From a virus, in the IMG/VR virus record IMGVR_UViG_3300009149_000172, positions 1-31,083 of that record: a stretch of DNA of 31,083 nt, one strand, 5' to 3'. The notes beneath the pieces were generated by a model that saw only the letters and a list, made by a program, of their open reading frames with translations, did no database searches and was not told the DNA's origin. This document shows positions 1-31,083 of this stretch, piece by piece. Both the position numbers and the translations under genes were made by a program. The stretch's first letter is position 1. Each line of letters starts with the position of its first letter.

Positions 1-171
1 GAGGTAAAAGTAAATCCAATTGCTTGGATTGAAGACAATAAAATCATTAATGATGATGGAAAAGAGATAATAGTAAATAAAGGCATTATTGTAAATGAGG
101 CTTTTATTCTATGGACTTATGAGCTGAAAGAAGAAATCTTAAGGCTTAGAAAGCTGTTAGAAGAGGATTAA
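1..171 (+). CDS. Partial uncharacterised protein (C-terminal 56 residues)
   Basis: The window opens inside this reading frame, so its start lies upstream. The visible part ends in a charged, leucine-rich helix (LKEEILRLRKLLEE) that looks like a short coiled coil. Its TAA stop overlaps the ATG of the next gene (TAATG), as in most gene pairs of this operon. No family is recognised. Confidence 0.6.
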   Translation, partial: EVKVNPIAWIEDNKIINDDGKEIIVNKGIIVNEAFILWTYELKEEILRLRKLLEED

Positions 172-314
172 TGATGGGCAAACCAATAAGCAAAAAAACG
201 CATGCACAAATTTTAGGGATTCCATATTATATTTATAAGATAGCTTATGACAGGGGGTGGAGAGACGCAGAAGAACGGACTAAAAAGGAAAAGACCACAA
301 ATAAGGAGAAATAA
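171..314 (+). CDS. Small basic protein, unknown function
   Basis: This is a 47-residue frame between two tightly packed genes. It starts at ATG 171, overlapping the previous stop, or at the adjacent ATG 174, and ends directly before the next ATG at 315. The weak AGAGG before the start suggests translational coupling. The product is highly charged, with a lysine/glutamate-rich tail (RTKKEKTTNKEK). The middle (THAQILGIPYYIYKIAYDRGW) could be part of a small DNA-binding helix-turn-helix, but that is a guess. No family is recognised. Confidence 0.5.
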   Translation: MMGKPISKKTHAQILGIPYYIYKIAYDRGWRDAEERTKKEKTTNKEK

Positions 315-611
315 ATGGTTGAGCCAATCACAACAGGTGGAATAATCGTACTTTTGATTTCAACTATTGGAAGCTGGCTTAAGATTTTAAGAGATACAAA
401 AAAGCAGAACGGAAATGGAAGCGATTTAAGGGAAATCAAGGATACCGTGAAGAAGACGGATGAAAATGTTGGTAATATGAAAATCGACATTGGAGTAATA
501 AAAACTGATGTGAGCAACCAGAAGAAACACTGCATACAAATGACGGATACTATTGAAAAGCAGATTAGTGCGAACACGAATCGGATTTTTGGCATGAAAG
601 GGAAGAAATGA
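315..611 (+). CDS. Small membrane-anchored coiled-coil protein
   Basis: The 98-residue product has one hydrophobic segment near the N-terminus (about residues 9-24, GGIIVLLISTIGSWLKIL) and then a long hydrophilic helix rich in Lys, Asp and Thr with heptad-like spacing (about 38-90). It has no cleavable signal peptide. This layout resembles small phage membrane proteins such as XhlA-like lysis accessories, but no diagnostic motif is present and no endolysin is nearby. A GGAG ribosome binding site lies just upstream (305-308). The stop overlaps the next start. The function is unknown; a lysis or membrane role is only a possibility. Confidence 0.6.
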   Translation: MVEPITTGGIIVLLISTIGSWLKILRDTKKQNGNGSDLREIKDTVKKTDENVGNMKIDIGVIKTDVSNQKKHCIQMTDTIEKQISANTNRIFGMKGKK

Positions 612-988
612 AGGTAGCTCCAGTTTTAGAAACGAGTAAATTAAATAGAGAAGAATTAATACTTGCATTGGCAGTAGCCTTTAAGGCTTTAGGTGATACT
701 CCTGAACAGGAAGACGTATTTGGTCGAGCTCAAAAACAAATTGAAGACCTAATCAATAGTCAACATAGAATGGAAAAAATGCTTCGAGAAACAAGGGTAA
801 AGATTAAAGGGGAGAACCAGATAAAACCAGATTCTAATTCTTATTCAGAAATGGTGGATTGGGTTGATATGTGGAGAATTCGTTGTGCCCATAGTGGAAA
901 TAAAGAGAACTGTTTTAATTGTTTTTCGAGAAAAGAATGCGATAAAGCAATAGATGAAATTCGCAAAATATTAAGAGGTTTAGGATAA
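608..988 (+). CDS. Uncharacterised protein with C-terminal cysteine cluster
   Basis: The 126-residue protein is coupled to the preceding gene by an ATGA overlap. The N-terminal two thirds is helical and charged. The C-terminal third carries four cysteines, C93, C102, C105 and C111 (spacing x8, x2, x5), preceded by an aromatic stretch (DWVDMWRIRC). Together with H95 these could bind zinc, but the spacing matches no family I recognise. It sits just before the terminase genes, so a packaging or regulatory role is conceivable but unsupported. Confidence 0.6.
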   Translation: MKVAPVLETSKLNREELILALAVAFKALGDTPEQEDVFGRAQKQIEDLINSQHRMEKMLRETRVKIKGENQIKPDSNSYSEMVDWVDMWRIRCAHSGNKENCFNCFSRKECDKAIDEIRKILRGLG

Positions 989-991
989 GAA

Positions 992-1180
992 ATGAAGGTC
1001 GCATTTGAAGCTCTTATTAAAAGTATAACAACGAAATCTCTAGTCTCAGGAGACAAAGCTACGAGGTTATTATTAGAATTTGATTCAAATGATAAGAATA
1101 AGACATTAAATAATCTGAATATCCTGCAAAGAGGAGACAGAAGTGTGGCAGTTGTGATTTATGATGGTGATGAGAAATGA
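992..1180 (+). CDS. Small protein of unknown function
   Basis: This 62-residue frame starts three bases after the previous stop and ends in an ATGA overlap with the next gene, so it sits in a continuous translated string. The composition alternates hydrophobic and charged residues (KATRLLLEFD, RSVAVVIYDGDEK), suggesting a small beta-rich fold. No motif is recognised, and it is supported mainly by its packing between coupled genes. Confidence 0.55.
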   Translation: MKVAFEALIKSITTKSLVSGDKATRLLLEFDSNDKNKTLNNLNILQRGDRSVAVVIYDGDEK

Positions 1181-1500
1181 ATGAAACCGTAAAAAAGGGA
1201 AATAAAACGGTTATTCGTGATAAATCTGGTAAATTCAAACGTGGAAATCCAGGCAGACCGAAGGGAGCGAAGGATAAAATAACAAGAACAGCTAAAGAAA
1301 ATATTGAAAAGGTTGTAAAAGAACTTGGAGGTTATGAGGGAATTTTGAAATGGGCAAAGAAGAATAATCATACTCAAGGACTTCTTTATAGTTGGTATTT
1401 CAAGATGCTTCCAACGAATGTAAGCGTTGAGGGTGATCTGAATGTAACTTATCAGCTCTCCGATAAATTTCTTCCAAAGACAGACAATGAGAAAAAATGA
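1177..1500 (+). CDS. Probable small terminase subunit / DUF5681-like protein
   Basis: The 107-residue product is encoded immediately upstream of, and overlapping (ATGA) with, the large terminase gene, the usual place for the small terminase subunit that recognises phage DNA for packaging. The N-terminus has the basic, glycine/proline-rich signature FKRGNPGRPKGAKDKIT, typical of DUF5681-like phage proteins often annotated beside terminases. Residues 40-80 are predicted mostly helical (NIEKVVKELGGYEGILKWAKK). A clear helix-turn-helix is not obvious. The assignment rests on position and this basic motif rather than on the core domain. Confidence 0.6.
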   Translation: MNETVKKGNKTVIRDKSGKFKRGNPGRPKGAKDKITRTAKENIEKVVKELGGYEGILKWAKKNNHTQGLLYSWYFKMLPTNVSVEGDLNVTYQLSDKFLPKTDNEKK

Positions 1501-2786
1501 GAATAATCCTAATAGTGTTGGCTATGATAATTAATCTGAATCAACATCTGAATCCAAATCATATGGAACTTTTCCAGTCTACCGATCCGGAGCTTATTAT
1601 TTATGGCGGGGCAAATGCAGGTAAAACATATTCAATTGCTGATAAGCTTTTATGCCAATCTATTTGGCAGAACGACAGGCCGCTTAAAGCATTAATAATT
1701 AGAAAGACTTTTCCTGCTCTCAGGGTGTCTGCTTTGGAGGTACTTGAAAAAAGAGCAAAGCTTTTTAAGATGCCATTTAAACTGAATGAAGCAAAGTGGA
1801 TTGCCCGATGTCACAACATGACGTTCATCTTCCAAAGCCTCAACAACAAAGAGGACTATGAGAAGCTAAAGTCGCAAACGGACATCGATTTTATTTGGAT
1901 TAACGAAATTATACAGTTGAGAGAACCAGATTATGATGAATGTCTAAGAAGATTGCGTGGCGGTAAATCTAAATTCGAGCAGATAATTATCGATTTTAAC
2001 CCCATCGGGAAGACCTCCTGGATATACCAACGGTTTTTTGAGCAGAACATAGGCAATGCCAGGAAATTGAGATATACGATACTAGACAACCATCCTGATT
2101 ATTTGAAATTAGAGAAAACCCAAAGAGAACTTCAAAGGCTTAAGGCTACGAAGAAACATAATAAGAACTATTATGATATCTATTTTGAAGGTAAATGGGG
2201 AGAGCTGGAAGGTATCATTTACAATTGGGATGTAGTTACCAAAACGAAAGAGCAGGAGAAGATGTCTTGGAAAGATATTATCAATCCGGATGAAATGTTC
2301 TATGGTGGCGATTTTGGCTACAGCGTAGATCCGGCGGTACTTTTAAGAATTTATAGGAAGGCTGATGAATTCTGGCTTGAAGAGATAATTTATGAGACTG
2401 GATTAACAAATATCGAACTGGGCCGAAAGATGGAGGGAAGGGGTGTAGGGCATGATGAAAACGCTTATTGGGATTCGGCGGAACCCAAATCCATCCAAGA
2501 ACTTTGTGATATGGGATTTACGGCGAAACCTTGTGAGAAGGGACCGGACTCGGTTCTTGCCGGGATTGATTTCCTTATAGACAAGAAAATTCATATAATA
2601 GATGGGGGCGAGAATATTGTCAGAGAGCAGCGAAGTTACGTGAGACAACAAGATAAAGATGGAAATTGGATGCCTAAGCCGATTAAGTTTAATGATCATG
2701 CTATGGACGCTGCCAGGTATGGGATATATACACATTGTAAAGGGGGATACTTAGAGACATTCTGGTCTGAGGAGGCCTGGAGATAA
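1497..2786 (+). CDS. terL: Terminase large subunit (packaging ATPase/nuclease)
   Basis: The 429-residue protein is the motor and nuclease that packages DNA into proheads. The ATPase domain shows Walker A GGANAGKT (37-44), the RKTFPALR motif (69-76) typical of PBSX/T4-like terminases, and a Walker B/catalytic region FIWINE (132-137) with E137. The RNase H-like nuclease domain shows GGDFGYSVDPA with D272, YWDSAEP with D326, and FNDHAMDAARYG with D400/D404 as candidate metal ligands. The length is normal for the family. ATG 1497 overlaps the preceding stop. M23, just before the start of the conserved region, is an alternative start without a better ribosome site. The stop overlaps the portal start (TAATG). 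Confidence 0.95.
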   Translation: MRIILIVLAMIINLNQHLNPNHMELFQSTDPELIIYGGANAGKTYSIADKLLCQSIWQNDRPLKALIIRKTFPALRVSALEVLEKRAKLFKMPFKLNEAKWIARCHNMTFIFQSLNNKEDYEKLKSQTDIDFIWINEIIQLREPDYDECLRRLRGGKSKFEQIIIDFNPIGKTSWIYQRFFEQNIGNARKLRYTILDNHPDYLKLEKTQRELQRLKATKKHNKNYYDIYFEGKWGELEGIIYNWDVVTKTKEQEKMSWKDIINPDEMFYGGDFGYSVDPAVLLRIYRKADEFWLEEIIYETGLTNIELGRKMEGRGVGHDENAYWDSAEPKSIQELCDMGFTAKPCEKGPDSVLAGIDFLIDKKIHIIDGGENIVREQRSYVRQQDKDGNWMPKPIKFNDHAMDAARYGIYTHCKGGYLETFWSEEAWR

Positions 2787-4228
2787 TGGGAATATTTAGC
2801 TTTTTTAAAAATGAAGCCCGGGTACAGGCCATGAAATATAAGGTCGCAAGTCAAAAAGGGCGTGTGGTCAAACTTGATAAAGAGGTCCAGAAGCTCCAGC
2901 ATTTAGTCCGAGAAAGTTTTAAGCTTGAGGAAGAGACGATCAGTTACAAAGGCAATGAATACACATCTTATGCGACGGCGGTGAGAGCAATTGCAGAGAA
3001 ATACAACGGCACAGCTAACTGGGGGGTGCTGCAGACCGGGAATATTATCGATCTCAGGGCTGCTTTTATTTTAAATGAGGGAATAAAGATTGTAAAAAAG
3101 AAAGACGACGCGGACGTTGAACTTGAATGGGCGAAAAAATTCCTTGAATATAACGATCTTAACAAGGAGGTGGCCCAGGAGTTTGCAAAAGAGGCGGAGA
3201 TCGAGGGAAAGATCGCTCTTAAGCTTGCTGTAGAAAAGATGAAAAGTAAGGATGAACAGGGCAACGAGAAAGATGATTATTTGATATCGGCAAGATACGT
3301 GAGCTGGACGGATAAGGAATATGTGATAAAAACGGATCCGCAGGATTATTTGAAATATATAGAGATGACTTGGCAGCCAAAAGACACGGATAAACCGGAA
3401 ACTTTAAAGGCTCCTTATTTTGTTTATAAAAAATTCGGAGGACGCATTAATAAACCTAACGAGGCTGCTCCGAAAGTAATGAAATGTCTTACTCAGATTG
3501 ATAATCTAAGTAAGGCGCTTAGAGACTGGAGAGAAATCAATCGGGTATTCTCATCCCCGATATTAGGGGTTGAATGTATTGATAAGGAGGCGGTGAGACT
3601 CACAAAACTTGCCCTGGCTGATAAGAATTGGAAGATCAAGAAAATTTTTGTTTCATCTTCGAGACTATATTATGCACAATTCGATATTAAAGGAGTCGAA
3701 TCGCTTGAGAACGAGATAATGACTCTTGCCAAGATGATATCCGGGACCACAGGGATTCCAATCCAAGCGTTGGGACTGCCAGAATTTATGTCAAATAAGG
3801 CTACAGCCGAGAATCTAATGGAATTCGTTATAGCATCTACCAATAAAGAACGCCTGACATGGATCGGAGCATATGAGGAGCTTATTAGAAAATCAATGAT
3901 GGTATATAATGAGAAAATGAACGCTCAAATGAGTAAAGGGAGACAACTAAACCCAGAAAAAATAGGCGTTGAGATTCCAGTTATAACGAAAGACCAATGG
4001 GATCATCTTGAAAAGATATACTTACCGGCTGCCATAGCGGGAAAGATAACAAATGAGGCTTTCCAGGAGAAGATTCCCGGATTTGATATGGAGGCGGAAA
4101 AGAAGAGGCGGGAAGAAAATGAGGGAAAGGAAAATGATCGGATAATGAAGGAAAACGAAGACCTAAAGGCCGATCTTGAGGATAAAAAATTATTTGGAAG
4201 GGAGGACTCAAATGCCGTATCCGAATGA
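2786..4228 (+). CDS. Phage portal protein (SPP1 gp6-like)
   Basis: The 480-residue protein directly follows the large terminase with overlapping stop/start, the canonical position for the dodecameric portal that forms the DNA entry channel and docks the terminase. The sequence is consistent with the SPP1 gp6-like family: a mixed alpha/beta body, a long central helix region around 245-345, and the segment TGIPIQALGLPEFMSNKATAEN (about 328-349), which resembles the conserved GIP...LG motif of portals. The C-terminus is an extremely charged helix (EKKRREENEGKEND...), a common portal tail. The last 17 bases overlap the next gene. Confidence 0.85.
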   Translation: MGIFSFFKNEARVQAMKYKVASQKGRVVKLDKEVQKLQHLVRESFKLEEETISYKGNEYTSYATAVRAIAEKYNGTANWGVLQTGNIIDLRAAFILNEGIKIVKKKDDADVELEWAKKFLEYNDLNKEVAQEFAKEAEIEGKIALKLAVEKMKSKDEQGNEKDDYLISARYVSWTDKEYVIKTDPQDYLKYIEMTWQPKDTDKPETLKAPYFVYKKFGGRINKPNEAAPKVMKCLTQIDNLSKALRDWREINRVFSSPILGVECIDKEAVRLTKLALADKNWKIKKIFVSSSRLYYAQFDIKGVESLENEIMTLAKMISGTTGIPIQALGLPEFMSNKATAENLMEFVIASTNKERLTWIGAYEELIRKSMMVYNEKMNAQMSKGRQLNPEKIGVEIPVITKDQWDHLEKIYLPAAIAGKITNEAFQEKIPGFDMEAEKKRREENEGKENDRIMKENEDLKADLEDKKLFGREDSNAVSE

Positions 4229-4445
4229 ACATGCTTGCAGGTTGCAGGATCCTAAAAAATTCATTAGGATCCGTAGTGGAGAAAGAAGACATAAAGGAAA
4301 AACATATCGAGTCCTTTATGGAGCCATTAAAGGTGGCGGATCACAAGATCAGGCATATCGATACCCAAAAGGATCATGGTCAGCAGCGACGGCCAGAAAA
4401 CATTGTTCTGATCATAATGGCACTTTCGAGGCCGCAAAGGAGTAA
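4212..4445 (+). CDS. Small protease-associated phage protein (MPYPNEHACRL family)
   Basis: I chose ATG 4212 over the upstream in-frame ATG at 4176 because GGAGG lies 6 bases before it and the family begins MPY.NEHA.RL. The 77-residue product has an aromatic, basic body ending in ATARKHCSDHNGTFEAAKE. Related modules occur in phage genomes just before, or fused to the front of, prohead protease genes, and this copy lies between portal and protease. Its precise function is not established. The start overlaps the portal gene by 17 bases in another frame. Confidence 0.75.
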   Translation: MPYPNEHACRLQDPKKFIRIRSGERRHKGKTYRVLYGAIKGGGSQDQAYRYPKGSWSAATARKHCSDHNGTFEAAKE

Positions 4446-4449
4446 AATT

Positions 4450-4689
4450 ATGATAACAACAAGAGACATAAAGGTTGATCTTAGTAGAGAGAGAAAACCC
4501 CTTAGTCAAAAGACAACAAAAGAAATTGACATATATGTTAAAAGAGGAACTCCCAAACCTTCGAAGATAGTCGTATCGACTCATGATATTGAGGATGTTG
4601 CGGATATAGCGGAGAAGAAAAGGCGAGATGACATTATGGCACAGAAAAAGCGGAAAGACAAGAAGACAACTAAAGGGAAGAAAAAATGA
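4450..4689 (+). CDS. Small lysine-rich protein, unknown
   Basis: The frame extends upstream to 4225, but that part only shadows the previous gene. ATG 4450 has AAAGGAG 7 bases upstream, spanning the previous gene's end. The 79-residue product has two similar segments (MITTRDIKVDLSRER and IVVSTHDIEDVADIAEKK), each with a V/TT.DI core, and a very basic tail (KKRKDKKTTKGKKK) that could contact nucleic acid or the capsid interior. It overlaps the next start by 4 bases. No family is recognised. Confidence 0.65.
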   Translation: MITTRDIKVDLSRERKPLSQKTTKEIDIYVKRGTPKPSKIVVSTHDIEDVADIAEKKRRDDIMAQKKRKDKKTTKGKKK

Positions 4690-4928
4690 ATGATGATGTG
4701 AATAAGCCTTTCTTCAGTGAACTAACGATGCCTCAGGAGGGTGATCTTGCGAGCTGGCTGTTGAAATTCTATAACGCCTGGGAAAGGGAGTTCTATGCTG
4801 CGTTGGGAAATGTTGATATTCTTGTATTCGGTAGCGATATCCAGGAAAAACTGACGGAGACAAGGAAAATAGCGGAAAAAGTAAGGGATCAGATTGGCCA
4901 TATTATTTATTTAGGAGATAAAAAATGA
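4686..4928 (+). CDS. Small protein of unknown function
   Basis: This 80-residue, mostly helical protein (ASWLLKFYNAWEREFYAAL; ETRKIAEKVRDQIGHI) is coupled at both ends by ATGA overlaps to its neighbours. It lies between the portal and the prohead protease. No motif or family is recognised, but the tight packing and codon use like the neighbours support it as a real gene. Confidence 0.65.
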   Translation: MNDDVNKPFFSELTMPQEGDLASWLLKFYNAWEREFYAALGNVDILVFGSDIQEKLTETRKIAEKVRDQIGHIIYLGDKK

Positions 4929-6031
4929 AATTCAAGGCGCTTCTTTTACATATGGCGGCGGCCGAGATCAAGGCGATGATCCCTCCATATTATTTTGATG
5001 AGATAAAACGTCGTGACCCAAAACCCCTATTCAAGGCCTTCGTAGTGGGTCAGGAAGGTAAAGCGGAGGCCACATGGGTCGGAGTAGGTGCGGTCGTTAA
5101 AACATGGTTTGCGGACGCTATAGGTAGGCTGGCAAGAAAGATTTGGCCAGGCCTAAAGCTATTCTTCAACCATGCTGAGACAAATGAAACGGAGGGACGT
5201 CAGGAGATCGGAGAGGTTGCAGGATCCATGTCCAAGATTATTAATGGTAAATATAGCGCAATTATAGCGGCATATATTCATCCTGAGTTCAGACATTTAC
5301 CTCTGGACGTAGCGTCAATAGAGGCTGAGATAAGTATAAATGATGTTGACGACGATATCAGAGCCGTCAATATTGAGGATATTACAGCGATTGCCTTAGG
5401 CAATTCAGCAGTCAATAAGCCAGGCTTCCCGGGGGCAACCCTCCTGGGTGAGCTTCAAGCTTTTACGGACCGCAAGAAATCTAATAAGGAAGGTGAGGAA
5501 ATGACCTTACAAGAGATTAAGGAATTTATTAAGACTGAGGGGCTTGATCCCTCTGAGGTTTTTGGCCAGGAACAACTATTGGAGGATCCTACTGTTATAG
5601 GATATATGGAGGCTGAAGTGAAAAAGACAAAAGGTAATGAATACAATGCGCGGCAGCGGAATCTCTCGGAATATGAAGAGAAAACAAAAAAGCTGGAAGA
5701 GAAGTTGAAGAAGTTCGAGGATGAGAATAAGACCCTGAAAACTGAAGGCGCAAAGACTAAGGCCACCGATCTTTTCAGCACAAAAGCTAAAGAGCGGAAG
5801 CTGGATGAGAAGCAAGCGAAGTTTATCGACATGAAGAAAGGCAACTTTGTTCCTGAAGACCTGGAGAATGTGGATAAAGAGGTTGATAAGTTCATGGATA
5901 CGGCGCTGGAGGATTACAAAAAAACAGCTTCCGAGATATTCGGAATAGAAGAGGAAGAAAAGACTGGCCTGACTCCTGGGGGCGAACCCGGGGAGGAAGG
6001 TGTAGAAAACGTGGATTTACTTCCAACGTAG
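4925..6031 (+). CDS. Prohead maturation protease fused to scaffold
   Basis: The 368-residue protein has two parts. Residues 1-180 look like a phage prohead protease (U35/XkdF-like): a candidate catalytic His in LFFNHAE (H83) followed by IGEV, a candidate Ser in ASIEAEIS (S131 or S137), and the later ALGNSAVNKPGFPGA segment. Residues 193-368 are a highly charged coiled coil (EEKTKKLEEKLKKFEDE) with an acidic C-terminus, typical of scaffolding domains. The protease cleaves scaffold and capsid proteins during maturation. A second start at 5501 likely yields scaffold alone. The gene starts by ATGA overlap with TTAGGAG upstream. The active site is inferred from spacing only. Confidence 0.8.
   Translation: MKFKALLLHMAAAEIKAMIPPYYFDEIKRRDPKPLFKAFVVGQEGKAEATWVGVGAVVKTWFADAIGRLARKIWPGLKLFFNHAETNETEGRQEIGEVAGSMSKIINGKYSAIIAAYIHPEFRHLPLDVASIEAEISINDVDDDIRAVNIEDITAIALGNSAVNKPGFPGATLLGELQAFTDRKKSNKEGEEMTLQEIKEFIKTEGLDPSEVFGQEQLLEDPTVIGYMEAEVKKTKGNEYNARQRNLSEYEEKTKKLEEKLKKFEDENKTLKTEGAKTKATDLFSTKAKERKLDEKQAKFIDMKKGNFVPEDLENVDKEVDKFMDTALEDYKKTASEIFGIEEEEKTGLTPGGEPGEEGVENVDLLPT
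5501..6031 (+). CDS. Nested in-frame scaffolding protein (internal start)
   Basis: Inside the protease-scaffold frame, ATG 5501 (M193 of the long product) is preceded by a purine-rich AAGGAAGGTGAGG ribosome site with GAGG three bases away. Initiation here would give a 176-residue scaffold comprising only the coiled-coil part. Phages such as lambda (C/Nu3) make an excess of free scaffold over protease this way. The first 60 residues contain MTLQEIKEFIKTEGLDPSEV, a plausible N-terminus. This start is inferred from sequence and has not been proven. Confidence 0.65.
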   Translation: MTLQEIKEFIKTEGLDPSEVFGQEQLLEDPTVIGYMEAEVKKTKGNEYNARQRNLSEYEEKTKKLEEKLKKFEDENKTLKTEGAKTKATDLFSTKAKERKLDEKQAKFIDMKKGNFVPEDLENVDKEVDKFMDTALEDYKKTASEIFGIEEEEKTGLTPGGEPGEEGVENVDLLPT

Positions 6032-6060
6032 ATTCAGCGAAACTTCAACCGACAAGCGAC

Positions 6061-6534
6061 ATGGTTAACCGTTTGTGTGGAAAAAATCCAATAAAACCGA
6101 GGCTGAAAATGCAAAGATTTAGAACAGCAACCCCGATGGGGGATTGGCGAAGTTTCAAGTTCACGATGACAGAAGCGGGTCCCTGGACAGAGGGCTTGCT
6201 TTACTTGGTTCAGGACACAGTAGGCTTACTGCTTTTGGATATTCAGTACACCGCAGCAGGTTGCAAGAAAGCAAAGACAATCGTAATAACAGAAGAGGGA
6301 GTCCTTGTCTATCATATCGAGAAGGTAATCGTTGACAAAATTGCAGGAACAGGACTGGCTTGTTTACCCGGTGACAACATGTTTTGGAACCCAGCAGCGC
6401 AAGGCAGTGGGGTGTCTCCTACTGATGGCGGACAAGGCTGGATTAAGATAGGAATCTGTGTCAGAGCAGCTGCCGCACTTGATGATGAAGTTATGATCGA
6501 CCTGAAGGGCGACAGAGCCGAAGCGGTAGAATAA
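6061..6534 (+). CDS. Capsid decoration/cement protein (DUF2190-like)
   Basis: The 157-residue, beta-rich protein lies directly before the major capsid gene, the usual place for head decoration proteins. The C-terminal half has the pattern LPGDNMFWNPA...GWIKIGICVRAAAALDDEVMIDL, resembling the AGD.LY...G...IG.A...A..GD.V.V.L pattern of DUF2190-type cement proteins. The start is uncertain: ATG 6061 has no good ribosome site, and ATG 6109 (M17) has only a weak GAGG 6-10 bases upstream. The product would bind the outside of the shell. Confidence 0.65.
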   Translation: MVNRLCGKNPIKPRLKMQRFRTATPMGDWRSFKFTMTEAGPWTEGLLYLVQDTVGLLLLDIQYTAAGCKKAKTIVITEEGVLVYHIEKVIVDKIAGTGLACLPGDNMFWNPAAQGSGVSPTDGGQGWIKIGICVRAAAALDDEVMIDLKGDRAEAVE

Positions 6535-6544
6535 GGAGGAAACA

Positions 6545-7624
6545 ATGAGAGGAGAATTAATAAGAGACTGGACGAAATTTGATCTGGACAACCGGAAACA
6601 TAGAGCGGCTCTGATTAGAAATCTACAATTCTTTTTCGCCATACCCGACAAATTTACCCCAAAGCAATTTGATGCAGATGATCCCAGGCTGAAAGGCGAT
6701 AATAAAAAGGTTGCAGAGCTTTTCAAAGCAAAAAGAGAAGCTCATGTAAAAGCAAGAATGCAGTATTTTGCGAATCTCAATGACTTCCCGACTACGGCCA
6801 AAGATGTTATTGAGAAGTTCCATGAGATCCCACTTTATGACAACGGATTCGAGTCGATATTCGATGTTAAGGACTATGCCGGATCCAGAAAAGATGGATT
6901 TTCCATGTCAACCGTTCAAAGTGGGCTGACTTTCCGGAAGATGATGACTGGTGAAAAACTCGATGTTTTCCAGATGTCAGGCGACAAGGAATATGTCTAT
7001 TTTGACTATTACGGCGGAGCCCTGGGATGGCATCGATCTCTATTCGAGAATCAGGACTATTGGACGATTGAGGACAATGCACTTGAATTTAGAAATGAGG
7101 CATATCGAATCAGAGCAGCCACATTCTATGCATTGATTGAGGCAGCAGCGAATTTACTTGTTCCGGTTCCATGGCAGGCACATCCTGATGGCGTAGCGGC
7201 TGGAGTAAGAGGATACCTAGCAGGACGCGACGCGGCAACGTTGAACTTGGCGGCACAAAACATTCTTATAGCATGTCAAAATAAAGGTTATGGAATCTCA
7301 CCGCAAAATGTAGCTTTTATCGTATTGGTTCCCTTACAGCTCAGAGGACGTATCAAGCAGGCTCTTCAAATAAACTATGATGTAGTGACAAGTGCTAAAG
7401 TCATCGATTACAATTTCCAGATGGTTGTTACTACCATGCTGGCACAGACAGCGCGGTATAAAGTCATCTTGCCCAAAAAGAAACTCAAAGCCGGATACCG
7501 AATGGAGATGCGGCAGTTTAATGACTTCGACATCCTTTCCTATACCGATACGGTAGCGGCATGGATGGCCTTTGGCGGAGCAGTTGGCGATTCCGATCAG
7601 ATTCAAGAGTGCGCAATAGCTTAA
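6545..7624 (+). CDS. Major capsid protein
   Basis: The 359-residue protein follows the protease, scaffold and decoration genes and has a strong TAAGGAGGA ribosome site (6533-6541) 4 bases from ATG, consistent with very high expression. It is followed directly by a clear terminator. Features expected of a HK97-fold shell protein include a helical N-terminal arm (about 1-70), a mixed central region with GYLAGRD and VAFIVLVPLQLRGRIKQAL (P-domain-like helix, about 260-280), and a beta-rich C-terminus. I assign it from position, size and ribosome site; the sequence itself has no short diagnostic motif. Confidence 0.8.
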   Translation: MRGELIRDWTKFDLDNRKHRAALIRNLQFFFAIPDKFTPKQFDADDPRLKGDNKKVAELFKAKREAHVKARMQYFANLNDFPTTAKDVIEKFHEIPLYDNGFESIFDVKDYAGSRKDGFSMSTVQSGLTFRKMMTGEKLDVFQMSGDKEYVYFDYYGGALGWHRSLFENQDYWTIEDNALEFRNEAYRIRAATFYALIEAAANLLVPVPWQAHPDGVAAGVRGYLAGRDAATLNLAAQNILIACQNKGYGISPQNVAFIVLVPLQLRGRIKQALQINYDVVTSAKVIDYNFQMVVTTMLAQTARYKVILPKKKLKAGYRMEMRQFNDFDILSYTDTVAAWMAFGGAVGDSDQIQECAIA

Positions 7625-7652
7625 TTTAGAGTTCAATTGTTGATTTTAATAT

Positions 7653-7685
7653 AGGGGTTGGGAGCAAGCACCTAACCCCTTTTTC
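7653..7685 (+). terminator. Rho-independent terminator after the major capsid gene
   Basis: A 10-bp stem AGGGGTTGGG / CCTAACCCCT (7653-7662 and 7671-7680, one G-U pair) with an 8-base loop is followed at once by a T-run (7680-7684). It lies 28 bases after the capsid stop and 19 bases before the next start. No promoter is visible between it and the next gene, so the downstream cassette probably depends on read-through. It would act as a step-down in expression after capsid. Confidence 0.9.
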
Positions 7686-7703
7686 CTAAAATAAAGGAGA
7701 AAG

Positions 7704-10409
7704 ATGTTTATAACAACTAGAAATAAAGAGGTTTCCGAGATTGTTGATAATTCGGAAAATCTAAAGAGAAGAAAAACTATTCTCCAAAGGGCGATGACTG
7801 TTCAAAAATCCAATATAGGTAAAAATTGGGATTACATTAGGGATACAACCTCCATAGTATCAAGGGATTTCGACCACCATGAATATTCTACTCATCAAAA
7901 ATTAATTAATGAATTTAAAGAAAAATCATGGCCCGGAAATCGATGTTTTCTTGTCGGGGGTGGTCCAAGTTTGAAGGGATTCGACTTTTCCCGACTTTCG
8001 AATGAATTTACCATTGCGATAAACAGGGCTCATGAGTTCATTAAAGATCCTTCCATCATATTTTTTATAGATGAAGACGGGTTTTATAATGAGCTTGTGA
8101 ATGGCGGGTTCGGATGGGATGCCCTTAAAAAATTTAATACCAGCCAATCGATTAAAGTTGTGCTCAACATATCTGGACGCAGGTATGGATGTGATGTATA
8201 TTCTGTTCCTATTTCAAAGAACCCGGAAATGACATTCGATTTGAAAGAAGGCCTTTATGATGGAGAAGATTCCGGCTTTGCGGCCTTGAATCTTGCCGTT
8301 TGCCTGGGAGTAAAGACGATTTATCTCTTGGGATATGATATGGAGGGTGATGGAAAAGGGAATCAGGCATGGTTTCACGATGGCTATAAACAGGTAGGAA
8401 AAGAGAGGAATTATAAAGATTGGATAAAGCATTTTGAAAAGATAGCATCCTTATTAGAAAGAAAGAAAATAAAAGTTATAAATCTTAATCCAGATAGTGT
8501 TTTGAAATGCTTTGAATTTGGGAAATTTGAAGAAATCGAAAATCTTGGCAAAGATCATACATATGTTGCAAAAGATAATTTATTTTTTGATGGATGTCTT
8601 GGTTTCGGTGATGTTTTTCAGGAACGCCCTCTTATAAAACATTTCCTAAAGCAGTATAAAACGGTTTATGTTAAAACCCCATTACCTGAATTATTTTGGG
8701 ATATCCCGAATGTCATATTCGTCCGCCCTCCAGAGATTCTCAGAACACAAAACAAACACATGGAATCACTTCCTCCTGAGACTTGGTCAAAGGTGCCCCC
8801 CCATACAAAGAGGTTGGGTTGGAGTAATTACCCACCAGGTGGACATTTATTCCCGAAGACAGATGCCCATCCGAATGAAATAATCGAACCACGGCCAGTA
8901 AACTGTGTAGCCAAACACATAAAGAATTTTGCTGGGATTGAGGATTATGATTTTTCTTTTCCTGTCAGAACAGCGTGGGTAAAAGCCGCTAAAGAATTTC
9001 TCGGTGGCCTTCCTGTTAAATGGAAAAAATTATGTCTTATTCGGCCCCCAACAATTCGTGACGAATGGTATTGCCCATCGAGAAATCCCAAGATTGAATA
9101 CATACAGCTCCTTATTGATCGATATAAGGATGAATATTTTTTCTTGAGTCTTGCCGATGTAGATGGGAAGGCAGAAAGATATGATGGCATTCTCAAAGGA
9201 CTTGATGCCGAATTTCACCATGGAGAGGTTCCACTTACAACGATATTCGGTCTCATGAAAATCGCCGATATGTCAATTATTTACCCCGGGTTTTTTATGC
9301 CTTTGGCAATAGCGATCCGATCCAAATGCTTCTGTATTTTCGGGGGGAATGCTGGACCACAAGTCCATATTGATCCAATTATGGGCATTGAGAATTTCGG
9401 ATGGATTGCTCCAGAACCGTTCTGCCAATGCATCAATAATACTCATAATTGTAATAAGGATATCCCGGAGGAAAAGATTATAGCGGCATTTGAAGAATTA
9501 AAGAACCGACCAAAGAAAATCAAAGAGGTGATATTTGGTTTTCCTCCAGGAATCGGTGATGTTCATTGGCCCTTACTCATTCTCGAATCCTTCAAGGAAC
9601 GACATGCCATTGATCGAGCTATTATTAAGTTTTGGGAATGCTGGGAGTATACTTCCGAATTTTTAAAAAACATTCCTTTTGTCGATGATGTTCGAAAATC
9701 CTCCCCACTTCATTTTTCATTTTCTCTCGCTGGGGGTACCGGACAACCTTTATATAAGGATAAAGAAGGATTTGATTACATGATCGAATTCGGTTCAAAA
9801 CTAGAGCAGGGCGTTTTGCTTGAACAGATTATGCCCGAGTATGAGGTGAATTGGGAATATGAAATCTGTGGCCTTGATAAATATGATGAATTTGTTTCCA
9901 AATTGCGTGAAGAAACGGGCGGGCGACTAATTGTTGTTTATACGTCGAGCGCAGGTGGGAACCATGCTTGGGCCAAGCAGGATTGGACTGTCCAAGATTG
10001 GATGACTTTGATAAATCTGATTCACAAGGCAAATGGTTGTAAGATTGTTTTGGTCGGGGCAAGATTTGATAAGGATTGCGCTATTGAACTTAAGGCTCTG
10101 GATAAAGAGGGAATAACCATTGATCTGGTAGGGCAAACAACGATCATGCAAACTCTGGCGATCATTCGAAGTGCCAATTATTTTATTGGATTTTCCTGTG
10201 GATTGGAATTAATGGCTTGTCATTTTCATGTTCCATGTGCCGAATTCTGGCCTATCCGGGGCGTTTCACAAGGTGGAGTCTATGGTCCTGGATTCATGAC
10301 CTCATGGCTCCCACCCTGGTCAAGAAACTCAGACACGTATCTTCCGATTCCGTATGGTCCGGAATCAAAGCCAGATTTAATTTTCCAAAAATTAAGGAAA
10401 TTCTTATGA
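7704..10409 (+). CDS. Three-domain DUF115-like / tandem GT9-like glycosyltransferase
   Basis: The 901-residue protein combines three parts. Residues about 75-265 resemble DUF115/MptE-like proteins, many of them linked to glycan transfer: VGGGPSL (84-90), AINRAHEF, FIDED, and SGFAALNLAVCLGVKTIYLLG. Residues about 290-600 and 605-900 each begin with the G.GDV motif of GT9/ADP-heptose-type glycosyltransferases (GFGDV 300-304, GIGDV 616-620). Each also has the later nucleotide-sugar-binding half (IIYPGFFMPLAIAI near 525-538; IVLVGARFD 781-789 and FIGFSCGLELMACHFHVP 827-844). The role is probably transfer or modification of a sugar. The ribosome site is AAAGGAG. The stop overlaps the next start by ATGA. 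Donor and acceptor are unknown. Confidence 0.7.
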   Translation: MFITTRNKEVSEIVDNSENLKRRKTILQRAMTVQKSNIGKNWDYIRDTTSIVSRDFDHHEYSTHQKLINEFKEKSWPGNRCFLVGGGPSLKGFDFSRLSNEFTIAINRAHEFIKDPSIIFFIDEDGFYNELVNGGFGWDALKKFNTSQSIKVVLNISGRRYGCDVYSVPISKNPEMTFDLKEGLYDGEDSGFAALNLAVCLGVKTIYLLGYDMEGDGKGNQAWFHDGYKQVGKERNYKDWIKHFEKIASLLERKKIKVINLNPDSVLKCFEFGKFEEIENLGKDHTYVAKDNLFFDGCLGFGDVFQERPLIKHFLKQYKTVYVKTPLPELFWDIPNVIFVRPPEILRTQNKHMESLPPETWSKVPPHTKRLGWSNYPPGGHLFPKTDAHPNEIIEPRPVNCVAKHIKNFAGIEDYDFSFPVRTAWVKAAKEFLGGLPVKWKKLCLIRPPTIRDEWYCPSRNPKIEYIQLLIDRYKDEYFFLSLADVDGKAERYDGILKGLDAEFHHGEVPLTTIFGLMKIADMSIIYPGFFMPLAIAIRSKCFCIFGGNAGPQVHIDPIMGIENFGWIAPEPFCQCINNTHNCNKDIPEEKIIAAFEELKNRPKKIKEVIFGFPPGIGDVHWPLLILESFKERHAIDRAIIKFWECWEYTSEFLKNIPFVDDVRKSSPLHFSFSLAGGTGQPLYKDKEGFDYMIEFGSKLEQGVLLEQIMPEYEVNWEYEICGLDKYDEFVSKLREETGGRLIVVYTSSAGGNHAWAKQDWTVQDWMTLINLIHKANGCKIVLVGARFDKDCAIELKALDKEGITIDLVGQTTIMQTLAIIRSANYFIGFSCGLELMACHFHVPCAEFWPIRGVSQGGVYGPGFMTSWLPPWSRNSDTYLPIPYGPESKPDLIFQKLRKFL

Positions 10410-11221
10410 GTAGAAATTATACAGAAGATTTATTTTGGGATCAGGAAAAGGAGATCGGATTCTATCCTGTCAAAGACACCTGGTATGATGATTTATATTA
10501 TGAGGCTAGTGTGGAAAAATCTAGGAGTAAGATTGCAGATGAATTGAATAAATTCAGGGTCAATCTTGTTAATAAATATACCATGGGAAGAATTCTTGAT
10601 TTTGGTACGGGATGCGGTCAGTTTATAGAATATCGAGGGAATTGTTTAGGTTATGATATCTGTTACAGGGCAGTTGTAGAATTGCGAAAGAAGAATCTTT
10701 ATTATGATTTTTGGAATGATGATTTTGGAAGACGGAAAATCGAAGCTGTAACAATGTTTGATGTTTTGGAACATGTAGGAAATCCGACAACTGTTCTTTC
10801 GCAAATATCCTGTCGTTATGTTTTCATCTCTATTCCAATTTTCCGAAGTAAAGACCATGTGCTCAAATCAAAACATTTTAAGCCACGTGAGCATTATTGG
10901 TATTTTTCACAAAAATCTATAAGAGCATTGATGAAAAATAACGGATTTACTTTGATTGAATGTCGAAATGACGAAATAAAGATGGGTAGGGAGGATATTT
11001 ATACTTATGTATTTAGAAATGATGGCGAACAAAATAAAGATATTTGTGATTTATGTTTTTGTAGGCGGAATGATTTTTATCCAGCAATTGGAAACCGATA
11101 CATGTGCTTAAAAGAATATTGTCTTTTTAGATATATGATCTCATTAAATGGAAAAAAGCCATTATGTTTATTGAATGATTCACATTTCAGGAGAATCGAA
11201 ATTGAAAGCAGCTATACTTGA
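10406..11221 (+). CDS. Class I SAM-dependent methyltransferase with Cys-rich tail
   Basis: I start it at ATG 10406, which overlaps the previous stop. The longer frame from 10217 merely shadows the upstream gene. The 271-residue product has motif I ILDFGTGCGQF (63-73), the acidic GYDI loop (82-85), FDVLEHV (118-124) and the WYFSQKSIRALMKNNGF segment (165-181) typical of Methyltransf_23-type enzymes that often act on sugars or small molecules. After the catalytic domain come C214, C217, C219, C234 and C239, which could form a zinc-binding tail. In a sugar cassette it may O- or N-methylate a glycan, but the substrate is inferred from context only. Its end overlaps the next gene by 20 bases. Confidence 0.8.
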   Translation: MSRNYTEDLFWDQEKEIGFYPVKDTWYDDLYYEASVEKSRSKIADELNKFRVNLVNKYTMGRILDFGTGCGQFIEYRGNCLGYDICYRAVVELRKKNLYYDFWNDDFGRRKIEAVTMFDVLEHVGNPTTVLSQISCRYVFISIPIFRSKDHVLKSKHFKPREHYWYFSQKSIRALMKNNGFTLIECRNDEIKMGREDIYTYVFRNDGEQNKDICDLCFCRRNDFYPAIGNRYMCLKEYCLFRYMISLNGKKPLCLLNDSHFRRIEIESSYT

Positions 11222-12232
11222 AAAACTAAACTCACCCCTCGTGGTTGACAGCATCGAGCCACAGAGATTGCAATACGGGCAAGTTCTGGTTGAAGTTCAC
11301 AAAAGTGGAATTTGCGGGGCCCAGATCGGAGAGATAGCCGGGGTTAGAGGTCCGGATAGATTTCTCCCTCATCTTATGGGCCATGAGGGTGGGGGTATAG
11401 TGCTCGAGATTGGGCCCGGTGTAAAGTACGTGAAACCAGGAGACCATGTCGTTATGCATTGGAGAAAAGGCGTTGGTATCGAAGCAGATCCGCCAAAGTA
11501 TCAACGAGGAGACAGTTTGATTGGGGCGGATGGGTTACGACATTCAACGAGATGGCTGTTGTATCTGAAAATCGATTGACTCCGATCGCAGAGGATATTC
11601 CCTTTGAAATAGCTGCACTTATGGGATGCGCTGTCACAACCGGATTGGGAATTATAAATAATGAGGCTCATCTTAAAATCGGCCAGTCCATAGCCGTTAT
11701 AGGATGTGGTGGAATAGGATTGAACGTAATCCAGGGCGCAGCAATGGTATCGGCAAATCCCATAATCGCTATCGATATTAATAATCTTAAGCTACAGATG
11801 GCATGGGAATTCGGATGTACTCATACGGTCAATTTGACTCAGGAAGATATTAGTGAAAAAATTGAAGAAATTATCGGAAAGAATGGATCTGACGTTTTTG
11901 TGGATACTACAGGTCGGCCGGATCTGATTGCCAAAGCATACAGATTAACTGCTCCCAAAGGAATAACCATAATGGTCGGGCAACCACACCATAGCCAGTA
12001 TTTGATAATTCCTTCGATAGTAAACGATTTCAAGGGCAAAATGCTAATGGACAGCCAGGGAGGATTGACGAATCCCACCATAGATATCCCAAGGTATATA
12101 AATTTGTATCGTCAAAAAAGGCTTAAACTTGATAATCTGATTACTCATAGATATCCGCTGGGTAAAATCAATGAGGCAATTAAAACGATCAAAGATGGAA
12201 AAGCTGGTCGAGTTATATTGGAGTTAAAATGA
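11202..12232 (+). pseudogene. Zinc-type medium-chain alcohol dehydrogenase, frameshifted
   Basis: Two frames together make one complete medium-chain dehydrogenase of about 343 residues. The first runs from TTG 11202 (AGGAG at 11189-11193, 8 bases upstream) and carries the zinc-site C38 in SGICGAQ, GHEGGG (60-65), and GDHVVMHWRKGVGIEADPP. The second (to 12232) carries WVTTFNEMAVVSENRLTPI, the Rossmann motif IGCGGIG and a normal C-terminus. The frames join at about 11526-11530: adding one G to GCGGA would restore LIGAGWVTTFNEM. It could be a recent mutation, a sequencing error or programmed frameshifting. The reaction would be NAD(P)-linked oxidation or reduction of a sugar or polyol intermediate. 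Confidence 0.8.
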
Positions 12233-13419
12233 ACAAACAACAACTGATAAATTTTGAGAGTAGAATAGCCAGACAGTTTGATGACGGGGAAATTCCGTAT
12301 TTAATTCATTTTTCAGGAGGGAATGAGGATCAGTTGTTGGATATATTCCAGAACATAAAACCGGGGGATTATATATTTTCCTCTCATCGTTCCCATTATC
12401 ATTATTTACTGGCCGGGGGACCCCCCAACCGGTTGGAAGATTTAATAATCGATGGGAAAAGCATGTTTGTGTTTGATAGAAAGTTGAATTTCTATACATC
12501 ATCGATCGTTTGCGCTACCGCCTCAATTGCCGCTGGCGTAGCATGGGCACTAAAGAAGAAAAATAGCGATAAGAAAGTTTGGTGTTTTGTAGGAGATGGA
12601 GCGGAGGATGAAGGCCATTTTTATGAAGCAGTAAGATATGTGGATGGGTGGGATTTGCCCTGCACATTCATTATAGAGGACAATGATAGATCCGTTAGTG
12701 CTTCTATAGAAGAGCGACACGGTACTCCTTTTAGACTTCGATGGCCCGGCTGTGTCAAACGATATCTTTATACGCCAACGTATCCTCATGGTGGAAATGG
12801 GAGCGGGAAATGGATCAAATTCAAGAAAGAGGCTATAATAGAAAAAGTACCCGAAAAGAAAATATATACATTACCAAAAACGAAATCATTAGAAAGCCCT
12901 ATGAAATATATAGATGCTGTCAAAAAATCTATGCAAATATTGGCTGAAAATAATAAAACATACTTTGTAGGTTACAATGTTAGGCACGGTGCTGCATACG
13001 GGACTCTTAAGGATATCCCGGAGTCACAAAGGTTGGAGACTCCTTTGGCAGAAAATCTAATGGCCGGTCTGGCTATGGGGATGTCAATGGAGGGATTTAA
13101 GCCGGTATTGTTTTTCGAAAGACATGATTTTGTATACAATGCCATTGATGCATTGGTGAATCAACTTAATAAGATCGATCAAATTTCACAAGGTGAATTT
13201 GTCTTTCCTATAATTATAAGAGCAGTTGTTGGCGGGATAAAACCTTTTTATGCCGGGTTAACCCATACTGCGGATTTGACTGAACTCTTTAAGGATATCT
13301 TTTCATTTCCAGTATATGCACCAGAAACACCGGCAGAAGTTATAAAGGCGTATGAGATAGCAATGGTTTCTAAAGGGCCGGTTCTTATTTCTGAAAGAAA
13401 AGATTTATACGAACAATAA
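12229..13419 (+). CDS. Minimal fused thiamine-diphosphate enzyme (E1 alpha-beta-like)
   Basis: The 396-residue protein has an E1-alpha-like half, with SSHRSHYHYLLAGG (51-64) and the thiamine-diphosphate motif GDGAEDEG (122-129) ending in N152. It is joined to an E1-beta-like half with TPLAENLMAGLAMG (271-284; E275 is the candidate cofactor-activating Glu) and DALVNQLNKID (307-317). It thus keeps only the PP and PYR cofactor domains, without the C-terminal transketolase domain, and is about half the size of a normal alpha plus beta pair. No E2/E3 partner is nearby, so it probably does not act in a classic dehydrogenase complex. It may make or cleave a C-C bond in a sugar pathway (inference). 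It starts by ATGA overlap with the dehydrogenase. Confidence 0.75.
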   Translation: MNKQQLINFESRIARQFDDGEIPYLIHFSGGNEDQLLDIFQNIKPGDYIFSSHRSHYHYLLAGGPPNRLEDLIIDGKSMFVFDRKLNFYTSSIVCATASIAAGVAWALKKKNSDKKVWCFVGDGAEDEGHFYEAVRYVDGWDLPCTFIIEDNDRSVSASIEERHGTPFRLRWPGCVKRYLYTPTYPHGGNGSGKWIKFKKEAIIEKVPEKKIYTLPKTKSLESPMKYIDAVKKSMQILAENNKTYFVGYNVRHGAAYGTLKDIPESQRLETPLAENLMAGLAMGMSMEGFKPVLFFERHDFVYNAIDALVNQLNKIDQISQGEFVFPIIIRAVVGGIKPFYAGLTHTADLTELFKDIFSFPVYAPETPAEVIKAYEIAMVSKGPVLISERKDLYEQ

Positions 13420-13420
13420 T

Positions 13421-14104
13421 ATGAAAAATATTCTTATTACTGGATCGAGTAAGGGATTGGGGAAAAGCCTTGCGCTTGCTTTTGCCAAAAATGGCTACGG
13501 TATCATTCTTCATGGAAGGGATAGAAGTAGGCTTAGGACTGTTAAAAAGGCCGTGTTAGAAAATGGGGTAGATTGCGAAATTGTCAGTGGTGACTTGACC
13601 TCAAAAGTTACTATGGACAAACTCTATGAGGTAGCATCGAAAAGAAATATTGATATATTGATCAACAATGCGGGGATGTATTCATATAAGTCTTTCGGAG
13701 CCATGAACTTTGAGGAATCCAAAAAGGTGCTGGATGTGAATTTATTTGCCCCTATTCGGTTGATCAGCAGCATATATCCGATTTTTCTTGAGAATAAATC
13801 TGGATTGATTATAAATATAAATTCTGTGGCCGGAAAATATCCTAATGAATTAGAAGCGGTGTACTGCGCTAGTAAATACGGATTGAGAGGATTCAGCGAT
13901 TCTTTTCGATTTGAGGCCAATAAAAATGGTGTTTGCGTAATCAGTATTTATCTAGGGGCTATGCAGACTGCCATGGCTGAGGGTAAACCAGATTATGAAA
14001 AACTAATACGACCGGACGAGGCGGCTGATCTAATTTTCAAGATAAGCGAGAATTATGAAAATCTTAGGGTGAGCGAAATTAATCTATTACGAAGGAGGTA
14101 TTAA
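13421..14104 (+). CDS. Short-chain dehydrogenase/reductase (SDR)
   Basis: The 227-residue classical SDR has the cofactor motif TGSSKGLG (7-14), NNAG (82-85), and a catalytic S135, Y148 and K152 (YCASK). R33/R35 after the second strand (HGRDR) suggest NADPH preference. It starts two bases after the preceding stop. Its final codons (LRRRY, stop) contain the AAGGAGGT ribosome site used by the next virion gene, so the two genes are seamlessly joined. In this cassette it probably reduces a keto-sugar or related intermediate; the substrate cannot be told from sequence. Confidence 0.88.
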   Translation: MKNILITGSSKGLGKSLALAFAKNGYGIILHGRDRSRLRTVKKAVLENGVDCEIVSGDLTSKVTMDKLYEVASKRNIDILINNAGMYSYKSFGAMNFEESKKVLDVNLFAPIRLISSIYPIFLENKSGLIININSVAGKYPNELEAVYCASKYGLRGFSDSFRFEANKNGVCVISIYLGAMQTAMAEGKPDYEKLIRPDEAADLIFKISENYENLRVSEINLLRRRY

Positions 14105-14575
14105 ATGGCTGTATTAGAACTGGGATGGGCAACTTTAGTAGAGGCGGAATCCTATTTTGCAAATGAACGTCTAAAAAAAGCACACTGGACCGCATTGGCT
14201 GATAGTGATGAGAAAAATACAGCTTTGAATATGGCCTACAACCGGATCCATTATTGTTCTGACTATACTACCCCTGCCGCCGGGGTGGAGACCGCTGCCC
14301 AATCAATTATTTTAATTAAGGCTCAAGCAGAAATGGCCTATTATATAGCGCTTCATTTGGAGGATGAAGACAGGCGTAAAGGATTACAGGCGCAGGCTGT
14401 TACTGCTGCTGGTATCGTAAAGGAGCAATATGACAAAGATAAACTAGGTGAAATCCCGATCCCTCCTGCTGTTGACGCCCTGCTGGAAGATTTCAAGGCA
14501 GAGGAAGCGATGGCGATTATAGATATAGATCGTGATGAAGACGAATCTGTTGATACCAAGGTGGATGAATTCTGA
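14105..14575 (+). CDS. Head-tail adaptor (DnaT-like/gp6-like family)
   Basis: The 156-residue, helical protein begins LGWATLVEAESYFANERL, matching the N-terminal pattern (W.tl.eAd.Yfa.R) of phage proteins annotated as DnaT-like or gp6-like connectors that dock on the portal. The central alanine-rich helices (LIKAQAEMAYYIALHL) and acidic tail (DIDRDEDESVDTKVDEF) fit. It has a near-perfect AAGGAGGT ribosome site 5 bases before ATG. It marks the return of structural genes after the inserted cassette. Confidence 0.7.
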   Translation: MAVLELGWATLVEAESYFANERLKKAHWTALADSDEKNTALNMAYNRIHYCSDYTTPAAGVETAAQSIILIKAQAEMAYYIALHLEDEDRRKGLQAQAVTAAGIVKEQYDKDKLGEIPIPPAVDALLEDFKAEEAMAIIDIDRDEDESVDTKVDEF

Positions 14576-14593
14576 TGAAACGGAGAATATAAC

Positions 14594-15472
14594 ATGCAAA
14601 GAGCACAGGGTTTAATACCGGATCGGAAGAAGGTATATGAACTCGCCAGGTATTATAGGGTAATGGCAAATTTGCTAAAGGATGATCTTTTAACGCTGGA
14701 TGTAGAGACATTCAAAGAAACTAAGGCCATTTCTCTTCAGAGAAAAGTAGATTCCATAGTAAGGAGAATGAATAGGTTTTCAGTAAAATGGTCAAATGAA
14801 TCAGCGCTGGAATCTTATAGAACAGCTTCAATGATAACCAGGACTTCTCTCAGTATTTTGGGGGCCAAAAAGAACATGAATTTTGATAATAAAATACATT
14901 CTCAATCGATTGAAAGAGGCGGAGATGTAACAGCAGATTTCCTAATAAAAGCAAATAGAAGTATAAATATAAATATAGGAACATATATATATCTCGTTAG
15001 GCAGGCGGCAAAAACCGCAACTCAAATCCAGGCTTTCGACCTGAGAAGTGAAGATATCATTTCAGGGCTTCTTGATGATACAGTAAAAGCGGGCGGATCA
15101 AGACAGAATTTAATGAGACTTATACGAATCCATTTTAAGCGTGAAATTTATCAGAAAAAATTTATTAATATAAATGGCCGAAATTATAATATGATATCAT
15201 ATGCTGAAACAGTTGCAAGAACCAGATTGAGAATAATCCAATCCGAGGCAGTAAAGAATCTTTGTACTCAGTATGATAATGATCTTATTGAGATCAGTGA
15301 TCACGGAACAGATTGTGATATATGTAGGGAATATGAAGGGAATATTTATTCAATATCCGGAAAGCATCCTACATATCCCTTTATGGAAGGATGGCCACCA
15401 TACCACCCTCGATGTGAACATTCAGCCGGGCCCACATCCGAGGAGGCCATAACAGTCAGGGGAGGATATTAA
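14594..15472 (+). CDS. Minor head protein (Mu gpF / SPP1 gp7-like)
   Basis: The 292-residue protein has the C-terminal domain typical of Mu gpF/SPP1 gp7 and related minor capsid proteins: YAETVARTRLRIIQSEAV followed by ISDHGTDCDICREYEG and PPYHPRCEHSA. The CxxC and HPRCxH residues form the conserved cysteine/histidine cluster of the family. The N-terminal half is helical. These proteins sit inside the head near the portal and help DNA ejection or packaging. The gene has a GGAG-type ribosome site (14581-14585), and its stop overlaps the next ATG. It is unusual in lying after rather than directly beside the portal, being displaced with the connectors. Confidence 0.85.
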   Translation: MQRAQGLIPDRKKVYELARYYRVMANLLKDDLLTLDVETFKETKAISLQRKVDSIVRRMNRFSVKWSNESALESYRTASMITRTSLSILGAKKNMNFDNKIHSQSIERGGDVTADFLIKANRSININIGTYIYLVRQAAKTATQIQAFDLRSEDIISGLLDDTVKAGGSRQNLMRLIRIHFKREIYQKKFININGRNYNMISYAETVARTRLRIIQSEAVKNLCTQYDNDLIEISDHGTDCDICREYEGNIYSISGKHPTYPFMEGWPPYHPRCEHSAGPTSEEAITVRGGY

Positions 15473-15777
15473 TGCTGAAAGTCTACAGTGTGGATGATAT
15501 TATCATAGTAAGGGCAGCGGTTCCCCCTTATGATGAATGGAATAACCCAAACCCCCCGACTCTTGAACCTGTCTCCGGATACGTTGAACGGAAGACGAAA
15601 TTGGTCCGGAATCTTGCCGGGGAGGAAGTTTTATCGAGTGGCCACATGCTTTTGAGTTACGATGGAACTATCGATCATAATGATAAATTAAGGATTGATG
15701 GTAAAGATTATCCAATTCTCTCTATAGAGAAGGGTAAAGATTTTTCAAATGTCGTGACAACGGTGTATTTTCAATGA
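15472..15777 (+). CDS. Head closure / head-tail stopper protein
   Basis: The 101-residue beta-rich protein lies in the connector cluster, between the minor head protein and the next neck protein, with overlaps at both ends. The pattern GYVERKTKLVRNLAGEEVLSSG followed by DGTIDHNDKLRIDGKDYPILSIEKG is typical of small beta-barrel stopper proteins (SPP1 gp16/gpFII-like), which plug the portal after packaging. The assignment comes from pattern and position, since no catalytic motif exists in this family. Confidence 0.65.
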   Translation: MLKVYSVDDIIIVRAAVPPYDEWNNPNPPTLEPVSGYVERKTKLVRNLAGEEVLSSGHMLLSYDGTIDHNDKLRIDGKDYPILSIEKGKDFSNVVTTVYFQ

Positions 15778-16181
15778 GCGATAATAAATCATCATTCAGC
15801 GTCGATTTCAGAAAATTTAACAAGACGTTTTTTCCTCTTGTCGAAAACAAGATCCCCAACTTCACTGCAAAGGGGATTTTTAACGCCGCCGCTGAGATGC
15901 TACAGGATGCCGATAAAGATGCTCCCCAGACCCCATTTAAACATGGCGATCTGAGAGGATCAAAAAAGATTGAAAAACCTGAAATTAAATATAATAAGAT
16001 ATCAGTAGAAGCAGGATATAACATAAAGTATGCAGCCAAACTTCACGAAGGACAATACCATTTTGTGCCTAGAAAAGGCATCACAAGCCCTGGACGGAAA
16101 TGGCTTGAATCAAAAATGGCGGCGTATAAAGAGAAATATATGAAGATTGCGGCGATGGCGATAAAGGATTCGAAGGTATAA
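15774..16181 (+). CDS. Neck/tail completion protein (HK97 gp10-like)
   Basis: The 135-residue protein shows the HK97 gp10-like layout: a helical N-terminus, then APQTPFKHGDLRGSKKIEKP, a strand YNKISVEAGYNIKYAAKLHEG, then PGRKWLESKM and a C-terminal helix. In this family the pattern is P..TG.L..S ... v.vgf...YA..vHeG ... p..fl. It joins the tail to the connector. It starts by ATGA overlap with the stopper gene. Confidence 0.75.
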   Translation: MSDNKSSFSVDFRKFNKTFFPLVENKIPNFTAKGIFNAAAEMLQDADKDAPQTPFKHGDLRGSKKIEKPEIKYNKISVEAGYNIKYAAKLHEGQYHFVPRKGITSPGRKWLESKMAAYKEKYMKIAAMAIKDSKV

Positions 16182-16183
16182 AA

Positions 16184-16585
16184 ATGTTAAAAGCTATATG
16201 TCAATTTATTGAGGACAAGACAGGCTTCGTCAAGGGAACGACTCTACAAGTTGGATGGCGACCACAGGATGCCCCGGATAGATGTATTTTAGTTGCAGAA
16301 TCCGGAGGTGGTAGCTTGTATTTTGATCTGCCGGATAGAGTGGATAAGATGATTCAAGTACTATCCAGAGCAACTACTTATTTCGATGCCAGAGATGATG
16401 CTCAAGAGATATATGATGCCTTGCATGGAGCGGCTGGTTGGGAGTTGCCGGAAGTTGTTGTCGGCAAAAAGTATCAGGCAATGATTATAGAGGCTGTAAG
16501 TATTCCTCAATATTTAGGAATAGATGAAAAAGGAAGACATGAGTTTAGTACCAATTTTGTCTGGAAAATTAGGAATCGAGACTAA
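16184..16585 (+). CDS. Tail terminator / minor capsid-type protein
   Basis: The 133-residue protein has an alpha/beta pattern consistent with tail terminator proteins: an N-terminal helix (LKAICQFIEDKTGF), a strand with RCILVAESGG, a second helix with DDAQEIYDALHGAAGWELP, and a final strand (HEFSTNFVWKIRNRD). It is the last gene before the tail tube gene, where the ring that ends tail polymerisation is normally encoded. Its stop overlaps, tail to tail, the stop of the HNH gene on the other strand (16582-16585). Confidence 0.65.
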   Translation: MLKAICQFIEDKTGFVKGTTLQVGWRPQDAPDRCILVAESGGGSLYFDLPDRVDKMIQVLSRATTYFDARDDAQEIYDALHGAAGWELPEVVVGKKYQAMIIEAVSIPQYLGIDEKGRHEFSTNFVWKIRNRD

Positions 16586-17136
16586 TGATACAATCTACCA
16601 TCGAAAATAATGTCATCAGGATTAATTTTATGATTAGCTTCAAAAGAATTATGAGCCGCTTGTGTCCTAAATGCCATCAAATTCTCGGGTCTATTGTCAT
16701 TTTTAATTTTATTAATATGATGGCACGCCTCTTCAGGCATAAGAAATCTCTTGATTTGTTCTTCAATTACAAGCCGATGTTCAAAAACATATCCTCTTTT
16801 ATTTTTATAAGGATGATAAAAATTCATGATACAAATGTATCCCAACATGTGCTTGAATTTTCCTCCCTTCCATTTTCCGTTTTTATTTCCAATATGTTTT
16901 CCAAGAGCGGCTTTTCTCATTTTTTCTTTAGCTTCTTTAGAGCGGTGGCTGCCAAAATTAAAATGAGTTGGACCAGGGGGAAATCTCTTTTTCATTGTTT
17001 CGCTTTGTTTTTTACAGCGTACTTCTGTATGTTTGCAACCCCATTGAGGATGATTTTCTTTGTTATGAAATCTTTTCTTCTGAAACAAACTCATTTTCTC
17101 TTTAGCGGCAGCTGTTTGCTTGGAACCTTTTTTCAT
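16582..17136 (-). CDS. HNH homing-type endonuclease with NUMOD3-like repeats
   Basis: This is the only minus-strand gene supported. The 184-residue product has basic NUMOD3-like modules near the N-terminus (QTAAAKEKMSLFQKKRF and RSKEAKEKMRKAALGKH, 66-81) and an HNH nuclease domain: VFEHRLVIEEQ with H120, ACHHINKIKNDNRPENLMAF with H139/H140, N142 and N152. Such proteins cut DNA at specific sites and spread between phages. It is inserted between the tail terminator and tail tube genes and faces against transcription. It lacks a visible Shine-Dalgarno site. M15 has a weak AAAGAGA upstream and is an alternative start. A 24-bp palindrome lies just upstream (17157-17180). Confidence 0.88.
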   Translation of the reverse strand: MKKGSKQTAAAKEKMSLFQKKRFHNKENHPQWGCKHTEVRCKKQSETMKKRFPPGPTHFNFGSHRSKEAKEKMRKAALGKHIGNKNGKWKGGKFKHMLGYICIMNFYHPYKNKRGYVFEHRLVIEEQIKRFLMPEEACHHINKIKNDNRPENLMAFRTQAAHNSFEANHKINPDDIIFDGRLYH

Positions 17137-17156
17137 ATAAACATAATAACATATTT

Positions 17157-17180
17157 AAAATATAATTGCAATTATATTTT
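17157..17180. repeat. Perfect 24-bp AT-rich palindrome before the HNH gene
   Basis: The two 12-base arms (AAAATATAATTG / CAATTATATTTT) are perfect reverse complements without a spacer. The palindrome puts a TATAAT hexamer on both strands (17161-17166 on +, 17171-17176 on -). It lies 20 bases upstream of the minus-strand HNH start and 65 bases before the tail tube gene. It could be an operator or a pair of divergent -10 boxes, though no good -35 was found on either strand. Function unproven. Confidence 0.7.
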
Positions 17181-17195
17181 TAGAATACATGAGAT

Positions 17196-17217
17196 TAATA
17201 GAATGAAAATTCTATTA
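17196..17217 (+). promoter_or_regulatory. Leader hairpin with GAAA tetraloop before the tail tube gene
   Basis: A perfect 9-bp stem TAATAGAAT / ATTCTATTA closes a GAAA (GNRA-type) loop, 13 bases upstream of the TTTAGGAGGTAAG ribosome site of the tail tube gene. There is no T-run after it, so it is not a typical terminator. It may stabilise the messenger or mark a processing point. It is AT-rich, so chance formation is possible. Confidence 0.5.
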
Positions 17218-17244
17218 TCAAATAAATTAATTTAGGAGGTAAGA

Positions 17245-17763
17245 ATGCCAGTAGCACCATTTAGAGATTTAGGCCCATGTTTTGTTCGCTGGGATGTATT
17301 AGGCGCAGACCTTGATCTAAATCCGACCTATGGAGGAGTTAAATTCCGCGATACTCTTCTTTACAGTGATGTATTTGAAGATATCCAGGGAGAAACTCCT
17401 GTTGACGCGGTAACTAAGGGTAGGACTGTTGAGGTTGAGGTTCCGATGACAAGATTTTCCCTGACTCAGCTTTTAGCCGTGATCGAAGGAAGTGCTCTTG
17501 TTGGAACATCGCTTTCGATATCCAATGCTGTGGGAAAAGCTATGTATGCTAGTGCGAAAGAGATTATTGTTAAACCGGCAGAGGACAATGCTGAAGCACC
17601 CGAGGCTCAATGGACGCATTTTTTCCGGTGTTTCCCCGTTATCGATCAAGAGATCACTTTCGACAACAGCGAGCAAAGAGTCGCGAAAGTCCTTTTCAAG
17701 GTATTCCCAAGTCAGGATACTACGGAAGGCATCGGCAAAATGTACCGATACGGCCCGGCATGA
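17245..17763 (+). CDS. Major tail tube protein
   Basis: The 172-residue, beta-rich protein lies directly before the frameshifted tail chaperones, the standard place for the tail tube subunit. It has a strong ribosome site (AGGAGG at 17234-17239). Regular strands such as GRTVEVEVPMTRFSLTQLLAVI and QRVAKVLFKVFPS are consistent with tube proteins. The codon use and high-expression ribosome site fit an abundant structural protein. A ~107-base AT-rich leader separates it from the HNH gene. Confidence 0.75.
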   Translation: MPVAPFRDLGPCFVRWDVLGADLDLNPTYGGVKFRDTLLYSDVFEDIQGETPVDAVTKGRTVEVEVPMTRFSLTQLLAVIEGSALVGTSLSISNAVGKAMYASAKEIIVKPAEDNAEAPEAQWTHFFRCFPVIDQEITFDNSEQRVAKVLFKVFPSQDTTEGIGKMYRYGPA

Positions 17764-17777
17764 TAGAGAGCTAGAGT

Positions 17778-18182
17778 ATGAACGAGAAAAAACCTGAAGA
17801 CCGGCTTGTTTTAAGTACAAAGAAAAGTCTTTATGATCCGATTGAAATTGTAATTGACGACAAGGTCTATGAGAGCCTGAAGACAACTAGAAATGTTTTG
17901 AAGAAGATCGATGAGCTTGATGTATTAGTTGATAAAGGGGATACGGATGCTCTTTACAAAATAGTGCAACTTATGTTTAATGTTGACATGTCAATCCTTG
18001 AGGGGCTTGACAAAAGAGAAGTAGAAAATATCTACATTTACGTCAAAAGGAAATTCGTGGAAATCGAGAAAGAACGGTTGAAACTGATTACAGCTTCGTT
18101 CGGAAATACCTGGTCCAAAAAAGGACAGCAAGTAAAGAAGGTGCCCCCAAAAAACCCGAAGAGGCCTGGAAAGAAACGGTAA
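17778..18182 (+). CDS. Tail assembly chaperone, short form (gpG-like)
   Basis: The 134-residue product is the zero-frame protein of a classic gpG/gpGT pair. It is helical and charged, ending in a basic tail (KKVPPKNPKRPGKKR) just after the slippery site. It lies between the tail tube and the tape measure genes, as in lambda. It would bind the tape measure during tail assembly and be absent from finished particles. The ribosome site is weak (AGAGAG near 17765). Confidence 0.85.
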   Translation: MNEKKPEDRLVLSTKKSLYDPIEIVIDDKVYESLKTTRNVLKKIDELDVLVDKGDTDALYKIVQLMFNVDMSILEGLDKREVENIYIYVKRKFVEIEKERLKLITASFGNTWSKKGQQVKKVPPKNPKRPGKKR

Positions 18183-18466
18183 TTCTCATAGCGAGAGAAC
18201 TTCCAGGCCAGTTCCCGGGTGAGGAGCTTTATAACCTTGATATCAGGGACGAGCTCCGGTGGATGATAGAAGCGAGGCGAAAGGAATTGCTGAGAGACCT
18301 CTCTTTGCTTCAAGCTGTTAATTTAGGATTTAGTGGAGGAGAAAGGGCAAGAGAAGTTTATAATGATATGCTTAATGAGTATTATATGCTTGAAGGCATA
18401 GACAGGAGGCGAGAGGAAATCGAGGCAAATTGGGAAATTATAAAATTCAATGAAAAAGTGAGGTAA
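17778..18466 (+). CDS. Tail assembly chaperone, -1 frameshift fusion (gpGT-like)
   Basis: A -1 shift on the slippery run 18146-18155 joins the first 126 codons to a frame that is open from 18155 to 18466, giving about 229 residues. The downstream part begins PEEAWKETVILIARELPGQ and ends in a charged helix with no good start codon of its own near its beginning. The frame ends two bases before the tape measure start. The long form normally recruits tail tube subunits to the tape measure. The shift is inferred from sequence. Confidence 0.88.
18146..18209 (+). promoter_or_regulatory. Programmed -1 ribosomal frameshift site with stem-loop
   Basis: Two overlapping slippery heptamers lie in the zero frame: C CCA AAA (18146-18152) and A AAA AAC (18149-18155). 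Seven bases later a perfect 9-bp stem forms, GGCCTGGAA (18163-18171) with TTCCAGGCC (18201-18209), around a 29-base loop. Heptamer, spacing and stem match the known requirements for -1 frameshifting. A short GAAC/GTTC pairing (18197-18200 with 18211-18214) is a weaker extra possibility. Confidence 0.9.
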
Positions 18467-18468
18467 AA

Positions 18469-21400
18469 TTGGCTTTTGAAGTAGGCGCAATCGTAAGCAA
18501 GCTTGAATTGAAAAAAGATCAATGGAATCAGTCTATAAAGAAAGTTAAAGAAGATCAAAAAAGTCTCAGCGGTCTTGTATTAAGAAACAGTCAAAGTTTT
18601 GCCAAGATGGGCCGGGCTATGACCGTCGCAGGGGGAATAATTGTCGGCTCAATCGGTTTAATGGTTAAAGCATATGCAAACTTCGATCAGGCGATGACTG
18701 AATCCCTTGCCATTATGGGTGATATCTCTGATGAGACCAGAAAAAAAATGTCTGATATGGCCAAAACGATGTCAGAAGAAACCACATTTTCAGCTAAGGA
18801 ACTTGCTGAAGCTTACTTTTTCCTGGCATCGGCCGGAATGGATGCATCACAATCCATAACAGTTTTAGGTGATGTGGCTAGATTTGCCCAAGCTGGTGCA
18901 TTTGATCTGTCAACGGCGACTGATCTTTTAACCGATGCTCAAACCGCCTTAGGACTGTCTTCCAAAGATGCCATAAAAAATCAAGAAAATCTTATTCGTG
19001 TTTCTGATGTTCTGGTAGGTGCAAATACTCTTGCCAATGCCTCGGTTAAACAGTTTGCAGAATCCCTGACAAATAAAGCGTCGGCGGCTCTTGTTAACGT
19101 GAACAAGGAAGTAGAAGAGGGGGTCGCTGTTCTGGCTGCCTATGCAGATAAAGGAGTAAAAGACTCGCTTGCTGGCCAACGTTTAACCATGATGCTTAAT
19201 GGGCTTTTTGATGCAAGCAGAAAAAATACAAAGGCATGGGATGAGGCCGGAATTTCCCTCTTTGAAGCCGATGGAAGTATGCGTTCGATTGCAGATATAA
19301 TCCAGGATTTGGAAGGCTATCTGGGGTCTATGACGGTCAAACAAAGAGAGGCGGCGCTCGCCCAATTAGGGTTCAACCTTAGAACGAAAGATTCTATTTT
19401 GACATTGATGGGATCCTCTGAGAAGATAAGAAAATGGACTGAAGACCTAAAAAATATGGGGGGCAAAACCAAAGAAGTTTCTGACAAGCAATTAGAAACT
19501 TTCAATAATCAATTAAAACTTTTGAAAAATACGGTTACAAACGCAGCAATATCAATAGGTGAATCCTTGGCTCCGATGATAGGGGATCTTGTCGTAAAGA
19601 TCAAAGAGGTGGCGAAAAGCGTTTCGGATTGGATAAAGGAGCACCCAAAACTGACGGCTGTAATAGCAAAAACCGCTTTAAAAGTTGGGGCTTTATTGAC
19701 CGTTCTCGGACCGCTAGTTATGATGTTGCCCGGGATAGCAAAAGGATTTATGCTTCTGAAGCTTTCATTTACTTCAATGCTCGGCCCAATTGGATTAGTA
19801 ACCGCAGGACTTGGATTTATTACTATTGAAGTAATAAAAGCAAACAAACATTTCAAAAATTTAACCGCAACGATAAGTGAATTTTCAGAAAAATCTGGTG
19901 AGAAAATATCCTGGTTCAAAAAAACTCTTTGGAGTTTGGATGAGACTTATCGTAAATTCACAACAGGGATTAGTAATTCAGAAATCGTTGCCAGAAAGAT
20001 GAGAGAGGAAATAGGGAAGCTAGATAAAAAACATGCAGAATATGGTAAAAAGGTTTGGGACTCAATAGAGGGAACAGAGGGATTTTCAAAGGCATCTGAA
20101 TTTCTTAATAAATTATTAGGAAAACAGAAAGGGATAATAGAAGAAGATACCGAGGCAACCGAAGATCATGGAAAGGCAACCGAAAGGGCAGCAAAAGAGA
20201 CTAAAACTTGGATTGATTATATAAAAGATATTGGTATTAAAACCGTAAAAGAAAAAAGGGATAGGATCAAAGAATTAGGAGGTTATGTTGATGGATTAAG
20301 TAGGGCATATGCAGCAGGTGAAATTAGTTTAGAAGATTACACAAAAGCACTCAAGACGGCTACAGATGAAATAGAAGACTTATCAACGGCCATTACAACG
20401 ACTGCAATCCCGGCTTTTCGTGATATGTCTGGAGTGGTTGAGCAGGCAACGGATGAAATGGAAAGTGAATTTTATGATACTTCCGAGGCAATTAAAAAAA
20501 CCACGAAAGATGCTGAGCAAGCTATTGAAAAATCATGGGATGAACTACATCCTTATTTAAGCAATCTCTGTACTGATTTAAGTAATTCTTTCGGTAATTT
20601 TGCTTATGGTCTTATGGATAAAGGTTCTACCCTAGGAGAAAATCTGAAGGGACTATGGGCTGATATAGGCAATTCTTTCAAAACGATGGTGGCTGATTAT
20701 GTAGCAGATCAAGCAAAAAAACTTCTTTTGAGTGTTGTCACTAGCACAACAGAAATGGCCACCAGCGTAACATCAGGACTTTCAGCTATCGGACCAGCGA
20801 TAACCGGAATAGCGACAGGAATAGGGACCCTGATCACGACTCTAGCCACGGCTATCGCTACGGCAGCTACAACGCTTGCGGCGGCGGCCCCAGCGCTTAT
20901 GGTTGTACTAGGCATTGCCCTTGCAGCTTACGCTGGATTTAAACTTATAGGGGCACTGTTTGGGAAAAAAGGTGGCGGTGATTTAGGATATACGAATACA
21001 CTTCTTGAAGAGATTAACTGGATACAACTGGGTGCGATAAACCTGAAACTTGATGTTGTGAACCAAAACTTGGCTGGAATGCATCCTAAGTTTAATACCA
21101 TGTTAAATCAATTCTATAGGATTCGGGATGCAACAGAGGGAACATTAAAGGCTTTGACCTCAGCGGGTACAGTATATGTTGATGTTTTTAGATCAGCGGT
21201 AATGGAAAGACTCGGGCAAAAAACAGATGATCTTGGCAATAAAATTTCAAGTGGTTTAGGTAGCCTTGGGAATAAATTCTCAACTAATATAGACAGCCTT
21301 GGGAATAAATTCTCATCTGGCTTAAAGGACGGTCTGAAGCAGGTTGGAGATAAAATAGGTGGAATAAAGTTTGATACAGGTGGGATAATAAAGGCCATTA

Positions 21401-21723
21401 GAGAAAAAGACAAACCCCTATCAGCTCAGTTTGGTGCAATACTCACTCAACCTGGGTTGGTAGAGACCCATGGAACACCGGCAGAGCCAGAGTATATCAT
21501 CCCTTCGAGAGGGATAGAAAAATTCGTTCCATCCACGAAAACATCGACTACAAAAATAGTCGAGGTTAAAATGGATTTACAGCAGACTTTCTTTTTTAAC
21601 AACCAGGTAGATCCGAATTTCACGAAAAAATATGTGTTGAATGAGATTATTCCCATAATGTACCAAGGGATTGAGACTGGAGCGAGGAAAACCCGATTAA
21701 AGGAGATTATAGGAGTAGCATAA
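18469..21723 (+). CDS. Tail tape measure protein (TP901-like)
   Basis: The 1084-residue protein sets tail length. It starts at TTG 18469 (GTGAGGT at 18458-18464, 4 bases upstream), two bases after the chaperone fusion ends. Residues about 75-340 hold the TP901-type core, with SEETTFSAKELAEAYFFLAS, AGAFDLSTATDLLTDA and KQFAESLTNKASAALVNV. The middle is helical and charged. Residues about 762-833 are a long, alanine/glycine-rich hydrophobic stretch that could insert into the host membrane. Near 922-955 lie three 11-residue LGNK(I/F)S repeats. If about 1.5 angstrom per residue applies, the tail would be near 150-165 nm. The stop overlaps the next ATG. Confidence 0.93.
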   Translation: MAFEVGAIVSKLELKKDQWNQSIKKVKEDQKSLSGLVLRNSQSFAKMGRAMTVAGGIIVGSIGLMVKAYANFDQAMTESLAIMGDISDETRKKMSDMAKTMSEETTFSAKELAEAYFFLASAGMDASQSITVLGDVARFAQAGAFDLSTATDLLTDAQTALGLSSKDAIKNQENLIRVSDVLVGANTLANASVKQFAESLTNKASAALVNVNKEVEEGVAVLAAYADKGVKDSLAGQRLTMMLNGLFDASRKNTKAWDEAGISLFEADGSMRSIADIIQDLEGYLGSMTVKQREAALAQLGFNLRTKDSILTLMGSSEKIRKWTEDLKNMGGKTKEVSDKQLETFNNQLKLLKNTVTNAAISIGESLAPMIGDLVVKIKEVAKSVSDWIKEHPKLTAVIAKTALKVGALLTVLGPLVMMLPGIAKGFMLLKLSFTSMLGPIGLVTAGLGFITIEVIKANKHFKNLTATISEFSEKSGEKISWFKKTLWSLDETYRKFTTGISNSEIVARKMREEIGKLDKKHAEYGKKVWDSIEGTEGFSKASEFLNKLLGKQKGIIEEDTEATEDHGKATERAAKETKTWIDYIKDIGIKTVKEKRDRIKELGGYVDGLSRAYAAGEISLEDYTKALKTATDEIEDLSTAITTTAIPAFRDMSGVVEQATDEMESEFYDTSEAIKKTTKDAEQAIEKSWDELHPYLSNLCTDLSNSFGNFAYGLMDKGSTLGENLKGLWADIGNSFKTMVADYVADQAKKLLLSVVTSTTEMATSVTSGLSAIGPAITGIATGIGTLITTLATAIATAATTLAAAAPALMVVLGIALAAYAGFKLIGALFGKKGGGDLGYTNTLLEEINWIQLGAINLKLDVVNQNLAGMHPKFNTMLNQFYRIRDATEGTLKALTSAGTVYVDVFRSAVMERLGQKTDDLGNKISSGLGSLGNKFSTNIDSLGNKFSSGLKDGLKQVGDKIGGIKFDTGGIIKAIREKDKPLSAQFGAILTQPGLVETHGTPAEPEYIIPSRGIEKFVPSTKTSTTKIVEVKMDLQQTFFFNNQVDPNFTKKYVLNEIIPIMYQGIETGARKTRLKEIIGVA
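21229..21327 (+). repeat. Three 33-bp in-frame repeats in the tape measure gene
   Basis: Two copies share a perfect 21-base identity (21262-21282 and 21295-21315), 33 bases apart, and a third, degenerate copy starts near 21229. They encode 11-residue units with the pattern LGNK(I/F)Sx. This hendecad spacing fits a coiled coil. Copy-number change here would alter tape length in 11-residue steps. Confidence 0.8.
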
Positions 21724-22589
21724 TGTCAATAGCATATGTCATTGAGAATTATATTAATGTGGATACTCTTAATTCTGTCAGCTCTCATGTTAGTCCTTTC
21801 TATGAAGAGCAGAATATATATAATACTCGACCGTCGTTACCATTGAGATTTACAGGAAAAGGTACTTTTGCCCTACCAGAATGGATTTGTGTTGATATGG
21901 GAGCTCCGAAAAAGGTTACATTTGCCGGGGTACTCAATCATAATCTAACTATCGCTCCACCAGAGATTTTCGATTTGCAAGGAAACAATACCGGTTGTGG
22001 TGGGGGTGGATTACTAGTTAATATGATAGATCGGATTCTATCGGATACGATTTGTAGTGGAAGATATACTGATATATTCGAGAATTCATGTTCAAGATTT
22101 GATAAAACTTTTCAATATTATAGATTTAGATTTTCCGATACAACGAATCCTGATGGCTTTGTCGAAGTCGGGGAAGTCATCTTGAGTCAGTGGTGTAGAT
22201 TCGGGAACGAAGTTTATTTGCAGCCGGGGCGGCCGGATGGTCCGATATTCTTTATGGATAACCAGAAGACCCATTATGGACAGGATTGGCCTGCCTATTA
22301 TTCACATGCTGAACATTTCACACTAACTTTCAAGAATATAAATGATGTTAACAATCGCGATGAGCTTCATTCGTTCCTTATTCGAGTCCAGCGAAACGGT
22401 GGAAAATTTATTCTTATCCCTGATTTTGATGATGATAATTATCAGGCCGGATATAAAGAACGATGCTATTATGTAATTATTGAGAACCAATCAAATTATG
22501 CAAATAGGCTTATACATAGTTGGACTAAAGAACTTCGGGAATGGACTATTGAACTTAAGACTCTGACTTCAGGGATAAAATTGCTGTGA
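21723..22589 (+). CDS. Tail protein after the tape measure (distal-tail position)
   Basis: The 288-residue, beta-rich protein is encoded immediately after the tape measure gene, where siphophages usually place the distal tail protein. It contains a likely beta-sandwich (residues about 50-160) with ICVDMGAPKKVTFAGVLNHNLT and FQYYRFRFSDTTNPDGFVEVGEV, the layout of galactose-binding-like (discoidin-type) domains. The C-terminal part (about 185-288, HFTLTFKNINDVNNRDEL and ending in WTIELKTLTSG) looks like a structural tail-tip fold. It may be a baseplate protein with a glycan-binding face. Exact role inferred from position. Confidence 0.65.
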   Translation: MSIAYVIENYINVDTLNSVSSHVSPFYEEQNIYNTRPSLPLRFTGKGTFALPEWICVDMGAPKKVTFAGVLNHNLTIAPPEIFDLQGNNTGCGGGGLLVNMIDRILSDTICSGRYTDIFENSCSRFDKTFQYYRFRFSDTTNPDGFVEVGEVILSQWCRFGNEVYLQPGRPDGPIFFMDNQKTHYGQDWPAYYSHAEHFTLTFKNINDVNNRDELHSFLIRVQRNGGKFILIPDFDDDNYQAGYKERCYYVIIENQSNYANRLIHSWTKELREWTIELKTLTSGIKLL

Positions 22590-22596
22590 GGATGCA

Positions 22597-24015
22597 ATGG
22601 CAGGCATAGGGGAAAGCTGGGAAAATCTAGGACAATTGGGAAACCAAGATGCTGTTTTATCCTTACTTGACCTCAAAGATGGAAAAGTTCTGGCAGGCAC
22701 ACACGGTGGTGGTGGCATGGCTCCAAAAAGTCTTGTGTATCGCTCTATAGATTACGGGGATAACTGGACAGATTTAGGACGCCCAGTCGATGAAAGTTAT
22801 TTATATTGTTTCGCTCATCTTGGTTGGGGAATAATTGTTGCCGGGACTGGGACTCCTACTGGCAAAGTTATCCGTTCTGTAGATTATGGACTGACCTGGA
22901 CGGATGAAGGCCAGTTAGCCGCAGAGAGCGGCGTTCCGTCGATTGTTTCTCTTGGTGGAGGGATTGGTCTGGCAGGCACAAGCCCTAGCAGGAAAATTTT
23001 TCGTACAATCGATTATGGTGATAACTGGACTTTTGTTTGCCAGATAGGAGCCGGAGGCGTTGTTCATTCATTAATTAATTTAGGCGGTGGAATAGTAATT
23101 GCAGGAACGACGACGGGAGGCGGGGGTATTTGTGAAATTTATCGTTCTATAAACAGCGGGGACGATTGGACGCTTGTGGCAAGCGGATATGGAGGCATTA
23201 ATATTTATTCTCTTGTCTATTTGGGCAATGGAATAGTGCTGGCAGGGACGGATAGTAACCCAGCCAGAATTATACGCTCTACAGACTATGGCGCTACATG
23301 GACAGATTTGGGAAGTTTCGCAGCAGGGGAAGTAGGCATACATTCATTCGCAAACCTTAAAAACGGAATTGTTGTTGCGGGGACAAACCCTAATGGCAAG
23401 ATTCTGCGTTCCATAGACTATAGTATTAATTGGACTAATTTGGGTCAGCAATATGGACAATTAACAATTAATTCGCTTACTTGTCTTGACGATGGTAGAG
23501 GCATGGCAGGCACATCGCTTGGAGGTTTGATATTGCGCTCGCTGGTTCCTGGTGCTAATGGTAATGGCAACGGTGATGGCGAAGAGAAAAAACCCATTAT
23601 CCTGACCCATTGGGTATGGAAAGCGAAGGATGGAAGTATGGTCGATGCCTATTACTCACCGATTGATACGCGATGCCGCTTAGTATCAATTTTTTACGAT
23701 GGTCGTATACTCTCCTGCTCGCCCGTAGCCCGTGCGATAGATGATAGAACTGGGTTGTATTCTATATCAGATATAAATATTGAGCTGGCTAACCATGACA
23801 TGGAATTTTCAAAGATGTTATCGAAATATTTCCTCAAGAACCAATTAGTTGAAATATTTCATGCCTGGTGCGATGAGCCAGAAGCCTGGAAGCGTTCTGT
23901 CTTTCAAGGCATCGTGGTGGATCACACACTCAAGGGTACGTCATTTTTTGTGACTATTCGGGATGTTACACAAAAGTATTTCAAAGCCAAAGTACCCCCG
24001 GAGATTTGTACATGA
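22597..24015 (+). CDS. Asp-box beta-propeller tail protein with tail-hub-like domain
   Basis: The 472-residue protein has two parts. Residues 1-316 hold six Asp-box (BNR) motifs of pattern S.D.G..W at 50-57, 94-101, 137-144, 184-191, 228-235 and 272-279, spaced 43-47 residues. The first residues (GESWENLG) supply the end of a seventh unit whose front (LILRS, 311-315) lies at the end, so a closed seven-bladed propeller is likely. A NGNGNGDG linker leads to residues 335-472, a domain resembling DUF2163-type tail-tip proteins. Propellers of this type occur in sialidases and glycan-binding proteins; no catalytic Arg triad is evident, so binding is likelier than cleavage. The ribosome site is GAGG. 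Confidence 0.75.
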   Translation: MAGIGESWENLGQLGNQDAVLSLLDLKDGKVLAGTHGGGGMAPKSLVYRSIDYGDNWTDLGRPVDESYLYCFAHLGWGIIVAGTGTPTGKVIRSVDYGLTWTDEGQLAAESGVPSIVSLGGGIGLAGTSPSRKIFRTIDYGDNWTFVCQIGAGGVVHSLINLGGGIVIAGTTTGGGGICEIYRSINSGDDWTLVASGYGGINIYSLVYLGNGIVLAGTDSNPARIIRSTDYGATWTDLGSFAAGEVGIHSFANLKNGIVVAGTNPNGKILRSIDYSINWTNLGQQYGQLTINSLTCLDDGRGMAGTSLGGLILRSLVPGANGNGNGDGEEKKPIILTHWVWKAKDGSMVDAYYSPIDTRCRLVSIFYDGRILSCSPVARAIDDRTGLYSISDINIELANHDMEFSKMLSKYFLKNQLVEIFHAWCDEPEAWKRSVFQGIVVDHTLKGTSFFVTIRDVTQKYFKAKVPPEICT

Positions 24016-25319
24016 ACGCAGGTGATGAGATAAGGACAATATATCGTCAGTTATCTGACTTGAACAGGCGGCTCATTTCTGTAAGAGCCAGTGGAGGGGG
24101 AGGTGAAGCGAATACGGCCTCAAATGTGGGAGCTGGAGGCATAGGTGTCTTTAATGCGAAAGTCGGAATTGATCTGCAATTCAGGAATATCAATGCTGCA
24201 TCTGCTAGAATATCCGTTGCTCATGACGCCCCAAATAAGGAAGTCGATATTGATATCGTGGAAGCACAGGTTAATCATAATGCGCTATTGAATTATGCTG
24301 CAAACCAGCATGTTGTTCTTCCGGGTATAATTGCGAATGTTCTTACAGATCACAATCTTGCAGCACATATGGCACTCGGATTATTGGATTCTGGGGATGT
24401 AGGCATAGCTGATGATGATATCGTCCAAATAGATTCCGCCACGGTTGCCGACAATGAATATGCTAAATTTACTGCGAATGGGTTGGAGGGTCGGAGTTAT
24501 GATGAAGTCTTGGCAGACTTATCTGGACAGGCTTTAGCTGCATTTGATTGGAATGGACAGAATCTCACGAATCTTGGAACTGGACATGATGCTTTTTCTG
24601 ATTTTGTTGCTGCCGAACATGTAAGTTTACCTAATGCAATAACCAATGTCCTTTCTCCAGATGGTCTGGGCTCTGGCAACGAACTTAACAACGGCAATTT
24701 TGAGGATTGGACAGCAGGGGTAGACGTTGCCCCTGATGGATGGACGTTGGGTGGTGCAGGGGCGATTATAGAAAGGGCAGCTATGCCCAAACTTGGCAGT
24801 TATTCTGCGGGATTAACTAGGGTTGGGGCTAATTGTTATTTATATCAAAATATTCATGCAGAGAAGGGAATAGATTATTGGAAGGGAAGAACAGTCACTT
24901 TCAGTTGTTGGATATATTGTGCGACCGCAAATACTGCAAGGCTTCAAATAGACGATGGCCCGACTTTTACGCAGTCATCATATCATACTGGAAATTCTAC
25001 ATGGCAGTTATTGACCGTTATCCACGCTATAAATGCCGCCGCTGCTTGTCTTACAATACTATGTTTGGTTGACAACAATAATACTACCGCCCTTTTCGAC
25101 GGTGCTATGTGTGTGGAAGGCTCTTACGCCGTGCCCTATGCCGACAAGATCAGGAACTGGGGGCATCCATCTGACTATACTTTGATAGACGGCAAGGAGA
25201 TATATCCTGGTACACAAGCACATATAGCAGATGCAGACGGAAATCTTGCAGATATAACAACTAAATTTAATACACTTTTAGGTTATCTTGAAAATGCGGG
25301 ATTATTAGCGACATCATAA
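24012..25319 (+). CDS. Tail fibre-like protein with carbohydrate-binding-type module
   Basis: I choose ATG 24012 (GGAG at 24000-24003, ATGA overlap with the previous stop) over TTG 24006. The 435-residue protein starts with a short coiled coil (DEIRTIYRQLSDLNRRLISV) and a Gly-rich hinge. It continues with repeats reminiscent of fibre stalks (HVVLPGIIANVLTDHNLAAH and HVSLPNAITNVLSPDGLGSG). Residues about 235-385 form a likely jelly-roll: NGNFEDWTAGVDVAPDGWTL, YSAGLTRVG, WKGRTVTFSCWIYC, as in CBM4/9-type modules. It ends in a short helix. It is probably a receptor-binding side or tip fibre; the receptor would be a glycan (inference). Confidence 0.72.
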   Translation: MNAGDEIRTIYRQLSDLNRRLISVRASGGGGEANTASNVGAGGIGVFNAKVGIDLQFRNINAASARISVAHDAPNKEVDIDIVEAQVNHNALLNYAANQHVVLPGIIANVLTDHNLAAHMALGLLDSGDVGIADDDIVQIDSATVADNEYAKFTANGLEGRSYDEVLADLSGQALAAFDWNGQNLTNLGTGHDAFSDFVAAEHVSLPNAITNVLSPDGLGSGNELNNGNFEDWTAGVDVAPDGWTLGGAGAIIERAAMPKLGSYSAGLTRVGANCYLYQNIHAEKGIDYWKGRTVTFSCWIYCATANTARLQIDDGPTFTQSSYHTGNSTWQLLTVIHAINAAAACLTILCLVDNNNTTALFDGAMCVEGSYAVPYADKIRNWGHPSDYTLIDGKEIYPGTQAHIADADGNLADITTKFNTLLGYLENAGLLATS

Positions 25320-25328
25320 GGAGAAACA

Positions 25329-25538
25329 ATGGAAAAGCGACAACTGTTAGAATCGCAGAAAGAATTATTGAGGATTAAGTTTGCAAGGGCTAATCTGGCT
25401 CAAAAAGATATAACGAAGACAATGGATAGGATAGCAGAGGAGTTGGGAGTGCCGAAGCAGGAGCTAAAGCAGTGGAAGATAAGCCCGAATCTGGAATATA
25501 TTGAGAAGCCCGAACCAAAAGAGGAAGATAAGAAATAA
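25329..25538 (+). CDS. Small helical protein, unknown
   Basis: This 69-residue protein has an AAGGAG ribosome site and a TAATG overlap with the next gene. It is almost entirely a charged helix (MEKRQLLESQKELLRIKFAR) with a possible helix-turn-helix-like segment (MDRIAEELGVPKQELKQWKI) and a Pro/Glu/Lys tail. Its position between tail fibre and tail tip genes suggests a structural or chaperone role. No family is recognised. Confidence 0.65.
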   Translation: MEKRQLLESQKELLRIKFARANLAQKDITKTMDRIAEELGVPKQELKQWKISPNLEYIEKPEPKEEDKK

Positions 25539-26791
25539 TGGCTGTATATCCAAATATCTATCCTGAACATCTAGGCAGAGTTATGCCCGATATTCTGGGG
25601 TTTTGCAGTCTCACAACTGGTGAATGTGATAACGCAGTCCGGGGAGCGGTCGAGGCCGTTTATGTGGATACTTCAGGAGCACCTTATTCGTATCTTGCGG
25701 CACGTGGAAGCTTACATAGCATAATCGAGGTATTTTCAGACGGCATATTGATGGCGACCCCTGGCGATTATTCGGTAGCGTATCGGGATGGTGGAATAAC
25801 CTACATAGATTTTGTAATTGACCAGGAGGACAAGAAAATCACCTTCAATACTAGAGGTTATATGTTTGCTCCCTGGAATTCGGCGAATGGGTATGTGCAA
25901 AATCCGGCGTATATAATATTATTTTATCTGGCTTTTGTAGTTGGAGTGCCTGAGGAAGATATTAATGTGCCTTCATTTGTTACGCTTGCTGCAATATACG
26001 ATGCTCTAGGAGTAGGCACATCTGGTAAATTAATAATTCAGGATGCTAAAGAATCGTTGGCAGTGCTTCAGGAATTGCTTTTCTCATATGGTGCTAAGCT
26101 CTGGAATGCGAATGATGGTAGGTTAAAGATTGGGATAAAGGATATTTCAGGATTTGCGACTGATACAGTGATATTTTCTCAAATAGATTTACTGGAAGCT
26201 GCGGAAAGAAAATACAATCTTGCAACAGCAATTAATTCCATCAAAGCTCAATATGACTTCATACCACCTGCTAACTTATATAAAGGGGCGATGGAAGATG
26301 AGCTTGCCTCTAGTATATCTGATTATGATACAAAACTAGAATCGCAGACGCCATATTCATTGCCCTGGACTGACTCGGAAGATTTAGTGGCACAAATATT
26401 ACTTAATGATCTGTTGAAGATGGGGCATGGCGATAAAACGATATCATTCTCAGTAACGATTAAATGGATTGACGATCTGGATATATATGATAATTTCAGA
26501 TTCCAAGATCCGTTTGGTTTGAGTTGGTTAAAAGCTGGGGAGAAAGGGCGATACTATTACATCATAAGTCTTGATGCCGACTATCAAAATCAAATCATAA
26601 ATATCGTGGCCGTAGATTTGCAGTGGCTGTTGCGACAATATGCCATACTAGGGGATGAGGATGAACTGTCTGATTTGTGGGTTAATGCTGGAGAAGATGA
26701 AAGAATATATTACTATCTAGCGGATGAGATTATTGGTGAGTTTTCCGATGGAGAACCTTGCAAGATACTCATCGATGAGAATATAATTTAG
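25538..26791 (+). CDS. Tail tip / hub-associated protein
   Basis: The 417-residue protein has an N-terminal beta region (VPxxLG-type repeats: YPNIYPEHLGRVMPDILGF, then VYVDTSGAPYSYLAARGSLHSIIEVFSDGI and YSVAYRDGGITYIDFVID) and a middle mixed region (SLAVLQELLFSYGAKLWNANDGRLKIGIK, about 188-215). The middle segment has the feel of gp27/hub-type tail proteins that build the tail tip. The last 50 residues are acidic and tyrosine-rich (DERIYYYLADEIIGEF). The name is from position and general pattern; no catalytic motif is seen. Confidence 0.55.
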   Translation: MAVYPNIYPEHLGRVMPDILGFCSLTTGECDNAVRGAVEAVYVDTSGAPYSYLAARGSLHSIIEVFSDGILMATPGDYSVAYRDGGITYIDFVIDQEDKKITFNTRGYMFAPWNSANGYVQNPAYIILFYLAFVVGVPEEDINVPSFVTLAAIYDALGVGTSGKLIIQDAKESLAVLQELLFSYGAKLWNANDGRLKIGIKDISGFATDTVIFSQIDLLEAAERKYNLATAINSIKAQYDFIPPANLYKGAMEDELASSISDYDTKLESQTPYSLPWTDSEDLVAQILLNDLLKMGHGDKTISFSVTIKWIDDLDIYDNFRFQDPFGLSWLKAGEKGRYYYIISLDADYQNQIINIVAVDLQWLLRQYAILGDEDELSDLWVNAGEDERIYYYLADEIIGEFSDGEPCKILIDENII

Positions 26792-26800
26792 GAGAATAAC

Positions 26801-27082
26801 ATGGCAGACTTAAAAAAGGGCGCTGACATGGTAGCCGATCAATGCCTAAGCTATCAGCAATATAACCGCATTAAGAATCATTGGAGGCAGGCTGATCCAC
26901 GAACGAACCTTGATGAGGCAATCGCTGGGATTATCATGTCAGATAGCGATTCAAATCGATTATATCATGTTACGGCTGCTGGAGTATTCCTGGAGATATT
27001 ACAGGGTCAGGACTATATTCTTTGTGGCAATAATGAAGTATTGTGTGCCAATAATAATGTTTTATTTGCACCTTACGTATAA
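26801..27082 (+). CDS. Small tail-tip-region protein with NN(E/N)VL repeats
   Basis: The 93-residue protein has a good TAGGAGAA ribosome site. The N-terminal half is helical. The C-terminus has three short repeats of the type (I/V)LC(G/A)NN (YILCGNNEVLCANNNVLFAPYV), suggestive of a small beta-stack or trimer tip. It follows the tail tip gene and may be a fibre accessory. No family is recognised. Confidence 0.6.
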   Translation: MADLKKGADMVADQCLSYQQYNRIKNHWRQADPRTNLDEAIAGIIMSDSDSNRLYHVTAAGVFLEILQGQDYILCGNNEVLCANNNVLFAPYV

Positions 27083-27096
27083 TTTGGAGGATTAAA

Positions 27097-27468
27097 ATGG
27101 CTGATGTAAGAGAATATGCAGATTCATTGCTGGCAAATTCAGATGCGATAGCTTTGAATGCACTTGCAGAGTTTACACTTTTTACTATTCCTGCTGGTAA
27201 ATCATGCATCATAACGAAAGTAATAATGCACACGCCATCGGCGGCTATAGGAGAAGTGGATATTTCGTTTGGATTTAATGCGGGTACAAGCAATGATGTT
27301 ATAGCGGATGCACCCCGGATCTTAACGGGGGTAACGAACTATCAGGTTATTTCAGCAAAAGATGATGCAGTTAGGGGAGCAGCCGAAGATATATTTGGGA
27401 TGAAAATTAATGGTGTTGAAACGGCGGCCGATACAGCTAAATTCGCAGTATTTGGATTCCTATATTAA
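27097..27468 (+). CDS. Small beta-rich virion protein, unknown
   Basis: The 123-residue protein has a strong GGAGG ribosome site 7-8 bases before ATG. Alternating strands (ALAEFTLFTIPAGKSCIITKVIMHT, GEVDISFGFNAGTSNDV, TAKFAVFGFLY) suggest a beta-sandwich like small fibre or decoration proteins. It is the last gene of the morphogenesis operon before a change of gene content. The function cannot be told. Confidence 0.65.
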   Translation: MADVREYADSLLANSDAIALNALAEFTLFTIPAGKSCIITKVIMHTPSAAIGEVDISFGFNAGTSNDVIADAPRILTGVTNYQVISAKDDAVRGAAEDIFGMKINGVETAADTAKFAVFGFLY

Positions 27469-27661
27469 AAAACAATTTATTTTAGTGCCTCTCGATAATT
27501 AGACTACGACATCTGGTGGTCTGAAAAAACTATTTGTAATTAAATGTAACATTTTACTTGACAACGTGATTTAATGGGTTTATGATTAGGGTGAAATGAG
27601 AGAGATAAAGGTGAAAAGAATGTCATCCAAAATCATTGGCACTAAGAACGGAGGTGAAAGG
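27469..27661 (+). promoter_or_regulatory. Intergenic leader with sigma70 promoter
   Basis: The promoter is TTGACA (27558-27563), 17-base spacer, TATGAT (27581-27586), with a likely start near 27593. Upstream, at 27499-27524, is a weak 9-bp hairpin (stem TTAGACTAC / GTGGTCTGA with G-U pairs) that lacks a T-run, so it is not a convincing terminator. Downstream, 60-70 bases of leader lead to the GGAGGTG ribosome site at 27650-27656. The promoter makes the next genes independent of the tail operon. Confidence 0.85.
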
Positions 27662-27907
27662 ATGAGAGAATTAACAACAAAGGAAATCGCAAACAAGCTT
27701 GCAATCTTACGTAAGAGTCTTCAGGACGAAGCAAAGGGTCGAGAGTGGGATGCAGACATAGAAGGAACTACAGAGAAAATACAGTGTTTCCTTAGAGGAA
27801 AAGCGGAAGCATATAGAGATTCGGCCAGATGTATTCATAACTTATTAGCTTATATGAGCTTAATTAAAGAGGTGAAAGAATGCCAAACACAAGAAAGCAA
27901 GCATTAA
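27662..27907 (+). CDS. Small helical protein, unknown
   Basis: I choose ATG 27662 with GGAGGTG upstream; an in-frame ATG at 27596 would sit only about three bases from the predicted transcription start. The 81-residue product is helical and charged (ELTTKEIANKLAILRKSLQDEA; KIQCFLRGKAEAYRDSARCI). It is the first gene of a set of small genes under the promoter at 27558. No family is recognised. Confidence 0.6.
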   Translation: MRELTTKEIANKLAILRKSLQDEAKGREWDADIEGTTEKIQCFLRGKAEAYRDSARCIHNLLAYMSLIKEVKECQTQESKH

Positions 27908-28017
27908 TAATCGGGCTTGATGATAAACAAAAGAGATTGCTCAAAGTCCTTTTAAAGCATCAGAAAAATATATGCAGGATACGTGAAGATTCTAGGAGGG
28001 AAAAATTTCCAAGATAG
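27880..28017 (+). CDS. Small basic protein (45 residues)
   Basis: This starts at ATG 27880 with AGAGGTG five bases upstream and overlaps the end of the previous gene by 28 bases in another frame. The product begins MPNTRKQALIIGLDDKQK and is highly basic, with a Lys/Arg-rich helix (KRLLKVLLKHQKNICRIRED). It looks like a small nucleic-acid-binding or regulatory peptide, but nothing is recognised. The next frame overlaps its stop (TAGTG). Confidence 0.5.
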   Translation: MPNTRKQALIIGLDDKQKRLLKVLLKHQKNICRIREDSRREKFPR

Positions 28018-28124
28018 TGATAGGTGAAATCCTAATAGACTTGGTGATTTTGGGACTGGCTGGCTTTCTGCTATGGAAGGCATATCACTTTATATGCGAT
28101 GAAATTGACAGGAGGGAGAAATGA
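28017..28124 (+). CDS. Small membrane peptide (about 35 residues)
   Basis: The frame starts at GTG 28017, overlapping the previous stop, or possibly at the rare ATT 28005, which has AGGAGGG four bases upstream. It encodes a single hydrophobic segment (ILIDLVILGLAGFLLW) followed by a charged tail (CDEIDRREK). Its TGA overlaps the next ATG. Its tail codes for the next gene's AGGAGGG ribosome site. The start is uncertain. Confidence 0.45.
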   Translation: MIGEILIDLVILGLAGFLLWKAYHFICDEIDRREK

Positions 28125-28279
28125 AGCTCTGGAAGAAGCTATTGCTAGGACTTATTCTCATGTGCGTCTGGGTTATGCTGCCGGTATTCCCGCCCTGCTG
28201 CTGGCTACCCTATGCGATCCAGAGCTTACTGGTCATCATTGGGGCAGGATTAATAATATTAATTATTGCGAGATTATAG
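28121..28279 (+). CDS. Small membrane protein, two hydrophobic segments
   Basis: ATG 28121 has AGGAGGG four bases upstream. The 52-residue product begins MKLWKKLLLGLILMCVW and has two hydrophobic stretches (about 7-22 and 33-50) around a Pro/Cys-rich loop (PVFPPCCWLP). A longer frame from 28099 that overlaps it lacks a comparable ribosome site and is not supported. Small two-segment membrane proteins of this type include holins, but no endolysin is in the window, so a lysis role is only a possibility. Confidence 0.6.
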   Translation: MKLWKKLLLGLILMCVWVMLPVFPPCCWLPYAIQSLLVIIGAGLIILIIARL

Positions 28280-28287
28280 GAGGAAGG

Positions 28288-28380
28288 ATGGCAGAGCCAA
28301 TTCCTAGCCTCCATGCAATGATATTATTATTAATTGTAAAATATCATATAAGGGGAAATGGTAAAGGTAACAATAAATAA
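28288..28380 (+). CDS. Very small protein (30 residues), possibly membrane
   Basis: ATG 28288 has AGGAGGA four bases upstream. The 30-residue product has a hydrophobic core (HAMILLLIVKYHI) and a Gly/Asn/Lys tail. It is the last gene before the 59-bp repeat array, whose first copy starts within its stop region. It is plausible from its ribosome site, but short. Confidence 0.4.
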   Translation: MAEPIPSLHAMILLLIVKYHIRGNGKGNNK

Positions 28381-28744
28381 TGTTTATAGAAAATTTGAAA
28401 TTTTTAAAAACGTAATTTTTAAAAAAAGGATTTAAAAATGTTTGCGGAAAAAGTTTCACGAAAAAAAATACGATTTTTAAAAATTGGGTTTCAAAAGTGT
28501 TTGCCAAAAAACTTTAACAAAATAAAAAGGGTTTTTTAAAAAAAGGTTTTTAAAATGTTTCGTGAAAAATCTTCACAGAAAAAAAAGCTATTTTTAAAAA
28601 TTGAGTTTTAAATAATTTGGAGAAAAAGTTTGACAGAAAAAAAATGCCATTTTAAAGAATTAGTTTTCAATTTCTCTCGGGGTAAATTTGGCTAATAAAG
28701 TTTGATGAGAAAAAATATATTTTTTAGAAATTACTTTTTTATTA
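28375..28744. repeat. Degenerate 59-bp tandem repeat array, AT-rich, non-coding
   Basis: About six units line up: near 28375-28433, 28434-28492, 28493-28551, 28552-28610, 28611-28668 and 28684-28742 (the last after a ~15-base insertion). Shared elements in order are AATGTTT, a GAAAAA(G/T)TTT block, a CACAGAAAAAAA run, then TTTTTAAAAATT, which is self-complementary, and a closing GAGTTTT. Units differ at many positions. The 59-base period is not a multiple of three and every unit contains stops, so it is not a coding repeat. It fills the 403-base gap before the ribbon-helix-helix gene. A-tracts spaced at roughly 10-15 bases suggest bent DNA. Confidence 0.8.
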
Positions 28745-28783
28745 GATTACAAAATAAGGCTTGATAAGATAGGAGGAGAAAAA

Positions 28784-28945
28784 ATGAAAGACGATAAGCT
28801 AGGAGTGCCGATTCATGTGCGACTATTTCCGGAAACTGAGGAGAAATTAAGACGGGTTGCAAGAGAAAATGGTAGAACGACTTCAGGTATGATCCGGTGG
28901 ATAATCATGTGCTATCTGCATGAATCAGATATAAAGAAAAAATAA
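28784..28945 (+). CDS. Ribbon-helix-helix DNA-binding protein (Arc/CopG-like)
   Basis: The 53-residue product has a good AGGAGG ribosome site (28771-28776) and the ribbon-helix-helix pattern: a beta strand PIHVRLFPE (9-17), helix TEEKLRRVARENG (18-30), turn RTTSG, and helix MIRWIIMCYLHE (36-47). Such proteins bind DNA as dimers on repeated operators, as repressors or partition proteins. It lies immediately downstream of the 59-bp repeat array, the obvious candidate binding site (inference). The following promoter at 28959 may also be a target. Confidence 0.75.
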   Translation: MKDDKLGVPIHVRLFPETEEKLRRVARENGRTTSGMIRWIIMCYLHESDIKKK

Positions 28946-29054
28946 TTGAAATTAGTACTTGACATGAATACTGAATATGCTATAATTATGGTATTGAACG
29001 AGTTTTTAAGCATTTTAAAAGGCTTGTGCATGAATTTCTAAAAAGGAGTTAAAT
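28946..29054 (+). promoter_or_regulatory. Sigma70 promoter with perfect -35 and -10
   Basis: TTGACA (28959-28964), a 16-base spacer and TATAAT (28981-28986) match both consensus hexamers exactly. The start would be near 28993, leaving a leader of about 62 bases before the AAGGAG ribosome site (29043-29048). The leader contains a weak AAGC/GCTT hairpin. This is the strongest promoter in the window and drives the zinc finger and HNH genes. Confidence 0.9.
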
Positions 29055-29240
29055 ATGGAATTTAAAGCTAAAATATGCAGATATTGGAAATGCAATAAAA
29101 AGTTCATTCCAACTCGTGAATGGCAAATATTTTGCTCTTCAAAATGTAGAAAGGATGCCTGGAATGAAAGACATAATATCTCTGATTTAAAGCAATTATC
29201 TAAAAGGATTGAAACATTAGAAGGAAAGCTAGAGAAATAA
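29055..29240 (+). CDS. Small zinc-finger protein
   Basis: The 61-residue product has four cysteines as C8-x4-C13 and C27-x3-C31 (ICRYWKC and FCSSKCRKDAW), the pattern of small phage zinc-ribbon proteins (C..C...F.P.....FCS.KCR). A charged helix follows (SKRIETLEGKLEK). It has an AAGGAG site and is first under the perfect promoter. Its stop is directly followed by the HNH gene start. Such proteins often neighbour HNH and host-takeover genes; the function is unknown. Confidence 0.75.
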   Translation: MEFKAKICRYWKCNKKFIPTREWQIFCSSKCRKDAWNERHNISDLKQLSKRIETLEGKLEK

Positions 29241-30083
29241 ATGATATCAATTACGAGTGAGCAATTATCATTGAATTTTGATAATAAGCAGATGAAATGC
29301 AAAGAAAAAATTGCTGAATATCAGAAGCGATATTATCAAAACAATAGAGAGAAGATTGCTGAATATTGCAAAGATAATAAAAAAAAGATTACTGAACGGC
29401 ATAAGTTATATTATCAGAACCATAAAGAGGAGATTCTTGAACGAAGTAAGAAATATTATCAGAATTATAAAGAGGAAAGCATTGAATATCGACAGAATTA
29501 TAAAGAGGAGAGGGCTGAACATTATCAAAACAATAAAGAAAAAATAAATGAACAATCAAATCAATATTATCAGAATAATAAAGAGGAGATTCTTGAACAG
29601 AAAAAACAATATCGCAAGGATAATAAAGAGAAGCTTGTTGAACAAAAAAAGCAATATTACCAAAAGAATAAAGAAGAGAGGGATGAATATAGTAAACAAT
29701 ATTATCAGAATAATAAAAAGGAGAGGGCTGAATATATAAAGCAAAAATACAAAGAAAATCCTAAATTTAGATTGAATGTCTGTATAAGCAGAGCAATCCT
29801 TAAAAGCCTTAAAACTCAAAAAATTTCAAAGAACGGTAGACACTGGGAGTCCCTTGTCAATTTCACTTTAGAGGAACTTATGAGCCGTTTTGAGGGCTTA
29901 TTTCGAGACGGAATGACATGGGAAAATCAAGGCAAGTGGCATGTTGATCACATCAAGCCTGTAAGCCTTTTTAATTTCAATAATGTTAATGATCCTGAAT
30001 TCAAAGAGTGTTGGAATCTTAGCAATCTTCAGCCTCTTTGGGCAAAGGATAATTTATCAAAACACAATAAATATAATGCTTAA
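29241..30083 (+). CDS. HNH endonuclease with long repetitive linker
   Basis: The 280-residue protein has an N-terminal half (residues about 24-175) made of roughly 11 copies of a 15-residue (sometimes 11) unit with the core YYQNNKEEI(A/L)E, which is very rich in Lys, Glu, Asn, Gln and Tyr. The C-terminal HNH domain has WHVDHIKPVSLF (H234, D236, H237), WNLSNLQPLWAKDN (N259, N262, N271) and a final Lys/His. Similar HNH proteins with repetitive linkers occur in phages, often as free-standing homing nucleases. It starts one base after the zinc-finger gene. ATG 29241 has a weak site (GAAAGCTAGAGAAATA). Confidence 0.85.
   Translation: MISITSEQLSLNFDNKQMKCKEKIAEYQKRYYQNNREKIAEYCKDNKKKITERHKLYYQNHKEEILERSKKYYQNYKEESIEYRQNYKEERAEHYQNNKEKINEQSNQYYQNNKEEILEQKKQYRKDNKEKLVEQKKQYYQKNKEERDEYSKQYYQNNKKERAEYIKQKYKENPKFRLNVCISRAILKSLKTQKISKNGRHWESLVNFTLEELMSRFEGLFRDGMTWENQGKWHVDHIKPVSLFNFNNVNDPEFKECWNLSNLQPLWAKDNLSKHNKYNA
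29310..29762 (+). repeat. Tandem repeat region in the HNH gene (about 45-bp units)
   Basis: The DNA encoding the linker is a degenerate tandem repeat of about 45 bp (some units about 33 bp), each carrying TATTATCAGAA(T/C)AATAAAGAGGA-like sequence. Because the unit is a multiple of three, other frames also stay open, giving long false reading frames on both strands. Copy number probably varies between relatives. Confidence 0.8.
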
Positions 30084-30095
30084 AATGGAGAAATT

Positions 30096-30533
30096 ATGTC
30101 AAAGATAAAAACTACTAAAAAGCTTTATAACGAAATGATAAAAATGAGAAAGCATGGGGCTACATATTCAGAAATTATGGAAACTTTAAGCGTATCGAAA
30201 TGGCAATGCTTGCATTATTTGAGAGACATAAAAATAGATAAGCATTTTGTTCAAAAAGAATGGGAAAAGGCAGAGCAAGAAGGTAGTCAGATTCTTGCTA
30301 ATTCAGGATATTCACATATTGTAAATTTAAATAATATAAGTCCTTCTCCTTACTGGGATTATTATGCAGAAAAAGAAAATGAAAAATGGTTGATAGATGT
30401 AACCATAAATAAAAGAAAAAATATAGTGGCTAAAATATTGCATTGTGTTAATGGATATAGACATGCGATATTGTTGAAAGAAAAAAATAATTGGAAATTT
30501 ATTGAGCTTAATTTCAGAGAACAAAATTTATAA
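30096..30533 (+). CDS. Helix-turn-helix protein with possible nuclease domain
   Basis: The 145-residue protein begins with a helix-turn-helix (GATYSEIMETLSVSKWQCLHYL, about 21-42), as in small DNA-binding proteins. The C-terminal half (about 58-140) has EGSQILANSGYSHIV, YWDYYAEKENEKWLIDVTINKRKN and WKFIEL. The order acidic residue - D88 - D101.T - K resembles the PD-(D/E)XK pattern found in some intron-encoded endonucleases, but this is a pattern guess. The start has a weak GGAG at 30086-30089. It lies among endonuclease genes, which supports the idea. Confidence 0.55.
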   Translation: MSKIKTTKKLYNEMIKMRKHGATYSEIMETLSVSKWQCLHYLRDIKIDKHFVQKEWEKAEQEGSQILANSGYSHIVNLNNISPSPYWDYYAEKENEKWLIDVTINKRKNIVAKILHCVNGYRHAILLKEKNNWKFIELNFREQNL

Positions 30534-30565
30534 TGAGATAAGGATTTTAATTTAAAGGAGAAATA

Positions 30566-30754
30566 ATGTCATTCAAAATAATCGGTGCTAGAGACGGCTG
30601 GCTGATTATAACTGACAAGAAAAGGGAAATATGCTTTTTTGCAGAAGAGTCTGGCACTCATAATGGATTGAGAAAAGCTCTGCACTATATAAACTATCGG
30701 ATCAACAATAGCATACAACAGTTTGATAGACTACAATCATTATATTTGCAATAA
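30566..30754 (+). CDS. Small protein, unknown
   Basis: The 62-residue protein has a strong AAAGGAG ribosome site (30555-30561). It starts with two beta strands (FKIIGARDGWLIITDKKREICFF) and ends in a helix (GLRKALHYINYRINNSIQQF). No family is recognised. Confidence 0.6.
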   Translation: MSFKIIGARDGWLIITDKKREICFFAEESGTHNGLRKALHYINYRINNSIQQFDRLQSLYLQ

Positions 30755-30768
30755 ATAAAGGAGAGAGC

Positions 30769-30864
30769 ATGAATAAGCAAGATCGAACTTGGTTTATTAT
30801 AAGTATCATGGTTTTGGTTGTAATTGTGATAAGGATCACACTTGGCTTATTGCGAGTGTTTTAA
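30769..30864 (+). CDS. Tiny membrane peptide, possibly frameshifted
   Basis: ATG 30769 has AAAGGAGAG upstream. The 31-residue product (MNKQDRTWFIISIMVLVVIVI, then RITLGLLRVF) has one hydrophobic segment. Directly after, in another frame, the DNA encodes KDHTWLIASVLILAGIVV, a near copy of residues 4-21, so the frame seems to have been cut by a shifted partial duplication. The real product may once have ended ...MVILINK at 30904. Function unknown. Confidence 0.45.
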   Translation: MNKQDRTWFIISIMVLVVIVIRITLGLLRVF

Positions 30865-30918
30865 TCCTTGCCGGAATAGTTGTGATGGTGATTTTAATAA
30901 ATAAATAAGGAGGGAATT

Positions 30919-31083
30919 ATGCCTAAAACAACACCTAAAACAACAATGATAAAAATTGGTTCGGTCTGGAAGGGCCAGACAAAGGAAGGGATTGCATTTT
31001 ATAGCGGACCGATTAGTGTTCCCTTTCCCATTCTATTAGACAAAAATCATCGGATTTTAGTCTTCAAGAATAAAAGCGAGAAC
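30919..31083 (+). CDS. Partial protein, cut by window end
   Basis: The last frame starts at ATG 30919 with AGGAGGG upstream and has no stop before the window ends (55 residues visible). M10 (30946) could also be the start. The visible part has MIKIGSVWKGQTKEG, then a basic strand (HRILVFKNKSEN), reminiscent of small beta-rich phage proteins, but no family is claimed. Confidence 0.55.
   Translation, partial: MPKTTPKTTMIKIGSVWKGQTKEGIAFYSGPISVPFPILLDKNHRILVFKNKSEN

Follow-up and report, generated by a model that had tools for sequence, protein, structure and literature searches.

A Degenerate AT-Rich Repeat Array in a Phage Genome Fragment and Its Possible Role in Replication

Genomic Context of the Array

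The DNA analyzed here, referred to as the window, is the whole 31,083-base stretch of virus record IMGVR_UViG_3300009149_000172. It carries a terminase gene at 1497, a tape measure gene at 18469, and tail and fibre genes up to ~26.8 kb, with small genes after them. At the late-to-early gene boundary, positions 28381–28768 hold an array of degenerate, AT-rich 58/59-bp repeats, ~390 non-coding bases in a gap bounded by a 30-aa ORF (end 28380) and a ribbon-helix-helix (RHH) gene (start 28784). The RHH product also has a Pfam Arc/RHH_5 match that falls below the cut-off. The features of the locus are collected in Table 1, where G001 and G003 denote two related contigs described below.

A perfect sigma-70-type promoter follows the RHH gene, and the corresponding site of G001 (about 9323–9351) reads TTGACA-17-TATAAT. 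This promoter has been kept in both phages though the next genes differ, and it is likely an early promoter. Further along the window, an Endonuclease VII-like gene (29241–30083; phrog_1035, E 5.6e-11) was noted whose N-terminal half consists of in-frame 45-bp repeats (YYQNNKEEI... type). Two other genes of the window were also of note. The product of 12229–13419 is a full-length relative of the cyanophage "transketolase central region-containing" proteins (phrog_34187, E 2.4e-143), ~50% identical to those of Prochlorococcus and Synechococcus phages, in a phage that is otherwise not cyanophage-like. A 901-aa ORF at 7704–10409 matches an alpha-2,3-sialyltransferase phage family (phrog_4603, E 1.4e-25) and phrog_6804.

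Table 1. Features of the array and its neighbours in the window.
Feature	Position	Strand	Evidence or remarks
Small membrane-protein ORF, 52 aa, upstream	28121–28279	+	In G001, an ORF with 81% identity immediately precedes the RHH gene
30-aa ORF between membrane ORF and array; coding status doubtful	28288–28380	+	No counterpart there in G001
Divergent 5' part of array, two ~15-bp AT-rich sub-repeats of GAAATTTTTAAAAAC type	28381–28414	.	TRF 28397–28425, period 15; 74% similar to unit 2 of the G003 array
Unit 1, 58 bp	28415–28472	+	TRF, repeat family, unit alignment
Unit 2, 59 bp, with TTTTTAAAAATT	28473–28531	+	TRF, repeat family, unit alignment
Unit 3, 58 bp	28532–28589	+	TRF, repeat family, unit alignment; positional counterpart in G003
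Unit 4, 59 bp, with TTTTTAAAAATT	28590–28648	+	TRF, repeat family, unit alignment; positional counterpart in G003
Unit 5, divergent, 71 bp	28649–28719	+	Aligned to units 1–4; equivalent 71-bp unit in G003
Terminal partial unit (sixth)	28720–28768	+	End point of similarity to the G003 array
Best-conserved part of array	28534–28768	+	Matches G003 at 209/232 aligned bases
Ribbon-helix-helix (Arc-like) gene, 53 aa, downstream	28784–28945	+	phrog_3431, E 1.7e-5; 75% identical in G001
Perfect sigma-70-type promoter TTGACA-16-TATAAT, downstream of RHH gene	28959–28986	+	Promoter scan

Structure and Composition of the Array

The array is genuine. Tandem Repeats Finder (TRF) reported a period of 58/59 with 4.1 copies and 72–73% matches at 28415–28653, and an independent repeat-family search of the window recovered four ungapped copies spaced 59, 58, and 58 bp apart. 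Self-identity across the gap was 0.598 at lag 58 and 0.569 at lag 59, whereas in 1000 dinucleotide-preserving shuffles of the gap the maximum over lags 20–179 averaged 0.42 and reached 0.486 at most. The 59-bp periodicity claimed in the initial annotation is thus borne out, with a self-identity that exceeds all 1000 shuffles and hence the expectation for AT-rich sequence. About six units had been counted; repeats are indeed present, but they comprise four clear 58/59-bp units (28415–28648), one divergent 71-bp unit, and two partial or divergent ends.

When aligned, the units follow the pattern ATTTTTAAAAA-ww-GG-TTTT-AAAA-tGTTTg-GAAAAAgTTTcACAgAAAAAAAA-gc, with large drift. A self-complementary sequence had been ascribed to most of them, but only two units carry exact TTTTTAAAAATT; four have TTTTTAAAAA. 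The 71-bp unit contains a ~13-bp insertion (CTCTCGGGGTAAA) bearing the only GC-rich block of the array (CTCTCGGGG). A-runs are spaced 14.5 bp apart, which is a quarter of 58 and gives four runs per unit. Fourier power at 14.5 bp was 7.5 in the window array (shuffle maximum 3.3) and 3.8 in its G003 homologue (shuffle maximum 3.45).

As first described, the gap is non-coding and its period breaks the reading frame: the region is devoid of any gene-like ORF, and the alternation of 58 and 59 bp shifts the frame. When AT content is read in 200-bp stretches, the highest values in the window (~79–80% AT vs. a mean of 61%) all lie inside the array, and the G003 copy is equally extreme in AT content. 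The array is a hierarchical AT-rich repeat, of a known kind and with a sequence new to the collections searched; its function we can only infer.

Related Phages and Conservation of the Array

Homologues were sought by scanning for two T5A5 blocks 46–51 bp apart over 2.9 million viral contigs. The one true homologue was locus L038 on G003, a 16,951-bp contig, with 84% identity to the window array over 340 bp, rising to 90% over the last ~235 bp, which correspond to the last four units. Looser unit patterns and other parts of the array, used to look for a third copy in viral contigs, left G003 as the sole true match. No array copies were found in the phages, plasmids, and bacterial genomes of the collections scanned, a result that describes those collections and is not equivalent to absence in nature; the 18-mer GGTAAATTTGGCTAATAA had seven chance matches in bacterial genomes, all without similarity to the array. 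The search of related phages proposed in the initial annotation hence returned one homologue, while the complete relative G001 had none.

In G003, the array lies at 2240–2560, just after a 130-aa gene and before a 47-aa gene, whose homologue in G001 has no array before it. A 235-aa replisome-organiser gene is located ~420 bp upstream of the array (Phage_rep_org_N, E 3.7e-7, above the cut-off; phrog_270 replication initiation protein, E 2.3e-12). The AlphaFold model of this initiator was poor (pLDDT 42). The relative G001, found by protein searches, is a 55,272-bp contig whose ends overlap at 91–96% identity, and it is therefore a complete circle. Its membrane-protein ORF is followed directly by the RHH gene, with the array absent between them, and no comparable array was found anywhere in this genome, which has almost no non-coding gaps. 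A DUF1376 protein stands in the place of the initiator. Searching with the initiator for more relatives returned just the same three contigs.

A further relative, G004 (IMGVR_UViG_3300028161_000002; loci L187 and L191), encodes an initiator that shares 64% identity with the G003 protein and is near-identical to it over the first ~120 residues. No array was found beside its initiator gene; ~8 kb away, at 10761–12395, degenerate AT-rich units of 69–70 bp, repeated in tandem, make up a non-coding island of 1.6 kb. This island is flanked by a 109-aa ORF and an NlpC/P60 gene and lies upstream of the terminase. A common origin of the window array and this island was rejected, the best alignment scoring 28 bits vs. 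a shuffled mean of 27.8, and the arrays of G003 and G004 likewise had no sequence similarity above shuffled controls. Altogether, two homologous arrays occupy two sites, an unrelated one occupies a third, and G001 has none. Judging from these comparisons, the array appears to be an accessory cis-element that is found at differing places with its unit order kept.

Corresponding units of the window and G003 are ~90% identical, while units inside one array are only ~70% alike; the present order therefore predates the split of the lineages or an exchange between them, and no homogenization has occurred since. Both phages retain the same succession of units, together with the odd 71-bp unit and the 3' end, at 90% identity or more, which, given the ~70% likeness among units, indicates a fixed architecture. 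As a yardstick, third codon positions were 53% identical in the shared gene at 315–611 and 84% identical in the other shared fragment (608–988). Measured against these alignments, the array appears more conserved than the former and comparable to the latter, a level at which purifying selection and recent exchange are inseparable. The conservation may reflect recent exchange, as the 84% fragment would suggest.

Readings Tested and Alternative Explanations

Several readings of the array gained no support from the analysis. A CRISPR array, already excluded in the initial annotation, does not fit, as the entire degenerate 58/59-bp unit is repeated and unique spacers are absent. Bent DNA had been proposed as a candidate, but 96% of shuffles were predicted to be more curved, and the spacing of the A-runs is 14.5 bp instead of 10.5 bp. 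An array of promoters was also discarded: 8 promoter-like sites were found in 28000–29100 vs. 5.2 ± 2.5 expected, and only the one after the RHH gene is strong. Insertion with target-site duplication was considered from the 9-base direct repeat ATAGGAGGA, which borders the array-bearing insert at either end (28276–28284 and about 28769–28777). This repeat is a ribosome-binding sequence and was not accepted as evidence; the ends differ in G003, and no end-to-end inverted repeat of the array, the hallmark of an insertion sequence or MITE, was listed. The initial annotation had likewise seen no known transposon end.

The main rival to a replication function, which we place close behind it though it is itself doubtful, is a neutral or selfish tandem-repeat cassette. 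Such a cassette would have grown by slippage, from a 15-mer to a four-part 58-mer to an array, and would be passed between phages through their ordinary recombination, serving no purpose in its carrier. The hierarchical 15-bp sub-repeats within 58 bp are consistent with this history, as are the different neighbours in the two carriers, the absence from G001, the lack of any other match in the collections scanned, the unrelated array elsewhere in G004, and the mosaic exchange between these phages that is visible in other parts of their genomes. Phage genomes are compact, however, G001 being an example, and the retention of order, 71-bp unit, and 3' end contrasts with the 53% third-position identity of 315–611, although a recent transfer could account for conservation without selection. 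An operator or regulatory array for the gene just downstream, e.g., sites for the RHH protein, was among the original proposals and now seems unlikely. In the window, 16 bp separate the end of the array from the start codon of the RHH gene, and in G003 the next start codon follows ~64 bp after the array; the setting at a late-to-early boundary with a perfect promoter nearby would suit regulation. Yet G001 lacks the array and still has the RHH gene behind the same upstream gene, which weakens this reading, and the G003 array precedes a different gene, with no RHH homologue found in that fragment (an incomplete contig). Promoter-like sites are at chance level save the one after the RHH gene, and dyad symmetry of the units does not exceed shuffles; imperfect inverted repeats seen by eye, e.g., TTTCGTGAA-AAATC-TTCACAGAA, were not significant, and a dyad operator was rejected. 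A candidate target for the RHH protein, and perhaps a more natural one than the array, is the strong promoter downstream of its gene.

Two further explanations carry very little weight. That the array is transcribed into a structured RNA, be it a leader, an RNA sponge, or repeats like those of type III antitoxins, is very improbable. The repeats are co-oriented with the genes in both phages, and folding of the minus strand is slightly more favourable than that of shuffles (z −1.35 and −1.15), but fold energies on both strands stay inside the shuffle range (z 0.33 to −1.35), Rfam gave nothing above chance, and neither an adjoining ToxN-like gene nor a terminator was found in the array region. 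A ToxIN-like type III toxin-antitoxin system was rejected on the same lack of RNA structure and Rfam matches, and the next gene encodes an RHH protein. In some plasmid partition systems the adaptor that binds the centromere is a small RHH protein, and the position of such a gene directly 3' of the array invites comparison with a plasmid-type partition centromere, as the initial annotation had proposed. This is the least probable explanation of all. No PF13614 ParA-type ATPase was found in six related records (four of them fragments) by a search whose control was positive in 14/14 genomes, making a partition site unlikely, and the homologous array of G003 has no RHH neighbour.

A Tentative Replication-Origin Reading

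The origin candidate named in the initial annotation still provides our best guess, namely that the array may be an AT-rich phage replication origin or unwinding region, although we hold this tentatively and short of calling it probable. The array would then be a non-coding cis-acting element that acts at the DNA level, a lengthy AT-rich tract that melts easily and has regular A-runs, on which a phage or host initiator could load and at which the strands could open, and related phages would gain, lose, or carry the cassette at varying positions among their early genes. We infer the use in replication, the binding protein, and melting as the relevant property.

Circumstantial support comes from the location of the sole homologue, which in G003 lies close behind a replication-initiation gene. 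G003 and G004, which have Phage_rep_org_N genes, both carry AT-rich arrays, and G001, with DUF1376, does not. Several direct repeats lie inside a non-coding region where the AT content of the window peaks on a 200-bp scale, and a repeat-bearing non-coding region is the mapped origin of a phage satellite (PMC7145576).

Other observations weigh against an origin. The initiators of G003 and G004 are near-identical N-terminally and their arrays are unrelated, so that the expectation of related repeats with related initiators fails. This combination is the strongest counter-evidence; it speaks against sequence-specific iterons read by that N-terminal domain, and if the arrays are origins, melting or host factors would matter and not initiator-specific iterons. 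The complete relative G001 manages without the array. No initiator gene was found in the window record, a fragment whose contig ends ~2.1 kb past the RHH gene; if the gene order of G001 held, the initiator would lie ~6 kb from the array. Sequences resembling DnaA boxes in the array all carried one mismatch and were not beyond chance, and the same was true of inverted repeats in the units.

A bolder form of the origin reading, which we consider improbable, is an origin cassette exchanged or repositioned independently of the initiator gene. It would be a higher-order repeat of four A-run sub-units per 58 bp in which spacing and melting count for more than sequence, such that nearly the same initiators could use unrelated arrays. 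If the array is an origin, replication in these uncultured phages would start at a movable AT-rich module that is decoupled in sequence from a conserved initiator, and sequence-based prediction of origins would change. If it is neutral, it would offer a clean case of a hierarchical tandem repeat tolerated by compact phage genomes. Either way, the window, G003, and G004 form a short list in which replication mapping would be informative.

Comparison with Known Systems

Arrays with the same T5A5 core are known in unrelated large phages. In IMGVR_UViG_3300029705_000046 and its relatives, intergenic TTTTTAAAAATT arrays have this core and a spacing, 57–58 bp, similar to that of the window array; they differ in occurring as dozens of short arrays genome-wide with the consensus TAAAGTTTTTAAAAATTnnAnnTTTTTTGG, and no local similarity to the window array was found beyond the core. 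In one region of that record (98587–120690; loci L111 and L037), 43 TTTTTAAAAATT copies were counted over 22 kb, and 40 lie outside ORFs of at least 60 aa. These copies form short tandem runs with the TAAAGTTTTTAAAAATTnnAnnTTTTTTGG consensus, also seen at loci L040, L079, L091, L099, and L049, and neighbouring copies are mostly 47–48 or 57–58 bp apart, a difference of about one helical turn. A separate non-coding, T5A5-centred array of 47-bp units (TAATTTTTAAAAATTAAAATTTATTG..., score 225) was observed at 2109–2267 of L018, an unrelated viral contig.

Closer at hand, the island of G004 resembles the window array in being non-coding, AT-rich, and built of degenerate tandem units in the early-gene region of a related phage. 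It has another period, is about four times longer, precedes an NlpC/P60 lysis-type gene and the terminase, and has no sequence similarity to the array. Bacterial and plasmid AT-rich DNA-unwinding elements (PMC5043065, PMC4980987) share with the array an extreme AT content in a compact genome and repeated blocks; as a difference, initiator boxes (DnaA or defined iterons) were not recognized on the flanks of the array.

The N-termini of phage replisome organisers are probably related to the DnaD/RepA_N fold class. The origin of the PLE phage satellite is served by a RepA_N initiator whose N-terminal domain resembles DnaD/RepA_N, and its iterons, which are semi-palindromic around a poly-A tract, were proven by binding and deletion (PMC7145576). 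In contrast, the units of the array are 58/59 bp long, degenerate, and without a dyad above chance. RepA_N-type inverted repeats converging on the poly-A tract were not found, the best dyads being in the shuffle range for 9/10 units; that of the tenth exceeds shuffles but centres elsewhere in the unit. Also unlike PLE, the two initiator-bearing relatives G003 and G004 carry dissimilar arrays. The likeness lies in the overall layout: both are repeat-bearing non-coding regions of a phage-related replicon (PMC7145576), and one carrier of the array, G003, has an organiser gene nearby.
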